A stretch of 64,000 bases of DNA from positions 1 through 64,000 of the forward strand of contig CAIRZB010000046.1 of the NCBI GenBank assembly GCA_903882935.1, read 5' to 3'. The notes below the pieces were generated by a model that saw only the letters and a list, made by a program, of their open reading frames with translations, was not told the origin of the DNA and searched no databases. The translations under genes were made by a program, and so were the position numbers. Below are positions 1 through 64,000 of the stretch, in pieces (within the stretch, counting starts at the first letter, position 1; each line of letters opens with the position of its first letter). Source of the stretch: an uncultured Parafilimonas sp. (GTDB taxonomy: Bacteria; Bacteroidota; Bacteroidia; Chitinophagales; Chitinophagaceae).

Positions 1-85
1 GATATTCCAAGCAAGAATCGTCATCCGTAAACCGCTTATGAAAATTTATAGAATTCACGCCTTTGAATTTATCCAACATATCCAT
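1..85 (-). CDS. IS1595-type transposase, N-terminal fragment (runs off left edge)
   Basis: Reading leftwards from an ATG at 83-85, 28 codons stay open to the edge of the window. The peptide has the pattern FKGVNSINFHKRF followed by DDDSCLEY. This resembles the start of IS1595-family transposases, whose N-terminal zinc-ribbon region begins with a phenylalanine-rich helix and a DEExCxxYL motif before the first zinc cysteines. The zinc cysteines and the DDE catalytic core would lie outside the window, so this is family resemblance only. Nothing else was recognised in 86-289. The terminal inverted repeat of the element should lie there, but I could not identify it. Confidence 0.5.
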   Translation of the reverse strand, partial: MDMLDKFKGVNSINFHKRFTDDDSCLEY

Positions 86-289
86 GTCGCAAATATAAAT
101 CTTCTAATTTTAAAGTGCGACCTAAGTGCTAATTCCTATAATTTTATACTAAATTAATTTTGAACACTTTACGTTAGTACGCGAGTTAATGTAAGGTAAT
201 TGTGCTCATTTGCTGCTGTAGCAAAACCCATAGATGACGGTTTGGTTTTGTGCAACAAGCATTATGTTAAAGCAGTAGTATTGGCTACA

Positions 290-341
290 CTGCTATAAAA
301 ACAAAACCCCGCCAGTTGGCAGGGTTTTGTTTTTATAGCAG
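290..341 (-). terminator. Rho-independent terminator of secDF
   Basis: A long near-perfect inverted repeat: 24-base arms with one mismatch around a 4-base AGTT loop. The arms carry A-runs and T-runs on both flanks, so it can work in either direction. It lies 15 bases beyond the secDF stop codon. Confidence 0.85.
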
Positions 342-355
342 TTGTTATTGCCTCT

Positions 356-3300
356 TTATTTTTTTACATCTATGCCGCTGCTTTTTTTGGCAGGGGATGA
401 ACTGTTTTTGCCAAGTGGCCTGTTTCTGCCGAAGTCAACCAATATGGGGGCTGCAACAAAAATAGACGAGTATGTGCCGGTTATAACACCTACCAGCATT
501 GCGAAGGCAAAGCCTCTTGTAACCTCACCGCCAAAAACAAACAGGATTAGAATGGTAAGGAACACTGTTAACGACGTCATTACCGTACGGCTTAATGTTT
601 GGTTGATGGCGCGGTTAATAATGGTCTCCTTGCTGGCACCTGTCATTTCCTTCACGTCCTCACGTATACGGTCGTACACAATTACCGTGTCGTTCATGGA
701 GAAGCCTATTACCGTTAGCACGGCTGCAATAAAGTACTGGTCAATTTCCAGCGGGAAAGGTACTATGCCCCTAAAGAAGCTGAACACTGCCAATATTACC
801 AGTACGTCGTGCAACAGGGATACGATGGTACCCAAAGAATACCTCCAGTCACGGAAACGGATAAAGATGTACAAGCAAATAATGATGATGGCAAATATGC
901 CAGCTTTGATTGCACCGCCTTTTAATTCGTTTGAAATGGAAGGCTCAACAGTTTTAGAATCTTGTTTATAGCTTTTGTCAAACTCTTTATAGCTTACGTT
1001 TTCAGGTATAAAGGCTGCTTTTTGTAACCCGGCAAACAAAGTTTTCTCCACGCTGTCGTCAATATTGTTGCCACGTTCGTTAATCAAAAAGTCGGTGGTA
1101 ATATTCAGCTGGTTGTTGGTGTTTACCGTTTTTACTATGGGGTAATTGTGCAGTACGGTTTTAAGTTCGTTGCTTACACTTTCAGTGTTCACCTTTTTCT
1201 TAAAGTCGATGGTATAGCTGCGGCCACCCTTAAATTCAACGCCTTCGTCAAAACCATGGATTACAGAACCGATGCCTAGTAGCAATACAACTACTGAAAT
1301 ACCGTAGGCCACTTTCCTATACTCGATAAATTTAAACGCGGTGTGTTTGAATATTTTGCGCGAAACGCCGGTAAAATACTCAAAATGCCTTTGTTTGCTG
1401 GTATAGATATCTGTGATAAGGCGGGATACAAGTATACCGCAGAACAGGCTTAACAAAATACCCAGCATCTGTGTGGTGGCAAAGCCCAGTACGGGGCCAA
1501 GGCCAAAAATGAACAGAATGGCAGCCGTTAAAAATGTGGTAACGTGGGCATCCAAGATAGGGGAGTAGGAGCGCTTGTAGCCATCGTTTACCGCCGTTAA
1601 ATAACCTTTGCCTTTGCTCAGCTCTTCTTTTATCCTTTCAAAAATAATTACGTTGGTATCCACGGCCATGCCTATGGTTAACACCAAACCAGCAATACCG
1701 GGGGCGGTTAGTGTAAAACCTAACGCACTTAAAATACCCACGGTGAACAACAGGTTTAAAATAAGGGCAATGTTTGCTACCCAGCCTGCCGTGTTATAGT
1801 AAATAAGCATCAAAGCAAATATTACTATAAAAGAGATTAGGAAGGAGTACAACCCGGCATGTATGGTATTGCTACCAAGTGTGGGCCCGATGGTTTGCTC
1901 AGAAGCTATCCTTGCAGGGGCAGGCAGTTTGCCTGATTCCAGCGTATTGGATAAATCCTGCGCTTGTTGTACGCTAAAGCTACCGCTTATTTCAGAGGAG
2001 CCATTGGGTATTTGGCCAATAACGTTGGGAGCGCTGTAAACAGTGTTATCCAATACTATGGCAATTGGCTTACCAATGTTCTTGCCTGTCATTTCAGCCC
2101 AAAGGCCTGTACCAACAGGGTCCATTTCCATTTTAATGGCTGGGGCACCTTTTTCGTCAAAATCCTGGCGGGCACTGCTAATGTGGCTGCCGTCTAATTT
2201 GGCATTACCGTTCTCCAGTGTTTTAACAGCATACAGCAACACAACGTTTTTGTTTTTGCTGTGTTCGTCAGGGCCGTACATAAACACCAGGTTAGACGGG
2301 AATTTGTTTTTCACCAAGCCCAAGCTTAGGTACTGGTTCAATTGGGCCGTATCCGTGGTTCTTATGTAGCCAATATTTGGGCTGTATATTGCATTGCCAG
2401 TGGCTTTGTCGCGTGTGCCGGTGCTTATCTGCAGTATTTTTTGCAAAGGGTATTCATTCTGCTTCAGCTTGTTTGTATCAACTGCGTTTGCTGCTGTGGC
2501 TTTTTTGCTGGTATCGGCCTTAGCAACTGCTGTAGTATCAAATGGTTTTGCAGTGGCGGCGTCCTTAACCGTCTTTACGCCGTTTAAGTAGTCACTGAGT
2601 GCTTTTTCGGCACTTTGGAACGATTCGGCAATATCCGGTATCCTGTACACCTCAAAAAACTGCAGGTTGGCAGTGGCTTGCAGGTTTTTGCGAACACGCT
2701 CAGGATCGTTGATGCCGGGCAGTTCGATGGAAATGATGGCTTTTGATTTGTCTTTGTTAATAGTGGCCGAACTGATACCAAAGCGGTCAATCCTATTGGC
2801 CAATATTTTGTAGGTGTTGTCAAAAGCCGTGTTCGACTGGTCGGCCAAATACGCCAAAACACTGTTGTCAGAGTCGGTGTATTTTACCTTTCCGTTGCTG
2901 CGTGCAACAAAATAGGTAGCCATAGAAGCCCCGCCAGACGCTTTTTTAAACTCCTCGCCAAACAAACCAATTAAATCGGCCCCGCCGGTTGCTTTTCTGC
3001 TAACGGCACTGTTTAGTGCTTTTACAAAAACGGGGTCTTTTGTGTTGTTTGCTAAGGAATGGATAAGCACATCAAGGCCAACCTCCATGGTAACACTCAT
3101 ACCGCCCTGCAAATCAAGGCCCAACATAAGTTCCTTGTCTTTAGCATCTTGGTACGTTGTTAAACCAAAGGGGCCGATGTTGGTATCCTTGGTACTGTCT
3201 TCGAGGCGCTGCAGCCGCTGTTTCTTCAAGTCATCCAGCGTATCCTGATAGGCCTCCCTCAGGGCTTTGTCGTTTGGATACTTCTTGTCTGCAGCAATGT

Positions 3301-3442
3301 AACCACGGGACGCAAGCCATTTATTGGCTTTGTCCTCTAAACTGCTTTCATGGCTGCGCACGATCCATGTGAAAGACAGTTGGTACAAACAAATTAATAT
3401 AAGCGCAATCGCAAAAAAACGCACTAAACCTTTAAGTTGCAT
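356..3442 (-). CDS. secDF: Protein translocase subunit SecDF (fused SecD and SecF)
   Basis: This 1028-residue protein fuses SecD and SecF, the usual arrangement in Bacteroidota. SecDF uses the proton-motive force to pull proteins through SecYEG on the periplasmic side. An N-terminal membrane helix (about 7-27) is followed by a large periplasmic domain. The SecD signature LGLDLQGG is at about 108-115, and a G-T-G-L-W-A-E region precedes the SecD membrane bundle (about 530-700). The SecF half opens with GVEFKGGRSYTIDF, the SecF counterpart of the D-L-x-G-G motif, and ends in a second membrane bundle. The C-terminus is a short basic tail. The gene stands alone between its own promoter-like site and a strong terminator. 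Confidence 0.97.
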   Translation of the reverse strand: MQLKGLVRFFAIALILICLYQLSFTWIVRSHESSLEDKANKWLASRGYIAADKKYPNDKALREAYQDTLDDLKKQRLQRLEDSTKDTNIGPFGLTTYQDAKDKELMLGLDLQGGMSVTMEVGLDVLIHSLANNTKDPVFVKALNSAVSRKATGGADLIGLFGEEFKKASGGASMATYFVARSNGKVKYTDSDNSVLAYLADQSNTAFDNTYKILANRIDRFGISSATINKDKSKAIISIELPGINDPERVRKNLQATANLQFFEVYRIPDIAESFQSAEKALSDYLNGVKTVKDAATAKPFDTTAVAKADTSKKATAANAVDTNKLKQNEYPLQKILQISTGTRDKATGNAIYSPNIGYIRTTDTAQLNQYLSLGLVKNKFPSNLVFMYGPDEHSKNKNVVLLYAVKTLENGNAKLDGSHISSARQDFDEKGAPAIKMEMDPVGTGLWAEMTGKNIGKPIAIVLDNTVYSAPNVIGQIPNGSSEISGSFSVQQAQDLSNTLESGKLPAPARIASEQTIGPTLGSNTIHAGLYSFLISFIVIFALMLIYYNTAGWVANIALILNLLFTVGILSALGFTLTAPGIAGLVLTIGMAVDTNVIIFERIKEELSKGKGYLTAVNDGYKRSYSPILDAHVTTFLTAAILFIFGLGPVLGFATTQMLGILLSLFCGILVSRLITDIYTSKQRHFEYFTGVSRKIFKHTAFKFIEYRKVAYGISVVVLLLGIGSVIHGFDEGVEFKGGRSYTIDFKKKVNTESVSNELKTVLHNYPIVKTVNTNNQLNITTDFLINERGNNIDDSVEKTLFAGLQKAAFIPENVSYKEFDKSYKQDSKTVEPSISNELKGGAIKAGIFAIIIICLYIFIRFRDWRYSLGTIVSLLHDVLVILAVFSFFRGIVPFPLEIDQYFIAAVLTVIGFSMNDTVIVYDRIREDVKEMTGASKETIINRAINQTLSRTVMTSLTVFLTILILFVFGGEVTRGFAFAMLVGVITGTYSSIFVAAPILVDFGRNRPLGKNSSSPAKKSSGIDVKK

Positions 3443-3473
3443 ACTGTAAGGGTTTCAAAATTTTTGTGAGCGG

Positions 3474-3481
3474 CAAAGATA
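3474..3481 (-). promoter_or_regulatory. Bacteroidota-type -7 element of secDF
   Basis: The minus strand reads TATCTTTG, a perfect match to the Bacteroidota -7 consensus TAnnTTTG, 31 bases before the secDF start. I see no TTTG at the ideal 19-base spacing upstream, so only the -7 half is supported. Confidence 0.5.
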
Positions 3482-3510
3482 GGGGAATTGACATTTATAT
3501 AATGGGCATA

Positions 3511-3548
3511 AAAAAATACCGGCAAAACAAATGCCTGCCGGTATTTTA
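3511..3548 (-). terminator. Terminator after the FKBP-type lipoprotein gene
   Basis: The arms AAAATACCGGC and GCCGGTATTTT flank a 13-base loop and are bordered by A/T runs. It lies 19 bases beyond the stop of the isomerase gene and separates it from secDF. Confidence 0.75.
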
Positions 3549-3566
3549 ATGCTTTTTTAATGTTTG

Positions 3567-4055
3567 TTATTGCACTGCCGTAATAACCAAATCGTAATAC
3601 AGTATTGCATTTGCGGGTACGCCAATGGTACCGCTTACTAACCCTTCGCACCCGTACGCTAAAGACGAAGGAATAACCAGTTTAATATGGGTGCCTGTTT
3701 TGAAATACCCTGCCATTTTGCCAAACCCCGGTATGGTACTTGCCAACGGATAGGTGATAGGGGTTGTTGATTTGTCGATGATAGACCCATCAAGCAACGA
3801 AGCCACATAAGTAAATGATACCGTTGAGGTTATGGTAGCACTATTGCCCGTGCCAACAGTGTCAATACGGTAATAAACCCCGCTGGTATCTTTGTTAAAC
3901 GAAAGGTTGTGCACTGATAAAAACGCTAAAATTTGCGACTGTTCCGCATACGGCTCTACGTTAGTGCAGGTAACCGTTTGCGAACTGCCCGCATTTTTTA
4001 CACAAGCACATACCGTAACGGATAATATTGCCGCAACCGCCAAAATTCTTTTCAT
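3567..4055 (-). CDS. FKBP-type peptidyl-prolyl cis-trans isomerase, lipoprotein
   Basis: A 162-residue protein with an N-terminal signal and cysteines at positions 16 and 18 fitting lipoprotein processing (LSVTVCAC). The C-terminal 100 residues carry the FKBP fold pattern: a V-S-F-T-Y-V strand, D-G-S-I-I-D, a G-F-G-K-M loop, and the end motif IPSSLAYG followed by G-V-P-A-N-A-I-L-Y-Y-D-L. The family catalyses prolyl isomerisation, here probably of periplasmic or outer-membrane proteins. The usual I-P-P-x-x-A-Y-G appears as I-P-S-S-L-A-Y-G. It lies 37 bases after the stop of the membrane-protein gene upstream and may be cotranscribed with it. Confidence 0.88.
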   Translation of the reverse strand: MKRILAVAAILSVTVCACVKNAGSSQTVTCTNVEPYAEQSQILAFLSVHNLSFNKDTSGVYYRIDTVGTGNSATITSTVSFTYVASLLDGSIIDKSTTPITYPLASTIPGFGKMAGYFKTGTHIKLVIPSSLAYGCEGLVSGTIGVPANAILYYDLVITAVQ

Positions 4056-4092
4056 GTTTTGTTATTATTTAGTATTAAGACTGCTATAACAG

Positions 4093-4428
4093 CTAATTTG
4101 TTGCATCTGGGCCTGTGGTTTCGTTTCTTTTTTTCACCAATAGCTCCAAATACCGTTGTTCATTCATTTCCCATTTGTATTTTTTGTAAAATACGCCAGT
4201 AAAAACCGCAATGGCAACAATGGCAATAACCAGCAGCCATGGGCTAGACTGGCTGTTTGCAACCATGTTTGCTCGTTCGTACCAGCCTGATTCGAGTACC
4301 ACCAACACCCCTATGCCAAGCAGCAGCCCAAAAGGTAAACCAAAAAATATTTGGCGAACAATATTTTTCTCGCGTTCCCTATATATAAGCCAATAGCCTA
4401 AAAAGTTATTCTCTTCCGTGGTAAGCAT
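4093..4428 (-). CDS. Small membrane protein with two transmembrane segments, function unknown
   Basis: This 111-residue protein is not a family I can name. It has a charged N-terminus (YREREKN), a membrane helix at about 26-46, a short loop, a second helix at about 64-82, and a basic, glutamate-rich cytoplasmic tail (W-E-M-N-E-Q-R-Y-L-E-L-L-V-K-K-R). Its gene precedes the FKBP-type lipoprotein gene on the same strand with 37 bases between them, so the two may form an operon. Codon use and composition look like the neighbours. Confidence 0.72.
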   Translation of the reverse strand: MLTTEENNFLGYWLIYREREKNIVRQIFFGLPFGLLLGIGVLVVLESGWYERANMVANSQSSPWLLVIAIVAIAVFTGVFYKKYKWEMNEQRYLELLVKKRNETTGPDATN

Positions 4429-4523
4429 TGTAGTATTGCTTTTTACTGGTTATGCATTGTTGTTTATAAATTTATGGAAAGGTTCAGATTTTAATCACTA
4501 TTTTTCCGCGAAAAGTTGCAAAA

Positions 4524-5393
4524 GTGAGTAAATACGACCATAATATTAAAGATTTCTTGATAAAGGCAAAGGAAGTATCGGTAGAAAAGATCGGGGTATT
4601 TTCATTAAGCCGCCCTGTTGGCGAGGATAAGGTTATTGACGCACAGTTTATAGATTTTCAATTTAACAAAAGGGCGGAGACCAGCGAGGCATTAATAGAC
4701 TTTATTGTAAAGGAAACGGGGAAAAACAAAACACTGGTATCCTCCGATTTAGCATCGTTTTTTGAGGGAGCCAGGCAGTACATTAATATCGGTAAGGCAT
4801 TTTCTATAGCGGGGTTGGGCATGCTATCGTTAAACAGGTCTGGTGAGTATGTATTCTCCCCATTGCAAGGTAATGTGGTAGCCGTAGAGGCAACACACAA
4901 CAATGCAGTTAAGGCCAAAACAGAAAAACAAGGCAAAAGCCAAACCGGCAGAAACGCCGTGATGTTTTTTGCGTTGTTAATTGTAATATTGATAGCGTCT
5001 GGTTTAGGGTGGGGCATTTACAAATATATTGACCGCCAAAAGGCAGAACAGCCATTAACTGATATGCCCTCCGTTAATGCAGACTCTACTGTAGGTAAGC
5101 AAATTAACACCAGCGACACAGCCGCAAATGCAGTAAACCCGCATGCCCAAATGGGCGACAGCCTTTATTATAGGTTTATTTTTGAAACCACTTTTAGTAA
5201 AACCCGGGCGCATAACCGATATGACAGTCTTAAAAGTTGGGGAGAACATGTATTTATCGACAGTACAAAGGTAGATACTAATATTGCCTACCATTTATTT
5301 GTGAAGGCAAACCTTTTGGCAAAGGATACTGCCCATGTTAAAGACTCAATACAAAAATATTTTTCGCGGCCGGTAAGGGTTGTGGCAAACTAA
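4524..5393 (+). CDS. HU/CCDC81-domain transmembrane protein
   Basis: A 289-residue protein starting at a GTG codon. Residues 1-115 match the paired HU-like (CCDC81-type) domains common in Bacteroidota: an I-G-V-F-S-L strand, then S-D-L-A-S-F-F-E-G-A, and the I-G-K-A-F-S-I-A-G-L-G hairpin ending in G-E-Y-V-F-S-P. A single membrane helix at about 150-170 is followed by a periplasmic region of about 115 residues. In relatives this region often ends in a SPOR peptidoglycan-binding domain. Here the tail (S-R-P-V-R-V-V at the end) shows only a weak trace of one. The domain order suggests a link between cytoplasmic structure and the wall. It is divergent from the 4428 gene and 25 bases from the next gene. 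Confidence 0.82.
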   Translation: MSKYDHNIKDFLIKAKEVSVEKIGVFSLSRPVGEDKVIDAQFIDFQFNKRAETSEALIDFIVKETGKNKTLVSSDLASFFEGARQYINIGKAFSIAGLGMLSLNRSGEYVFSPLQGNVVAVEATHNNAVKAKTEKQGKSQTGRNAVMFFALLIVILIASGLGWGIYKYIDRQKAEQPLTDMPSVNADSTVGKQINTSDTAANAVNPHAQMGDSLYYRFIFETTFSKTRAHNRYDSLKSWGEHVFIDSTKVDTNIAYHLFVKANLLAKDTAHVKDSIQKYFSRPVRVVAN

Positions 5394-5418
5394 CTGCCAA
5401 GTGTAAAAAACTAATATT

Positions 5419-6132
5419 ATGAAACTAAGCTCTTCCTTGGTTTTTGTGCTGTATTGGGCTGTGCTGTGTATTGATTGCGTTTTTTTGTTTAACCGCATGG
5501 ACGAATACCGGCATTATTCCAAGCCACTGATAATGCCAGTATTGTATATTCTAATGGCATTGGAAACCGTTGACACATCGCACAAACGCTCCAAACTCAT
5601 CGTTAGTCTTTTGTTGCTTTTTTCATTTGGGGGCGACATACTATTGCTAAACAATAACGAGAGGTCTTTTTTTACATTCGGGTTGCTTTGTTTTTTGGTG
5701 GTGCATATACTGTATGCCCTATTTTTTTTCAGAATCAAACATTTTGCTGTTAAAAATGCGGGTGCAATTGGGTTGGCATTAGTGGTGGTGGCGGTTTACC
5801 AATATTTTTTGCTAAGCGCAACCTGGGCCAAAATAAAAGAGAATGACCTAGCCGTGCAGGTAATTGTATATTCACTATCCTTATCCTTAATGTTTATTGG
5901 CGCGGTTAATGCCAGTACCGGAAAAAGGGCAAAAAAGGTGGCTTGGAAATATTTTGTGCCGGGTGCTATATTATTCGTTTTGTCAGACTCGTTGATAGCC
6001 ATCTTGAAATTTTACCCTTTCGAAAAGCCACCTATCGATTTGCCAGCGTATATAGGTTGCGCAGTAATGTTAACATACGGTGGGGCGCAGGTACTGCTTG
6101 TATTGGGTGCCGTTAAGTTTATAAAAAACTAG
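5419..6132 (+). CDS. YhhN family membrane protein (lysoplasmalogenase-like)
   Basis: A 237-residue polytopic protein with about eight hydrophobic segments. The YhhN/TMEM86 family signatures are visible: K-P-L-I-M-P near residue 35, F-G-G-D-I-L-L-L near 75, G-A-I-L-F-V-L-S-D-S near 190, and Y-G-G-A-Q-V-L near 220, with conserved acidic residues inside membrane segments. Family members from animals and some bacteria hydrolyse the vinyl-ether bond of lysoplasmalogens. Whether this one does is not shown by sequence alone. It follows the HU-domain gene by 25 bases and may be cotranscribed. Confidence 0.85.
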   Translation: MKLSSSLVFVLYWAVLCIDCVFLFNRMDEYRHYSKPLIMPVLYILMALETVDTSHKRSKLIVSLLLLFSFGGDILLLNNNERSFFTFGLLCFLVVHILYALFFFRIKHFAVKNAGAIGLALVVVAVYQYFLLSATWAKIKENDLAVQVIVYSLSLSLMFIGAVNASTGKRAKKVAWKYFVPGAILFVLSDSLIAILKFYPFEKPPIDLPAYIGCAVMLTYGGAQVLLVLGAVKFIKN

Positions 6133-6210
6133 CTATGATTGCTTGCTATTTGGGTGCTTACGCAAGCATTGCGTAGTTGCATTTGGCTTAGTATTGGCGG
6201 CCTATACTTA

Positions 6211-6246
6211 AAAAATAACCCCCCGTTAATTACTTAACAGGGGGTT
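6211..6246 (-). terminator. Terminator of groEL
   Basis: The arms AACCCCCCGTTAA and TTAACAGGGGGTT (one mismatch) have a 4-base loop. The minus strand continues into a T-run, so it fits termination of groEL, which ends 55 bases away. It also lies after the convergent YhhN gene. Confidence 0.75.
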
Positions 6247-6301
6247 GTTAGTTGTAGCAACTCAATTAGTTGGTTGAGTGCCTATTCGCTTACGGAATTT
6301 A

Positions 6302-7939
6302 CTAATAATCCATACCCATTCCGCCGCCGCCTGGCATAGCAGGTGCGCCAGATGACTTAGGTTCTGGCTTGTCAGCAACAACCGCTTCTGTAGTCAACAA
6401 CATACCAGCAATTGAAGCTGCGTTTTCAAGCGCAATGCGGGTAACTTTTGTTGGGTCAATAACACCTGCTGCAAGTAAGTTTTCGTAAACTTCTGTACGG
6501 GCGTTAAAACCAAAGTCGGCAGTACCTTCTTTAATTTTTTGTACCACTATGCTGCCTTCAATACCGCTGTTTACCACAATTTGGCGCAGGGGTTCTTCAA
6601 TGGCACGTTTAATAATGGCAATACCTGTTGTTTCATCGGCATTAATACCTTTAAAGCCTTCCAATGATTCGATAGCACGTATATAAGCTACGCCACCGCC
6701 AGGTACAATACCTTCTTCAACAGCTGCACGTGTTGCATGCAGGGCATCGTCAACACGGTCTTTCTTTTCTTTCATCTCTACTTCAGTAGCAGCGCCAATG
6801 TACAATACTGCAACACCACCGGCCAATTTAGCCAAGCGCTCTTGTAGTTTTTCCCTGTCGTAGTCTGATGTAGTGGTTTCAATCTGCGCCTTAATTTGGT
6901 TAACGCGTGCAGTAATTATTTCTTTATCGCCTTTGCCGCCAACAACAGTGGTGTTGTCTTTGTCAATGGTAACAGTGGCAGCTTGGCCAAGGTAGCTAAG
7001 GTCGGCGTTTTCAAGTTTGTAACCTTGTTCTTCGCTTATCACGGTGCCTTTTGTAAGCACGGCAATATCTTGTAACATTTCCTTCCTGCGGTCGCCAAAA
7101 CCTGGGGCTTTAACAGCGGCAACTTTCAATGTGCCACGCAGTTTGTTTACCACCAGTGTAGCCAATGCTTCACCTTCCAAATCTTCAGAGATAATCAACA
7201 ACGGACGGCCGCTTTGTGCAACTTTCTCCAATATATGCAAAATATCTTTCATGGCAGATATCTTCTTGTCATATATCAGTATGTATGGGTTTTGCAACTC
7301 AGCTTCCATTTTCTCGCTGTTGGTTACAAAGTAAGCACTCAGGTAACCGCGGTCAAACTGCATACCTTCAACTACATCAACTGTAGTGTCGGTGCCTTTT
7401 GCTTCTTCAACGGTAATAACACCTTCTTTGCCCACTTTGGCAAAAGCTTGTGCAATCAACTTGCCAATTTCATTATCGTTGTTGGCAGAAATTGACGCTA
7501 CCTGCTCAATCTTTTGGCTGTCTTCGCCTACTGCTTGGCTTTGTTGTTGTAGGTTTTTTACAACCACACTAACAGCCTTGTCAATACCACGTTTCAGGTC
7601 CATTGGGTTTGCGCCAGCGGCAACGTTCCTTAAACCTTCGCTAATGATAGCTTGGGCCAAAACGGTTGCAGTGGTAGTACCGTCACCGGCAATATCAGCT
7701 GTTTTGCTGGCAACTTCTTTCACCATTTGTGCGCCCATGTTTTCAATGGGGTCTTCCAGTTCTATTTCCTTGGCAACGGTAACACCGTCTTTAGTGATAG
7801 AAGGAGCGCCAAATTTTTTCTCAATAACCACATTGCGGCCTTTGGGGCCTAAGGTTACTTTAACTGCGTTTGCAAGGATGTCAACACCCCTTTTCATCCG
7901 GTTTCTGGCTTCGATATCGAAGAATATTTGTTTTGCCAT
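6302..7939 (-). CDS. groL: Chaperonin GroEL (Hsp60)
   Basis: A 545-residue chaperonin subunit of standard length. It forms the double-ring ATP-driven folding chamber in the cytoplasm with GroES. Visible signatures include [11 protein letters not shown], the nucleotide-binding D-G-T-T-T-A-T-V-L, the family signature [12 protein letters not shown], and a C-terminal Gly/Met tail ending GGMGMDY. It lies downstream of groES with a 139-base spacer that is unusually long and filled with an AT-rich repeat. It ends in a strong hairpin terminator. Confidence 0.99.
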
Positions 7940-8078
7940 AAATACTTAATTTGAAAATTTTTAATTTTAAAATTTGAAAATTCGTGCATTTTAGATTTGA
8001 AAATGAAAAACAAGATTTTTGAAAATTTGTGGCTTTTGCCATTTCCAAATTTTCAAACTGCCTCATTTTCAAATTTGC
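7940..8078. repeat. AT-rich TTTGAAAA-type repeat in the groES-groEL spacer
   Basis: The spacer is built largely from variants of TTTGAAAA and its complement TTTTCAAA, first in one orientation and then in the other, so it can fold on itself. The same sequence type recurs at 44813-44990. The two places share near-identical stretches: CTGCCTCATTTTCAAATTT here and TTGCCTCACTTTCAAATTA there. The unit repeats about every 8 bases. It lies inside what should be one transcript. Confidence 0.75.
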
Positions 8079-8360
8079 TTACACTATTGCCAAAATGTCG
8101 CTTTCCCTCATAATAAGGTATTCGCCACCTTCCACTTGAATTTCAGTACCGGCGTATTTGCCGTACAATACAGTATCGCCAATTTTAACGGTAACAGGCT
8201 CATCTTTCTTGCCTGGGCCTGCAGCTACAACGGTACCGCGTTGTGGTTTTTCTTTAGCAGTGTCTGGAATGATGATACCACCAGCAGTTTTTTCCTCCGC
8301 GGGGGCAGGTTTTACAATCACCCTGTCATGAAGAGGGGTAACATTTAGTGTTTGTGCCAT
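8079..8360 (-). CDS. groS: Co-chaperonin GroES (Hsp10)
   Basis: A 93-residue GroES of normal size. The family pattern is clear: L-H-D-R-V-I-V-K-P near the start, the mobile loop with A-G-G-I-I-I-P-D-T, a glycine-rich G-P-G region, and [12 protein letters not shown]. GroES caps the GroEL ring and closes the folding chamber. It is the first gene of the groES-groEL pair. No CIRCE operator was seen upstream. The only promoter-like candidate is a sigma-54-like site at 8413-8428. Confidence 0.98.
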
Positions 8361-8412
8361 AATCGTATTGATTTTTTAGAAAATGAACATTTAAGTTTAC
8401 TGTTACGGGGTT

Positions 8413-8428
8413 AGCTATTTTTGTGCCA
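8413..8428 (-). promoter_or_regulatory. Sigma-54-like promoter candidate upstream of groES
   Basis: The minus strand reads TGGCACAAAAATAGCT. Against the sigma-54 consensus TGGCAC-N5-TTGCW it has the exact GG-to-GC spacing and one mismatch (TAGC for TTGC). It lies about 53 bases before the groES start. No TAnnTTTG -7 element is visible on this strand between the gene and 8560. A single motif match can arise by chance. Confidence 0.3.
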
Positions 8429-8879
8429 CAGGGCTAAAAAGGCCAATTTTTCATTTTTTTTGCCTCTAAGCGGCCTAAGTTGGCCTTGTTTGGCAGGTTA
8501 AAAATGCACTACGCTACCCAAACGGCATACCCCAATGACAAAATTTCACCTGCCAACAGCCTTTGATTTGGGTGGTGCCTGGCGGCCACCCAAGTTAGCC
8601 CGGGCCGTTTTTTTTAGGTAAGAACGATGGAAATGGCCAATAGATAGGCAGTGACATTTTGTTAATGAAAAGATAAACACGCATCGCCGTTTGCCATTTA
8701 TGCCACAGGCATGGATAATTTGGCAGTAGTACTGTAGGCTGCCCAAGTGCATCCGGCTTGGGCGTATTGCCAAAATTAGCCCGCTTTAGTTAACGTACCC
8801 CAAAGCTGTTATACGCCCCCTTAATGTTTGGCATAGTATATGCCTGTTACAATATGCATAAAAATTGCGAACACATTAA
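8429..8879. other. Intergenic stretch without recognisable genes
   Basis: About 450 bases between the groES upstream region and the Omp85 remnant. I see no coding region with family resemblance and no repeat. Given the decayed gene that follows, it may be degraded sequence. Confidence 0.5.
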
Positions 8880-9353
8880 TTTTTTTTAATTGAACACCCA
8901 TATGGCAATAGCACCGCACTGCCATTTGCGAAAGCCTTTTTTGCGGGCGGCACAAACGACATAAGGGCTTTCCGATCCAGGTCTCTGGGCCCGGGTTCGT
9001 ATCGCAACTCGGCCGACACGTTGCACAGTGCTTTTCTGCCCCAACAGCCCGGCGATGTAAAACTGGAGGCAAATATTGAATTAAGGGCCAGGTTATTTTC
9101 GGTAGTGCGCGGCGCAATGTTTATTGATGCAGGTAATATTTGGTCGCAAAGGGCAGACTCCGCCCGGCCTTGCGCACAATTTACTGGCAACTCCCTAAGC
9201 CAAATTGCGGCCGGCGCGGGGGCGGGCCTCCGTTTTGACCCAACTATATTGGTGTTGCGGCTTGATGTGGCTTACCCCATATTAAAGCCATACTAATACA
9301 ATCTTACCCGTAACAAGTTAGTGTACAATCTGGCGATTGGGTACCCGTTTTAG
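8880..9353 (+). pseudogene. C-terminal remnant of an Omp85-family outer-membrane protein (BamA/TamA-like)
   Basis: This frame has no start and is open from 8880. It translates to P-Y-G-N-S-T-A-L-P-F, then F-F-A-G-G-T-N-D-I-R-A-F-R, then S-L-G-P-G-S-Y. Further on come V-K-L-E-A-N-I-E-L-R and F-I-D-A-G-N-I-W, and then G-A-G-L-R-F-D with L-R-L-D-V-A-Y-P. These are the ordered landmarks of the last strands of the Omp85 barrel, including the R-A-F-R of the conserved loop. An in-frame TAA at 9294-9296 interrupts it. The same frame then continues N-L-A-I-G-Y-P-F and stops at 9351-9353, exactly as intact Bacteroidota homologues end. The N-terminal three quarters are missing. It is a 5'-deleted gene with one nonsense mutation. 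Confidence 0.85.
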
Positions 9354-9489
9354 GCGCGCTTGTTTCGTGCATCAGGTGCTAAATATGCTAGTACATCGGT
9401 AAATGCGCCAAGCGCCAGCACTCAGCCCCGAAAGCTAATATGGCAGGGGTTTTTGCGTTTTGGTGCCTTATGCCGCAGATGATTTTTAC

Positions 9490-10524
9490 TTATAGTGCTG
9501 CGTGTTTATCTGTAAGCGCCGCGTGGGATTGATCAACAATGTTGCGTATCGCTTTATCCATGCGTATTACCGAGGCGTGCAAAAGGTCAATAATTTCTTT
9601 GTTTTCCTCTGATAGTTGGGGTCTGTCTAATAATTCTATCAAGGCCATCATATTGGCCACTGGCTGCCGAACGATATGGGACTGGGCAAAAATAATGTCG
9701 CGCAACAACTTGTTTTGTTGCTGTAGGCTTAGTTCGTTGTTCTTCTTCTCGGTAATGTTGCTAATGGCCACCGAAGTGCCAGCCAGTGTATTATTTAAAT
9801 AAACCGGATGGTATTCGGTTTTCAGCCAAACGGTTTGCCCTTGCCAACTAACCTTGTTTTCATTGGCCACATGGTGGCCCCGTAGTGCCATTTCAAAGTG
9901 GGTTACAAAGCCACTTAGGGCTTTGTCAAACGTTTGTTCTATAAAATCTGCCAAGTTATCGCCCACCTTTAATGCTTGCCGTTTGCTGGCTGTGCTTTGG
10001 TCGTAAGCTGCTTTATTAAAAAAAAGCAAAGTAAAATCTGGTGCAGCTAAAAAATGCATTTCAGCCGTACTGTTGTACATGCCGATAACAATTTTTTCGG
10101 CTTTCTCCAACAACACTTGCTGCCTTTGCGTAACCTGCTTTTCTTCCTTTAGGGTACTGCGCAGTGCTTGTTTTTTTTGCCAAATGGCTTTTAGTAGATC
10201 GTTTTTAAATACTAACCCTGCAAAGGTTCCGGCTTCTGTAAGCACCGGCAATACATTGGTTTGGTGTTCAAACATGGCCTCGAGTGCATGCTCTAACTGG
10301 CAATCGGCATTTAACGCCGGCTTTTGGGAAAGACAGTCTATTGCCAGCGTGTGTGGCCGTTCTATAACATCGCGCGGTGTAAGCACTCCCAAAAATGCCT
10401 TGGTTTCCTCATTAAACACTACCAAGCCATCATTTTGCGTCAGGTCGTTCCTCCATGACTGAATACCTGCGTACCTAGGCGTTGATTTATAGGTTGATGA
10501 TATTATACCGGCTATTGAGTTCAT
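9490..10524 (-). CDS. CBS-PAS-DHp signalling protein lacking a kinase catalytic domain
   Basis: A 344-residue cytoplasmic protein. Residues 1-115 look like a pair of CBS domains (V-F-N-E-E-T-K-A-F-L-G-V-L-T-P-R-D-V-I, then V-L-P-V-L-T-E-A-G-T-F-A-G-L-V). CBS pairs usually sense adenine nucleotides. A short coiled coil leads to a PAS domain at about 150-260, then a helix with the pattern S-H-I-V-R-Q-P-V-A-N-M (about 288-298), which resembles the histidine-containing H-box of sensor kinases. The protein ends about 45 residues later with no ATP-binding N, G1 or G2 box. It may be a phospho-acceptor or scaffold that depends on another kinase. It overlaps the upstream gene by four bases (ATGA), so they are coupled. 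Confidence 0.78.
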   Translation of the reverse strand: MNSIAGIISSTYKSTPRYAGIQSWRNDLTQNDGLVVFNEETKAFLGVLTPRDVIERPHTLAIDCLSQKPALNADCQLEHALEAMFEHQTNVLPVLTEAGTFAGLVFKNDLLKAIWQKKQALRSTLKEEKQVTQRQQVLLEKAEKIVIGMYNSTAEMHFLAAPDFTLLFFNKAAYDQSTASKRQALKVGDNLADFIEQTFDKALSGFVTHFEMALRGHHVANENKVSWQGQTVWLKTEYHPVYLNNTLAGTSVAISNITEKKNNELSLQQQNKLLRDIIFAQSHIVRQPVANMMALIELLDRPQLSEENKEIIDLLHASVIRMDKAIRNIVDQSHAALTDKHAAL

Positions 10525-10853
10525 AATAATTCTTCCTCTATGTTTGCGTAAGAAACCATCACCCTAAAATCAACTTTCAACAGCTCGCCTTCCGAAACAA
10601 AGGGAAAAACCTTGGGTGCAAGGATGGAAATGATTTTGTCTGCCGGTATTTTGGCCAATATGCGCTTGTTTATAAAAACGGCCTCCACAAAACCGCTGTT
10701 TATTTCTACCGTTTCAAAACCATTCGGTACCAAAAACTCGAACGATTTTCCCAGGCCTATTTTGCCTTGGGCCGAGTGCTTGCCCAATACCAAAATATCT
10801 TGGAATGGCGGTAACTTAATTTCTTCAAAACTTAGGCTAATAGAATATTTCAT
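10521..10853 (-). CDS. Hypothetical protein coupled to the CBS-PAS gene
   Basis: A 110-residue soluble protein that I do not recognise. The start chosen is the ATG at 10851-10853. A longer frame reaches 10928, but a promoter at 10944-10974 would leave almost no leader for it. The sequence is rich in beta-strand patterns (I-S-L-S-F-E-E-I, F-E-F-L-V-P-N-G-F-E-T-V-E-I) and ends I-E-E-E-L-L. Its stop overlaps the start of the CBS-PAS protein by four bases, which suggests translational coupling and a shared function. Confidence 0.7.
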   Translation of the reverse strand: MKYSISLSFEEIKLPPFQDILVLGKHSAQGKIGLGKSFEFLVPNGFETVEINSGFVEAVFINKRILAKIPADKIISILAPKVFPFVSEGELLKVDFRVMVSYANIEEELL

Positions 10854-10943
10854 ATTGGATTTGTGGAGGTCTGGCATAGCTAAGCCAAATAAGATATTGG
10901 TTAAAAAGGGATAAAATGTGCTACGCAAATTTTATCGATGTTG

Positions 10944-10974
10944 TTAAGATATGAAATATTTTTAATGTTACAAA
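10944..10974 (-). promoter_or_regulatory. Bacteroidota promoter (TTTG-N19-TATCTTAA)
   Basis: The minus strand has TTTG at 10971-10974, exactly 19 bases of spacer, then TATCTTAA at 10944-10951. This matches the -33/-7 consensus TTTG-N19-TAnnTTTG in spacing and in most bases. It would drive the operon beginning at 10853. Confidence 0.6.
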
Positions 10975-11496
10975 GCAAAATGCCTTTTTTTTAGCAATTA
11001 ACGATGTTACAAGAAAATAATTTTGCTTTAATTTTTGCTGCTGCACGTAAACGTTTGCCTAAAAAATCATTTTTACGTGGAACAACGTATGTAAATTTTC
11101 GTGCAAGTATACACAATAGGTGCTTTATAGCCTATTTTTTGTATTTTGTACTGTGGTAGATAATTGATGAAGAAAGGTATTGTGTGTTATTGGCCCAAGA
11201 TTACAAACACTTCATATTTAGCCAGTAATGTGTTTTAAGTGTTGATTCATACCCAGTTATTGTAGGCAACCCAGCAAAAAATGCTTTTTGGGGGAATGCG
11301 CTTTTTTTTACTAAGTCACTATCCTTCATGATACCGCTTAGGCATTTCTTTGGGAATTTATTGGTAGGCAATGTTCTTTTTAGCTTTAAACGGCCTGCAA
11401 TGTTAAACAGTGTGTCGGCGGTCGTGCGCACCGTCGTGGCATATACACCTCTGCATTTGGTAATTGGTTACACCTTTGCACCATGGTCTGTCAGCA
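10975..11496. other. Long AT-rich intergenic region
   Basis: Between the promoter of the CBS-PAS operon and the katG terminator I see no gene with family resemblance. A 76-codon open frame at 11201-11431 (minus) looks like chance. The one distinct motif is an operator-like palindrome at 11045-11060. Confidence 0.5.
11045..11060. promoter_or_regulatory. LacI/PurR-type operator-like palindrome without an adjacent target
   Basis: ACGTAAACGTTTGCCT has the AAACGTTT core of LacI-family operators and differs at few positions from the PurR box. It is nearly 200 bases upstream of the nearest gene start (10853, minus) and no LacI-family regulator is in the window. It may be a relic of a lost carbohydrate locus. 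Confidence 0.3.
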
Positions 11497-11529
11497 ATAA
11501 AAAAAGGTGGCCCTGTACCGGGCCACCTG
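11497..11529 (-). terminator. Terminator of katG
   Basis: The arms AGGTGGCCC and GGGCCACCT are perfect complements around a 6-base loop, and the minus strand then runs into a T-tract. It lies 27 bases beyond the katG stop. Confidence 0.85.
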
Positions 11530-11555
11530 TAAAAATATTCATTAATGCTACTAGG

Positions 11556-13796
<2,241 letters not shown>

Positions 13797-14041
13797 TTAC
13801 AATCGTTTTAGGGTAGCTAAACTATGAAAAGATACGTACATTATCGCTTGGGCAGTGTTATATTAATTTTAATTGCAAAGCTGCGTGGTTAACAACATGG
13901 CTTTGTTGCAGATGTTAACGCTACTGCATTCGCACTGGACGGTTGTTTTGGGTAAGCACCGATATTTGGACGCCGTAAAAAGTATTTTTTCGCATATAAA
14001 TTGTAATTCTTACAATTATTTAAAGTGAACAATAACGATTC

Positions 14042-14392
14042 ATGCCTTCGCCCAAAAACATACAGCTTGCTGTACTGCTGCTGCCGCTATTCGCGGCCAG
14101 CCAAAAAAGGCCCTTGCCCGCCACTGCCAAGGCGGGAAGCCCCGATTTGTTTGGGATATTTTTTGAAGACGCCAGCTACTCGGCAGGCGGAGGCCAGTAT
14201 GCCAGGCTCGTGCAAAACCGCTCATTGCCCTCAAACAAGTTCCAGCCAAAGTGGCCGCCCATTTCACGGGCATTAAAAGCGGTGGTGCCAAGGGGCGGGG
14301 TTAGCCCAAGTAACATCGCCCATTTGCAAGGTGGTTACCTTGTGCATTTTCCTAAAGTCGGGGGTTGTTTTACCGCATACGCTGGTGTGTAA
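14042..14392 (+). pseudogene. N-terminal remnant of a GH51 alpha-L-arabinofuranosidase
   Basis: The frame has an ATG and a signal-peptide-like start (L-A-V-L-L-L-P-L-F-A-A-S-Q-K). From 14138 to about 14227 it encodes S-P-D-L-F-G-I-F-F-E-D, then A-G-G-G-Q-Y-A-R-L-V-Q-N-R-S. This is the N-terminal hallmark of GH51 arabinofuranosidases (S-P-x-x-x-G-I-F-F-E-D, D-G-G-x-Y-A-E-L-V-x-N-R-S). Intact enzymes are several hundred residues longer. Here the frame ends after 116 residues, and the last 50 show no family resemblance, so a deletion or frameshift has removed the catalytic barrel. The key aspartate in D-G-G is also lost (A-G-G-G). Confidence 0.7.
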
Positions 14393-14859
14393 ATTTTAAT
14401 TTTTAGGTGCTATTGCTACCTTCCCTATTTGGTATTCAGCTATTGGTGATACTATTTTATTTTTTGCCTTGTTACTAAAAAAAGCACCAATAAACGTTCT
14501 GTGTAGCGGCCTTAAAAGTTCCATTCCTTTGCTCCCTTGCTCTATTTACAACACTACATCTCTGTTGTATTTTCCATTGAAAACTAGGCCGCTGCAATAG
14601 GTTATTCTTTAGGTGCCTATTGCTTTACATTGCCCCAAAGCACTTTCCAAAGTTTTTAAAACTCTTAAGACTGATTTGCGTATTTGTAAAAGCTGGCACT
14701 ATATTTAGCGCTACTATTTACCTAAAGGGAGCGATGAACTTTTTAAATGCGCATACATTAAGTATTTTACCTGATAATGTATGGTAGCGCAAAATGTTAC
14801 ACGACCTAACAGGTTGCGATTTTTTTGAAATTCTTTTCACTTTTTTGTTAATTAGCCAA
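14393..14859. other. Intergenic region without recognisable genes
   Basis: About 465 AT-rich bases follow the GH51 remnant. I see no continuation of the glycosidase, no repeat and no other coding signal. Confidence 0.5.
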
Positions 14860-15408
14860 ATGAAATTATTGTTTGCCATTTTAATTTTGGTTGTTTGCGG
14901 TTGCAACAACTTTAAGCAGGTTGGTACAATTATGCCTGCAATGGCCAATTTGGCACCGGGCATTTTTCAATTCGTACAAGATACCATATTGCCCTTGCGC
15001 AAGCCACAACAAACTACCACTCCTGATTCGTTAATGGCATTTGCAGAAGCACAAATTGGCGTTCCCTATGTGTATGCATCTTGCGACCCTAAAGTTGGTT
15101 TTGACTGTTCAGGTTTTATCACTTATGTTTTTAGCCATTTTAATATACTGGTTCCCCGCTCTTCGTATGAGTTTACCCGCTTGGGTAAAACCATAGCATT
15201 CAACGATGCAAAAAGGGGGGATGTTATTTTGTTTACCGGCACTGACAGGCTCTCAAACAGCGTGGGGCATATCGGCTTAGTCACCTACCATGGCGACGAC
15301 GTATTAAATTTTATACACGCCACCTCAGGCAAGGAAATGGCGGTGATAGTTACCACTTTTGGCGAAAAATATAAAAAACGTTTTGTGCGTATATGCAGGA
15401 TTTTATGA
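14860..15408 (+). CDS. NlpC/P60 family lipoprotein, putative peptidoglycan endopeptidase
   Basis: A 182-residue lipoprotein. The start at 14860 places the signal peptide and lipobox (V-V-C-G-C) correctly. A frame start at 14794 would put a second hydrophobic segment in front. The NlpC/P60 cysteine-peptidase core follows: the nucleophile in G-F-D-C-S-G-F-I, the first histidine in V-G-H-I-G-L-V, and the third polar residue at F-I-H-A-T. The family cuts peptide stems of peptidoglycan, typically gamma-D-Glu-diaminopimelate bonds. No extra SH3 or LysM domain is present, so only the catalytic domain is tethered to the membrane. Confidence 0.9.
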   Translation: MKLLFAILILVVCGCNNFKQVGTIMPAMANLAPGIFQFVQDTILPLRKPQQTTTPDSLMAFAEAQIGVPYVYASCDPKVGFDCSGFITYVFSHFNILVPRSSYEFTRLGKTIAFNDAKRGDVILFTGTDRLSNSVGHIGLVTYHGDDVLNFIHATSGKEMAVIVTTFGEKYKKRFVRICRIL

Positions 15409-15595
15409 AGATTATACTGATGTAGCAAGCTTGCATTTCTAAAAAAAATTGTAAGCCACTCAAATGTATAGGTTAACACATGCTATACCATTTTGAAACG
15501 ATTGGCGCGCTATGCGGCACGGTTTTTAAGGTATCTATGAATACATCACCAATACAAATTTTGGGGTGCAAGAGTACCATGAAAAATAATAAACC

Positions 15596-15748
15596 ATGAA
15601 AACACTACAGTTTTTAGTTTCCGTTATGGCAATTTTTTTCGTTTTTGTATTGGGTGGTTGCACTGAATACAGGGATCGCGCAGGCTATGCGCCCCGCCAA
15701 CACCATGGGCACGACAAAGACCGCCATGACCATGATGACCGCCATTAG
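15596..15748 (+). CDS. Tiny His/Asp-rich lipoprotein
   Basis: A 50-residue frame too short for usual gene calling. It begins M-K-T-L-Q-F-L-V-S-V-M-A-I-F-F-V-F and reaches a convincing lipobox, V-L-G-G-C, with Cys at 22. The mature part is only 29 residues and its last 16 are almost all His, Asp, Arg and Lys (H-H-G-H-D-K-D-R-H-D-H-D-D-R-H). The tail suggests metal binding in the periplasm, but this is inference. The well-formed signal and clean stop argue that it is real. Confidence 0.7.
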   Translation: MKTLQFLVSVMAIFFVFVLGGCTEYRDRAGYAPRQHHGHDKDRHDHDDRH

Positions 15749-15826
15749 CAGGTGCATTGCCCAAAAGTTGCAAACAGGTATGCTGCTCAATAGCAAGTTG
15801 CCATGCCGCATACCTATTTGCCGGCT

Positions 15827-16234
15827 TTATTTAGCCCGCATTTTGTTGCCTTTTGCCTCATGCGTTACCTCAGCTAGGCCCAACGCTTCCATCAGCGGCG
15901 GTATATACATGCCAAACCGGCCACGCAGGCCTTTCTTTAACCCGTACCACCCGCCCACAGGGTTGTGTTCGCTGCGGCCCCAGGCCTCAACAGTGCCGTC
16001 TTTTGCGAGTTTTTGTTCGTCAGCACTGCCCAATTCCATCCAGCCGCCATGTGCCGTAAGCATCGCATGTAAATCGGCAATGCAGCGGTAATCGTATAGC
16101 AGCACGGTTTTGCCCACAGTGCAAACCAGTACGTTTTTTCCGTCTTTTACATCTTGGTGCATCGTGTAATCCGATGTTTGTGGCGGTGTTTTCAATGCCA
16201 TCGGGTTTTCTTTGTTGCCTATGTTATGTGCCAT
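15827..16234 (-). CDS. Conserved hypothetical protein in the sigma-factor operon
   Basis: A 135-residue soluble protein. I cannot assign a function. It has a conserved-looking block T-V-E-A-W-G-R, then N-P-V-G-G-W-Y-G-L-K-K-G-L-R-G-R-F-G-M-Y, followed by a helical tail. The start used gives M-A-H-N-I-G-N-K; M-A-L-K-T-P (12 residues in) is also possible. It begins 11 bases after the stop of the 104-residue gene and is the last of three genes read in the same direction from the sigma factor. Confidence 0.7.
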   Translation of the reverse strand: MAHNIGNKENPMALKTPPQTSDYTMHQDVKDGKNVLVCTVGKTVLLYDYRCIADLHAMLTAHGGWMELGSADEQKLAKDGTVEAWGRSEHNPVGGWYGLKKGLRGRFGMYIPPLMEALGLAEVTHEAKGNKMRAK

Positions 16235-16245
16235 GTTATGGTTTT

Positions 16246-16560
16246 TTATGTAGTAAAAATTTTCTTTGAGCAGCCCACCAGTGACAGCACTTCCTGATTG
16301 GGCGGTTTTTCAAAACCTTCCGCCTTTAAGGCTGTTTGAAAATGCATAAATGACGGTAGCTCGTTCAATAATTGATGGTCTTCCGCCGTGTTGAAAAACG
16401 CCGTGTGTATAAATGTTTGCCCATTGGCGCAAAGGCAGCAATGGTAGTGTATGCCAGCGTATTGTAGGGCTTGCAAATTATGCATAACCGCCCTAATATT
16501 GGCTTGGTTTTGTGCGGCAAACCCGGGCGTGGTCGTATATGTAACTGTTACAATTTTCAT
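16246..16560 (-). CDS. Small hypothetical protein, possibly a dimeric alpha/beta barrel
   Basis: A 104-residue protein starting M-K-I-V-T-V-T-Y-T. The pattern of a leading strand, a helix (A-N-I-R-A-V-M-H-N-L-Q-A-L), a histidine/cysteine-rich strand (H-Y-H-C-C-L), a strand F-I-H-T-A-F-F and a final helix is like small ferredoxin-like barrels such as monooxygenase-type proteins. This is inference from the strand and helix pattern only. It lies between the sigma factor (96 bases upstream) and the 135-residue gene (11 bases downstream). Confidence 0.65.
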   Translation of the reverse strand: MKIVTVTYTTTPGFAAQNQANIRAVMHNLQALQYAGIHYHCCLCANGQTFIHTAFFNTAEDHQLLNELPSFMHFQTALKAEGFEKPPNQEVLSLVGCSKKIFTT

Positions 16561-16656
16561 GGTGTTGTTTTTAATAACCGGGGTATTTGTAAAAAAATAT
16601 CGCAGTCATTTTACGTTACACCTAATTAGACGGTTGGGCCTTACAAAAAGATAGGG

Positions 16657-17460
16657 TTAGGCCATGTTTTTTTCAATAAATTTTTCCATTAGCCTGCTGT
16701 TATGCGCCAAATGGTGCAGTTGCAGGTCGGCGGCGTTGCTTTTAAAAGGGTCAATGCCTTGCACCACTTTCATCCGCAGGTCAAACAGGTACTCCTTGCC
16801 GCCTTTTTCGGCTTGCCGGGCCATCTCTACCTTCACTAAAGCTTCCTGCAACTGCTGTTTAGGGTTAAATAGCCCGTTTAGTTCGCTGCATTGGTGGCAG
16901 GTGCCTTGCTTGTTTATGAGTGCGCAACGGTTGTCAAAAACGGCTATCATCTTGGCCCTGGCGGTATGCAGGTAATATTTTACCATGGCTTCGGTAGTGT
17001 CGGTAATGTGGGCTATTTCATCCAATGTAAAAGCGTATACCTCTTTTAGCAGCAGGCATATTTGCTGCTCAAGCGGCAACGACTTAGCGATGCAGGTAAA
17101 GCAAAACGCAATATGCTCCTTAATTTCAAATTGCCCCTGTGGCGATGTTGCGTGTATATGCAGGGCCTCGCGCATAAACTGGGCATCTGCCAAGGCAGCT
17201 TCTTTCGCTAAATCGGTTACGTTTTCAAGCCAGCGTTGCTTCGCCCGCAGGTTGTCTTTTGCCAGGTTGGAGGCAATGGCGAATATCCATGTTTTTACAG
17301 ATGACTGCCCTTTAAAGGTGTTTATTTTTTCGGCGGCTTTAATGTACGTGTCTTGTGTAAGGTCTTCCGAATCGGCCACGCTTGCGGTAATGCGCAATAA
17401 GTAGGAGGTAAGTTGGCTGCGCAACTGCCCAAATGTTACCGCAAGTTCATCTGTTTGCAT
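16657..17460 (-). CDS. ECF-type sigma-70 factor with a C-terminal extension
   Basis: A 267-residue sigma factor. Region 2 is seen as A-D-S-E-D-L-T-Q-D-T-Y-I-K-A and F-K-G-Q-S-S-V-K-T-W-I-F-A-I-A. Region 4 is seen as L-P-L-E-Q-Q-I-C-L-L-L-K-E-V-Y, then F-T-L-D-E-I-A-H-I-T. Ordinary ECF factors end soon after region 4, at about 170-190 residues. This one carries about 90 more, starting with a cysteine-bearing stretch (R-C-A-L-I-N-K-Q-G-T-C-H-Q-C) and then helices rich in charged residues. The extension may sense metal or redox state, or bind a partner; this is inference. The start chosen is the ATG at 17458-17460. It heads a three-gene operon. Confidence 0.85.
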   Translation of the reverse strand: MQTDELAVTFGQLRSQLTSYLLRITASVADSEDLTQDTYIKAAEKINTFKGQSSVKTWIFAIASNLAKDNLRAKQRWLENVTDLAKEAALADAQFMREALHIHATSPQGQFEIKEHIAFCFTCIAKSLPLEQQICLLLKEVYAFTLDEIAHITDTTEAMVKYYLHTARAKMIAVFDNRCALINKQGTCHQCSELNGLFNPKQQLQEALVKVEMARQAEKGGKEYLFDLRMKVVQGIDPFKSNAADLQLHHLAHNSRLMEKFIEKNMA

Positions 17461-17807
17461 AATGTTGGTTGGTGTTAACCACGTACCAACATTGGATGGA
17501 AAAGCGCATCCAATTTGCCCGTGCATGGTTGTTTGCCCAAAGTAACAAATAATTGGCGAACGGCGCAGTATTGCTGGTTTTATCCCTGTAATGCGCACCG
17601 GCAGTTGGTTTTCCGGTATTGGTAAAGGCATTTCCTGAATTGATAACCCATCCGCCCCGAATATGGGGATGTTTGCCGAAACAATACCCACTCGCGCTGT
17701 TTTAAGAAAATAAGCGATGATAAAAAAGGCGATGTAGGCAGTTGTAGCCGCTGCAACAGCCACCAATGTGGGTATAAAATTGTTAACCATACCACGCAAA
17801 AACACAC
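17461..17807. other. Divergent intergenic region between the sigma factor and the 17808 gene
   Basis: The sigma-factor frame stays open upstream to 17805 and would add 115 residues with a hydrophobic segment. No known sigma factor has such an N-terminus, so I treat it as non-coding. No clear promoter was recognised. Confidence 0.5.
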
Positions 17808-18224
17808 ATGCACATTAAAATAGATGAATTAGAAAACGGCAGCTGGGTAATGGTAAGCAACCGCGCTGCCCAATATATGGCCACCGCAGGGCTGCCCCAG
17901 GCCTTGGTGAACGTAAAATTTTTTGGGCAGGAGCATTCGGCCAAGCATTTCGCCGCCGACCTGCGGCCCATATACCTTAACAGGCAGGTGATTGAACAAT
18001 GTGGTTTTAAACAGGTTGTTGAAACCGACCACAGCCAGCCGAACAGCATCGTTTACCGGGATGCATTTTTTCACATTACCGTGGGCGGTGCAGAAACCAA
18101 TTACTTAATCAAAGGCTATGCCTACAGCAACCCCGGTTTCTCCTACCTGCTGTCGCAACTGCATATTTTTCAAAAAATATACAAAAGGGCTACTGCGCAT
18201 AGCCTGATATTTTTGCCAAGGTAG
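17808..18224 (+). CDS. Hypothetical protein of a type common in Bacteroidota phages
   Basis: A 138-residue soluble protein. Its plan (opening helix, an I-Y-L-N-R-Q-V-I-E-Q-C-G-F strand-helix, a Y-R-D-A-F-F-H-I strand, and an end L-S-Q-L-H-I-F-Q-K-I-Y) resembles a family of unnamed proteins. These have the layout N-x-V, I-P-L-T-x-x-x-L-x-x-C-G-F and L-Q-N-L-Y-x-A-L-T-G and are frequent in Bacteroidota prophages and mobile regions. No function is known to me. No other phage genes are nearby. It is divergent from the sigma factor and followed by the AAA+ gene. Confidence 0.65.
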   Translation: MHIKIDELENGSWVMVSNRAAQYMATAGLPQALVNVKFFGQEHSAKHFAADLRPIYLNRQVIEQCGFKQVVETDHSQPNSIVYRDAFFHITVGGAETNYLIKGYAYSNPGFSYLLSQLHIFQKIYKRATAHSLIFLPR

Positions 18225-18339
18225 GTATTGCGGCGACATGATAATGGCTATTTTGGCATTGGTCAATTAAAAATGGTTGTCAGCACTGGCCCTACTGCCA
18301 AGCGGCTGAAGCCCCACCCACCCATTCACTATTTCAGTC

Positions 18340-18347
18340 TATCTTTG
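18340..18347 (+). promoter_or_regulatory. -7 element of the AAA+/TPR operon
   Basis: TATCTTTG is a perfect match to TAnnTTTG and lies 18 bases before the ATG at 18366. It supports that start and rules out translation from upstream in-frame codons on this transcript. No matching TTTG is seen at the -33 position. Confidence 0.55.
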
Positions 18348-18365
18348 TGCCCTATCGGTAGGATT

Positions 18366-19694
18366 ATGAATGAAATGATTGAACAACTAAAGGAAGCTTT
18401 GCAAATTTCGCCCAATAATATACCCTTACGGTTGCACTTGGCCGACGTGCTGCTGAAGGAGAAACTGGTGGCCGAGGCCGGCGAACAATTTTCAGACGTG
18501 TTGCGCCGCCAGCCGGGCAACGCCAAGGCGCTCGCAGGGTTGAGCGAGGTGTATTACCGGCAACAAAAATATTCCACAGCCATCATCATGTTCGAGCAGT
18601 TGCAGCAGGATGGCACCCTTACATTCGATAGCAAAATAAAATACATCCGCTGCCTGCTGAAGGAAAACTCCATTGCCCAAGCAAAAGATTTATACCAACA
18701 GGCCTTACAGGAACAGCCCAATTTTAAAGATGCCGACATTGACGCAGTGCTTCGCATGCCCGGCATGGAAACCGGCAGCGACCCCGACCAACTGTTGGAG
18801 GAACTGAGCCAGCCCGGCAGCAAATATTTTATGGAGAAACCCACCATGAAGTTTGCCGACGTAGGCGGCATGAAACAGCTCAAAAACGAAATTGGCCTAA
18901 AAATTATACAGCCGCTTAAAAACCCGGCCCTGTACAAAGCTTTCGGTAAAAAAATAGGCGGCGGCATTTTAATGTACGGCCCGCCGGGCTGCGGCAAAAC
19001 CTTTATAGCCAAGGCCACTGCCGGGGAAATTGACGCAAAATTCATCAGCCTGGGCCTGCACGACATACTGGATATGTGGGTGGGTAGCAGCGAGAAAAAC
19101 CTACATGACATTTTTACGGCGGCGCGGAAAAACACGCCCTGCGTGTTGTTTATCGATGAGGTGGATGCACTGGGTGCCAGCCGCAGCGACATGCGCCAGT
19201 CTGCCATGCGCCAGATCATCAACCAGTTTTTGGCGGAGCTGGACGGCGTGAAAGACAGTAACGAGGGCGTGCTGATACTGGCTGCCACCAACGCCCCTTG
19301 GAGTGTTGACAGCGCGTTCCGCCGGCCGGGCAGGTTTGACCGTGTTATTTTTGTGGCCCCGCCAGACGAGGAGAGCCGCAAGGACATTTTACTAAGTCAC
19401 CTGCAAGACAAGCCCACTGACAAAATTGACGCGGCCCAAATAGCCAAGCTAACCCAAGGCTACTCCGGTGCCGATTTAAAAGCTGTGGTAGATATTGCCA
19501 CGGAGTACAAGCTGGAAGAGTCCATGGCCAAGGGGGTGCTGCAGCCCATTACCCAAAAAGACATTGCCAAGGCCGTTAAGGACCATAAAGCCACCACCGG
19601 CGAATGGTTTGCCACCGCCCGCAACTACGCCCTATACGCCAACGAAACCGGCTTGTATGACGAAATTTTGCAATACCTTAACCTAAAGAAATGA
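18366..19694 (+). CDS. TPR-AAA+ ATPase (classical AAA clade)
   Basis: A 442-residue protein with at least three tetratricopeptide repeats (about 1-130) followed by one classical AAA module. The ATPase elements are Walker A G-P-P-G-C-G-K-T, Walker B V-L-F-I-D-E-V-D-A-L, sensor-1 A-A-T-N, and the second region of homology with R-R-P-G-R-F-D-R. A pore-loop candidate is M-W-V-G-S-S-E-K-N. The module resembles the FtsH/Cdc48/Vps4 clade, but there is no protease domain and no membrane segment. The TPR part probably binds the client or partner. Its stop overlaps the start of the next gene by four bases, so the two are coupled. Confidence 0.88.
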   Translation: MNEMIEQLKEALQISPNNIPLRLHLADVLLKEKLVAEAGEQFSDVLRRQPGNAKALAGLSEVYYRQQKYSTAIIMFEQLQQDGTLTFDSKIKYIRCLLKENSIAQAKDLYQQALQEQPNFKDADIDAVLRMPGMETGSDPDQLLEELSQPGSKYFMEKPTMKFADVGGMKQLKNEIGLKIIQPLKNPALYKAFGKKIGGGILMYGPPGCGKTFIAKATAGEIDAKFISLGLHDILDMWVGSSEKNLHDIFTAARKNTPCVLFIDEVDALGASRSDMRQSAMRQIINQFLAELDGVKDSNEGVLILAATNAPWSVDSAFRRPGRFDRVIFVAPPDEESRKDILLSHLQDKPTDKIDAAQIAKLTQGYSGADLKAVVDIATEYKLEESMAKGVLQPITQKDIAKAVKDHKATTGEWFATARNYALYANETGLYDEILQYLNLKK

Positions 19695-20962
19695 GTGAAC
19701 TGGGCAGGCAGGGCCACCTTGAGCGTGCAAGGTTATTGCTACACCAAAAACGTTACCGCGAGGCCGAACAGCACGCCGGTGCCATATTACAGGGCAACCC
19801 CAACGATGCCGACGCATTGCAGATACTCGGCCATTGCCGTTTGGACACGGGCCGGTATGCTGAGGCCATACAGCTGTTGCAGCAGTGCCTGGGCCTTGAG
19901 CCGGGGGAAGACTATGTGCATTACCTGCTCGCCTTTGCCCATTACCGCACCAAAAACAAAAGCACAGCCTTAGTTAGCCTACAAAGTGCCATTAGCCTAA
20001 ACCCCTACGCTAGCGGGTACTACGGCCTGTATGCTTATATACTACTGGAGGAGAACAAATACGCCGAAGCGTTGGATAAAGCCAACCTGGGCTTGGCCGT
20101 AAACGCGCAAGACATGCCCTGCCTTAACGCCCGCAGCCAAGCCCTGTTTAGGTTAAAGGATAAGGCAGCGGCGTACGACACCATACGCGAGGCGCTTACC
20201 GTTGACCCTGAGGACGATTTTACACACACTAATTTTGGCTGGCATTTTATGGAAACGGGCAAGCAAAAAGCCGCCCGCGACCATTTTCGCCAGGCCCTGC
20301 GCATAAACCCCAACAATGGCATGGCCCGCCAGGGCTATAAGGAAAGCCTAAAGGCCAACCTGCCCCCATACCGTTGGATGCTCATGTTCAGTCTGTGGTT
20401 GGGCAATAAGTCAAAAAAAACACGCTGGGCCATCATTTTAGTTATTTGGCTGGGGGGGCAGTTACTCTCCCGTGCCCCGGGCAGCCCGGTGTTAACGCCT
20501 ATTATTTACGTGCTGTTGGGCGGATATGTTTTGTTCATCCTTTTCTCCTGGGTGGGTACTTCCATTGCCAACGGCATGCTGCTGTTAAGTAAGGATGGCA
20601 AGTATGTGCTAACCCGACCTGAGCAGTTTGTGTCAGCCGCCGTATATGCCTGCCTGCTGGGCACTGTTACCCTGGCTTTTGCAGGCCGCAGCCTAACGCA
20701 TGCAGTGGGGGAGGCGCAGTTTTACCCGGCCCTCATCCTGCTAACCCTGGCCATACCCGTAAGCCGGTTTGAATATTGGCCGCTCATCAAACGCCGCGCA
20801 GTGGCCGTAGGGTGCACCATGGGCGTTGTGGCCTTAGGTGTTGCCGCATTGGCTGTCAGCCTGGTTCCCAGTGGGGGTGGCACCGTTTCCGATACCCTTG
20901 GTATTGCTTACCTCATCGGCCTCGGTGCATATACCTGGGGTTTCTCGTTTTTGGTGGGGTAG
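19691..20962 (+). CDS. TPR protein with a C-terminal membrane domain
   Basis: A 423-residue protein. Residues 1-220 are about six TPR units (typical G-R-Y-A-E-A-I-Q-L-L and N-K-Y-A-E-A-L-D-K-A, spaced by 34 residues). Residues 235-423 hold about six hydrophobic segments, the last one nearly at the C-terminus. The TPRs would face the cytoplasm. Start and stop overlap with the AAA+ gene (ATGA) suggests the two proteins form one complex, with the membrane TPR protein anchoring the TPR-AAA+ ATPase. The membrane part matches no family that I recognise. Confidence 0.82.
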   Translation: MSELGRQGHLERARLLLHQKRYREAEQHAGAILQGNPNDADALQILGHCRLDTGRYAEAIQLLQQCLGLEPGEDYVHYLLAFAHYRTKNKSTALVSLQSAISLNPYASGYYGLYAYILLEENKYAEALDKANLGLAVNAQDMPCLNARSQALFRLKDKAAAYDTIREALTVDPEDDFTHTNFGWHFMETGKQKAARDHFRQALRINPNNGMARQGYKESLKANLPPYRWMLMFSLWLGNKSKKTRWAIILVIWLGGQLLSRAPGSPVLTPIIYVLLGGYVLFILFSWVGTSIANGMLLLSKDGKYVLTRPEQFVSAAVYACLLGTVTLAFAGRSLTHAVGEAQFYPALILLTLAIPVSRFEYWPLIKRRAVAVGCTMGVVALGVAALAVSLVPSGGGTVSDTLGIAYLIGLGAYTWGFSFLVG

Positions 20963-20970
20963 AGAAGCAG

Positions 20971-21005
20971 TCCATAGTCCATGGTTGATGGTCCATGGTG
21001 GCTAG
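20971..21005. repeat. Short heptamer repeat of the TCCATGG type
   Basis: Five units in phase: TCCATAG, TCCATGG, TTGATGG, TCCATGG, TGGCTAG. They begin 8 bases after the stop of the TPR membrane gene. The same unit type, in either orientation, recurs in the 47-bp repeat at 21121-21264 and at 46525-46552. Confidence 0.75.
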
Positions 21006-21120
21006 GCCATATTTAAAATGCCCAACCTAGGCTGCAATCATTCCTGAGTCGCGTATTGGCTTTTCTGGGGCATCCATCCGATACAGTCATCCACCAGGAG
21101 GGGCTTCGCCTGATGTTTTT

Positions 21121-21264
21121 ACTATGCCCTATGGTCCTGTTCTCACGCCATGGGCTATGGACGATGGACTATGCCCTATGGTCCTGTTCTCACGCCATGG
21201 GCTATGGACGATGGACTATATACCAAGGTCCTGCTCTCACGCCATGGGCTATGGACGATGGACT
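21121..21264. repeat. 47-bp tandem repeat, three copies
   Basis: Copies start at 21121, 21168 and 21215, and a partial one at 21262, at an exact 47-bp spacing. Copies 1 and 2 are almost identical; copy 3 differs near its start (ATATACCAAGG for ATGCCCTATGG). Inside each unit, TATGGAC, GATGGAC, TATGCCC and TATGGTC follow each other every 7 bases, so the 47-mer seems to have grown from heptamers. It lies between two convergent genes. Confidence 0.9.
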
Positions 21265-21333
21265 TTTATTTTGGGTACAAGCTATGCACAAATATTAGGC
21301 TAGCGCAGTAACGCTCCGCTGGGCATGGGTTTG

Positions 21334-22608
21334 TTACATGCCTTTTTTAATTTTTGCTAAAAACAGTTTGGTTTGCTCGGGGTATATGCCCACATGGTGC
21401 GTTCTCACTAAATCGGGTGTTGATTTTTTAGCATCTGCCAACTGCAAGAATATTTTTTTACTGGGCAACAGTGGCATGTGGCAGTCAACGCAATTATCAG
21501 CTTTCGTTAACCCCTCCATCGCTGGCAATGTACAATTGTTATGGGCTGCATCGTTATGGCAGGCCATGCAACGGGTTGAATACAGTTGCGGGCTGTTTAC
21601 TTCGTTGTTGTGAACATTATGGCAGCTTGAGCAATCCATTTCGGCACTTTGCATAAAACACTTACTGCTGGTTAGCAGGCCGTATTGGTTGCCGTGTACA
21701 TCCAGGCCCGAAGTGCTGTCGGTTTTATAAGTGGGTAGTGAATATTTTTCTAAATCATCTCCCACGCCATACGAAAACGTTGGCTGTACTTGGCGCCGGT
21801 AGCCTGAGTGGCAAAGGGCGCAGGCATCCAGCCTTTGCTGCCTTGGCAAGCGTTTGGCGCTAACCACAAATTTGGCAAATGTATCATCTGTGTGGGCTTG
21901 GTGGTAGGCCACATGTTGCGCCGAAGGCCCGTGGCAGCGTTCGCAGTCAATGCCATACAGTATGCTTTGCCTGTCAAACAGGGTTGCCGTGCTGTCTTCT
22001 TGGGCCTTGGCGTAGGTGCCGTGGCACTCTAGGCAACGTGCGGGTATTGGCCTGTTAAAATTAATAAAACCAGCAGAAAAGCCAGGGCTGTTGCACCAAC
22101 TGTCTAAAGGGGTGTAATAGGATACCGGCAATTGGAACAACTGGTTATCAACCCAGTACAAATACGTTTGGCCTTTTCTGCCCGAGCCAATCACTATGTC
22201 AAACGGTGCGCTTTGGTATGCCATACCGTTTATGTAGGCTGATTGGTAAAAACCGCTGTCGGTTTTATCCATTACAACCGCCATCAATTTGTTGAACGCA
22301 AATTTGTTTTTGGGGGCTTCAAAGCTGCCTTTTATAAACTGGGCAGCCGCTGGCCTTGAGGTTAAATAATGTGCCGTTGTAAGGTGGCTTTCGTATATGG
22401 AGGCATGGCAGCTTTTACAACTGCCAGAACCGGCAAAGGCACCGTTGCCGTAATTTGCCGGGCCGGTATTTTTGGTGGTAAACCCTGCACAAAAAAGGCT
22501 GCCCATACTAACCAACAGCAATATTGAAGCAATTACCCAAAACTTACGTTGTATTTTTAGCTGGTAATTAAATGCGGCAGTTTTAGCCGTTATACGTTTT
22601 ATAAGCAT
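21334..22608 (-). CDS. Seven-haem c-type cytochrome
   Basis: A 424-residue exported protein with an N-terminal membrane segment (about 26-44). Seven C-x-x-C-H haem sites are visible in order: CKSCH, CLECH, CERCH, CALCH, CSSCH, CMACH and CVDCH. The spacing of the first sites (C-K-S-C-H near 65 and a distant second) is like the cytochrome c554 and multihaem nitrite/sulfite reductase-related group. No catalytic lysine haem (C-x-x-C-K) is present, so it is more likely an electron carrier than a reductase. No partner oxidoreductase is next to it, so its donor and acceptor are unknown. A single N-terminal anchor suggests it faces the periplasm. Confidence 0.9.
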   Translation of the reverse strand: MLIKRITAKTAAFNYQLKIQRKFWVIASILLLVSMGSLFCAGFTTKNTGPANYGNGAFAGSGSCKSCHASIYESHLTTAHYLTSRPAAAQFIKGSFEAPKNKFAFNKLMAVVMDKTDSGFYQSAYINGMAYQSAPFDIVIGSGRKGQTYLYWVDNQLFQLPVSYYTPLDSWCNSPGFSAGFINFNRPIPARCLECHGTYAKAQEDSTATLFDRQSILYGIDCERCHGPSAQHVAYHQAHTDDTFAKFVVSAKRLPRQQRLDACALCHSGYRRQVQPTFSYGVGDDLEKYSLPTYKTDSTSGLDVHGNQYGLLTSSKCFMQSAEMDCSSCHNVHNNEVNSPQLYSTRCMACHNDAAHNNCTLPAMEGLTKADNCVDCHMPLLPSKKIFLQLADAKKSTPDLVRTHHVGIYPEQTKLFLAKIKKGM

Positions 22609-23176
22609 TAAGCAGTTTCTTTAAGGTATAAACAGCTTATTTACGTAAACAGTTGGCCTGCCGTTTTAAGTATTATATTAAACGGTTGTTTTTTGGGGTA
22701 AAACAGGTTAGCTAGGGGCAACAACAGGTTGGTTGGTTTTGAAGCTTTTGTATTAATGTGTAAATGCATTGTAATTCAACGAATTACTTGCGATTGGACT
22801 GGTATTGTCTCGTGGCCTTGGCTTTTAACCACCGCTACAAAAGGTAGTATTTTAGATTTATCAGGTGGCTTTTAGAAGAAAATCCGTAGAGAGGTGCATT
22901 AACTTGGAAAGCTATGCGGCTTCTTGTTTTTGTTGAAGACTATGGGGGGCTGTTTATTGTGGCTTGGGGCTTTTGTGCCTTCAATTCCAGACTAAGTCTG
23001 GCTTTTATAATAGAGCCGAAGACCCTTGTGGAACGCTGAGGGTAGCGGGGCAGTTTTAGGTAGCAAACTGCACGTCCTTACTGTTTAAAAAGTTATCAAA
23101 CGCTAAGAATATTGTACCCAAACGTATTTGTTAGTGTAAGTGTACATAAATATCTTGTAACTCAAAACTCCTATTA
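22609..23176. other. Intergenic region without recognisable genes
   Basis: Nearly 570 bases between the divergent cytochrome and repeat-protein genes. I see no coding region, hairpin terminator or repeat. It should contain both promoters, but I could not place them with confidence. Confidence 0.5.
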
Positions 23177-24334
23177 ATGAAACAATGTAACCCTACTTTA
23201 CAGCCAGCAGCAATGCTACTGTTTTTATGTCTTTCTTCATTTTTTGGCTGTTCCCAAAATACCTATTATGGTGCGCAAGCGGGGGCACATAACACTGCTG
23301 CCACTGCCGGCCATAAAAACACAGGTTTGGGTAATCGGGTGTTGAAATCAAACACCACTGGTAACCAAAATACAGTAGTCGGCGACAGTGCCATGTTTGC
23401 CAATGATTCTGGCAGCGCAAATAATGCATTTGGCGTTAACGCTTTGCGGTGGAACAAGAACGGCAACAACAATACCGCCATAGGTGTGAGTTCCTTGCAG
23501 GGTAACCAAAGCGGGCTGGCCAATACAGCCTTAGGAAACTATGCCTTAATTCACAATCTCAGCGGCAGCTACAACCTAGCAGCTGGTTCACAATCGCTTA
23601 ATAGCAATGATAGCGGCAATAATAATGTTGCTGTAGGCTACAATGCGGCTTTTTACAACGAAACCGGCAGCGGCCTTACTGCTGTGGGAGACAGTAGTTT
23701 ATTCTCGGCTAGTTCCGTAAATTATTTGGTGGCAGTCGGCAAGAATGCTCTTTTTAGCAACACGTCTGGCGAGCATAATGTTGCCGTAGGGCCATTTGCT
23801 GCTGCAAATACCACCACGGGCAGCGGTAATACAGCCGTTGGATACCAAGCAATGCTAGACAACGCGGCCAATTCTGGCAGTACCGCCGTTGGCGAAAATG
23901 CCATGGTAATTGTAAATGGGTCGCTAAATACTGCGTTGGGTGCAGGGGCGTTATGCGGCCAACCTAAAAACCAAATTGTCGCTGGTAACGTGGCCTTGGG
24001 TTACAATGCATTGTATAACATTGTTTCAGACAGCAATACAGCCATTGGCTGCTATGCCGGGTATCACTCCGAAGGTGCTGGCAATGTTTTTATCGGCTAT
24101 AAAGCAGGATTCCAAGATATCGACGCCTCCAACAAACTGTACATTTCCAACTCCGATACACGCACGCCATTGATAGGGGGAGATTTTGCCACTGGGGTTG
24201 TTAAAATAAATTCTCTGTTATTACTAAAGCCCACAACTGTACCGGGTAACCCTGAGGAAGGCATGGTTTATTTTGACAGCACCACCCACAAGCTACGATG
24301 CTTTACCAATACAGGATGGAAAGATTTGTGGTAA
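23177..24334 (+). CDS. Secreted repeat protein with a YadA-head-like beta-roll
   Basis: A 385-residue protein with a signal peptide and a possible lipid-attachment Cys (F-F-G-C). From about residue 45 to 300 it is built of repeats with the core N-T-A-(V/I/L)-G-x-x-A-L. The spacing is nearly always 17 residues over eight consecutive units. This is the pattern of the left-handed beta-roll of trimeric autotransporter heads. No YadA anchor domain follows. The C-terminus has the P-E-E-G-M-V-Y-F-D motif and ends in G-W-K-D-L-W, as seen in Bacteroidota surface and phage-tail-like proteins. An adhesive or surface role is likely, but its anchoring and secretion route are not clear. Confidence 0.8.
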   Translation: MKQCNPTLQPAAMLLFLCLSSFFGCSQNTYYGAQAGAHNTAATAGHKNTGLGNRVLKSNTTGNQNTVVGDSAMFANDSGSANNAFGVNALRWNKNGNNNTAIGVSSLQGNQSGLANTALGNYALIHNLSGSYNLAAGSQSLNSNDSGNNNVAVGYNAAFYNETGSGLTAVGDSSLFSASSVNYLVAVGKNALFSNTSGEHNVAVGPFAAANTTTGSGNTAVGYQAMLDNAANSGSTAVGENAMVIVNGSLNTALGAGALCGQPKNQIVAGNVALGYNALYNIVSDSNTAIGCYAGYHSEGAGNVFIGYKAGFQDIDASNKLYISNSDTRTPLIGGDFATGVVKINSLLLLKPTTVPGNPEEGMVYFDSTTHKLRCFTNTGWKDLW

Positions 24335-24930
24335 GAGTGCTTTCTTCTCCGCAGCGTTTCCCCGCCTCGCCTTGCAGCTTTGCTGGAGAACTCTGCGGCA
24401 TGTATACTACCAAAGCCAACCAGACCGGAAATGCCGCCAATTCGCGCACATTGATACGGTGCCGCCTGCGCGAAATAGCCAGCATTTGTCGTTTAATATG
24501 CTGAAGTTCACACCATGCCGCAGAGTGCCTCCCTACACACAAGGCAACGCCGAGGACGCTCTGCGGAGAAGGTATACCACCCATATTGCTCCACATACTT
24601 CCAACAGTTGAAAGGATTGCGACGCAACAGGCGACGCTATGAAATACCATAGCTGGTACCATTATCTAGACTATTTATACTGTTCTGCTAATGGCAACCA
24701 GCTGCTTTTCGGACCCCAGGTTCTCCGGATGTGTATTTAAAGCCAACTCTGACCGTCGGTTAAGGCAGGAACCTGAGGCGGTTTTTAACAAAATGGTACA
24801 CCCGGAAAAGGTGTACCATTTTGTTATAGACCGGAACCATCAACTTTGTGTTAAGGTGGCGGCTGATCGTGTGGCCACAGCCATAGGATTTGCAGGGCCA
24901 TGGCCTGCTGTGTACGGTTGGTGTGCTTGC
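24335..24930. other. Non-coding region with a diverged inverted repeat
   Basis: About 600 bases between convergent genes. The only structure is a pair of inverted arms at 24344-24402 and 24514-24571. Open frames here on both strands have no family resemblance. Confidence 0.55.
24344..24571. repeat. Diverged inverted repeat with CTCTGCGG/CTCCGCAG motifs
   Basis: The left arm runs from CTTCTCCGCAG to ACTCTGCGGCATG. The right arm is its complement, from CATGCCGCAGAGT to CTGCGGAGAAG. The ends match well and the middle is diverged (both have GCCTTG at a corresponding place). Between the arms are about 110 bases. The motif type is the CTCTGCG-like dispersed repeat seen in many bacterial genomes. 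Confidence 0.6.
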
Positions 24931-26943
24931 CTAAAACGCAAACCTCGCCCCTGCCATGCAGTTAAAACGTTTGCTGTTGTAGCCCCTTATGTCAAAATAC
25001 TGCTGGTTGGTAACATTGTACAAATTGGCAAACAACTTTAGTTGTTTGGTAAACGCGTACTCGCCCACCACATCTAACGTGTAATAGCCCGCCACGTTTA
25101 TGGGCGGTTCCATATAAGCAGGCTCCTCGTGGCTGCTTACGGCACGCAAGTGCAGGCCAACGTACAGCTGTGGTGTGGGCAGCAGATTAACTTGCAGGTT
25201 AAACAGGTTACGCGGCACACGGTAATGGTTGTACAGGGCAGTGTCTTTACCGGTAAAGCCCGATGCGGTATGTATGTTGCCATCCGTATACGTATAATTG
25301 GCCGACACGCTGAACGCCTTGCAAATATTGGCTTGCAGTTCGGCCTCCAAGCCGTTGTCGTTTTGTTTGTCTTGGTTTATGTATTGGCTGGCATAGGTAA
25401 CGGGGTCGGTATAAAAATAGATAACGTTGTTGATGTCCCTTTTAAACACGGTAACCCGGGCGGTAATAATGCGCGCTGCGTACTGTATGCCGGCCTCGTA
25501 GTTTTGTGATTGTTCTGGTTTAAGCGCCTTGTTGCCGTATTCGCTGTACAACTGGTACAAGCTGGGGGCGCGGTAGGCCGAGGCTACCGTGCCGTACAGT
25601 TTTATACGGTCGTTTATTTTGTAAGAAGGGCTTAGGGAGTACGTGCCGTTAAACCCATAAATGCTGTGGTTGTTTACCCGGCCGCCAAACTCAACCGTAA
25701 AGCCCGCCAGAGTTTGCACGATGGCAGATGCATATACACCTTCCTGAGTGGTTTTGGCACTGTCGCCCAGTGCGGTGGAATAAGGCCCATAAATACTGCT
25801 GGAGAAATATGCCTGTTTGGTAGTGTTATACCTAACATCAGCACCGGTTACCAACTGCACATGCTTGCCCAGCTTAAAGCTGCCGTACAGCTCGGCAAAA
25901 TGCGCGTAGCCTGTGTAGCTGCCGTTTTGGTAATCGGTGGGGTCGGCAAGGTTACTGTCTTGCACGTAGGCACGGTTTACGGTGTTGTATTGGTAGTTAA
26001 ACACCAGTTTGGTGGTGCCAACCATGTAACCGGCCGTGGTACCCAGCTGCAAGTTTTTGTCGTTAATGGTGTAATCCCATGCATCGGTAAAGGCACCGGC
26101 AGCCACTGCCGCCTTGTATTGGTTAACATGGCTGTAGGCGCGTATGCTAAAGCCCTTGCCCGCATCGTACCCCACGGAAGCGTTGAGGCCCTGCCCGGTG
26201 TAAGGCTTGTTGCGGAAGCCTGCAGTGCCGGTGGGGTCGTACGCGGCGGAAAAGCCCTCGCTGTGTGTGTAGGTATAACCGGCGTTGTACTGCCAGCCGC
26301 TTTTGCTGCCGTTAATACCGGCGGCCATGTTACCGGTGTTGTAGGTGCCAGCCGCCACACTGCCATAACCGCCCACGGGCTGGTTAGCCTTTTTTTTAGT
26401 GATGATGTTAATAACACCCGCCACCGCATCGCTGCCATACAGGGTGCTCTGTGCGCCTTTTAAAATTTCCACGCGCTCCACTTGGTTTACATTGATGTAG
26501 TTGAGGTCAAACTCGCTGGTAATACCGCTGGGGTCGTAGGCAGGCACACCGTCAATTAAAATGAGCGTGTTGGCACCGGCGGCCCCGCGAATGTTAACGG
26601 TTTGGTTGGTGCCGGGGTTGTTGTTGGCACCGTTGATAACAATGCCTGTTTGCTCATTTAAAATTTCGGTGAGGGAGCGTGCGCTGGCTCGTTCCAACTG
26701 CTCGCGGCTGATGACCGTTAATACTTTGCCGGTTTCGTTTTGCTTTTGCTCGTACTTGTTGGCCGTAACAATAACGGGCAAGAGGGGGGAAGACAAAGTG
26801 TCGGGAAGTCGGGAAGGCGGTAAGTTGGTAAGTCGGGAAGTCGGGAGGTCCGGAAGTTGGGAGGCTGCGGTGTGTGTTTGGGCTGTGATGGTTTGCAAAA
26901 TTGCCAGTGCGGCCAGAGAAAAAATAATTTTTTTCATGCTCAT
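24931..26943 (-). CDS. btuB: TonB-dependent receptor, probable cobalamin transporter (BtuB-like)
   Basis: A 670-residue outer-membrane receptor. The start at 26943 (M-S-M-K-K) gives a clean signal peptide ending T-I-T-A-Q; an ATG two codons on is equally possible. After a linker comes V-I-V-T-A-N-K-Y as TonB box and plug start, then the plug with N-I-R-G-A-A-G-A-N-T-L-I-L-I-D-G-V-P and V-E-R-V-E-I-L-K-G. The 22-strand-type barrel ends in R-F-A-F with a terminal aromatic residue. The cobalamin riboswitch directly upstream points to a corrinoid substrate. The linker between signal peptide and TonB box is encoded by an 8-bp DNA repeat (26800-26863), which is odd. Confidence 0.9.
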   Translation of the reverse strand: MSMKKIIFSLAALAILQTITAQTHTAASQLPDLPTSRLTNLPPSRLPDTLSSPLLPVIVTANKYEQKQNETGKVLTVISREQLERASARSLTEILNEQTGIVINGANNNPGTNQTVNIRGAAGANTLILIDGVPAYDPSGITSEFDLNYINVNQVERVEILKGAQSTLYGSDAVAGVINIITKKKANQPVGGYGSVAAGTYNTGNMAAGINGSKSGWQYNAGYTYTHSEGFSAAYDPTGTAGFRNKPYTGQGLNASVGYDAGKGFSIRAYSHVNQYKAAVAAGAFTDAWDYTINDKNLQLGTTAGYMVGTTKLVFNYQYNTVNRAYVQDSNLADPTDYQNGSYTGYAHFAELYGSFKLGKHVQLVTGADVRYNTTKQAYFSSSIYGPYSTALGDSAKTTQEGVYASAIVQTLAGFTVEFGGRVNNHSIYGFNGTYSLSPSYKINDRIKLYGTVASAYRAPSLYQLYSEYGNKALKPEQSQNYEAGIQYAARIITARVTVFKRDINNVIYFYTDPVTYASQYINQDKQNDNGLEAELQANICKAFSVSANYTYTDGNIHTASGFTGKDTALYNHYRVPRNLFNLQVNLLPTPQLYVGLHLRAVSSHEEPAYMEPPINVAGYYTLDVVGEYAFTKQLKLFANLYNVTNQQYFDIRGYNSKRFNCMAGARFAF
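26800..26863. repeat. GTCGGGAA octamer repeat inside the receptor gene
   Basis: Eight consecutive octamers: GTCGGGAA twice, GGCGGTAA, GTTGGTAA, GTCGGGAA, GTCGGGAG, GTCCGGAA, GTTGGGAG. The period of 8 keeps an open frame and gives a Leu/Pro-rich linker (L-P-D-L-P-T-S-R-L-T-N-L-P-P-S-R-L-P-D) of the receptor. Related units lie in the riboswitch loop near 27250 and more weakly near 46400. Confidence 0.85.
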
Positions 26944-27088
26944 TCTTCGTTTTGGGAAATGTGAAAATTTGGTTTGGAAGAATGAGCTTTCGAATAATGA
27001 AGGTATAGAAATGCAAATAATCCCCTGCAGAAGGATGATTGACATCTCCGGCTTTTCACCCGAAAGCTCAGCGATAATACATGCTGCT

Positions 27089-27331
27089 GGCAGGTCTTCT
27101 GGCTTGCTCCCTGCAAACCGCCTTCCCATCACGCCGTTGGCGTAAAAGTGGCATTGTGGTTTGCAGCGGCGAAAACGTGAATCGTGAATCGTGAATCGTC
27201 AATCGTCAGTATTTTTAGGGTACGGTTTTCTTTACCACCCGTCTTTCTGACTTCCCGATTTGCTGACTAATGTTTTCGCCTAAAGAGCTTACAGCTACGG
27301 GGATAGCGCCGGTTTTGCACCGGACTTCCCT
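27089..27331 (-). promoter_or_regulatory. Cobalamin (B12) riboswitch with an enlarged peripheral stem
   Basis: On the minus strand the 5' conserved part at 27287-27330 reads GGGAAGTCCGGTGCAAAACC and continues GGCGCTATCCCCG and GTAGCTGTAAGC. The 3' conserved part has GCCACTTTTA (27143-27152), GGGAAGGCGG, and AGCCAGAAGACCTGCC at 27091-27106. This is the B12-element core. It controls the receptor gene 146 bases downstream. Between the two parts a perfect 9-bp stem (27168-27176 with 27272-27280, GGCGAAAAC/GTTTTCGCC) encloses 95 bases of repeat-rich sequence. No T-run terminator is evident before the ATG, so control may be at translation. Confidence 0.92.
27175..27209. repeat. Heptamer repeat (WTTCMCG type) inside the riboswitch
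   Basis: Read on the minus strand the units are ATTGACG, ATTCACG, ATTCACG, ATTCACG and then TTTTCGCC. They are in phase, 7 bases apart, and sit in the loop of the enlarged riboswitch stem. The same unit makes up the array at 36694-36868. Confidence 0.85.
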
Positions 27332-27439
27332 TTTAATTCGTTTCCCGCCGAAAGGGCGGGATTCAAAACCAATAGCAGGGCAAAAATAGGGGTAAAGGTT
27401 AAACAGAACAATTAATTATGGGGGATAGAACGCAGGGAA

Positions 27440-27682
27440 ACGCAGTGAATGGTGAGTGGCGTGAATCGTGAAACGTGAGACGTGAAACGGGAAACGTTCC
27501 GCCTTTACATTTTTATCGCTGTATTCAATATCGCTGAGGAATGATGAGAATAAAAAATTTAAAATCCATGCCATTCACGGCTCACCATTCCCCACTCAGC
27601 ATTGGCTTTTCACGTTTCACGATTGCCGTTTCCCGATTCACGATTCACGATTCACGTTTCACGCTTCCCGTTTCACGTCATT
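27440..27682. repeat. Two opposed heptamer arrays with an intervening segment
   Basis: Left block 27460-27497 reads GTGAATCGTGAAACG and similar units. Right block 27608-27679 reads the reverse complement type (TTTCACG, ATTCACG, TTTCCCG) in about ten units. The segments just inside, GAATGGTGAG near 27447 and CTCACCATTC near 27578, are also complementary. The whole could fold into a large imperfect hairpin. It lies between the symporter and the riboswitch, both on the minus strand, and overlaps the symporter stop codon. Confidence 0.8.
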
Positions 27683-28903
27683 CATCCAGTCTTTTCCTTC
27701 CATTATTCGCGCCACCATCATGCCGGCCACCGTGTCGCCGGTGGCGTTTAATACGGTGGCTATGGGGTCTACCAGGGTGCCGATAATCATTACCGCAGGC
27801 AACGCCTCCGGGGGGAAGCCATAGGCCGATATTACCAGCAGTTCGCCAATATAACCGCCGTTGGGTATGCCGCCTTCCACAATGCTCACCACCACGCTGA
27901 TGGCCAGCGCAATGCCAATGGTGTCAATTCCACTGAGTGGCTTATGGAACATGGCGAACACCACCACGATTTTTGTTACCGACGAGATGGCCGACCCATC
28001 CTTATGCAGGGGCGCGCCCAGCGGCACCACTAAGTTGCTGATATAGTCGGGCAGGCGCATTTTTTTTGCGGCGGCCAGGTTTGCGGGTATGGTGGCAATG
28101 CTGCTGCAGGTGCCGATGGCCGTGGCAGATGGCATAATATTGTTTTGCCAGTATAGTTTAACGCCTTTGTAACCACCCGCTAAAAAAGCATACAGGCTAA
28201 AAAATACGATGAAGTAAAAAAAACTCACCCCATGAAAAAGGGCCATGGCCTTGCCGTATGTGCCGAACAATTGCGGGCCGATGGTACCCACTTGGTAAGC
28301 AAAGTAAGCACCCAAGCCAACGGGCGCTATCTTCATAATGATGAGGAGCAGCTTGGTAAACACCTCGTTGCCCGAGTTGAGGAATTCTTTGAAGGCGCGG
28401 CCTTTTTCCCCGGCGTTTTGCACGGAAAAACCGATAAGCATGGAGAATATGATGAGGGCCAGCATGCTTTTGCGGGAGAGCAGTTCAAAAAAATCGCTGG
28501 TGGTTACCAGTTGGGTTATCTGGTCGCCCACGGCGGGCTTGGCCATATTGTCAACAAACTCCTGCCCGCCACCCATTTGCTGTTGTATGGGGAACACCCA
28601 GGCGGTAACCAAGGTGATGAACGCAGCAATAAGCTCGGTGCCTACAAATACACAAATCATAACGGTAATCAGCCGCCCAAAGTTGTGGGAGCGTTCAATG
28701 TTGGCGATGGCCGAGGCTATGGCAAAAAACACCAGCGGCACAATGGCTGTAAACAACAGGTTTAAAAAAATATTGCCGATGGGTTTTATCACCGCTATGC
28801 TGCTGCCGAATATTAACCCGGCGATGCTACCAATGATAAGCCCGGCAATCAGCAGCAATATGCCGCCGTAATGTTGTAAAAAACTGTTTTGTTGCTTTAC
28901 CAT
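27659..28903 (-). CDS. Dicarboxylate/amino acid:cation symporter (DAACS family)
   Basis: A 414-residue polytopic protein of normal family length. Motifs of the glutamate/C4-dicarboxylate symporters are present: I-F-L-N-L-L-F-T-A-I-V-P-L-V-F-F-A-I near residue 50, then A-T-A-I-G-T-C-S-S-I-A-T-I-P (the S-S-x-x-T-x-P substrate hairpin), P-L-G-A-P-L-H-K-D-G-S-A, and D-P-I-A-T-V-L-N-A-T-G-D near 390. It imports acidic amino acids or dicarboxylates with Na+ or H+. The last six residues (D-V-K-R-E-A) and the stop codon are written by a heptamer repeat, so the gene end has been overwritten or extended by the repeat. Confidence 0.93.
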   Translation of the reverse strand: MVKQQNSFLQHYGGILLLIAGLIIGSIAGLIFGSSIAVIKPIGNIFLNLLFTAIVPLVFFAIASAIANIERSHNFGRLITVMICVFVGTELIAAFITLVTAWVFPIQQQMGGGQEFVDNMAKPAVGDQITQLVTTSDFFELLSRKSMLALIIFSMLIGFSVQNAGEKGRAFKEFLNSGNEVFTKLLLIIMKIAPVGLGAYFAYQVGTIGPQLFGTYGKAMALFHGVSFFYFIVFFSLYAFLAGGYKGVKLYWQNNIMPSATAIGTCSSIATIPANLAAAKKMRLPDYISNLVVPLGAPLHKDGSAISSVTKIVVVFAMFHKPLSGIDTIGIALAISVVVSIVEGGIPNGGYIGELLVISAYGFPPEALPAVMIIGTLVDPIATVLNATGDTVAGMMVARIMEGKDWMNDVKREA

Positions 28904-28935
28904 AATGTGGGTGGGAAGATAGGAAAAACTACGGA

Positions 28936-28970
28936 ATGGTCATTGGGTCATTGGTCAATTAGTCATTGCG
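28936..28970. repeat. TCATTGG-type short repeat
   Basis: GGTCATTGGGTCATTGGTC continues with AATTAGTCATTGCG. TCATT recurs at 8-, 7- and 8-base steps. It lies just upstream of the symporter start and before the AT-rich DUF4241 gene. Confidence 0.65.
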
Positions 28971-29012
28971 AGATGGAAAAATTTTAATTTCAAACAATTG
29001 CAAATTAAATTT

Positions 29013-29654
29013 TTATCCCGGCCAGTCAATTAGCCCAAAATCAGTTACGAGCCTGCAAATGTTATTGTTAACATCATACCCTATATATGAAGCATATAAG
29101 CCGTCTCCCCAACCGGATGAAAACATGGCGACATTAAATCCATTCCTTTCCCATAAAAGCCATGACCAGGTATCCCTGTAGGTTTTTTCCATTTCGTCAA
29201 TTAATACCATGTAATTATCATCTTTTTCTATGTAGAATCCTTTGAATTCTTGCCCGGCAGAGGCATCCATAAATGACCCTGTGCCAGCATCTACACCATA
29301 ACCATAAATATCGCCGGGCTTTAATTCTTCAATGTTCTGCCCTTCATCCACAGCCATACTCCAACGCATAGGATTATTGTCAGAAAATTTAATTCTTGCA
29401 AAGCCCACCCGTTCATCATTGTTAATTTTCGCAACCGCTAATTCAATGGGGAACCGCCCTATTGGAAAGTCAACATTAAATGGCCCGTCCTCAGTATAAA
29501 GAAATGGGTCGCAAGCAACTATTTTACCGGTTGGCACATAAAGCTGGCCTATATCAACAATATAAAAATTGTAATTGCTAATTATATCCTTCCTGTATGG
29601 ATAGCCATCAATAAAAGCTGACTCCAAAAAGCTGGGGACATCAATATTTATCAT
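29013..29654 (-). CDS. DUF4241 family protein
   Basis: A 213-residue soluble protein. It has the DUF4241 landmarks: G-K-I-V-A-C-D-P-F near residue 43, F-P-I-E-L-A-V-A, a central Y-G-V-D-A-G-T-G-S-F-M-D, and the end S-G-W-G-D-G-L-Y-A-S-Y-I-G-Y-D followed by L-V-T-D-F-G. The molecular function is unknown to me. The gene is visibly more AT-rich than its neighbours and lies alone between two transporter genes, which fits acquisition by transfer. Confidence 0.85.
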   Translation of the reverse strand: MINIDVPSFLESAFIDGYPYRKDIISNYNFYIVDIGQLYVPTGKIVACDPFLYTEDGPFNVDFPIGRFPIELAVAKINNDERVGFARIKFSDNNPMRWSMAVDEGQNIEELKPGDIYGYGVDAGTGSFMDASAGQEFKGFYIEKDDNYMVLIDEMEKTYRDTWSWLLWERNGFNVAMFSSGWGDGLYASYIGYDVNNNICRLVTDFGLIDWPG

Positions 29655-29840
29655 CGGGTTGAAGTTTTAATGACGGTTTCTGGCCATTTTGCAAAATACA
29701 ATAAAGAAACACTGTTACTAAGATAATGCTTTGCGGGTTAATCAGTTCGCTCAATCGTCACATTACCACTTTTCATCCCCATTTCGCCAATTATCCTTAT
29801 TTTCCAGTTTTAAATCAACCAGCATACAACTTGCCATACT

Positions 29841-31214
29841 ATGGGCACAAAGCAAAAACTCAACCTGTTCGACTTTACAATGATTGTGGTGGGCCTGGTA
29901 ATAGGCATGGGCATATTCCGTACGGCGGCCACCTCGGCCAAGGCTGCCATCAACCCCTCGGTTTTTTTTGCCGCCTGGGTTGGCGGGGGCATCATCGCCC
30001 TTTGTGGTGCGCTTACCTATGCCGAAATTGGCAGCCGCTACCCGGTTATGGGCGGTTATTATAGGGTGTTTAGTTATGCGTACCACCCCAGTATTGCGTT
30101 TAGTATCAATTGCATCATCATCATCAGCAACGCGGCCTCGCTGGGCGGCGTAGCCTTAATAGGGGCAGGGTACATAAGCCATGTGTTTTTTAACCAGCCG
30201 GCCACCACAGTGGTGCAGTTTACATCCGTGGCTGCGGTGGCAATTTTTTATTGCGTTAACCTGGCCGGCCTAAAGCTGAGTGCCAAAACACAAAACGTAC
30301 TGATGGCCATAAAAATAGGCATGTTGCTGGTGTTGGTTGCCGCACTGTTTATGCCTGCCATATATTATACACCCCCCGCCCTAAAGGGGGCTGCGGAAAA
30401 CGGAGCGAATATTTTAGAACCCTTTAGTGCGCTGGGATGGATACAGAGTTTTGGTATTTGCCTAATAGCCGTGTCGTTTACTTATGGCGGGTACCAGCAC
30501 ACCATTAATTTTGGCAGTGAGGTTAACCAACCGCAAAAAAACATACCGCGTGGCATTTTTATGGGTATCGCCATCATCATAGTGCTGTACTTGCTGGTTA
30601 ACCTGTCGTATTATAAAATAATTGGTTTTACCGGTTTGCAAACCGGTACCGAAATTGCCTCGGCCGTGGTGGGGAAAATGTTTGGCCAGGCTGGTGCCAA
30701 TACGTTTTCGGCGTTGCTGTTTTTGTCGGTTCTAACCTACGTTAATGGCCAGTTGATGAGCAACCCCCGCATCATGCTGGCTATGAGCGAGGATGGGGTG
30801 CTGCCCGCGGTGTTCCAAAAAAAGTCGCAAAAAAGGGATGTATTGGTGGTATCGCTGACCGTGTTTGCAGCCATTTGCATCATCATCATATTTTTTGCCA
30901 ATACGTTTGACAAGATACTCAACTTTACCATTTTTCTTGACTCTATGGGCATGGCTGCTTCTGCCGCCAGCATTTTTTGGATACGTAAGCGCACCCGCCA
31001 CTTAAACGGTACCGGCATTTATACCATGCGTTTGTACCCGCTTCAACCCATTGTGTTCATTGCCGCCTATATGTTTGTGGCTGCCAGCATAGCAATACAA
31101 ACGCCAGATGCTGCCTATACTGCTTTGGCAGTGTTAGCCACTTGCATGGTGGTTTACTTTGCAGTAAAAGGCAGAGGAGGTAGCAAAGGGCCGGAAATAA
31201 CTAGTGCGCCATAA
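29841..31214 (+). CDS. APC-superfamily amino acid permease
   Basis: A 457-residue polytopic transporter with about 12 hydrophobic segments. The first membrane helix contains the unwound motif V-I-G-M-G-I-F, typical of APC carriers, followed by W-V-G-G-G-I-I-A-L-C-G-A-L-T-Y-A-E-I-G-S near residue 50. Loop M-G-G-Y-Y-R-V-F and helix 8 F-L-S-V-L-T-Y-V-N-G-Q-L-M-S-N-P-R also fit the family. Substrate cannot be told from sequence. It is divergent from the DUF4241 gene. Confidence 0.92.
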   Translation: MGTKQKLNLFDFTMIVVGLVIGMGIFRTAATSAKAAINPSVFFAAWVGGGIIALCGALTYAEIGSRYPVMGGYYRVFSYAYHPSIAFSINCIIIISNAASLGGVALIGAGYISHVFFNQPATTVVQFTSVAAVAIFYCVNLAGLKLSAKTQNVLMAIKIGMLLVLVAALFMPAIYYTPPALKGAAENGANILEPFSALGWIQSFGICLIAVSFTYGGYQHTINFGSEVNQPQKNIPRGIFMGIAIIIVLYLLVNLSYYKIIGFTGLQTGTEIASAVVGKMFGQAGANTFSALLFLSVLTYVNGQLMSNPRIMLAMSEDGVLPAVFQKKSQKRDVLVVSLTVFAAICIIIIFFANTFDKILNFTIFLDSMGMAASAASIFWIRKRTRHLNGTGIYTMRLYPLQPIVFIAAYMFVAASIAIQTPDAAYTALAVLATCMVVYFAVKGRGGSKGPEITSAP

Positions 31215-31403
31215 GACGAGTACTGGTAACAGGGGCTTTTTGCCAAGGAAACATTTTACATGTAAAATAACGTAGCGCATTCGGCCTAAATATAGCTGTA
31301 GCACCAACATTTAATTGAGGGCGCTTTTTCGATTAGTATACAAACCTCTGAAATTTAATACCAGCCGAGATAGTCGAAAAATATCTAATATGCATAAGTT
31401 TTC

Positions 31404-31411
31404 TATCTTCG
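31404..31411 (+). promoter_or_regulatory. -7-like element of the PAS kinase gene
   Basis: TATCTTCG, one mismatch to TAnnTTTG, 38 bases before the start codon at 31450. No -33 TTTG is seen at the ideal distance. Confidence 0.4.
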
Positions 31412-31449
31412 CGCAGCCAACAAGCAACGGAAAATTTTAGTAACTTATA

Positions 31450-32541
31450 ATGATTAACACGCTATTACCACAGAAACCAACCACTACTTTTGAAAATGCC
31501 GTTGCTGACAATATTTCGGCGATGCTGGCTTATTGGGATAATGGGTTGGTTTGCCGCTTTGCCAACGCTGCGTACCAAAAATGGTTTGGCAAAACCCGGG
31601 AGGAAATGGTAAACCGCATAACCATGCAGGAGTTGCTGGGCCAGTTGTTTAAGGAAAATTTACCTTATATAATGGGTGTGCTTGATGGCAAGGCCCAAAC
31701 GTTTGAGCGTACGATAGCTTTACCAAGCGGCGAAATAAGGTATTCGTTAGCCAATTATTTTCCTGATATGTCCGACGGCGAAGTGAAAGGTTTTTTTGTA
31801 CACGTTGCCGATGTAACGCCTATTAAACAACTGGAAAGGGAACTTTCGTTTACCAATCAACTTGTTGGGGAACAAAACACACGCTTACTAAATTTTGCCA
31901 ATACAGTTTCGCACAATTTTAAGTCGTATTCGGCAAATTTGGAGACGATGATCGAACTGCTTGATGCAGCCACCAGCGAGCAGGAGCGTGTTAAAATGAT
32001 TAACTACCTAAAGAAAATTTCAAAAGGGTTTAGCCAAACGGTGTACGATTTAAATGAAATTGCCAAAGCACAAAACCTGAGCACGGCAACACCAGAAAAA
32101 ATAAGCCTGCACGAATTTGTTGATAAATCGATAGAAATATTAAGGGTTCAAATTACCACAACTAATGCCGTCATAAACAACCTTGTAAACCCTGCAACAA
32201 CCATTTATGCCAACCCGGCATATATGGAAAGTATATTGCTTAATTTGTTGACGAATGCCATAAAATATAGGCACCCCGGGCGCACCCCCAATATTGACGT
32301 TACAGCGGCTGTAATTGCAGGGGAACTTGTGTTAACCATAAAAGACAATGGCCTTGGTATTGACATGAAAAAGTTTGGTAACCAGTTATTTGGGTTGTAC
32401 AAAACTTTTCATAAAAACACCGATGCAAATGGGGTTGGGCTATACATAGTTAAGTTTCAAGTGGAGGCAATGGGTGCCCGTATTACCGTAAACAGTGCGT
32501 TAGGCGAGGGCACAGCATTTAGCATTTATTTTAAAGTATAG
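31450..32541 (+). CDS. Cytoplasmic PAS-domain histidine kinase
   Basis: A 363-residue soluble sensor kinase. The PAS domain spans about 15-130 (C-R-F-A-N-A-A-Y-Q-K-W-F-G). The dimerisation helix has the phospho-acceptor in N-T-V-S-H-N-F-K-S-Y (His about 157), where most kinases have S-H-(D/E)-L-R-(S/T)-P, so the residue after His and the proline differ. The ATPase domain is complete: N box N-L-L-T-N-A-I-K-Y, G1 D-N-G-L-G-I-D, and G2 G-V-G-L-Y-I-V-K. No response regulator is adjacent. This variant H-box is common in Bacteroidota PAS kinases. Confidence 0.88.
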   Translation: MINTLLPQKPTTTFENAVADNISAMLAYWDNGLVCRFANAAYQKWFGKTREEMVNRITMQELLGQLFKENLPYIMGVLDGKAQTFERTIALPSGEIRYSLANYFPDMSDGEVKGFFVHVADVTPIKQLERELSFTNQLVGEQNTRLLNFANTVSHNFKSYSANLETMIELLDAATSEQERVKMINYLKKISKGFSQTVYDLNEIAKAQNLSTATPEKISLHEFVDKSIEILRVQITTTNAVINNLVNPATTIYANPAYMESILLNLLTNAIKYRHPGRTPNIDVTAAVIAGELVLTIKDNGLGIDMKKFGNQLFGLYKTFHKNTDANGVGLYIVKFQVEAMGARITVNSALGEGTAFSIYFKV

Positions 32542-32936
32542 TAAGATGCCGCACAAGCAACATTATGGGGTATTCGATTATGTATTTTATAGGGCCTGCG
32601 TCAATTGGTATTGGTCTCCGTTTGGCCTCTAAATATACATCTTAAAAATATTTGCCTGCAAACTTGCTGGTATCAAAGGCCTTTGGCTGACTGCTGAAAA
32701 ATTTCTTGGCCTTCATTAGGCTTTGTCAAAAAACAAAATAGATAGCATTTAAAAATACCACTGTAGTCAAACAGTTATTGGCTTGCTACCTAGCTAGGCC
32801 ATTAGCGCAAAAAAAATTGCGAAGTTGAAGGCTCTCCGCCAATTATTCCAAATGGCTAGTTTTCCCTCGCCATACAACAATATCAAAGGTTTTCCGCTAG
32901 TTTAAAGTGTAGCACTAAAGTATTTAATTAACCTTT
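32542..32936. other. Intergenic region without recognisable genes
   Basis: About 395 bases between the convergent kinase and porW genes. I see no gene, repeat or clear terminator hairpin. Confidence 0.5.
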
Positions 32937-35897
32937 CTAAAACTTGCCAGGCAGCACCTTTTGCAGCAGGGCTTTATAACCGGCAAGGTCTTTTGTTTGC
33001 TTCAGCACGTCAAGGTTGGCATTACTAATCATGCTGTAGGTATATTTATCGGTGGTAAGCCATGGTATAATACGCGTTGCGGTAATCGGGCGCGTTTTAT
33101 TTACATAATCCAAGGCGGCCGCCGCGTCTTTAAAAGGCCCGACTAATAAAATATTGTAACGGCCGTCTAACTTTATTTGGCTGGCCTTAATATGCAGGTT
33201 AAAGTTGTTGCTCGCATTAAAGCGGTTAAAGGCGTTGGCAGCCTCCCCGGCAAAAACCGGTGCCACACTATCCAATAAAATACTCACGTATTGCGTGTCT
33301 GCCGCCAAAAATTCGTAGGTTTTGTTAAGGGTTAATGCTGTGCGTGCAGTATCAAGCACGGTGGCTCTGGCCATTTGTACTGATGGTTTTGCCTGTACAC
33401 TGTCTGGCTTGGGTGTTGTTTTGTATTGAACCACTGCTTCATTAGGGGCAGTGGTAACGGGCATGGGGGCTTCGTCTTCCTCATACCGCTTTATTTCCAG
33501 CGAGGTTAGGTAGCTTTCTATCTCCTTGCGGCGGCGCAACACCGATGCCATGGTTTTGGCGCGCTCGGCCATGGGTGATGAAGGGTACATGCTGGCCAAG
33601 CTGTTCAGGCGGTTAATGGCCGCGCTGTCCTGCCGTTTGCTAACAAAATATATTGCTTCAATAAACAGTAACTGGGGTGTCCAATGGCTTTTGCCGTACA
33701 GGCTGTCTGCCTTGGCCTTTTGCTGCTTGGCTTGTTCAAAATTGCCGCTTATAAAAAGCTTGTAAATTTCATCGTATTTAATTGTGGCCGGGTCTGCGGC
33801 GTTATTCAAAACGGTCGGCCCTTTTTGTAGTAGGCCATTGTATTTGCCTTTGCCGTATTTGCTGTTCAGCGCGGCCTTTGCCGAATCTGCCAATCGCTTT
33901 TGCCCAGTTTTGTTGTAACAATAGTACAGATTGTACAATGCCTGTTCTTCATAGCTGCTCCCGGGTAGCCTGCTGTTTAGGCTGTCGTAATAATCAATGG
34001 CCACGGGGTAATCGTCCAGTTTGTCTTGAAAAGCATCGGCAACAGTAAAAAAACCCTTGCTAATTTTTTCATTGGAAGCTTTGAGTTTTTCAGGGGTTAC
34101 CGGCAGGTTTTTGTACAAAGCGGCGGAGGATGACGATGAAGTGCTGTCTGCCCCATCATTGGCTGCCTGCGCCTTGGCCAGGCTGTCTGCCACAGGGTCG
34201 GGCTTTTGCTTGGCCTGAGCCAGTGCCCGTTCAACGGCGGCTTGCCTGCGCCAATTATCCACATTGGGCCTGTTGCCCCACTGTGCCCTAAACGCATTAA
34301 ACCCCTGCCCCTTAAGTGCCTGGTTGTTAAAATACCATTCAGTGCCCCCACTGTTGGCAGCGGCAAAAAGGTCAGGCGCATTGCTTTGGCGTATAGCCGG
34401 GTTAACATAGTTGCTGTTGCTCTCGTCGTCTTTTAGCCCTTGCTGTTTACGCAACTGGCGTAATACCTTTTTAATAATCGCGTCCTGTTGTGCTTTTGGT
34501 AGCCGTGCTATGGCTTGTAAACTGTCTTGTGCCCTAATATCCAGTAGGTTTCGTGCAATAATTTTTAAAGCCTCTACCCGCTGCTTAAGGCGGGTTTTGT
34601 CATCGTCACTGGCAAGGTAGTTTGCTGCAACACTGTCATAAGCGTTATTCGCAGCAATAAAATCCCTGGTATCGTACTGCACATCGGCCAGCATCATAAA
34701 GCTGCGGCTTTTTTGTTGTGGGTTGTTTACCACGCCCGCAATGCTTTTTTGCAGGTATGTTTTTGTGGCCGGGTAGTCTTTTTTCTGTAACACTATTTGG
34801 GCGAGGGCAAAATAAATAATATCGCGGTAGTTGGCATACCTGTCTTTATGGGCCAGCTTAAGCAGGTTATTAATTTTTTGTTGCAAAAGCTCATCGGTTT
34901 TGTAGGCGTATGCATTAATGCTGTTAAGGTTGGCGTACACTTCCATCACTGGGTCAACTGAGTGTTCTGCGGCTTGGTTGTACCAATAAATGGCTGCAGA
35001 GTCGTTTTTGGCCAGTAAATGTAGTTGTGCTGTCAAAAATTCGCGGCGGGCCTTGGCCTGCCGGTCGCCGGCAATGGGTATGCACTGCCCCAAATGGGCG
35101 GCAGCACTGTCGTACAACTGCTGCTTATAAAACCAGTAGGCAAATGCTTCGTGCAGCTGCTCTTGTAACCGTGCGGGGAAGAAGGGGTCGTTATGCAGCA
35201 CTTCTAACATACCTGCGGCTTCTGTGTAGTGCCCTGCCTCAGTATAAACCTTTGCCTGCCATAGCATGGCATCGTTACGGCTGGGCGGCAGGCTGCTAAT
35301 CCGTTGCCATAAATTCCTGTCTTCCTTGGTTGAAATACTAAAAACCCCATTGCTGTTGCTGGTGTTGCTGCCAACGGGTGTATAATAATTTTCATCTTCC
35401 CGGGGCGAAAACGCATGGATGATGTATTGGAACACGTTTGCCGCCGAATCAAAGTTTTTTCGGTAAAAATATGCCTTACCCATAGTTAGGTATAGGTTAT
35501 CCACCCAGTCGTTCCTCAGGTCATGCAACAAAATGCCTGCATTGCATTTGTAGAAGACCGAATCCATGTCGGCGTCTTTGGCTGTGGCATCAATACTATA
35601 GTCATTAAAATTCAGCAGTTTGGTGTAGTCGTCCCGGTTAAGCAATTTGGCCCTGTCAACAATATCATTCAGCCGGTAGTTGGCGTTAAAATAATAATTG
35701 TAATGGGTTATCATGTTTTGAAAAAAGCGCCGCGGCTTCCTGAATTTTTTTTCGCCTGTTTTTTCTGACGTAAGGGTACGGTTTTGGTATTGTTTGGGCT
35801 TGTTAAGTTCTATGGTGGTACCGGGCTGGCAATACGCCATGCAAACCGAAAAGCAGAGTATTATGGTAAAAAAGCACCTTACGAAAGCATGGTTCAT
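32937..35897 (-). CDS. porW: PorW/SprE-like TPR protein of the type IX secretion system
   Basis: A 986-residue exported protein with a signal peptide (about 1-23; no clear lipobox). It has the characteristic N-terminal block F-F-Q-N-M-I-T-H-Y-N-Y-Y-F-N-A-N, D-D-Y-T-K-L-L, F-Y-K-C-N-A-G-I-L-L-H-D-L-R-N-D-W-V-D-N, followed by many TPR units. SprE/PorW proteins are needed for gliding motility and type IX secretion and link the membrane motor to the outer complex. A long linker (about 480-610) rich in Gln, Ala, Asp and Ser separates two TPR regions. The last 120 residues form a compact domain (H-I-K-A-S-Q-I-K-L-D-G-R-Y-N-I-L-L-V-G-P). No other por/gld genes are in the window. Confidence 0.88.
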   Translation of the reverse strand: MNHAFVRCFFTIILCFSVCMAYCQPGTTIELNKPKQYQNRTLTSEKTGEKKFRKPRRFFQNMITHYNYYFNANYRLNDIVDRAKLLNRDDYTKLLNFNDYSIDATAKDADMDSVFYKCNAGILLHDLRNDWVDNLYLTMGKAYFYRKNFDSAANVFQYIIHAFSPREDENYYTPVGSNTSNSNGVFSISTKEDRNLWQRISSLPPSRNDAMLWQAKVYTEAGHYTEAAGMLEVLHNDPFFPARLQEQLHEAFAYWFYKQQLYDSAAAHLGQCIPIAGDRQAKARREFLTAQLHLLAKNDSAAIYWYNQAAEHSVDPVMEVYANLNSINAYAYKTDELLQQKINNLLKLAHKDRYANYRDIIYFALAQIVLQKKDYPATKTYLQKSIAGVVNNPQQKSRSFMMLADVQYDTRDFIAANNAYDSVAANYLASDDDKTRLKQRVEALKIIARNLLDIRAQDSLQAIARLPKAQQDAIIKKVLRQLRKQQGLKDDESNSNYVNPAIRQSNAPDLFAAANSGGTEWYFNNQALKGQGFNAFRAQWGNRPNVDNWRRQAAVERALAQAKQKPDPVADSLAKAQAANDGADSTSSSSSAALYKNLPVTPEKLKASNEKISKGFFTVADAFQDKLDDYPVAIDYYDSLNSRLPGSSYEEQALYNLYYCYNKTGQKRLADSAKAALNSKYGKGKYNGLLQKGPTVLNNAADPATIKYDEIYKLFISGNFEQAKQQKAKADSLYGKSHWTPQLLFIEAIYFVSKRQDSAAINRLNSLASMYPSSPMAERAKTMASVLRRRKEIESYLTSLEIKRYEEDEAPMPVTTAPNEAVVQYKTTPKPDSVQAKPSVQMARATVLDTARTALTLNKTYEFLAADTQYVSILLDSVAPVFAGEAANAFNRFNASNNFNLHIKASQIKLDGRYNILLVGPFKDAAAALDYVNKTRPITATRIIPWLTTDKYTYSMISNANLDVLKQTKDLAGYKALLQKVLPGKF

Positions 35898-36269
35898 GCG
35901 GAAATATTCTATTTTAATAACAGAAAACCTATGTGAAATATTTTCTAAAATTACAGTTATTTTTAACTTACGGGCAGAAGTTACAAAAAGTTCATACCAC
36001 GGCAGGTTTTGTTGTTAAATTGGTTTGGCTGTTATAAGTGGAGTGGGTGTTTGAGAGTGCCACAATGCAATTTGTTTTGGGGCAGGGCATTTTGGCGGCT
36101 GTTACCCTTGCAGGGCATAAACTAAATGTAGTTAGTTTAAGCGTATCTATTCGGTTGTGGGTACACAACCGAGTGAAGCCGCACCGGATTTGGGTCTTCA
36201 CAAATCCACCAGGTTAATGGCATTGAGCTTACACTTTAAATGCTACCTTTACCAAGAATTGATGTTATT

Positions 36270-36668
36270 ATGGCCAAGGCATACGTAAGCGCAACGTTTA
36301 AGCGGCTGCAAAACCGCTACCGGCTGGTGGTGATGAACGATGACACCTATGAGGAGGTGGTGACTTTTAAACTGTCTAGGCTAAGTGTGTACATAGGCCT
36401 AAGTACTGTTTTTGTATTACTGGTTAGCCTCACGGTGGCCCTGTTGGTTTATTCGCCGTTAAAGTACTACATACCGGGTTATGGCGCGGGCAGGAGCAAT
36501 AAAGGCGAGCTGCAGGTGCTTAAGATGAAAACAGACTCCCTGCAGCAGGCATTGCAAAACAACGACCGTTACATAAACAGCATAAAAAGTGTTTTAAATG
36601 GCGGCCCGATGCCCCAGCGCGACACGGCCGTGTTAGATTTGCCCAAGCAAGACAATTCCAATGATTGA
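36270..36668 (+). CDS. Membrane protein like the N-terminus of Bacteroidota M23 peptidases
   Basis: A 132-residue protein starting M-A-K-A-Y-V. Its block Y-R-L-V-V-M-N-D-D-T-Y-E-E-V, F-K-L-S-R-L-S-V-Y, one membrane helix (about 44-64), and P-L-K-Y-Y-I-P-G-Y, then a coiled-coil segment ending Y-I-N-S-I-K-S-V-L-N-G, matches the N-terminal region of Bacteroidota M23 peptidases. The metallopeptidase domain is absent. It could be a stand-alone regulator or a truncated gene; the clean end favours a real small gene. The in-frame start at 36240 is less likely. Confidence 0.75.
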   Translation: MAKAYVSATFKRLQNRYRLVVMNDDTYEEVVTFKLSRLSVYIGLSTVFVLLVSLTVALLVYSPLKYYIPGYGAGRSNKGELQVLKMKTDSLQQALQNNDRYINSIKSVLNGGPMPQRDTAVLDLPKQDNSND

Positions 36669-36693
36669 GGATGCCAGGCGAGTCATCGCATCT

Positions 36694-36868
36694 GTTCCGG
36701 TTTAAGGTTTCCGGTTCCAGGTTTCAAGTTTCCTGTTTCACGATTCACCATTGACGATTCACGATTCACGTTTCCCGTTTGACGATTCCCGTTTGACGTT
36801 TCCCGTTTCACGTTTGACGATTCACGTTTCCCGTTTCACGATTCACATTTCCCGTTTCACGTTTCTCC
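36694..36868. repeat. Array of 25 in-phase heptamers directly before the AtpZ-like gene
   Basis: From 36694 every 7 bases begins a new unit: GTTCCGG, TTTAAGG, TTTCCGG, TTCCAGG, TTTCAAG, TTTCCTG, TTTCACG, ATTCACC, ATTGACG, ATTCACG, ATTCACG, TTTCCCG, TTTGACG, ATTCCCG, TTTGACG and so on to TTTCACG, TTTCTCC at 36868. The register never slips over 175 bases. Consensus is WTTCMCG. It ends 3 bases before the ATG at 36872 and begins 26 bases after the previous stop. Confidence 0.95.
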
Positions 36869-36871
36869 ACC

Positions 36872-37084
36872 ATGGCCAATAAAAAAGTAAGCAATAACAG
36901 TCTTTTATACCAATACATGGGCTTTGCCTTTCAACTGCTGGCGGGCTTGGCATTGGCAGTTTATGCAGGTTTTTGGGCCGACCGGTGGATAAAACCCGGC
37001 ATACCCGTGTTTATATGGCTATTACCTTTGTTGGTAATTATAACCACCATTGTTAAAGCGGTTAAAGACACTGCAGGAAAATAG
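36872..37084 (+). CDS. AtpI/AtpZ-like F0F1-ATPase accessory membrane protein
   Basis: A 70-residue protein with two membrane helices. It has the pattern of the short AtpZ/AtpI group: L-L-Y-Q-Y-M-G-F-A-F-Q-L-L-A-G-L, then Y-A-G-F-W-A-D-R-W, and a second helix ending I-V-K-A-V-K-D-T. Such proteins are usually encoded at the head of ATP synthase operons and help c-ring assembly or Mg2+ supply. Here the atp genes do not follow. The leader is the heptamer array. It precedes the next membrane gene by two bases. Confidence 0.82.
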   Translation: MANKKVSNNSLLYQYMGFAFQLLAGLALAVYAGFWADRWIKPGIPVFIWLLPLLVIITTIVKAVKDTAGK

Positions 37085-37086
37085 AT

Positions 37087-37494
37087 ATGACGAAAAAATT
37101 TCAGCAAAAGTTGGTACTGGGTTTGTTTTTTATTTTTATAGCCATAAACACCGGTGCTATGGTGGCGGGCCACTGGCTTGACGAAAAGCATATTGACCAT
37201 GTTGCGTTGATGGGTGCAAATTCGTTGTTGTTTTTAGTGGGCATTATAAGCCTTATGATGCATACAAAAGCCCTTGGCAATAAAAACCCAAACGTGTTTG
37301 TGCGCAGCATTATGGCCGCAACTTTTATAAAATTGATGGTTATTTTAGCCGCTGTGATGATTTATGTGGTGGCCGCTGGCAGCGGCAGAAGCATAGGTGC
37401 TGTTATTGCCGGGCTGGGACTGTATATTGTTTACACCATATTTGAGGTACGCGCAGCGTTGCAAATGAACAGGATTAAAGATGGCAGCAACTGA
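37087..37494 (+). CDS. Four-helix membrane protein linked to the AtpZ-like gene
   Basis: A 135-residue protein with about four hydrophobic segments and a basic end. In many Bacteroidota a protein of this size and layout lies between AtpZ and the ATP synthase a-subunit gene, resembling AtpI; I infer that role from position and topology. Start is two bases after the AtpZ-like stop. Its end overlaps the SprT-like gene by 14 bases, so the three genes are coupled. Confidence 0.7.
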   Translation: MTKKFQQKLVLGLFFIFIAINTGAMVAGHWLDEKHIDHVALMGANSLLFLVGIISLMMHTKALGNKNPNVFVRSIMAATFIKLMVILAAVMIYVVAAGSGRSIGAVIAGLGLYIVYTIFEVRAALQMNRIKDGSN

Positions 37495-38104
37495 GCACCC
37501 CATGCAAGCCCTGGCAGCCTACCTGCCTGAGGGTACTTTTGAAAAAGTGGTACACTACCTTAACCACTATAAAGTACACCTTACTGTGTCAAAAGCGCGC
37601 AAAAGTATTTTAGGCGATTACCGCAATGCCATACCCGGCAAAAACCACCGCATTACCGTAAACGGCAACCTTAACAAGTACAGTTTTCTAATTACACTCA
37701 TTCACGAGCTGGCGCATTTGCTTACGTTTGAAAAATATGGCAACCGTGTAATGAGCCACGGCAAGGAATGGAAGCATTTATATGGCAGCCTGCTGGCAAC
37801 GTTTGTGGAACATAAGGTTTTTCCGGGTGATATCCAGGCTGAGCTGCGCAAATCAATGCTTGACCCCGCCGCCAGCAGTTGCGCGGAAGAGGGGCTGATG
37901 CGTGTATTACGCGAATATGATACCCGAAAGGACAATCTTTGCCTGCTGGAAGAACTGCCTTTTGACAGTTTGTTTAAAACCAGCGACGGCCGTGTTTTTC
38001 AAAAAAAGGAAAAATTGCGCAAACGCTACCGTGGCGAAGAAATAAAAACCGGCAAAGTGTACTTGTTTAGCCCTATTTACGAAGTAATGGCGTTGGGGAA
38101 TTAG
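37481..38104 (+). CDS. SprT-like zinc metallopeptidase
   Basis: A 207-residue protein with the SprT-like core: a N-H-R-I-T-V-N-G strand, the zinc and catalytic motif L-I-H-E-L-A-H-L-L-T-F (HExxH near residue 73), and the third-ligand region M-S-H-G-K-E-W-K-H-L-Y-G. The SprT/Spartan family includes proteases acting on DNA-protein crosslinks; the bacterial members are little characterised. The C-terminal part (about 125-207) ends in a basic stretch, K-K-E-K-L-R-K-R-Y-R-G-E-E, which may bind nucleic acid. Its start lies inside the previous gene (14-base overlap). Confidence 0.87.
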   Translation: MAATEHPMQALAAYLPEGTFEKVVHYLNHYKVHLTVSKARKSILGDYRNAIPGKNHRITVNGNLNKYSFLITLIHELAHLLTFEKYGNRVMSHGKEWKHLYGSLLATFVEHKVFPGDIQAELRKSMLDPAASSCAEEGLMRVLREYDTRKDNLCLLEELPFDSLFKTSDGRVFQKKEKLRKRYRGEEIKTGKVYLFSPIYEVMALGN

Positions 38105-38306
38105 TACTTTAAGCACACGGGGAGACGGAGAGGAGGGAGGGCCATAACCGTTATGAGTGCTTGAAAGCTTAGCGCTACTGTGTGCAAATTTTGTTGGTTT
38201 TGGCTGCGGACAGTTTGTGGCGATGGTTTACAATAGCATACCCTGCATTACAAAAATCCAGTGGATGGATGAGTAAAGCCTAAAACGCTAAACTATTTGC
38301 AAACCC

Positions 38307-39209
38307 TTATACTAAATAAGTCACACCTTCCAAGGCTAGTTGTGTATTGGGAAAAACTGCCTGTGCTTCAGTTAAAAAATCATCCAGTATTTCGTACTTG
38401 CTACTAAAATGGCCTATCAGCAATCTGCCTGCACATGCCAGCACAGCCATTTTACCGGCTTCTGTAGAAGTGGAGTGGAACCGCTCACGGGCCTTTTCAG
38501 CCAAGTCTTTCAGGTAGGTGGTTTCATGGTATAGCATGTTTACGCCATGTACCTTTGCGGCCATTTCCTCATGAAAAAGGGTGTCGGCGCAATAGGCATA
38601 GCTTTTGCCTGGCGTTGCGGCCAAGGTTACCAAGCTGTTTTCAATAACAGTTCCTGCGGGTGTAATATAATCTTCCCCTTCTTTTAGGCGGTCGTAAAAA
38701 TTAGCCGGTATACTGTAATGGGTAATGGTGTCTTTGTTTATTTTTCGCGGCTTTTTTTTCTCCCTAATTAAAAAGCCCCAACATTCAATGCGGTGGATGG
38801 TTTTAAAACATTCCACCAAAAAATTATCTTCCTCTAGTATTACACCTTCCTCTGTAAGCGGGTGAAACAGCAAATCATAGGGCAGCCAAGCATTTGCTAC
38901 GTTTAACATAGGGCGAATAAGTGCTTCCAACGGGGTGGGTGCGTACACATGCAGGCTTGCTTCGCGGCCCAGCAACCCGAGGCTGGTAATAAGGCCGGGC
39001 AGACCAAAATAATGGTCGCCATGCAGGTGCGATATAAATACATGGTTTATGCGGCTGCGGCGTATTTTGTATTTGGCCAACTGCATTTGCGTACCCTCGC
39101 CACAGTCAAGCATAAACACCTCGCCGTTGAGGGTAACCACCTGGCAGGTGGGGTGCCTGTCGTATGCCGGCAGGGCAGAATTGTTGCCTAAAATTGTTAC
39201 TCCAAACAT
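38307..39209 (-). CDS. rnz: Ribonuclease Z
   Basis: A 300-residue metallo-beta-lactamase-fold nuclease that trims the 3' ends of tRNA precursors. The motif I-S-H-L-H-G-D-H-Y-F-G-L-P-G (HxHxDH) is near 60-75. Other metal ligands fit: D-C-G-E-G in the N-terminal part, C-A-D-T near 210, and I-G-H-F-S in the C-terminal part. The ATG at 39207-39209 gives the family's usual start M-F-G-V-T-I-L-G-N-N-S. The frame remains open upstream to 39356, but a -7-like element at 39247-39254 makes that start unlikely. Confidence 0.94.
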   Translation of the reverse strand: MFGVTILGNNSALPAYDRHPTCQVVTLNGEVFMLDCGEGTQMQLAKYKIRRSRINHVFISHLHGDHYFGLPGLITSLGLLGREASLHVYAPTPLEALIRPMLNVANAWLPYDLLFHPLTEEGVILEEDNFLVECFKTIHRIECWGFLIREKKKPRKINKDTITHYSIPANFYDRLKEGEDYITPAGTVIENSLVTLAATPGKSYAYCADTLFHEEMAAKVHGVNMLYHETTYLKDLAEKARERFHSTSTEAGKMAVLACAGRLLIGHFSSKYEILDDFLTEAQAVFPNTQLALEGVTYLV

Positions 39210-39246
39210 GTATGCCTTATAAACAATAAATAATGTTAGCCGTTGG

Positions 39247-39254
39247 TAAAGATA
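39247..39254 (-). promoter_or_regulatory. -7-like element of rnz
   Basis: TATCTTTA on the minus strand, one mismatch to TAnnTTTG, 38 bases before the rnz start. It lies inside the upstream extension of the open frame and so supports the start at 39209. Confidence 0.4.
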
Positions 39255-39567
39255 ACGTTCTGTGCCTGCCTCGGCATAACAATTTTGTAAAAAACGGTTA
39301 GGGTTAACGTATGCCACTAATGGCGCATTGAATTCGTTTGCGCTTGGGGGTGCCAATAATTACAGGCTAATCTGCTAATGTAAATGGGGCCTATTAGCAA
39401 ACCCAACACATGGGGATCGCCGCGCCTGTTATGGTTGTTTGGTAAGGCTTACTTTAATGATATTGAAAACCAATAAACGGTAAACAGGCCAACGGGGTAT
39501 TCTATTTATAAAATTGCCGATTGCCCCTAGTTTTATTGCCCTACTATTTGCCGGTATGGCCAACTAA
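39255..39567. other. Intergenic region upstream of rnz
   Basis: About 310 bases between rnz and the end of the 7TMR-DISM kinase gene. I see no gene, repeat or strong hairpin. Confidence 0.45.
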
Positions 39568-41568
39568 TTAGTCCCTCGTTTTTTTAACCGGAATGGTAAA
39601 ATAAAAAGTTGTGCCAACGCCTTTGGTGCTTGTAACCCAAATTTTTCCGCCGTTGTTCTCGGCCATTTCGCGGCAAAGCAACAAGCCCAAGCCAATGCCT
39701 TTTTCGCCAGCGGTACCCGGGGTTGTAAAATTGGAGGTTGCTTTAAACAGTTTCTCCATTTCTTCCGGTGCCATGCCTTTTCCTGTATCGGTTACCGAAA
39801 TTTGGTTAATATCCCCCAAGACCGATGAAGAAATTATTATACTGCCGCCTTTTGGGGTAAATTTTACTGCATTACTTATCAAGTTACGCAATATTAATTT
39901 TACCTGGTTTTCGTCTGCAAATGCCCCGCTTTTTTGCGGTATACGGTTCTGCAACAATATACTTTTCGCTTTTGTTTGTGCATTAAAAAGCCCAACTGTA
40001 TTGTCGGCAAGGCTATACAGGTCAACAGTTATTGGAAAGCTTGTTATGCCTTTTCGCTGGGCATACGACCATTGCAAGAGGTCCTCCAAAATATTCAGCA
40101 CATTTTCAACCCCGCTGTTTAGCATGGGCATGTGTTTCTGAAACTCCTCGCCGGATATTTCGTTCGATAGCGATAGGTCTAACATTCCTTTAAGATTGGC
40201 AATCGGCCCCCGCAAGTCGTGGCCCAAAATGGAAAACAATTTATCCTTAGTGGCGTTCACTTCCTCCAAATAGTTAGATTGGTCCTGCAGTTCACGTGTG
40301 CGTGCCTCTACTTTTTGTTCCAACTCTTTTGTTTGCGCTGCCACTAGGCGCAAATACTCCAACTGTGCATTTTCTTTTTCGGTTTTTAATATGTTCAACC
40401 GTTCGCCTAGCGCAAAAGAAAACATCAGCATCTCAAACGTAACGCCAAAATACAAAGCGTTCCTAAATAATATATGGTAAGGTAAAAAGCCATGCACCTC
40501 CAATTGCAATACCACCATGCTAATGGCAATAAAAATCCACCCCAAAAAATAAAAACGGGCAATATTGCCCCCTTTGGCATACAGGTAAATGCCGCTTATT
40601 AAAAAAGTAATATTAAAAAGCAGCAGGCAAATATTGTGCAAGGTGGTTATCGTAACCATAGGAACACCTATCCCGCTTAGGGTGGGAAAAACAACACCCA
40701 GCACAAATACTTGGCACCAAACCAGCCAAAATAAACGCGGATAGTGCTTTTTTAACTGTAGGTATTCGCTGGTAAAAAGGCCTATCAGCAAAAAACTAAA
40801 GTTTGCCCAAGCGTAGTAATGTGTGTCGGCCCAGCTGTGCGGCGGAAAAGGGGAGTAGTTGTTTAAATAGCAAACACCCAACAGGCTTGAAATTAGGTAG
40901 CAAACGTAAATAATATAAATGCGGTCTCTCGTGGCCACGCACAAGAATACGTTATACAAAATCATTATTAACATGATGCCAATAAAGGCTGCAGTTAAAT
41001 AATCACTTTTTTCCTTGTTGCTGTAAAGTGCTTTTATGGTGCCTGCTAACAGCGGGTATTCGGCATCGCGGCCGCTAAACATCCTAACATAATAGGTTTT
41101 TACCCCTGTGTCGGCGGCATTGGCCAGTTTTAACCAAAAAAAGTTAACCGGGTATTCTTTGTTTGCAACAGGCCGCATGCTGCCGGTTTGTACAGGGTGG
41201 CCGTATTGGCCCAGGCTGTCGGGCCGGTAAAAATCAATGTACCAGCAGCTGTAGGGCCCCCCGGTTTCCAGCCACGCATCCTCGCCTGTTTGGTTTTGCA
41301 ACACAATTTTAAACCAAACGGCATTGGGTGTTACCCTGTTGGTATAGGCATCTTTTTTTAAAGCGCGGAATCTGGCCTGTATTGCACCCGACTGAATGTT
41401 GTGTATGTTAAGTTTTGCCGTGCTGTCTTCAAAAAAAAATACTTGTTTGCCAATAAGGGAAACATCGGGTTTATTCTCCAATACTATTATCGGTACCTTG
41501 CTTTGGGCAGCGGTACAAAGGTAAAGAGCGAGCAGTGGGATAAAAACAATACAACATTTAACAGGCAT
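39568..41568 (-). CDS. 7TMR-DISM histidine kinase
   Basis: A 666-residue membrane sensor kinase. A signal peptide (1-21) is followed by a periplasmic sensor domain of the 7TMR-DISMED2 type (about 30-170; e.g. N-A-V-W-F-K-I-V-L-Q-N-Q-T). Then come seven membrane helices (about 190-390), a coiled coil, and the kinase core. The H-box is F-S-I-L-G-H-D-L-R-G-P-I-A-N. The ATPase boxes are N-L-I-S-N-A-V-K-F, D-T-G-K-G-M and G-I-G-L-G-L. Ligands of this sensor type are mostly unknown, often proposed to be carbohydrates. No response regulator is encoded next to it. Confidence 0.93.
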   Translation of the reverse strand: MPVKCCIVFIPLLALYLCTAAQSKVPIIVLENKPDVSLIGKQVFFFEDSTAKLNIHNIQSGAIQARFRALKKDAYTNRVTPNAVWFKIVLQNQTGEDAWLETGGPYSCWYIDFYRPDSLGQYGHPVQTGSMRPVANKEYPVNFFWLKLANAADTGVKTYYVRMFSGRDAEYPLLAGTIKALYSNKEKSDYLTAAFIGIMLIMILYNVFLCVATRDRIYIIYVCYLISSLLGVCYLNNYSPFPPHSWADTHYYAWANFSFLLIGLFTSEYLQLKKHYPRLFWLVWCQVFVLGVVFPTLSGIGVPMVTITTLHNICLLLFNITFLISGIYLYAKGGNIARFYFLGWIFIAISMVVLQLEVHGFLPYHILFRNALYFGVTFEMLMFSFALGERLNILKTEKENAQLEYLRLVAAQTKELEQKVEARTRELQDQSNYLEEVNATKDKLFSILGHDLRGPIANLKGMLDLSLSNEISGEEFQKHMPMLNSGVENVLNILEDLLQWSYAQRKGITSFPITVDLYSLADNTVGLFNAQTKAKSILLQNRIPQKSGAFADENQVKLILRNLISNAVKFTPKGGSIIISSSVLGDINQISVTDTGKGMAPEEMEKLFKATSNFTTPGTAGEKGIGLGLLLCREMAENNGGKIWVTSTKGVGTTFYFTIPVKKTRD

Positions 41569-41908
41569 GTAAACTTGTGTACTTTGGGGGAAATACTACA
41601 TTTTTATCCTTTCAAAGGTATAGATATTTGTACATGCAATATTTTTTTGGTATATTGTTTTTGTAAATTGTTGACCGATAGTTTATTGTGATAAGTAGTA
41701 TAGTAGGCCTGTTAATTTGGCCGCCCCGCCGGTTAATAGCGAACAGTGAAAGGCTTTTTTTCTTTGATTCTATTAGCCAGGGTGCCGTTAGAATGTGGTT
41801 TTTATGATGTTACTTTTTTCAAAAATGGTAGCTTGCAGTTGCAAAACCTATCTGTTTTTACAAACCATATCACAACGTCCATAACAGTTTGTGCCATATT
41901 TGGGTGTC
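41569..41908. other. Intergenic region between the 7TMR-DISM kinase and PIG-L genes
   Basis: About 340 bases without a recognisable gene. It contains the kinase promoter element at 41613-41620; nothing else stands out. Confidence 0.5.
41613..41620 (-). promoter_or_regulatory. -7 element of the 7TMR-DISM kinase gene
   Basis: TACCTTTG on the minus strand, a perfect TAnnTTTG, 45 bases before the start codon. No TTTG is found at 19-base spacing. Confidence 0.45.
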
Positions 41909-42706
41909 TTACAAACCTAATATAACCGCCTGCTCTTTCTTTGCCTTAAAATGTATAAAACCCTCTGCGGCTTTTACGCCTGCCTGTAACCCTCGGAAAT
42001 CTTCCAAGGGTTTAAAGAAGCCGTTGTAGGTACCGTTTGGGTCTTGGGATTTATGGGCGAACATGGCTGCCAGTTTCTTTTCGCGCACGGCGGTAATATC
42101 CACATAGTCGGTGGGGGTAAAGGCCATGGTTTCGGTGCCGGTGTTTACTTCGTAAAAATATAGGTGGAACTGCTGGCCGCTTTTTACCCAGGCCGTCAAT
42201 GCCAATAGGCCGGTAACTTGGTGGTCGGGGTGGGCATCTACCGGCCATTGGGTAAACACAATATCTGGGTTTTCGGCCAGTATCAACTTGGTCATTTCCT
42301 CGCTACGGGTTTTATTCAGCTCGGTATTTCCGTCAACCTGCCCAGCAAAAACGGGCTTGGCGTTTAGTATTTTACAGGCAGCTTCTGCCTCCTTGGTACG
42401 TATTGCCGCAGACTCTGCATAAGTTTGGGCAGAAGTATATGCCTCACCCCTAGTGAGGTATAAAAAGGTTACTGCGTGCCCTGCATCGCTATACCGGGCC
42501 ATGGTGCCGCCGCAGCCAAACTCCGGGTCGCCGGGGTGGGCACCTACACAAACAATAGTCAGTTTTTTGTCTGTATTATAGCTTTCTGCATTGGTTGAAA
42601 TAAGTTCTTTCGTAGCCGCTAATGCAGGGGCTGTTATTACGCCGCCTAAACCCAACGCGGATAGTTTTATAAAATCGCGCCTCGCGGAAGTCTGGTTTTC
42701 CATCAT
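41909..42706 (-). CDS. PIG-L family deacetylase with a Tat signal
   Basis: A 265-residue protein. The N-terminus has S-A-R-R-D-F-I-K-L and a hydrophobic stretch ending P-A-L-A-A, a twin-arginine signal. The PIG-L/LmbE core follows: V-G-A-H-P-G-D-P-E-F-G-C-G-G (zinc site with His and Asp), then D-A-H-P-D-H-Q near 160. The usual A-H-P-D-D is A-H-P-G-D here, with the second acidic residue kept. Members remove N-acetyl groups from sugar substrates such as GlcNAc derivatives using zinc. Export by Tat suggests folding with metal before export. No pathway genes are adjacent; a GNAT gene lies 54 bases upstream on the same strand. Confidence 0.88.
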   Translation of the reverse strand: MMENQTSARRDFIKLSALGLGGVITAPALAATKELISTNAESYNTDKKLTIVCVGAHPGDPEFGCGGTMARYSDAGHAVTFLYLTRGEAYTSAQTYAESAAIRTKEAEAACKILNAKPVFAGQVDGNTELNKTRSEEMTKLILAENPDIVFTQWPVDAHPDHQVTGLLALTAWVKSGQQFHLYFYEVNTGTETMAFTPTDYVDITAVREKKLAAMFAHKSQDPNGTYNGFFKPLEDFRGLQAGVKAAEGFIHFKAKKEQAVILGL

Positions 42707-42760
42707 CGGAAGGTAGTGAATTGGGGGGAGATACCTTTGTTGAAATTTCGTTTACGGTAA

Positions 42761-43306
42761 TCAATGAGGGTCATTCTTCGCTGCCGTGCCCACCCGCTTC
42801 CAATATATAACCGTACCCGTAAGGCCGCCATGCGGTTTCAAGGCAAAATCGGGTATCACGCCTGTTTTTTGGTAGCCCAACTTTTCGTAGAAACCGGCGG
42901 CCCCTCCATCCTCCGCGGTATCGAGGTTTATGACTGTTTTGCCTAGTGCAACTGCAAGCCGTTCTGCCTCCAACAATAAGGCTCGGGCAATCCCAATGCC
43001 GCGGTGGCTTACACGGGTCATCATCTTGGCTATTTCAGCTCGGTGGGGCTGGTTGGGCGGGCAATCCAACAGCAGTGTTACTGTTGCCACCAAATCTTGC
43101 CCGTCAAAAGTGCCCAACACTATGCGTTCTCCCCGGTCTGCTGCTGCCAATGCGTTCTGCCAAAATTGTAAGGCTGTTTCCCTTTTAAGGGGATGCATAA
43201 AGCTTACGGAGCCGCCGTGGGCAACGGTTTCTGTAATAATTTCTGCCAAGGCCTCTATAATGTGCGGCTGGCTGTTGAGTGGGGCAATATGGTATTGGGG
43301 ATGCAT
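42761..43306 (-). CDS. GNAT family N-acetyltransferase
   Basis: A 181-residue acetyltransferase. Motif A with the acetyl-CoA pyrophosphate loop is V-S-H-R-G-I-G-I-A-R-A-L-L (R/Q-x-x-G-x-G/A), followed by L-G-K-T-V-I-N-L-D-T and G-A-A-G-F-Y-E-K-L-G-Y-Q-K-T-G, the motif B region. The start chosen is the ATG at 43304-43306, giving M-H-P-Q-Y-H-I-A. The substrate is unknown. The frame extends to 43375, but that addition has no family counterpart. Confidence 0.88.
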   Translation of the reverse strand: MHPQYHIAPLNSQPHIIEALAEIITETVAHGGSVSFMHPLKRETALQFWQNALAAADRGERIVLGTFDGQDLVATVTLLLDCPPNQPHRAEIAKMMTRVSHRGIGIARALLLEAERLAVALGKTVINLDTAEDGGAAGFYEKLGYQKTGVIPDFALKPHGGLTGTVIYWKRVGTAAKNDPH

Positions 43307-43409
43307 GTAGTAGTACAATTTCCCTATAAAAATACGTAAACCTCGGCAGTCTGACGGTCGATGGCTTACGGCCATAATTCAGTTAGATCGGGGCTGTTTT
43401 TCGGTTGAG

Positions 43410-43489
43410 GAACGCCGTCAGACGGGGCCCTTCAGACGGCAGCGAACGAGAACGCCGTAGGACGAGCGGCCATCAGAAGGCGAGGTTAC
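43410..43489. repeat. Two 40-bp imperfect tandem copies overlapping a stop codon
   Basis: Copy 1 at 43410-43449 and copy 2 at 43450-43489 both begin GAACGCCGT and align over about 40 bases with moderate identity (CAGACGGGGC versus AGGACGAGCG, then a shared CAGA). Copy 2 covers the stop codon of the MutS-like gene. A related GACGCCGTCAGACAG piece lies at 59533-59548. Confidence 0.6.
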
Positions 43490-44802
43490 AACTTCTCTAG
43501 CATGTCCACCACGCCTTCGCGTTTTAAAATAAGGTAGCCCAGCCGGTCGTTGCTCACACCCTCTTTTAGTTGGTAGCTGAAAAGTAACTGGCCGTTCTTT
43601 ACTTCGGTTTCAAAATACCTGAACTGAATGTTGGGGAACACTTTTAGTGCTTCGCCAATTTCGTATAAGTGAGTGGAAAGCACAAACAGCACGTTGTTCA
43701 TTTTTAGCAGGCCTTCAATCACGGTGCTGCTGCATTTCATGGCGTCCTGCACGTTGGTACCTTTAAAAAGCTCGTCAATCAAAATCAGCCATTTTTTGCC
43801 GTCGCTTATCTTTTCAATGGTCTTGCGTATGCGCTGCACCTCGTTAAAAAAATAGCTTTCGCCTTGTATAATGTTGTCAACCACTTGTATGTTGCTCAGC
43901 AAGCCGTCAAAATACGTAAGAGTAACTTTTTTGGCAGGTACGCCCATGCCAATATGGGCTAAGTAGGCGGTTAGCCCGGCGGCCTTTATAAAAGTGCTTT
44001 TGCCTGCCATATTTGCACCGGTTAAAAACAAAAAATTCTGTTGCGGCGTAAGTGTCAGGTCGCACGCGACAGGTGTTTTTAGCAGGGGATGCCTTAGCTG
44101 GCTGGCTGAAAACTGTGGCTGCTCACTTTCCACAAAATGGGGGAAGGTGTAGCCGAATTTTAGGCAGGCCGTGGCCATGCTGTAATAGGCATCCAGGCGG
44201 CAGTATAGGTCAATCAACTCGAAACATTCGTCTTTAAAACGCCTTCTGAAAAAATAACCTCTTTGCAGTATTTCAGCGGGCGTTACCAGCTGGCTTTTTT
44301 GCGAGGTGATGATGGCCTGTAATTCCGGTTTGTTCAGCAGCATGCTGATGCGCTGGCCCATTACCTGCAAAGTGGCGGGGTTGCCGGCATTGCGCAGCAG
44401 TGTTTCCAAGGTATGCAGGCCGCGCACAAAATCGGAAAAATGGGTAACGGAGTATTTAACCAACGAATAATCCGGCCCGTGCAATGCCTTGTAGGTGAGT
44501 GCGTTTAAGGTATTGGCATGCTGCGCCATCTCGTCAATGGGCGTGTCGTAAAATTTTTCCAGTACCATCACCGTGCCGTTGCTGATGGTTTCGGGCCATT
44601 CAGCGTGTATCGCCATTACCCGTTGCAGTAACTGTTGGGTATTGTTAATTTCCTTTATGCTGCCCAGTGGCTTGCCCAGCAAAACCTTCAGCCATTCACG
44701 GCCGCCGACCGTACGCGTAAAATCGAGGTGGTGCAGTACAGACTGCTCCTCCTCATGGCTAAAAATAGCAAGATCGTTAAGTGTTGTTTTATCAACTTGC
44801 AT
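43486..44802 (-). CDS. MutS-family ATPase lacking the mismatch-recognition domain
   Basis: A 438-residue protein. The C-terminal half is a MutS ATPase: Walker A T-G-A-N-M-A-G-K-S-T near residue 255, Q-G-E-S-Y-F-F-N-E-V, Walker B W-L-I-L-I-D-E-L-F-K-G-T, and L-S-T-H-L-Y-E-I. The N-terminal half is the helical core and clamp-like region. Domain I with the F-x-E mismatch wedge is missing, so it is not canonical MutS. Such short MutS-like proteins are common in Bacteroidota, and I do not know their exact role. Its stop lies within a 40-bp repeat. Confidence 0.88.
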   Translation of the reverse strand: MQVDKTTLNDLAIFSHEEEQSVLHHLDFTRTVGGREWLKVLLGKPLGSIKEINNTQQLLQRVMAIHAEWPETISNGTVMVLEKFYDTPIDEMAQHANTLNALTYKALHGPDYSLVKYSVTHFSDFVRGLHTLETLLRNAGNPATLQVMGQRISMLLNKPELQAIITSQKSQLVTPAEILQRGYFFRRRFKDECFELIDLYCRLDAYYSMATACLKFGYTFPHFVESEQPQFSASQLRHPLLKTPVACDLTLTPQQNFLFLTGANMAGKSTFIKAAGLTAYLAHIGMGVPAKKVTLTYFDGLLSNIQVVDNIIQGESYFFNEVQRIRKTIEKISDGKKWLILIDELFKGTNVQDAMKCSSTVIEGLLKMNNVLFVLSTHLYEIGEALKVFPNIQFRYFETEVKNGQLLFSYQLKEGVSNDRLGYLILKREGVVDMLEKL

Positions 44803-44812
44803 TATAACTTAA

Positions 44813-44990
44813 TTTGAAAATTTGAAAATGTGGTAATTTCAAAATGGCAATACTTGCGTTTGCATTTTTAAGTTGCCTCACTTTCAAATTATAAAGTTGT
44901 TAGTATGATTGGTGAAAAGAATAATAGAAATAAAGCGCATCAGCGACCGAATTTTTACATTTTCAAATTCCCCAATTTTCAAATTATTTA
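44813..44990. repeat. AT-rich TTTGAAAA-type repeat, second locus
   Basis: Units of TTTGAAAA in one orientation at 44818-44830 and TTTTCAAATT in the other at 44957-44988, with CACTTTCAAATTAT between. The same composition and a shared TTGCCTCA segment link it to the groES-groEL spacer. The right end runs into the stop codon of the dihydroorotase gene. Confidence 0.7.
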
Positions 44991-46354
44991 AACCGCATCC
45001 GCATCCCCATATTAGATTCATCAAACACCCCGTTTCCATAAACCATGTGGCCGTTTACAAAAGTATTTGTGATAGTGGCGGGGAGGGTAAAGTTTTCCAG
45101 TGGGCTCCAGCCGCATTTAAACAATATGTTTTCTTTCGTAACGGTGTATGGCTTGCTTAAGTCTGCAACGACAATATCGGCAAAATAACCTTCCCGTATG
45201 TAACCCCTGTCTTCAATTTTAAAGCAATTGGCTACGGCGTGGCTCATTTTTTCCACTACTTTTTCAATGCTAATCTTGCCCTGCTGTGCATAATACAGCA
45301 TCAGCAGTAGGGAGTGCTGCACCAACGGCAACCCCGCATGTGCTTTTTCATAAGGCTCGTCTTTTTCGGCCCAGGTATGCGGGGCATGGTCGGTGGCTAT
45401 CACATCCAGCCTGTCATCTAAAAGAGCCTGCCATAAAGCAGCCTTGTTATGCGGTGCTTTTATAGCTGGGTTGCACTTTATCTGGTTGCCCAGCCTGTCA
45501 TAATCGTCTGCGGTAAAATGCAGGTGGTGCACGCATACTTCGGCTGTGATGCGTTTGTCCTCCAACGGTATCATATTGGTAAACAGCTGCAATTCCTTCT
45601 CGGTGGATATATGCAATATGTGCAGTCTGCTGCCGTGTTTTTTAGCGAATTGTATTGCCCTAAACGAAGATTCAAAACAGGCCTCTTCGTTGCGGATGAT
45701 GGGGTGGTCGGCGGGTTGTAGGGTGCCTTTATCTTTTTTCAGTTGCTCCAAATTATCGCGGATGATGCGCTCGTCCTCGCAATGGGTGGCAATCAGCAGT
45801 TCGCTGCCGCCAAACACTTTGTCTAACATTAAGGGGTTGTCTACCAGCAGGTTACCGGTGGAGGAACCCATAAATATTTTTACGCCGCAAACCTCATGCT
45901 TTTTTTCATTGGTGCGCAGCACTTCCTCAATGTTGTCGTTTGAAGTGCCCATAAAAAAAGAGTAGTTGGCCAGCGCGCTGCGGCTGGCAATATTGTATTT
46001 GTCCTCCAGCAGTTGTTGGGAAAAAACGGGCGGCAAGGTATTAGGCATTTCCATAAAGCTGGTTATGCCGCCCGCCACAGCGGCCTTTGCCTCAGTGTAA
46101 ATGGTGGCTTTGTGGGTTAGGCCCGGTTCGCGAAAATGCACTTGGTCGTCAATGGCACCGGGTAGTACATGCTTGCCCGGCACCACTACTTCAGGCAGCG
46201 CATATTTTACTGAAACAGAAGGCGCAATTTTTTCAATGCGGCCGTTTTTTACCAAAATATCAGCCTGTATGGTTTTGCCCTCGTTTACTAGGAGGCCTTC
46301 TTTAATTAGGTATGAATTGCCGCCCCCGATATGTGGGCTAGTATAATTGCTCAT
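44984..46354 (-). CDS. pyrC: Dihydroorotase (class I-like)
   Basis: A 456-residue amidohydrolase. It catalyses the third step of pyrimidine synthesis, closing carbamoyl-aspartate to dihydroorotate. Landmarks are the first zinc site D-D-Q-V-H-F-R-E-P-G, G-G-I-T-S-F-M-E-M-P-N-T, T-H-C-E-D, L-H-I-L-H-I-S-T, and the catalytic A-T-D-H-A-P-H-T. In the usual D-x-H-x-H-x-R the first His is Gln here (D-D-Q-V-H). I recall this variant as usual in Bacteroidota homologues, so it is probably not a defect. Start at 46354 gives M-S-N-Y-T-S; 46366 is also possible. Confidence 0.88.
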   Translation of the reverse strand: MSNYTSPHIGGGNSYLIKEGLLVNEGKTIQADILVKNGRIEKIAPSVSVKYALPEVVVPGKHVLPGAIDDQVHFREPGLTHKATIYTEAKAAVAGGITSFMEMPNTLPPVFSQQLLEDKYNIASRSALANYSFFMGTSNDNIEEVLRTNEKKHEVCGVKIFMGSSTGNLLVDNPLMLDKVFGGSELLIATHCEDERIIRDNLEQLKKDKGTLQPADHPIIRNEEACFESSFRAIQFAKKHGSRLHILHISTEKELQLFTNMIPLEDKRITAEVCVHHLHFTADDYDRLGNQIKCNPAIKAPHNKAALWQALLDDRLDVIATDHAPHTWAEKDEPYEKAHAGLPLVQHSLLLMLYYAQQGKISIEKVVEKMSHAVANCFKIEDRGYIREGYFADIVVADLSKPYTVTKENILFKCGWSPLENFTLPATITNTFVNGHMVYGNGVFDESNMGMRMRFK

Positions 46355-46524
46355 TGATTGTAACATGTTTTGGCAAAAAAAAGAATGCGCCGAAAGTCGG
46401 AAAGTAAGCACGGTTTACAAAATATAATTTGGGGGAAAGCCCGGAAGAAGGCCAGATACTTAGTCTGAATCTCTGGTAGTCTGTAAGTCGGAATATATAA
46501 TATCGCAAGTATAGGTTTTTTTTC

Positions 46525-46552
46525 CATGGTCAATGGACCATGGGCTATGGAC
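46525..46552. repeat. CATGGTC/TATGGAC heptamer repeat
   Basis: CATGGTC, AATGGAC, CATGGGC and TATGGAC follow in phase at 7 bases. It is the same unit type as at 20971 and 21121. It lies between the dihydroorotase and HAD genes, close to the HAD gene end. Confidence 0.75.
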
Positions 46553-46575
46553 CTACTCTCCTCCGTCTTTCGCGC

Positions 46576-47208
46576 TCAAGCCTCCAGCTCCAACCCATAT
46601 TTTTTCAGCTTTTCAATGGTGCTTTCCAACCCTTCATGTTGTATGCCTTGCAAGCCGAGTGACCGGCCTACTTGCACAAACAAGGGGCGGTCTTCAATAT
46701 AAACCACTTCGTCAGGTAATACCTGGGCAACATCCAGGGCCAAATTGAAAATATCGGTATCGGGTTTGCGGAAATGAACAAAGCTGGAAGAAATAAAAAA
46801 ATCAACAAAACTGCCCAGTTTAAACTTTTTAATACGGTACTCTGTAAGCTCACGGCCTTCGTTGCTTACCACCACTATTTTAAGTTTGTATTTTTCCTTT
46901 AGGTTTTTCACTAAGGCAATCATGTCGTCAAAAGGCTTCGACTGCGCAAACATAAACTCCTTAAACTCATGGTGGCTAAAATCGCGTTTTTGGTAAAAGA
47001 CAATCCTGTCCAAATAGGTGTCCAAGCTAATTTTTCCGCTTTCGTAGGTGTCGTAGGTAAGGTGGTGGCGTTCATCCACTTCGTCTTTGTTAAGGCCAAA
47101 AACGCTAACCGCCTCGGCACGGGCCTTGCGGTTCCAGCCGTCTGTTAGCAAAACGCCGCCGATATCCAAAAAAAAGGTAGTAATGTTATATGTGTTCTCC
47201 ATACTCAT
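46576..47208 (-). CDS. HAD-superfamily hydrolase
   Basis: A 210-residue HAD protein. The nucleophile motif is F-L-D-I-G-G-V-L-L-T near residue 13; the D-x-G-G form occurs in the YihX/epoxide-hydrolase-like subgroup. Motif II is V-V-V-S-N-E-G, motif III region H-F-R-K-P-D-T-D-I-F with lysine, and motif IV V-V-Y-I-E-D-R. A helical cap is inserted after motif I. It is probably a small-molecule phosphatase, substrate unknown. Start M-S-M-E-N or M-E-N are both possible. Confidence 0.88.
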   Translation of the reverse strand: MSMENTYNITTFFLDIGGVLLTDGWNRKARAEAVSVFGLNKDEVDERHHLTYDTYESGKISLDTYLDRIVFYQKRDFSHHEFKEFMFAQSKPFDDMIALVKNLKEKYKLKIVVVSNEGRELTEYRIKKFKLGSFVDFFISSSFVHFRKPDTDIFNLALDVAQVLPDEVVYIEDRPLFVQVGRSLGLQGIQHEGLESTIEKLKKYGLELEA

Positions 47209-47387
47209 GTTTTTCCCGCTAAAATTAAGCTTTCAAGTATACAACCAACCCTTGTTGCTGCCTTATTTATTTATTACCAACCATTTTGCCATACCTTACC
47301 CAAGTTATTAAAGAAAAACTGCCAGATTTTCAGTAAAAAACCATTGGCATTTATTTGGGTAGCTTTATTGTGTAAGAAAATATTATT

Positions 47388-48290
47388 ATGGAATTTGTAG
47401 ACTATTATAAAATACTGAACATTGCAAAAACCGCCACGCAGGACGAGGTAAAGAATGCCTACCGTAAGCTGGCGCGCAAGCACCACCCCGACCTAAACCC
47501 AACCGACAAGGACGCCAACAAAAAGTTTCAGCAGATAAACGAGGCTAACGAGGTTTTGAGCGACGCCGAAAAGCGTAAAAAATACGATACCTACGGTAAA
47601 GACTGGCAGCATGCCGACGCATTTGAGCAGGCTAAGAAGGAGCGGGGCGGCCAACAATACCGGCAAAGCACCGGTGCTAACAGTTTTGCAGCCGGTGATG
47701 GTGATGATGAAGGTTATTTCTCTGATTTTTTTGAATCTATGTTTGGCCAAAGCGGCGGACGGGCCAGAAGCACCCAAACGAAATTTAAGGGCAAGGATTA
47801 CAATGCGGAGCTTAGACTAACCCTGAAAGAAGCCTATGCCACCCACCAGCAAGTACTTACAGTAAACGAAAACAAGGTGCGCATAACGATACCAGCCGGT
47901 ATTGAAAACGGCCAGGTGATAAAATTAAAAGGCCACGGAGGCGCAGGCGTGAATGGCGGGCCTAGCGGGGACTTGTACATAACTTTTGCCATTGAAAACG
48001 ATCCGGCTTTTAAACGAGATGGAGACACGCTGTACTCCAACGTTGAACTTGACTTATACACAGCTGTGCTGGGTGGTGAGGTAACCATTGACACTTTGGA
48101 CGGGAAGTTGAAATTAAAAGTAAAACCAGAAACGCAAAACGGCACGAAAACGCGGTTGAAGGGCAAAGGTTTTCCGGTGTATAAAAAGGATGGCGAATTT
48201 GGCGACTTGTATGTTACCTACAATGTAAAAATACCCACTGGCTTAACCGAGGCCCAACGGGAACTGTTTACCCAACTGTCAAAATCTTAA
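47388..48290 (+). CDS. cbpA: DnaJ/CbpA-type J-domain co-chaperone
   Basis: A 300-residue co-chaperone. The J domain (1-70) has the H-P-D loop in K-H-H-P-D-L-N-P. A Gly/Ser-rich linker follows, with a F-x-D-F-F-E-S-M-F-G motif, and then two C-terminal beta-domains (V-R-I-T-I-P-A-G-I-E-N-G and D-L-Y-I-T-F). The four-cysteine zinc domain of DnaJ is absent, which makes it CbpA-type. It should stimulate DnaK ATPase. The next gene encodes its CbpM-like partner 13 bases on. Confidence 0.94.
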   Translation: MEFVDYYKILNIAKTATQDEVKNAYRKLARKHHPDLNPTDKDANKKFQQINEANEVLSDAEKRKKYDTYGKDWQHADAFEQAKKERGGQQYRQSTGANSFAAGDGDDEGYFSDFFESMFGQSGGRARSTQTKFKGKDYNAELRLTLKEAYATHQQVLTVNENKVRITIPAGIENGQVIKLKGHGGAGVNGGPSGDLYITFAIENDPAFKRDGDTLYSNVELDLYTAVLGGEVTIDTLDGKLKLKVKPETQNGTKTRLKGKGFPVYKKDGEFGDLYVTYNVKIPTGLTEAQRELFTQLSKS

Positions 48291-48303
48291 TGAAAGAAAC
48301 GCC

Positions 48304-48591
48304 ATGCAAACAGAAAATTTAATAGCAGCCAGCATATTTTGTAGCAGCCACCACATTGAATTTAGCTTCATCAGCTCGTTGCAGCAATATGGGTTGATTG
48401 AAGTTACGGCGACAGACGAAGACCTTTATATAAATAGTGATGATTTGAATAAGTTGGAGCAGTTCACCCGGTTTTATTATGAGCTGCAAATTAATTTGGA
48501 AGGCATTGACGCCATTAACCACCTGCTAGAGCAACTACAGCAAAAACAGCAAGAAGTGGTTAATTTGAGGAACAGGTTGCAAGCTTTATAA
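48304..48591 (+). CDS. cbpM: CbpM-like chaperone modulator
   Basis: A 95-residue protein of CbpM size. It has a MerR-like segment (C-S-S-H-H-I-E-F-S-F-I-S-S-L-Q-Q-Y-G-L-I), then L-N-K-L-E-Q-F-T-R-F, and the I-N-L-E-G-I-D-A-I-N-H-L-L-E-Q-L helix, followed by a coiled-coil end. CbpM binds the J domain of CbpA and inhibits it. The position 13 bases after cbpA supports the assignment. Confidence 0.88.
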   Translation: MQTENLIAASIFCSSHHIEFSFISSLQQYGLIEVTATDEDLYINSDDLNKLEQFTRFYYELQINLEGIDAINHLLEQLQQKQQEVVNLRNRLQAL

Positions 48592-48647
48592 AGTTTTTCC
48601 GGCGGCCCCCAAAAACATTTATGCTCTGTATAATAACTGGCTCACAT

Positions 48648-51200
48648 TTAATAGCCCGGGTAATGTTTATAAAACATTTTTTTTGCAAATTCAGCCACGG
48701 CTACATAACTCACCACAATCAGCAAAACAGCCAGGTTAAACAAAGGTGGCAAAGGCACAAAATTAAACACCTTCGCCAGAGGCAGTAATGGCAGTAAAAA
48801 GGTAAAGCCAATAATTATCACGGTGGTAATTAACAGGTACTTGCCCAGCCTGCTTTTAAAAAACACTTTTCGGCTACGTACAACCAGCACAATAAAAGTT
48901 GCCGACACCACCGATTCTAAAAACCAGCCTGTTTGAAATTCGGCTTCCTTGGCATGTAGTAACAATAGTAATACGCCAAATGTGGCATAGTCGAAAACAG
49001 AACTGATGATGCCAAACACCATCATAAATTTTCGGATAAACACAATATCCCATTTACGGGGTTTGCTAATCATTTCATCATCCACCCTGTCGGATGAAAT
49101 GGTCATTTCCGGGAAATCGGTCAGCAGGTTGGTGAGCAATATTTGTTTGGGAAGCAGCGGCAAAAACGGCAGGAAGATGGAAGCGCCCGCCATACTGAAC
49201 ATATTACCAAAATTGGCACTGGTGGCCATAAAAATATACTTTAGCGTATTAGCAAACGTTATTCTGCCTTCTTTTACGCCGTTTATCAGTACCTGTAAAT
49301 CATTGTCAAGCAATACAATGTCCGCCGCTTCTTTGGCAACGTCAACAGCATCTGCCACAGATATACCCACATCTGCGGCGTGCAGGGCAGTGGCATCGTT
49401 TATACCATCGCCCATATAACCCACGGAATGGCCGCTTTTTTTAAGCGCGAGTATGATGCGTTCTTTTTGGTTGGGCTCAATTTCTGCAAACACGTTGGCT
49501 TTTAACGCCTTATGTACTAGGGCGGAATCGCCCATTGTGCGCAAATCGGTTCCGGTTATCACTGTTGGGTTTTGCATACCCAACGATTCCATCACGTGCT
49601 TGGCTACCAGCGCATTGTCGCCCGTTATCATCTTAAAGGCAATGCCCAAATCCTGCAGGGTTTTTACAGTTTCTTGTATGCCGGGTTTCAGGGGGTCAAA
49701 CAGGGTAATAAACCCTATAAAAACCATCCCTTTCTCATCATCCTTTTTTATAAAATTGCCTTCAACTGCCTTAATGGCAACGCCCAGGGTTCGGTATCCT
49801 TTGGCACTGTATTCCTGGTATTTGGCCTCCACTGTTTGCTGTAACGTCGTTAACGGTACCTTTTGGCCGTCGGCGGTTTGGGCTTGGGTGCAAATATCCA
49901 GTATGTTTTTCAAGGCACCTTTGCATATCATTACTTGTTCGCTGCCGTTGCTGGCCAATATACTTAACCGTTTGCGAATAAAATCGTAGGGTATTTCGTC
50001 AACTGAATGGTAGCTTTTTTCGTCCCCGGTCAGCACTTCGCAAAAGGCTTGGTCAATCGGGTTTTTAAAGGCCCTTTGGCAATAAGCGTTCACGCCCGCA
50101 TAAAACAACACTTTTTTGTTTTCGGCACCTTCCGCGCTGTAACTGCCCTCTACCTTTACCTTGCCTTGGGTAACGGTGCCTGTTTTGTCTGAGCAAAGCA
50201 TGTTCATACTGCCAAAATTTTCAATCGCACTCAGCTTTTTTACAATCACTTTTACTTTGGCCATCCGCTTTGCACCCTGCGCCATGTTAATGCTGATGAT
50301 AGCCGGCAGCAGCTGCGGGGTAAGCCCCACGGCTATGGCCATCGCGAACAGAAACGAATCCAGCACGGGTTTTTTCATGGCGAGGTTTACGGCGAGTATT
50401 ACTACCACCAACACCAGCGTAATCTGCATAAGCATATAGCCGAAATGCTTGATGCCTTTTTCAAAATCTGTTTCTGGCGAGGTTGCTTTTAGGCGGCTTG
50501 AAATTGCCCCAAACTCTGTTGCAAGGCCGGTGTTAACCACCACTATTTTTGCAGTACCGCTTATTACGTGCGAACCCATGAAAACCGCGTTGGTCCGTTT
50601 GGCAATAACCGTTGTTTTGTCAACAACGCCCTGCATTTTTTCGGCGGGAAAGGTTTCGCCGGTAAACGCAGCCTCGTCCACAAAAAGCTCTTTCGATTCC
50701 ACAATCAGGCCGTCTGCCGGCACCACGTCGCCAGCGCCAAGCAGAATAATATCGCCGGGTACCACTTCCTCAATGGCCTTTTCACCCTCTGTTCCATTCC
50801 GGACTACCCTGGTGGTTAGCTTTACCAACGCCAGCAGCTTTGCCACCGCGCTGGAGGCGCCTTTTTCCTGCCAAAAACCCAGCCCGCTGCTAATGAATAT
50901 AATGGTAAATATTACGTAGCCGTCTGTTTTGTCACCAAGGTTAAAGGCAATGATGGCTGCGGCCAGCAATATTAGGGTGATGGGGCTTTTAAACTGGTTT
51001 AAAAACAGCACCAAACCATTGTAAGACTGTTTTTTTTGGATGGTGTTTGCGCCATACTGTTTTTTTCTCCGCAAAGCTTCGTCATTTGTAATGCCAGACG
51101 CACCCGTATTTAATGTTGCCATAACAGTAGTGGCTGGGTAGGCCCAAAAATTGGCGGGCAATGGTGCGTCGGTGCCTGTTTGCTTTGCTGAGGTGTTCAT
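48648..51200 (-). CDS. mgtA: Magnesium-translocating P-type ATPase
   Basis: An 850-residue P3B-type ATPase that imports Mg2+. Elements: T-G-E-T-F-P actuator loop (T-G-E-S/T), phosphorylation site C-S-D-K-T-G-T-V-T, nucleotide-binding K-G-A, hinge G-D-G-I-N-D-A-T-A-L, and about ten membrane segments with a C-terminal bundle. The start at 51198-51200 gives M-N-T-S-A-K-Q-T; a further 13 upstream codons are open but unlikely. No Mg2+-sensing leader was recognised. Confidence 0.95.
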   Translation of the reverse strand: MNTSAKQTGTDAPLPANFWAYPATTVMATLNTGASGITNDEALRRKKQYGANTIQKKQSYNGLVLFLNQFKSPITLILLAAAIIAFNLGDKTDGYVIFTIIFISSGLGFWQEKGASSAVAKLLALVKLTTRVVRNGTEGEKAIEEVVPGDIILLGAGDVVPADGLIVESKELFVDEAAFTGETFPAEKMQGVVDKTTVIAKRTNAVFMGSHVISGTAKIVVVNTGLATEFGAISSRLKATSPETDFEKGIKHFGYMLMQITLVLVVVILAVNLAMKKPVLDSFLFAMAIAVGLTPQLLPAIISINMAQGAKRMAKVKVIVKKLSAIENFGSMNMLCSDKTGTVTQGKVKVEGSYSAEGAENKKVLFYAGVNAYCQRAFKNPIDQAFCEVLTGDEKSYHSVDEIPYDFIRKRLSILASNGSEQVMICKGALKNILDICTQAQTADGQKVPLTTLQQTVEAKYQEYSAKGYRTLGVAIKAVEGNFIKKDDEKGMVFIGFITLFDPLKPGIQETVKTLQDLGIAFKMITGDNALVAKHVMESLGMQNPTVITGTDLRTMGDSALVHKALKANVFAEIEPNQKERIILALKKSGHSVGYMGDGINDATALHAADVGISVADAVDVAKEAADIVLLDNDLQVLINGVKEGRITFANTLKYIFMATSANFGNMFSMAGASIFLPFLPLLPKQILLTNLLTDFPEMTISSDRVDDEMISKPRKWDIVFIRKFMMVFGIISSVFDYATFGVLLLLLHAKEAEFQTGWFLESVVSATFIVLVVRSRKVFFKSRLGKYLLITTVIIIGFTFLLPLLPLAKVFNFVPLPPLFNLAVLLIVVSYVAVAEFAKKMFYKHYPGY

Positions 51201-51602
51201 AAAAAAGAATATACTAAAGGTATGGTTTTTGAAGCGCATTTGGGTAATGCCGAATACGGGGGAATGAGAAAGGCCGAATGGTTGCTATACGGCGGTATAC
51301 TAAAAAACATGTATTGCAATAAATGGGCTGGGTATGCATGTAAAGCCAAAAAGCCCTTGGTTTTAACGCTGCTGCGATGCGCTAAGGCAGGGCAAATGCA
51401 TTAATGAATACGCAATAACGTTTGCAGATAAAATTTTAAAATGGATTGATTGCCATAATACAGGTTACTATTAGATAGGCGTATTTGGTATTTTGTGGTA
51501 ATATTACCACGATACGGTTAACACATTAGCAAGCCCTTTGTAATTTAAAATCACCTTGCACACCCACCCGTAGCAGGATACTAATTGGTTGGCAGCTAAA
51601 AA
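51201..51602. other. Intergenic region upstream of mgtA
   Basis: About 400 bases. A 60-codon frame at 51222-51404 (plus) has no signal or family resemblance. The minus strand reads TACCTTTA at 51215-51222, a weak -7-like element for mgtA. Nothing else was recognised. Confidence 0.45.
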
Positions 51603-51725
51603 CTAACGTGAACGGCGGAAATAATTGGGGTCGTGCGAAGGGCAATCCGAGCCGCGGGAAGCAGCGCAGGAAGAAAACAGGCTGATCATTACCATTGCTA
51701 TTACCACATAAAATACTTTTTTCAT
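51603..51725 (-). CDS. Very small lipoprotein (40 residues)
   Basis: The frame from ATG at 51723-51725 gives M-K-K-V-F-Y-V-V-I-A-M-V-M-I-S-L-F-S-S-C: a textbook lipoprotein signal with Cys at 20. The mature part is only 21 residues and contains C-P-S-H-D-P-N-Y-F-R-R. I recall similar tiny lipoproteins with a C-P-x-H-x-x-x-Y/F-R pattern in Bacteroidota; the function is unknown. A perfect -7 element lies 39 bases upstream, which supports expression. It is divergent from mpl. Confidence 0.75.
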   Translation of the reverse strand: MKKVFYVVIAMVMISLFSSCAASRGSDCPSHDPNYFRRSR

Positions 51726-51763
51726 TGGGGATTGAATTTTACGATTAATTTGTATTTGGTTAG

Positions 51764-51771
51764 CAAATATA
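51764..51771 (-). promoter_or_regulatory. -7 element of the small lipoprotein gene
   Basis: TATATTTG on the minus strand, a perfect TAnnTTTG, 39 bases before the lipoprotein start. The -33 part is not obvious. Confidence 0.5.
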
Positions 51772-51832
51772 AGACGTTTGGGTTACATTTTTATTGTTGC
51801 ACAACCAGTTAATTAATTAAGAGGTTATTAAA

Positions 51833-53188
51833 ATGGACGTACACTTTATATCAATCGGCGGAAGCGTAATGCACCAACTGGCCATCGCATTAAAACAAAA
51901 AGGCTATCATGTTACCGGCACCGATGATGAAATATTTGAGCCGGCCAGGGCCAACCTGGCAAAAGAAGGGTTATTGCAGGCCAAGATGGGGTGGGATACT
52001 AATATGATACACGCTGGCCTGGATGCTGTTATTTTAGGCATGCATGCCAAGGCCGACAACCCCGAGCTACAGAAGGCAGTTGCATTAGGTTTGAAGATTT
52101 ACTCCTTTCCTGAATATATTTACAACGAAAGCATACAGAAGACTAGGATAGCCGTGGGAGGAAGCCATGGCAAAACCACCACCACCAGCATGATAATGCA
52201 TGTGCTAAAGGCGGCCGGGAAAGACTTTGACTATTTGGTGGGCGCCAAGCTGGATGGTTTTGGCCATAGCGTAAAAATTACCGATGCACCGTTGATTGTT
52301 TGCGAGGCCGACGAATACCCTGCCAGTACGCTGGAAAAGAGACCAAAATTCCATTTTTTGTTCCCGCATGTAGCCATCATCACGGGCATTGCCTGGGACC
52401 ATATCAATGTGTTCCCCACATTTGATATTTACTTGGAGCAGTTTGCCATCTTCATCCAAAAAATTGAGGCGGGCGGGCTACTCATCTACAATGAAACAGA
52501 TGCTGTGCTAACCGCCTTGGTGGCAAAACACAAACGGGCCGATTTGCGTTACCAACCCTATGCCATACCGCCCCACGCCATAGCAAACGGCACCACTACC
52601 GTTCAACTGGGCAAAGCCGCAGCCAACTTAAAAGTGTTTGGCAACCATAACCTGCTAAACCTGCACGCCGCTTACTTTGCCTGCCAGCAAGCTGGTGTGG
52701 CCGAAGCCGCTTTTGTGCAGGCCATCAGCACATTTACGGGTGCCGCCAAACGCCTAGAAGTACTGGCGAACAATGCTATCACCACTGTATACCGCGATTT
52801 TGCCCATGCGCCCAGCAAAGTTAAAGCCACTATTGAGGCGGTGAAACAGCAATACCCTGCACGTAAATTGTTGGCCGTTCTGGAGTTGCATACTTTTAGC
52901 AGCCTGAACGGTGATTTTATGCGTGAATACAATGGGGCGATGGAAATGGCGGACGGGGCAGTGGTGTTCTACGCCAACCACGCGCTTGAATTAAAACGAA
53001 TGCCCCCGTTGGCAACGGAAAAAGTAATCGCAGGGTTTAACAAACCGGGGTTGGTGGTTATTAACGATAAGCAAGCACTGCTGAGCTGGCTGCAACAGCA
53101 AAATTATACAGACGCAAACCTGCTGCTAATGAGCAGTGGTAACTACGATGGTTTGGATATTGGGGCGTTGGTAGGCGGCATAGTGTAA
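51833..53188 (+). CDS. mpl: UDP-N-acetylmuramate:L-alanyl-gamma-D-glutamyl-meso-diaminopimelate ligase
   Basis: A 451-residue Mur-ligase-family enzyme. Mpl re-uses recovered murein tripeptide by joining it to UDP-MurNAc. The N-terminal H-F-I-S-I-G-G-S-V-M-H-Q-L-A is the Mpl form of the Rossmann motif. The ATP site is G-G-S-H-G-K-T-T-T-T. E-A-D-E-Y follows near 160, then the Mpl-type I-T-G-I-A-W-D-H-I-N-V-F and a C-terminal domain with D-F-A-H-A-P-S-K-V. Presence of Mpl implies a diaminopimelate-type wall. Confidence 0.93.
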   Translation: MDVHFISIGGSVMHQLAIALKQKGYHVTGTDDEIFEPARANLAKEGLLQAKMGWDTNMIHAGLDAVILGMHAKADNPELQKAVALGLKIYSFPEYIYNESIQKTRIAVGGSHGKTTTTSMIMHVLKAAGKDFDYLVGAKLDGFGHSVKITDAPLIVCEADEYPASTLEKRPKFHFLFPHVAIITGIAWDHINVFPTFDIYLEQFAIFIQKIEAGGLLIYNETDAVLTALVAKHKRADLRYQPYAIPPHAIANGTTTVQLGKAAANLKVFGNHNLLNLHAAYFACQQAGVAEAAFVQAISTFTGAAKRLEVLANNAITTVYRDFAHAPSKVKATIEAVKQQYPARKLLAVLELHTFSSLNGDFMREYNGAMEMADGAVVFYANHALELKRMPPLATEKVIAGFNKPGLVVINDKQALLSWLQQQNYTDANLLLMSSGNYDGLDIGALVGGIV

Positions 53189-53368
53189 AACGGCGCACCT
53201 TTTTAGTTTTGCAAGGGCAATGAACAGAAATACCCTACAATGCTATTGCCCGCCAATGAGTTTGGAATACCACTGATACTAAAGGTTTTGGCACTATTCA
53301 GGCCACATTTTCGACAGTTAGTGCTGTTTGGTTGTGGTCTAAAAGATGCCTACCCGCCAATATTCAGT

Positions 53369-53389
53369 TTTCACGATTCACGTTTCCCG
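53369..53389. repeat. Three-unit WTTCMCG heptamer repeat
   Basis: TTTCACG, ATTCACG, TTTCCCG, in phase, 54 bases before the exonuclease start. The smallest occurrence of the family seen in this window. Confidence 0.7.
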
Positions 53390-53442
53390 TAAGTTTTAGT
53401 TACTTTGCATGCCATAACAAGCATTACAGTAATAATTAGCGA

Positions 53443-54213
53443 ATGAAACTTCAACTTGAGCGACCCATCGCGTTTATCGACCTTGAAACAACAGGTATAA
53501 ACATAAGCACAGATAAAATTGTAGAAATTGCCATTGTAAAAATAACCCCTGACGGTAAGCAAACAATTAAGCGTAAGCTTATTAACCCGCAAATGCCCAT
53601 ACCCAAGGCCTCCACTGACGTGCATGGCATTACAGACGAAATGGTGAAGGACGCGCCAACCTTTAAACAGGCCGCCAACGAAATAAAGCAGTTTTTGGAA
53701 CTATGCGACCTTGGTGGGTATAACAGCAACCGGTTTGACGTGCCGATGCTGATAGAGGAGTTTTTGCGCATCGGGCTCGATTTTTCAACCACCGGCCGTA
53801 AAATGGTAGACGTTCAAAAGGTTTTTCACCTGATGGAGCAGCGCACGTTGGGTGCGGCCTATAAATTTTATTGCAACAAAACATTGGAAGGTGCCCACAG
53901 TGCCGAGGTAGACGCCACCGCCACATGGGAAATTCTGTTGGCCCAGGTGGAGCGTTACGAAAACATCGGCACCACCATTGAAAGCATAGTAAAGTTTACT
54001 GGGGAGGATGATATTGTTGATTTCTCCCGGCGCTTTATAAAAGTAAACGGCATTGAGGTGTTTAACTTTGGCAAACACAAGGGCAAGCCGGTTACTGAGG
54101 TATTAAGAATTGAGCCGCAGTATTACGATTGGATGATGAAGGGCGATTTTGCCATGGACACAAAGCAGAAATTTACAGAGATACTTAACCGAACCCTGTT
54201 AAAAAAACCATAA
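53443..54213 (+). CDS. DEDDh 3'-5' exonuclease (DnaQ-like) with a C-terminal add-on domain
   Basis: A 256-residue protein. The exonuclease acids are visible: F-I-D-L-E-T-T-G (Asp, Glu), N-R-F-D-V-P-M-L (Asp), and H-S-A-E-V-D-A (His and Asp of the DEDDh type). The region I-P-K-A-S-T-D-V-H-G-I-T is typical of the polymerase III epsilon group. After the nuclease (about 175) comes a short domain with F-N-F-G-K-H-K-G-K-P-V, then Y-Y-D-W-M-M-K-G-D-F, which is found C-terminally in many Bacteroidota exonucleases. It is monocistronic. Confidence 0.93.
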   Translation: MKLQLERPIAFIDLETTGINISTDKIVEIAIVKITPDGKQTIKRKLINPQMPIPKASTDVHGITDEMVKDAPTFKQAANEIKQFLELCDLGGYNSNRFDVPMLIEEFLRIGLDFSTTGRKMVDVQKVFHLMEQRTLGAAYKFYCNKTLEGAHSAEVDATATWEILLAQVERYENIGTTIESIVKFTGEDDIVDFSRRFIKVNGIEVFNFGKHKGKPVTEVLRIEPQYYDWMMKGDFAMDTKQKFTEILNRTLLKKP

Positions 54214-54304
54214 ATACAGTGGGTTTTTCGGCAATTGTATAAAATCTAACAGTCCACTTTTTTAGAAATATGTACTTTCGGAGCTTCAACAAGCATATAA
54301 TTTT

Positions 54305-55075
54305 TTGGAAAAATTAGTAATTATACCAACGTACAACGAAAGAGAGAATATACCAGCCATTTTGCAGGCTATATTTTCGCTTAATAAAGGCTTTCATGTG
54401 CTGGTGGTAGACGATAATAGCCCCGACGGTACCGGTGATTTGGTAAAAGACCTTACCTCTGATTATCCTGGCATGTTGTTTATTGAGGAGCGTATGGGCA
54501 AACAAGGGCTGGGTACTGCCTACATACACGGGTTTAGATGGGCGGTTGAAAGAGGGTACGAGTTTATTTTTGAAATGGATGCAGATTTTTCGCACAACCC
54601 CAACGACCTTGAAAACTTATACAACGCTTGCAAATACAATGGGGCAGATGTTTCGGTGGGCAGCCGGTATGTGAAAGGTGGCCATATTGAAAACTGGCCT
54701 TTGGACCGCAGGGTTTATTCAAAAGGCGGGGCGTTGTATACCAAGCTGATTACTTGGATGCCCGTAAACGACCCCACCGCTGGTTTTATGTGCTACAAAA
54801 GAAAAGTGTTGGAAACCATAAACCTGGATGAAATAAAGTTTGTGGGTTATGCTTTTCAGATAGAAATGAAGTTTGCGTGTTGGAAACTGAATTTTAAAAT
54901 TGCCGAAGTACCCATTACTTTTAAAGACAGGAAAATTGGCGTAAGTAAAATGAGCAAGGGCATACTGAAGGAAGGGGTGCTGGGCGTGCTGGAAATACAG
55001 TGGCACAGCCTTTTTAAAAACTACCGCAAACGGGTTAATGCAGAGGCCAAGCCAGCCTTGGTAACCAACAAATAA
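54305..55075 (+). CDS. Polyprenol-phosphate glycosyltransferase (dolichol-phosphate mannose synthase type)
   Basis: A 256-residue GT2-family enzyme starting at TTG. It has I-I-P-T-Y-N-E-R-E-N-I, V-V-D-D-N-S-P-D-G-T-G, and the catalytic E-M-D-A-D-F-S-H-N-P, then V-S-V-G-S-R-Y-V-K-G-G and D-P-T-A-G-F. It lacks C-terminal membrane helices, like the soluble bacterial DPM1 group. It would move a sugar from a nucleotide donor to a polyprenyl phosphate for envelope glycosylation. A TACTTTCG sequence 25 bases upstream is a possible -7 element. Confidence 0.9.
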   Translation: MEKLVIIPTYNERENIPAILQAIFSLNKGFHVLVVDDNSPDGTGDLVKDLTSDYPGMLFIEERMGKQGLGTAYIHGFRWAVERGYEFIFEMDADFSHNPNDLENLYNACKYNGADVSVGSRYVKGGHIENWPLDRRVYSKGGALYTKLITWMPVNDPTAGFMCYKRKVLETINLDEIKFVGYAFQIEMKFACWKLNFKIAEVPITFKDRKIGVSKMSKGILKEGVLGVLEIQWHSLFKNYRKRVNAEAKPALVTNK

Positions 55076-55368
55076 ACTTAACAGTTAGCCTGTTACAATA
55101 GTGTTTATATATGCCATTACCCTACAAAGGTGGTGGCTTTATTTTTTAATCCAACAACTGCAGCCCGTTGTGCAGGCCTTTGGCTTCCTGCATGGCCTTT
55201 GGTTTTGTGACCCACCCATCATTTTAGCATTGCTGCCAAAATGGTGCTGCATACGAGCCACGCCAAATGTTCTTGCATTTATTTTGAACGGTACCAGGAA
55301 AAAGAAATATAACAGTAATTAACATATATCTTAGCCCAAGGGCTGTTGCAAGGCCCCTTTGCTTGCTT

Positions 55369-56466
55369 ATGGAAAATACAATTAAAAAGCTGATGTCTAC
55401 ACTTGCAGTGGTTGCCTGCTGTTTTGTTTGGGTAACCTGCCAAAAGGAATACAGCTATGAGGGTGGGCCCGTATTTGCCAGCACGGCATACAGTTTTTTG
55501 GGGGCGGGTGCTGCCTGTGCCAACCCGGTATTAGCCGGCTATTACTACGCTGGTGCAGCCTTGGCAGATACCAACACAGTAAAATTACAGGTACATGTTA
55601 CCGTCGCAGGCCCTTATAACATTACCACAAATACCAACAACGGTATTTACTTTGCCGCAACGGGTAGTTTTACCGATACAGGCGCGCAAACAGTTATTCT
55701 TAAGGGCCAGGGCACACCTGCAAACACGGGCAGTTTTAGTTATAACACTGCAAAAGACACGGGTTGTTCATTTGCCATTGTTGTTGATAAACAGCCCGTT
55801 AAAATGGCCGCCTATTCCATTTCGGGTTCTCCAAATGCATGTGTTAATCTGCTAATAAACGGAAACTATATCTACGGCAACAGTTTAACTTCTTTAAATT
55901 CATTAATTGCGAACATTAATGTAACCGTGCCCGGTTATTATGCCATTACTACCGATACATTGGACGGTATCAGTTTTTCTGCCACAGGCACATTTACAAC
56001 TGCTGGCATTAAATCGGTTACTTTAACAGGGCAAGGCACGCCCGGCACGCCAAAAAATCTTTCATTTACACTGGTTGGCGATACCTCGCATTGTACATTT
56101 CCTGTTTCGGTAACCAATCCCTCGCCGCTGGCTACCTATGTGCTTCAATCAGGCTTTGGCAACCCCAGTCCCTGCATTTATACCGTTGTTGGCAACTACC
56201 ATGCGGACTCGCTCTTAACCAGTACCAATACCGTTACTTTACAGGCATATGTTACCGTACCCGGCAACTATACAGTAACCACCGATGAGGTAAATGGCAT
56301 GGTGTTTTCATACACAGGCTCGTTTTCGGCAATTGGCAACCAAGAAGTAACCCTGGTGGGCAATGGCAAACCGGTTGCAGCCGGATTGTTTTTGCTCACT
56401 CCCCAAATTGTAGGGCCGCACCCACTGGGCGGTGAAGCCTGTGCCATACAAATAACTGTACAGTAG
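55369..56466 (+). CDS. Secreted lipoprotein with three related Cys-paired domains
   Basis: A 365-residue protein. The signal peptide ends in a cysteine (V-W-V-T-C-Q-K-E-Y) about 28 residues in. Three domains of about 95-105 residues follow. Each begins with a cysteine (A-C-A-N-P-V-L-A-G, A-C-V-N-L-L-I-N-G, P-C-I-Y-T-V-V-G-N), contains V-T-V-x-G-x-Y-x-I/V-T-T-x-T, then G-x-F/S-F-x-A-T-G-x-F, L-x-G-Q-G-T-P, and ends in a second cysteine (G-C-S-F, H-C-T-F, A-C-A-I). These look like Ig-like or PKD-like sheets with one disulfide each. No function is known to me. The frame begins at 55363 with TTG, but ATG at 55369 is the better start. Confidence 0.75.
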   Translation: MENTIKKLMSTLAVVACCFVWVTCQKEYSYEGGPVFASTAYSFLGAGAACANPVLAGYYYAGAALADTNTVKLQVHVTVAGPYNITTNTNNGIYFAATGSFTDTGAQTVILKGQGTPANTGSFSYNTAKDTGCSFAIVVDKQPVKMAAYSISGSPNACVNLLINGNYIYGNSLTSLNSLIANINVTVPGYYAITTDTLDGISFSATGTFTTAGIKSVTLTGQGTPGTPKNLSFTLVGDTSHCTFPVSVTNPSPLATYVLQSGFGNPSPCIYTVVGNYHADSLLTSTNTVTLQAYVTVPGNYTVTTDEVNGMVFSYTGSFSAIGNQEVTLVGNGKPVAAGLFLLTPQIVGPHPLGGEACAIQITVQ

Positions 56467-56577
56467 TTGGGCCTAGTATGTGCTTTTTTGTAGCGGCATA
56501 TTAAAAAAATGACTGTTGTTATTAAACTTAAAATATCTGAATAAAGTCTTATATCTTTAAACCAAAAAAGAATCTTT

Positions 56578-56970
56578 ATGAAAAAAATGTTTTTGATGCT
56601 GCTGATGGCGGTATCTACTTTCTCCCTAAGCTTTGCACAGGATTCTTCGGCCGCGCATAAAAAACATGCCCCGGCTAAAGAAACGTTGGCAAAAAAATTG
56701 AATTTAAACAAGGAGCAGGAGGATAAGATTAAAGCCTCCAAAGCCGAGTTAAAAACTAAAACAAAAGAGATAAAGGCAAATACCGCTTTAACTGAGGAGC
56801 AAAAAAAGGCGCAGCTAAAAGAAGCCCGGAAAGAAAGCAAAAAGGAAGTAGATGCTGCGTTAACACCTGAACAAAAAGCCAAGTTAAAAGAGCTGCACGC
56901 AAAGAAAAAAGCGAGTTCACCTTCTAAGAAGAAAGCTTTACCGAAACCAGCACCGGCTGCAAAAAATTAA
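56578..56970 (+). CDS. Secreted helical protein rich in lysine, Spy/CpxP-like
   Basis: A 130-residue protein with a signal peptide cleaved after S-F-A-Q. The rest is helical and lysine-rich with repeated L-N-L-N-K-E-Q-E-D-K-I and A-L-T-P-E-Q-K-A-K-L-K motifs. These resemble the LTxxQ motif of Spy/CpxP periplasmic chaperones. The C-terminus is a long Lys/Ala/Pro tail. A -7-like TATCTTTA at 56552-56559 sits 18 bases before the ATG. The next gene encodes a related type of protein. Confidence 0.7.
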   Translation: MKKMFLMLLMAVSTFSLSFAQDSSAAHKKHAPAKETLAKKLNLNKEQEDKIKASKAELKTKTKEIKANTALTEEQKKAQLKEARKESKKEVDAALTPEQKAKLKELHAKKKASSPSKKKALPKPAPAAKN

Positions 56971-57063
56971 ATTGAACTTTAGCCATAATACACAGTCAAA
57001 TAACTGTTAACGCCATGGCGGATATTTGTACGCTATTGGCATCACAGCATAAAATTAAATATT

Positions 57064-57426
57064 ATGAAAAAGTTAGTTTTTTCTATGGCGGTGGCTTTAA
57101 CCGTGTTTTCTTTGTCGTGCCTTGCGCAGCCCGGCGGCGGCGAGCGGATGAAACAAATGATGAAAGATTCGTTGCAGTTAAATGATGTGCAGGTTGATTC
57201 GGTAACGGCGGTTAGGCAGCAGTTCGCGCCACAGATGAGGGATATTTTTATGGACCAGTCTGCTACCCCTGAAGAAAAAAGGGCTAAGCTGGCCGTGTTA
57301 ACCGCACAAGTAAGGGCAAGGTATAAGGCCTTTCTTAGCGATGACCAAATTGCAAAATTGGAAGCCATGCAGCAGCGGATGCGCGGGCAGATGCGCCGTG
57401 GCGGCGGCGGTGGTGGTAACCAATAA
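57064..57426 (+). CDS. Secreted Spy/CpxP-like helical protein
   Basis: A 120-residue protein with a signal peptide ending S-C-L-A-Q. It has two LTxxQ-like sites (L-N-D-V-Q-V-D-S-V and L-S-D-D-Q-I-A-K-L-E-A-M-Q), an arrangement seen in periplasmic Spy-like chaperones and CpxP-like regulators. The end is Gly/Arg-rich (R-M-R-G-Q-M-R-R-G-G-G). It follows the 56578 gene in the same direction with 93 bases between and is closed by a strong terminator. Confidence 0.75.
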   Translation: MKKLVFSMAVALTVFSLSCLAQPGGGERMKQMMKDSLQLNDVQVDSVTAVRQQFAPQMRDIFMDQSATPEEKRAKLAVLTAQVRARYKAFLSDDQIAKLEAMQQRMRGQMRRGGGGGGNQ

Positions 57427-57447
57427 AAAATCGGCATTCAACTTAAT

Positions 57448-57484
57448 AAAAAAGCCTTTCCGACAAGACGGAAAGGTTTTTTTT
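57448..57484 (+). terminator. Terminator after the Spy-like gene pair
   Basis: Arms AAAAAGCCTTTCCG and CGGAAAGGTTTTTTTT with a 6-base loop, followed by T-rich sequence. It lies 22 bases after the stop at 57426. Confidence 0.88.
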
Positions 57485-57592
57485 ATTGCCATTTATCCCC
57501 AACCATACCCAGTTGGCACCAATAAAGCCGCGTTTGTTACATAAACTGGGGGCCAAACCGCTAAAGTCTTATCTTCAAAAAAAATATAGCCA

Positions 57593-58483
57593 GTGGATGT
57601 TTTAACCCTCAATAATATAACCAAGTATTATGGCCGCATACAGGCACTTAATAATGTGTCGTTCAGCGTGCCGGCAGGCAGTGTTTTTGGCATTTTGGGC
57701 CCTAACGGCAGCGGTAAAACCACCATGCTGGGTATTGTGATGGATATTTTAAAGCCATCTTCCGGCAGCTTTCAGTTTTTTGGTGGCCCGGCAACAGCCG
57801 AAACAAGAAAGCAGGTGGGTACCCTGTTAGAAACGCCTAATTTTTACCACTATCTCTCCGCCGAGCGCAACTTGGTAATTGCTGCAGAAATAAAAGGCAA
57901 GGGGCATGGTAATATTGACGAGGTACTACGCAAAGTAAACCTGCACCACCGCAAAAGCAGCAAATTCAGCACATATTCGCTGGGTATGAAACAGCGGCTG
58001 GCTATTGCAAGCTGCCTGTTGGGCGACCCGGGTGTACTGGTGTTTGACGAACCCACCAATGGGCTTGACCCCGTGGGTATCGCCGAAATAAGGGAATTGA
58101 TTAAGGTATTGGCGGCCGAGGGCAAAACAATCATTATGGCCAGCCATATGCTGGATGAGGTGGAAAAAGTTTGCACCCATGTGGCAATTTTAAAAACAGG
58201 CAACCTGATAACCGCTGGGCATGTTGACGAAGTGTTGGTGAACGAGGATATAGTGGAAGTATCCGCGCGGGATTTGCAACAACTGGAAGCTGTGCTAACG
58301 GGCATGGGTGGCTTTAAATCGTTAAAAAAATCAGCTAACGGCGTTCAGTTATTATACCCAACCGGCACCGCAAACCTAGAGGGCATAAACCAATACTGCT
58401 TTAACAACGGCTTGGTGCTAAGCCACCTGCAACTGAAAAAGAAAAGCCTGGAAACCAAGTTTCTTGAACTTACAAACAATTAA
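57593..58483 (+). CDS. ABC transporter ATP-binding protein
   Basis: A 296-residue ATPase starting at GTG. Walker A G-P-N-G-S-G-K-T-T, signature Y-S-L-G-M-K-Q-R-L, Walker B V-L-V-F-D-E-P-T-N-G-L-D-P, and the switch histidine M-A-S-H-M-L-D-E-V. The C-terminal 80 residues form the small accessory domain common in ABC-2-type exporters. It pairs with the membrane gene four bases downstream. Confidence 0.94.
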   Translation: MDVLTLNNITKYYGRIQALNNVSFSVPAGSVFGILGPNGSGKTTMLGIVMDILKPSSGSFQFFGGPATAETRKQVGTLLETPNFYHYLSAERNLVIAAEIKGKGHGNIDEVLRKVNLHHRKSSKFSTYSLGMKQRLAIASCLLGDPGVLVFDEPTNGLDPVGIAEIRELIKVLAAEGKTIIMASHMLDEVEKVCTHVAILKTGNLITAGHVDEVLVNEDIVEVSARDLQQLEAVLTGMGGFKSLKKSANGVQLLYPTGTANLEGINQYCFNNGLVLSHLQLKKKSLETKFLELTNN

Positions 58484-58487
58484 AAAC

Positions 58488-59264
58488 ATGCTGCATTTAA
58501 TAAAGCTGGAATGGCTTAAGGTAAAATATTACCGGGCTTTTTGGATATTTTTAGGGTTATATGTTATTGGCCTGTTTGGTATAAACTATGTAGCGTACCA
58601 GTTTCAAGATGCCCTTAAGGGCCAGTTGCCCATTGAATTTTTTCCGTACAATTTTCCCAGGGTTTACCAAACAATTGCATGGATAAGCAGTTGGTTGCTG
58701 TATTTTCCCGGTATGCTTATGATACTTGTTATCTCCAACGAGTACACGTTTAAAACACACCGGCAAAACATTATTGATGGGCTAACCCGGCACCAGTTTA
58801 TTTATTCTAAAATACTATTTGGCATTATCGTTGCCATATTAACAACGTTTTTTTGTTTTTTGAACGCTGTTGTTTTTGGCGCGATGTACAGCGGTAAATT
58901 TTCTTTGGAAGGGATGGAATTTATTGGTTATTCATTTGTACAGTCATTGTGCTATATTTTCTTTGCGATGATATTGGCGGTTTTGATGCGTCGCAGCGGT
59001 CTTGCCATGGCGGTGTTTTTTTTATACGGCCTTATTTTCGAGCAGTTGATAGGCGGTATTATGGACAATAAGATTTTAAACAGCCACAATTTTTTCTATT
59101 ACATGCCACTGGAGGCTAGTGATGTTTTAGTACCGATAACTTTTGGCAACAAATTGTTTTATAAAGATGCACCCTCATCGGGTATTTTACTGGCAGTGTG
59201 TTGTTTTTATATTTTGCTGTATTGCTTTGTTTCGATAAGAAAGTTTGAGCGGGAAGACCTATAG
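58488..59264 (+). CDS. ABC-2-type transporter permease
   Basis: A 258-residue polytopic protein with about six hydrophobic segments. The start at 58488 (M-L-H-L-I-K-L-E-W-L-K) has the usual N-terminal amphipathic segment of such permeases; the open frame starts 24 bases earlier within the preceding gene. The loop S-N-E-Y-T-F-K-T-H-R-Q-N-I-I-D-G-L-T-R fits the coupling region that contacts the ATPase. Substrate unknown. Confidence 0.88.
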   Translation: MLHLIKLEWLKVKYYRAFWIFLGLYVIGLFGINYVAYQFQDALKGQLPIEFFPYNFPRVYQTIAWISSWLLYFPGMLMILVISNEYTFKTHRQNIIDGLTRHQFIYSKILFGIIVAILTTFFCFLNAVVFGAMYSGKFSLEGMEFIGYSFVQSLCYIFFAMILAVLMRRSGLAMAVFFLYGLIFEQLIGGIMDNKILNSHNFFYYMPLEASDVLVPITFGNKLFYKDAPSSGILLAVCCFYILLYCFVSIRKFEREDL

Positions 59265-59380
59265 GCAATTTTAATTGAAGCTGTGTATTTGTATTTCATT
59301 GTTTATATACTCAGGCTGTCGGATTAATCTTATTGGTAACCCAAACAATAAAATATTCCGAAAAGGTATTGATTGTATGA

Positions 59381-59681
59381 TTAATACTCCTTAGGTTCCT
59401 GTTTTGTATGCCTTATTCTTGTGATTATTATTTCATCAGGTTTCAAGTAATAACTTATCCGAAGCTTTAATAACTCAAAGTAGCGATGATGGCCGTCGTT
59501 ATTCTTTTTTAGTGGGTCTTGTCAATGTTCATGGACGCCGTCAGACAGTTTTTCAGTGTTGGCCAGCACGGTTAATTTTACCTTATCTGCATTTTGGTCT
59601 GGTAGTGACCGGATATATGTAATTGCGTTATTAAACTGCATAGCCGCCCGTTTTTGACCAAGTTATTTTTTTAAGGCCCAT
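59381..59681 (-). pseudogene. Decayed RelE/ParE-type toxin
   Basis: Its start overlaps the antitoxin stop (TAATG at 59679-59683). The first codons give M-G-L-K-K-I-T-W-S-K. An extra A in the A-run at 59651-59655 breaks the frame. In the corrected frame it goes on R-A-A-M-Q-F-N-N-A-I-T-Y-I-R-S, then V-K-L-T-V-L-A-N-T-E-K-L-S-D, meets TGA at 59522-59524, and continues N-N-D-G-H-H-R-Y-F-E-L-L, then I-I-I-T-R-I-R-H-T-K-Q-E-P-K-E-Y to the stop at 59381. This is a full-length ParE/RelE-type toxin of about 99 residues with one frameshift and one nonsense mutation. Confidence 0.85.
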
Positions 59682-59914
59682 TACCAGCTTTTTGACAAAT
59701 TCACTACTTCATCGTGGGTGTAAAATTCTCCTTGCTCCACGTCCGAGAGGGATACTTCTATATCGTTATCATAATCATCAAGGGTTGAGTTAAATGATTG
59801 TTTGCTGCGGCTTTGAATAAAAGTTTTTATCAATGCCACCACAGATTTTTTTTCTGCATCATTTTTCTGCATAAAATAATCAGCCATTTCCCGCTCAATA
59901 ACACCTGCTTTCAT
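59681..59914 (-). CDS. Antitoxin-like protein beside the decayed toxin
   Basis: A 77-residue acidic protein. The first half is helical (E-K-K-S-V-V-A-L-I-K-T-F-I-Q-S), the second is acidic and flexible (D-D-Y-D-N-D-I-E-V) and ends Y-T-H-D-E-V-V-N-L-S-K-S-W. The layout is that of an antitoxin: a small dimerising part and a toxin-wrapping tail. Its stop overlaps the toxin start, the typical coupled order of antitoxin first. The open frame is intact although the toxin is broken. Confidence 0.75.
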   Translation of the reverse strand: MKAGVIEREMADYFMQKNDAEKKSVVALIKTFIQSRSKQSFNSTLDDYDNDIEVSLSDVEQGEFYTHDEVVNLSKSW

Positions 59915-59967
59915 AAAAACTATTTAGTACAAAGTTGGTAAAATCACCTAAATCAACTAATTGGTCT

Positions 59968-60900
59968 TTACTTTTCTAACGCCAGGGCTTGGACTGCTTC
60001 CCCGATGTTTGTGTATAAATATTTAAACCCGGTGGCCTGTATTTTGGCGGCGCTAACCGTTACGCTTTTTAGTATTTCAACACTCATTTCGCCCAACATT
60101 AGTTTTAACATAAAAGCTGGGGCATGCACGGGTATATACCATGCACCATTTAGTTTTTTTGCAATGGTTTGTATGAGTGTTTTGTTGTTTACGGGGTTGG
60201 GTGCCACAGCGTTGTAGGAGCCAGACAGGGCATCATTTTCCATGGCGTGTAGGTACATTCGGCATACATCATCAACGTGTATCCAGCTAACCATTTGCTT
60301 GCCGCTGCCCATTATGGTGGCAAGCCCTGCTTTTAGCGGTTTTTTAAATTCCGTGTAGGCCCCGCCTTGGTTACTAAGCACTATACCGGTGCGCAACTTA
60401 ACCAAACGTACGCCTAGGCTGGTAACTGGTTGTATGCTTTCTTCCCATAGGCGGCAGGTGTCGCCCAAAAAATCACTGGCGGGTTTTGCATCTTCATTAA
60501 AGCCTGTAGCCGGGTTTGAGGGAGTATCTTCCCCGTACCATCCGGTGGCGGAAGAGCTGATGACTGCCTTGACTTTATTGGGATTGTTTTGCAAGGTGCT
60601 TACCAATAACTCGCTACTTTGGGTGCGGCTTTCCACAATTTCAAGTTTACGGTTAGTGGTCCAGCGGCCGTCTGCGACACCCGCACCCGCAAGGTGTATA
60701 ATATAGTCGGCCTGTGCAATGGCCTGCACGTCAATAATGTCTTTTTCCACATTCCATTGTGCGTACGAGATAGGGTCAGTTGGGAGGCTGGGCTGTATCT
60801 TGCGCGACAAGATAATCACTCGGTAACCTTTTTCCACCAACATAGCCGACAATCTTTTACCAATGGTACCGGTACCCCCGGTTATTAAAACAGTTAGCAT
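59968..60900 (-). CDS. TIGR01777 family epimerase/oxidoreductase
   Basis: A 310-residue extended short-chain dehydrogenase. It has L-I-T-G-G-T-G-T-I-G at the N-terminus for the dinucleotide, H-L-A-G-A-G-V-A-D-G-R-W near 70, S-S-S-A-T-G-W-Y-G near 115, and a C-terminal domain of the DUF1731 type. A full catalytic Y-x-x-x-K is not evident in the usual place, as in the group generally (S-A-T-G-W-Y-G). The start at 60898-60900 (M-L-T-V-L-I-T-G) is preferred over 60921. Function in the cell is not established. Confidence 0.88.
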   Translation of the reverse strand: MLTVLITGGTGTIGKRLSAMLVEKGYRVIILSRKIQPSLPTDPISYAQWNVEKDIIDVQAIAQADYIIHLAGAGVADGRWTTNRKLEIVESRTQSSELLVSTLQNNPNKVKAVISSSATGWYGEDTPSNPATGFNEDAKPASDFLGDTCRLWEESIQPVTSLGVRLVKLRTGIVLSNQGGAYTEFKKPLKAGLATIMGSGKQMVSWIHVDDVCRMYLHAMENDALSGSYNAVAPNPVNNKTLIQTIAKKLNGAWYIPVHAPAFMLKLMLGEMSVEILKSVTVSAAKIQATGFKYLYTNIGEAVQALALEK

Positions 60901-61079
60901 AGGTGTTTTTTTACGTAACAATTTTAAAGATGAAAAGTTATGCTAAAACAGGGGAGCTTTTATAAATATGGTACTAAAATAACAAGTCGGCCAGTTTTTT
61001 AACGGGCTGCGGGTTACGTAAAATCCTTCTGTCCCCGATATTAGTTTTTTAAACAAGCTCGGGTTGTTGCATTTGTGGA

Positions 61080-61976
61080 TCACGGTTGCTCTTTCTCTAC
61101 TTGCTCAATCAACCCATCCAGCATGAAGGCATAATTCGAAAACCGAGACCTTGTTTCGTCGGGCTGGTAGGTAGTCCTATGGATGGTTTTCGCTAACTGC
61201 CTAAAGCCTTGCAGGGCTTGCGCTGAGTCGTAAAAGTTAGCCGCCCATTCATCCTTTGCATACTTATACTCTCGCAAGCCACAACCGCTGGTAGACAGCA
61301 CCAATGGTGTTGTAAACCAGTTAAACGACAACAGCCCCTGTTTTTCAATAGCATCCTTTACCAGCAAACGGCAAAATTGCAAATGCCTTTTTACCCGCAG
61401 GGTAATTTGTTCGTTAGTTTCCGCGGTGCTGGGCTTAATGCGCCATTGGTTGTTAAGTTTACTATAAGGGTCGTCTTTATCCTGCCAATAACTGTCGTCG
61501 TTGGTGGAAAGAAAAAAGGTAAACCGCCTTTTTGTTTTAAAGTAAGAGTATCCGGTAGTGCCATATTGAAAAGGCGGCACCAGCTTGGCCATTGTTTCAT
61601 TATCAGCGGTAAATACCAGCCTTAGCGGGTCGTTTTTATTCACCTTTAAAGCAATAGGTGGCACATAACCGGCTTCATCCGTCAACTGTAATATACTGTT
61701 ATTGTCGTCAAGCTTCCACGTTCCATGCAGGTATTTTTTGCAAATCACCAGGTCGTAGGTGCTGTTGTTACGCAATATCAACGCATTACCCCTAAAAAAG
61801 CTTTCCATGGCTTCCTTCGGGTCTTCATCGCTGCCTTTAATGCTGTCAATAAAACTGGCTACATCGGGCATGTCAACGCCCTTAAAGTCCCAGCGGCCTG
61901 CCAAGCCAGCTTGTTTGCCGGTTAGGCAGCCGGTAAATACAACACACAAAAGCAAAAAGCAAATGGCTTTTTTCAT
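61080..61976 (-). CDS. Lipoprotein of unknown function
   Basis: A 298-residue protein with a lipobox V-F-T-G-C at 17. Residues 25-140 look like a small lipocalin-like barrel (G-L-A-G-R-W-D-F then G-T-W-K-L-D-D-N-N-S-I-L-Q-L). The C-terminal 150 residues are helical (A-E-T-N-E-Q-I-T-L-R-V-K-R-H-L-Q-F-C-R-L-L-V-K). I do not recognise the C-terminal part. It sits nine bases after the stop of the DPP4-type gene, in the same direction, so it is probably cotranscribed. Confidence 0.72.
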   Translation of the reverse strand: MKKAICFLLLCVVFTGCLTGKQAGLAGRWDFKGVDMPDVASFIDSIKGSDEDPKEAMESFFRGNALILRNNSTYDLVICKKYLHGTWKLDDNNSILQLTDEAGYVPPIALKVNKNDPLRLVFTADNETMAKLVPPFQYGTTGYSYFKTKRRFTFFLSTNDDSYWQDKDDPYSKLNNQWRIKPSTAETNEQITLRVKRHLQFCRLLVKDAIEKQGLLSFNWFTTPLVLSTSGCGLREYKYAKDEWAANFYDSAQALQGFRQLAKTIHRTTYQPDETRSRFSNYAFMLDGLIEQVEKEQP

Positions 61977-61985
61977 ATTCGGTTG

Positions 61986-64000
61986 TTAATATTGCGCTTC
62001 GCTGTTTCTAGGGTCAGGTTTTACCGCCAATGCATAGCCTGGTGGTGGCTCAGCGTGCAATAAGTTACGCACAAAGTAATCCCAGCGGCGGCGCATCATA
62101 TAGGGCGCGTAGGCACCGTAGCCGTGGCGGCTGTTGGGGAAAACTACGAGGTCATAGTCTTTGTTGGCTTTCTCTAGTGCCTCCACTACCAGCATGGTGT
62201 TGTAGGGCGGCACGTTATCGTCCATCATGCCATGGGCCAGCATCAGTTTGCCTTTTAGGTTTTTGGCGTACAGCTGGTTGGCCTGTGCAGTGTAATTGGA
62301 TGTGCTGTCGGTTAAAGGCACCAATAGTCCGTCGTAGCGCTCGCCCCAGTCGTCCTCATAATTACGGTTGTCATGGTTGCCAGATTCGGAGATGCCTACC
62401 TTGAAAAAGTTTGGGAAGCGGAACATGGCCGTTGCTGTGGCAAAGCCCCCGCCAGAATGCCCCCAAATGCCCACGTGGCTGGTATCAATATAGTTGTATT
62501 TTTTGGCTAGCTGCCGAATGCCCGCAATTTGGTCGGGCAATGTGTTTTCGGCCATGTTGCCGTAGCTCATGTCGTGGTAGCTTTTGCTGCGCAAAGGGTT
62601 GCTGGTGCCTTCAATGGCCACCACTATAAAACCCAATTCAGCCAGTGCTTGGTTATCGCCCCTGGAGGCATTGAACGACCAACTGCCTATACTGCCACCC
62701 TGCGGGCCGGGGTATATGTAATCAATAATCGGGTACTTCTTTTTGGGGTCCAGCTTTTGGGGCGTAAACAGCAGGCCATAAATATCTGTTTGCCCATCAT
62801 GCGCTTTTAGGGTAATTGGGGTGGGTGGCCTCCAGCCAGTGGCGGTAAGCCGCGTTAGGTCGGTTTTTTCCAACGTGGCAAGCAACTTTCCTTCGGTGTC
62901 GCGCATAACGGTAACAGGCGGCACATTTGGCTGGGAATAGCTGTCGATGAAATAATCACCAGTAGGTGACAGCGTAACGGAATGGTTGCCCTCCTCCGGT
63001 GTAAGCAAAGTAAGGCCATTGCCATCAAAACCCACTTTATACAAGTGGCTAAAGTACGGGTTGCCTGGCTCGCGGCCGTCGGCGATAAAAAATAACTCAC
63101 GGTTTTGTTCATCCACCTTCAGTAGCCGGGTTACCACCCAGTTGCCCTTGGTAATTTGGTTTTTTAATGCGCCGGTGGTGGCGTTGTATAAGTACAAGTG
63201 GCCCCAATTGTCGCGCTCGGAGTACCATATTATTTCGTTGGAGTTGGGTAGGTAGCGCCAATTGATGCTGCCCTGGCCCGATTCAAATTGGGTGGCCACC
63301 GTTTCTTCAAATACTTCGCGCACCGCGCCTGTGGCGGCGTCGGCAATACGCAGTTTTTCCTGTTTGTGGTCGCGGCTGGTGGATACAAAGGCCAGTTGGC
63401 TACCGTCGGGGCTCCAATCAACGTCATCAAAAGTGCCGCCGCTTGAAATATCATCACTCAAAGAGGCCCGATGTGGGTCTGGTGCCACCTGTATGGGTAT
63501 TACTTTAGCGGCCTCCACATCAATCACCACCCTTTGTATCGTAACAATGTCTTTGTCGCCGGGCAGCGGGTATTTCCAAGCATGCAATACAGGTTTGCCA
63601 ACGTTGGTGGTAACCAAATACATGTCGCTGGCTTTGCGTTGGTCTTGTTTAAACGTGGCAATTTTTTTACTGTCTGGCGACCATAACAGTATGGCATCGT
63701 CACTACTCTTCCAACCAGCGTTGTCTGTGGCATAGCCAAAGTCTTTTATGCCGTCGGTGGTAAGCTGGGTTAGTTGGTTGGTTGCCAAATCGCGCACCCA
63801 AAGGTTGTAGTCTTTGATAAAGGCTGCTTTTTTACCGTCGGGTGATATGTTTTCGTTTTTGCCAGCCTGCGAGGCTGGTGTTGGGGCAGCCGTAACCGTG
63901 CATCCGTAGTTGTTAAGGTTACAAGCATAGTATTTGCTGCCCACTTTAACAATGATTGATTGTTCATCGGCTGAAAAACGGAATGTTTTAAACGGTAGCC
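61986..64000 (-). CDS. S9 family prolyl oligopeptidase (dipeptidyl-peptidase IV type), 5' end outside the window
   Basis: 670 residues are visible and the frame is open to the right edge, so the N-terminus is missing. A beta-propeller domain (with W-S-P-D-G-S-Q-L-A-F repeats) is followed by the alpha/beta hydrolase. The catalytic Ser is in W-G-H-S-G-G-G-F, the Asp in M-M-D-D-N-V-P-P, and the His in S-R-H-G-Y-G. The E-x-D/E-type propeller region and length fit the DPP4 group, which cuts X-Pro dipeptides from peptides in the periplasm. An insert at the first visible blade contains two cysteines (Y-A-C-N-L-N-N-Y-G-C). It leads a probable operon with the lipoprotein. Confidence 0.93.
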   Translation of the reverse strand, partial: LPFKTFRFSADEQSIIVKVGSKYYACNLNNYGCTVTAAPTPASQAGKNENISPDGKKAAFIKDYNLWVRDLATNQLTQLTTDGIKDFGYATDNAGWKSSDDAILLWSPDSKKIATFKQDQRKASDMYLVTTNVGKPVLHAWKYPLPGDKDIVTIQRVVIDVEAAKVIPIQVAPDPHRASLSDDISSGGTFDDVDWSPDGSQLAFVSTSRDHKQEKLRIADAATGAVREVFEETVATQFESGQGSINWRYLPNSNEIIWYSERDNWGHLYLYNATTGALKNQITKGNWVVTRLLKVDEQNRELFFIADGREPGNPYFSHLYKVGFDGNGLTLLTPEEGNHSVTLSPTGDYFIDSYSQPNVPPVTVMRDTEGKLLATLEKTDLTRLTATGWRPPTPITLKAHDGQTDIYGLLFTPQKLDPKKKYPIIDYIYPGPQGGSIGSWSFNASRGDNQALAELGFIVVAIEGTSNPLRSKSYHDMSYGNMAENTLPDQIAGIRQLAKKYNYIDTSHVGIWGHSGGGFATATAMFRFPNFFKVGISESGNHDNRNYEDDWGERYDGLLVPLTDSTSNYTAQANQLYAKNLKGKLMLAHGMMDDNVPPYNTMLVVEALEKANKDYDLVVFPNSRHGYGAYAPYMMRRRWDYFVRNLLHAEPPPGYALAVKPDPRNSEAQY

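Follow-up and report, generated by a model that had tools for sequence, protein, structure and literature searches.

The repeats described by Vioque in cyanobacterial RNase P RNA are reportedly built of a heptamer unit and are said to lie in helix P12. Short tandem repeats in this structured RNA gene trace back to Vioque 1997 (as cited in excerpts of PMC2858038 and PMC4748335), and the dispensability of P12 in cyanobacteria is credited to the same work (excerpt of PMC2858038). Heptamer repeats are also described as dispersed elements: the Xanthomonas word GGGAATC and the Nostoc word GGGGA(C/T)T both recur with a period of 7, lie mostly between genes and frequently form inverted pairs, and the excerpts of PMC4692102 mention no riboswitch location for them. 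A further word, TAACTGA, forms direct repeats in Beggiatoaceae, Cyanobacteria and some Bacteroidetes, with a patchy spread and mostly just upstream of start codons (PMC4679880). In the openly licensed papers covered by our literature search, we found no description of repeat arrays in a riboswitch stem or of a variable stem derived from dispersed repeats.

The cobalamin riboswitch analysed here carries such an insertion in a peripheral stem that is known to vary in its class (RF00174). As far as the excerpts describe the cyanobacterial RNase P repeats, the likeness is that short dispersed tandem repeats lie within a structured RNA gene; the differences are that the host is a riboswitch, that the phylum and the words are others, that the layout is an inverted hairpin, that at least ten genera are involved, and that the RNase P RNAs of 21 genomes of this comparison are heptamer-free. 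With tandem 7-nt units beyond chance and genome-wide copies, the heptamers fit the dispersed heptamer SSR/STRR class. An ATTCCCG variant in the genome is the Xanthomonas GGGAATC on the opposite strand, and period 7, dispersal and inverted pairs are common to both (excerpts of PMC4692102). G-tracts in at least four units, as in the Xanthomonas/Nostoc type, are absent: the units in the riboswitch are ATTCACG and the heptamer arm has no run of GGG-tracts, so that a G-quadruplex is not expected there.

A cobalamin riboswitch with an extended P8 hairpin

The window, meaning the whole 64,000-nt stretch that was analysed (C46:1-64000), belongs to a draft genome of 5.54 Mb (G000), whose closest relatives in the comparison are Chitinophagaceae-like Bacteroidota. 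Rfam gives a single match in the window, to the cobalamin riboswitch family (RF00174); it lies at 27388-27072, minus strand, covers the model from 1 to 189 of 189 and scores 75.1 bits (E 1.1e-16; gathering score 31.5). The riboswitch ends 129-135 nt before the start of btuB.

27072..27388, minus strand: cobalamin (B12) riboswitch aptamer, upstream of btuB (RF00174, full model)
27110..27167, minus strand: P9-P11 arm (GCUGCAAACC...GGUUUGCAGG), which encloses the conserved CCACUU...GGGAAGGC; intact
24931..26943, minus strand: btuB-type TonB-dependent receptor gene downstream of the riboswitch, start at 26937 or 26943 (intact ORF; orthologues)

The RF00174 alignment shows the core letters and the B12 box to be kept (GGUGCAAA...CCGG, CCCCG...CUGUAA and GCCAG.AGACCUGCC). 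Of the BtuB orthologues that were examined in the family, most have the riboswitch upstream of their gene; family members with this arrangement have BtuB proteins of 38-48% identity, and the orthologue in the congeneric genome G002 is 69% identical. Judged by sequence, this is probably a functional cobalamin riboswitch governing btuB, and since the aptamer core is conserved, switching probably survives the repeat insertion. The other B12 riboswitch of the same genome (C45:18312-18513) is intact and ordinary, with 202 nt and 95.8 bits, and the 20 bits by which the btuB riboswitch falls below it would fit a decayed riboswitch, a dead regulator with the repeats as its debris. However, so long an insertion is expected to depress the score, no damage is seen in the core letters, P7, the P9-P11 arm or the 3′ core, and btuB is an intact open reading frame; we therefore hold decay to be extremely improbable. 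A search of the phage collection with the riboswitch gave no match.

The RNA runs from P7 (GCUC/GAGC) through GGCGAAAAC, 95 nt and GUUUUCGCC into the P9-P11 arm with CCACUU...GGGAAGGC. The first-pass annotation had placed a perfect 9-bp stem with a 95-base repeat insertion in a peripheral stem of a B12 riboswitch, and its coordinates are exact: GGCGAAAAC lies at 27168-27176 and GTTTTCGCC at 27272-27280, with 95 nt in between. As P7 lies on one side and the intact P9-P11 arm on the other, the stem is the base of the facultative P8.

27168..27280, minus strand: facultative P8 hairpin carrying the repeat insertion (sequence, lag-7 test, folding)
27272..27280, minus strand: basal P8 stem of 9 bp, 5′ strand (RNA GGCGAAAAC), paired in the minimum-free-energy fold
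27236..27267, minus strand: four degenerate octamer-type units, GTCAGCAA ATCGGGAA GTCAGAAA GACGGGTG, in the 5′ arm of the P8 loop (matches to same-genus arrays)
27218..27240, minus strand: inner spacer hairpin GGGUGGU AAAGAAA ACC GU ACCC, single copy in the genome
27176..27209, minus strand: heptamer array ATTCACG x3 + ATTGACG + CTGACG, in the 3′ arm of the P8 loop (TRF, lag 7, BLAST)
27168..27176, minus strand: basal P8 stem of 9 bp, 3′ strand (RNA GUUUUCGCC), paired in the minimum-free-energy fold

The 3′ arm comprises four and a half heptamers, the last ones being the three ATTCACG units, and TRF reports a period of 7 with 4.4 copies at 27176-27206. The lag-7 autocorrelation of the P8 side is 24.6 (p = 0.001), and 1000 dinucleotide shuffles did not once reach this value. 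Of the two repeat families that had been proposed for this RNA, the heptamers are thus clear and the octamers weaker: the octamer arm by itself is not significant (lag 8, p = 0.12), and we accept this family only because congeneric genomes hold arrays that match the 5′ arm (BLAST, 88% in G002 and 84% in G001), including clear octamer arrays such as GTCGGGAAGTCAGTAAGACGGAAAGTCATTAAG at L397. The whole P8 folds as a single extended hairpin of -29.8 kcal/mol (z = -2.6; 2 of 200 shuffles equally good), a poorer fold than that of several other array-bearing P8 hairpins.

Recurrence of heptamer arrays in P8

We compared 241 distinct B12 riboswitches from the family and its neighbours. Their P7/P8 sides have a median length of 42 nt and a range of 15-137 nt, and the btuB riboswitch described here stands at the maximum. 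In this comparison of loop lengths, which the first-pass annotation had suggested, relatives have either no array or a short hairpin, and the range of lengths leaves no room for one non-repetitive insertion conserved at the same length in every one of them. Of the P8 sides, 131 were testable, being 40 nt or longer, and lag-7 autocorrelation was significant (p <= 0.002) in 25 of them, where about 0.3 would be expected; among the other periods from 4 to 11, lag 8 was significant in one P8 side, lag 10 in two and the rest in none. The 25 of 241 should not be read as a prevalence, because the set is non-random, part of it having been picked for the length of the match or for genomes rich in arrays; nor are the genomes independent of one another. 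Outside P8, lag 7 was found in a single P9-P11 arm and in at most one case in the 5′ and 3′ flanking segments, and a lag-11 signal that is frequent in the 5′ core corresponds to conserved riboswitch sequence. This near confinement to P8, across at least ten genera, gives good support to the earlier suggestion that the repeats enter where folding tolerates them.

Carriers of P8 arrays belong to ten genera of the whole-genome set (g1, g6, g28, g39, g53, g69, g72, g74, g84 and g102), with three further GenBank MAGs. The words differ among them (GTGAATG/ATTCACC, ATGAGTA/ATTCATC, AAACCAT, GTAGCAA, TTTTGAC) and the polarity is constant, the 5′ halves holding 49 GTSAA and no TTSAC and the 3′ halves 1 and 29, respectively. 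Folding pairs the arrays in register, the z of the hairpins lying between -2.6 and -7.6. Genomes with a P8 array are also rich in such repeats, with a median of 12 (TTCACNN)3 arrays per genome, vs 0 in the other tested genomes (Mann-Whitney p = 8e-5).

A single P8 array acquired early in the family, then inherited with words drifting in each genome and with many losses, would account for the identical position and polarity everywhere and for the arrays common to members within genera g39, g72, g84 and g102. However, in a FastTree phylogeny of 114 BtuB proteins, many forks of which are weak, the ten array-bearing rows cost nine changes, sister species differ (G070 has an array, the congeneric G150 has none), and the words are unrelated, as AAACYAT and GTAGCAA illustrate. 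We consider such common descent very unlikely; the patchy distribution and the differing words suggest that the P8 arrays were acquired independently. Among close relatives, no insertion with its corresponding empty site was found, because the sole btuB orthologue within the genus sits at the edge of its contig: a search of G001 and G002 for the riboswitch gave no match, and the btuB contig of G002 begins inside the leader.

We also sought heptamers in the RNase P RNAs of 22 genomes, 21 of which gave an RNase P match, and found none in these 21. Tolerance of a variable stem alone therefore does not predict arrays, a single negative RNA being a weak control.

Other repeats were seen in the stems of these riboswitches. 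In L165, a riboswitch from a MAG of Arcicella sp., the P9-P11 arm (about 1110-1190) holds four TAACTGA heptamers with AACAGTA units, so that the exact word of the direct repeats described in PMC4679880, a paper without mention of riboswitches, fills this arm. The P8 side of L347 (G181) consists of GAGATGGA octamers, a further case of period 8. In about 20 riboswitches, mostly Ferruginibacter-like (L088, L142, L146, L152, L210, L344 and some 14 more), P8 is a hairpin of the CCTCCCCAAACCCCTCCAAAGGAGGGGCTT type, which is possibly a second repeat family at the same site. For CCTCC...GGAGG hairpins in P8, membership in a second dispersed family is plausible by sequence; dispersal was not apparent in the flanks that were covered, one similar palindrome lying elsewhere. 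The long P10-region insertion of L134 (G167 C65) includes CTTCGACAAGCTCAG, a putative dispersed Bacteroidota repeat.

Heptamer arrays across the genome and the family

The heptamer trimer, with A/T and A/C allowed at two positions, matches 141 times in the genome of the window, and the reversed-pattern control does not match at all. BLAST with the P8 region matches the heptamer arm at more than 100 other places in this genome, whereas spacer and stem are single copy; as only the array part recurs, the words are dispersed without forming a unit with fixed ends. This bears on the possibility that a MITE- or REP-like mobile element brings the repeats in by targeting stem-loops. The bipartite, inverted structure would suit such an element, as would the preference for P8 over the RNase P stems, which are heptamer-free in 21 genomes, and the occupation of P8 by further hairpin repeats (CCTCC...GGAGG). 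Yet BLAST recovers the array words alone and never spacer and arms together, the words differ by genome, and a terminal-repeat or target-duplication signature is not established, which leaves a mobile element of this kind quite unlikely.

The family genomes hold dozens of arrays, often as inverted hairpin-forming pairs, with words that differ between genomes. (TTCACNN)3 trimers are present in 113 of 296 family genomes. In sampled stretches of five genomes, period-7 arrays were about twice as frequent as other periods, or more, in four (tenfold in G214 and G085), and the fifth, G175 (200 kb sampled), showed no excess of them. Two arms of one intergenic pair lie next to the riboswitch in the window, and an octamer array lies within btuB itself.

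27460..27497, minus strand: intergenic heptamer array (CGTGAAA on the plus strand), left arm of an inverted pair (TRF)
27608..27678, plus strand: intergenic heptamer array (TTTCACG), right arm of the inverted pair, overlapping the 3′ end of ORF 27659-28903 (TRF)
26800..26862, plus strand: octamer array GTCGGGAA within btuB, read on the minus strand as a linker with an 8-residue period after the signal peptide

The intergenic pair folds with a z of -5.7, and the GTGAA arm comes first in seven of the genome's inverted array pairs and second in one. The array at 27608-27678 crosses the stop and last codons (VKREA) of a dicarboxylate-transporter-like ORF (27659-28903, minus strand). The octamer words of the P8 arm also form arrays at 26800-26862 and in six further places of the genome. 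The array in btuB is in frame (LPDLPTSR LTNLPPSR LPDTLSSP) directly after the signal peptide, and the G002 orthologue, 69% identical, lacks it; repeats have therefore also entered a permissive protein linker, in the same transcript as the riboswitch. The 19 ACTTCCCG-dimer matches fall at seven places and without exception on the reverse strand of the respective contig; contig orientation is arbitrary, so this may be chance. Crude ORF calling placed many arrays in open reading frames of 90 codons or more, an unreliable result that we set aside. One of the genome's largest array loci (C98:56583-56850, L240) has a forty-word heptamer array followed by more arrays in both orientations, and the window contains at 21121-21264 a tandem repeat of 47 bp in 3.1 copies (93% matches) that includes GTTCTCACGCCATGGG. 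A scan of the other array loci of this genome for further Rfam RNAs returned none.

Concerted word change in genus g84

Within genus g84, the P8 arrays of two species are of the GTGAATG type and those of two others of the ATGAGTA type. Between them, four pairs switch from G-C to A-U on both sides, at alignment columns 10, 17, 24 and 31, which are one heptamer apart, so that every unit is re-spelled at one fixed position in both arms. Such paired changes could come from base-pairing selection or from concerted copying. The former would be anticipated if the array hairpin were functional and kept by positive selection, with the length, stability or copy number of P8 tuning the riboswitch through RNA half-life, folding kinetics or co-transcriptional timing, and possibly serving as a slippage-prone dial on B12 uptake. 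The recurrent use of P8, the in-register pairing of the arms and the four compensatory pairs, which preserve the hairpin despite the word change, all agree with a function of this kind. However, intergenic inverted arrays outside riboswitches fold equally well or better (mean z -3.6 vs -2.8 for P8 arrays), and pairing is therefore a property of the element; most family riboswitches have no array; and a spacing of exactly 7 between the compensating columns is explained by concerted word replacement. We thus judge a tuning function improbable. As intergenic hairpins outside known RNAs pair equally well, the evidence favours concerted copying in g84. A comparison of TTCAT with TTCAC words elsewhere in two genomes (7:3 in G214, 5:7 in G085) points in the same direction as their P8 words, with numbers too small to count.

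Discussion

With good confidence, we interpret P8 as a site that the dispersed, inverted heptamer-array hairpins of the family have used recurrently and at which they are tolerated, the core being spared. Beyond what the first-pass annotation described, the arrays are part of a genome-wide, inverted, hairpin-forming class, and their uptake into P8 is repeated with different words. In the riboswitch described here, an array pair, with octamers in one arm and ATTCACG heptamers in the other, would have been taken into P8, lengthening the hairpin outward and leaving the ligand core untouched. We envision that P8, which would point outward with its stem length unconstrained, retains arrays that arise or land in it, whereas arrays elsewhere in the riboswitch would be lost because they would break the RNA; purifying selection would thus surround a permissive site. 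Replication slippage and template switching at DNA hairpins would be the likeliest step by which arrays are created or moved. Taken together, we infer recurrent independent acquisition, selective tolerance and preserved switching. P8 is apparently a harmless docking site for repeats, and it may also be a preferred entry point, the alternative that the first-pass annotation had raised.

It is also conceivable, although we put this forward only tentatively and think it rather doubtful, that the arrays are born and rewritten in place, DNA hairpins like P8 seeding period-7 arrays via repeated slippage and template switching. One such process would re-spell both arms together, which would explain the change at the same position in all units of both arms in g84 as well as the genome-specific dialects. 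If true, structured RNA genes would be birthplaces of genome-wide repeats, beyond mere landing sites.

Our analysis carries a warning that, where repeats have been inserted, covariance scores make a riboswitch look weaker than it is. The P7/P8 sides, from about 15 to 137 nt, form a natural insertion series for gauging the limits of peripheral growth in an RNA switch, and the combination of one site, many genera and genome-specific words offers a clean system for the origin and concerted change of bacterial heptamer repeats. For the riboswitches themselves, dispersed short-period repeat hairpins, reusing one stem, emerge as a source of long variable stems in a major riboswitch class.
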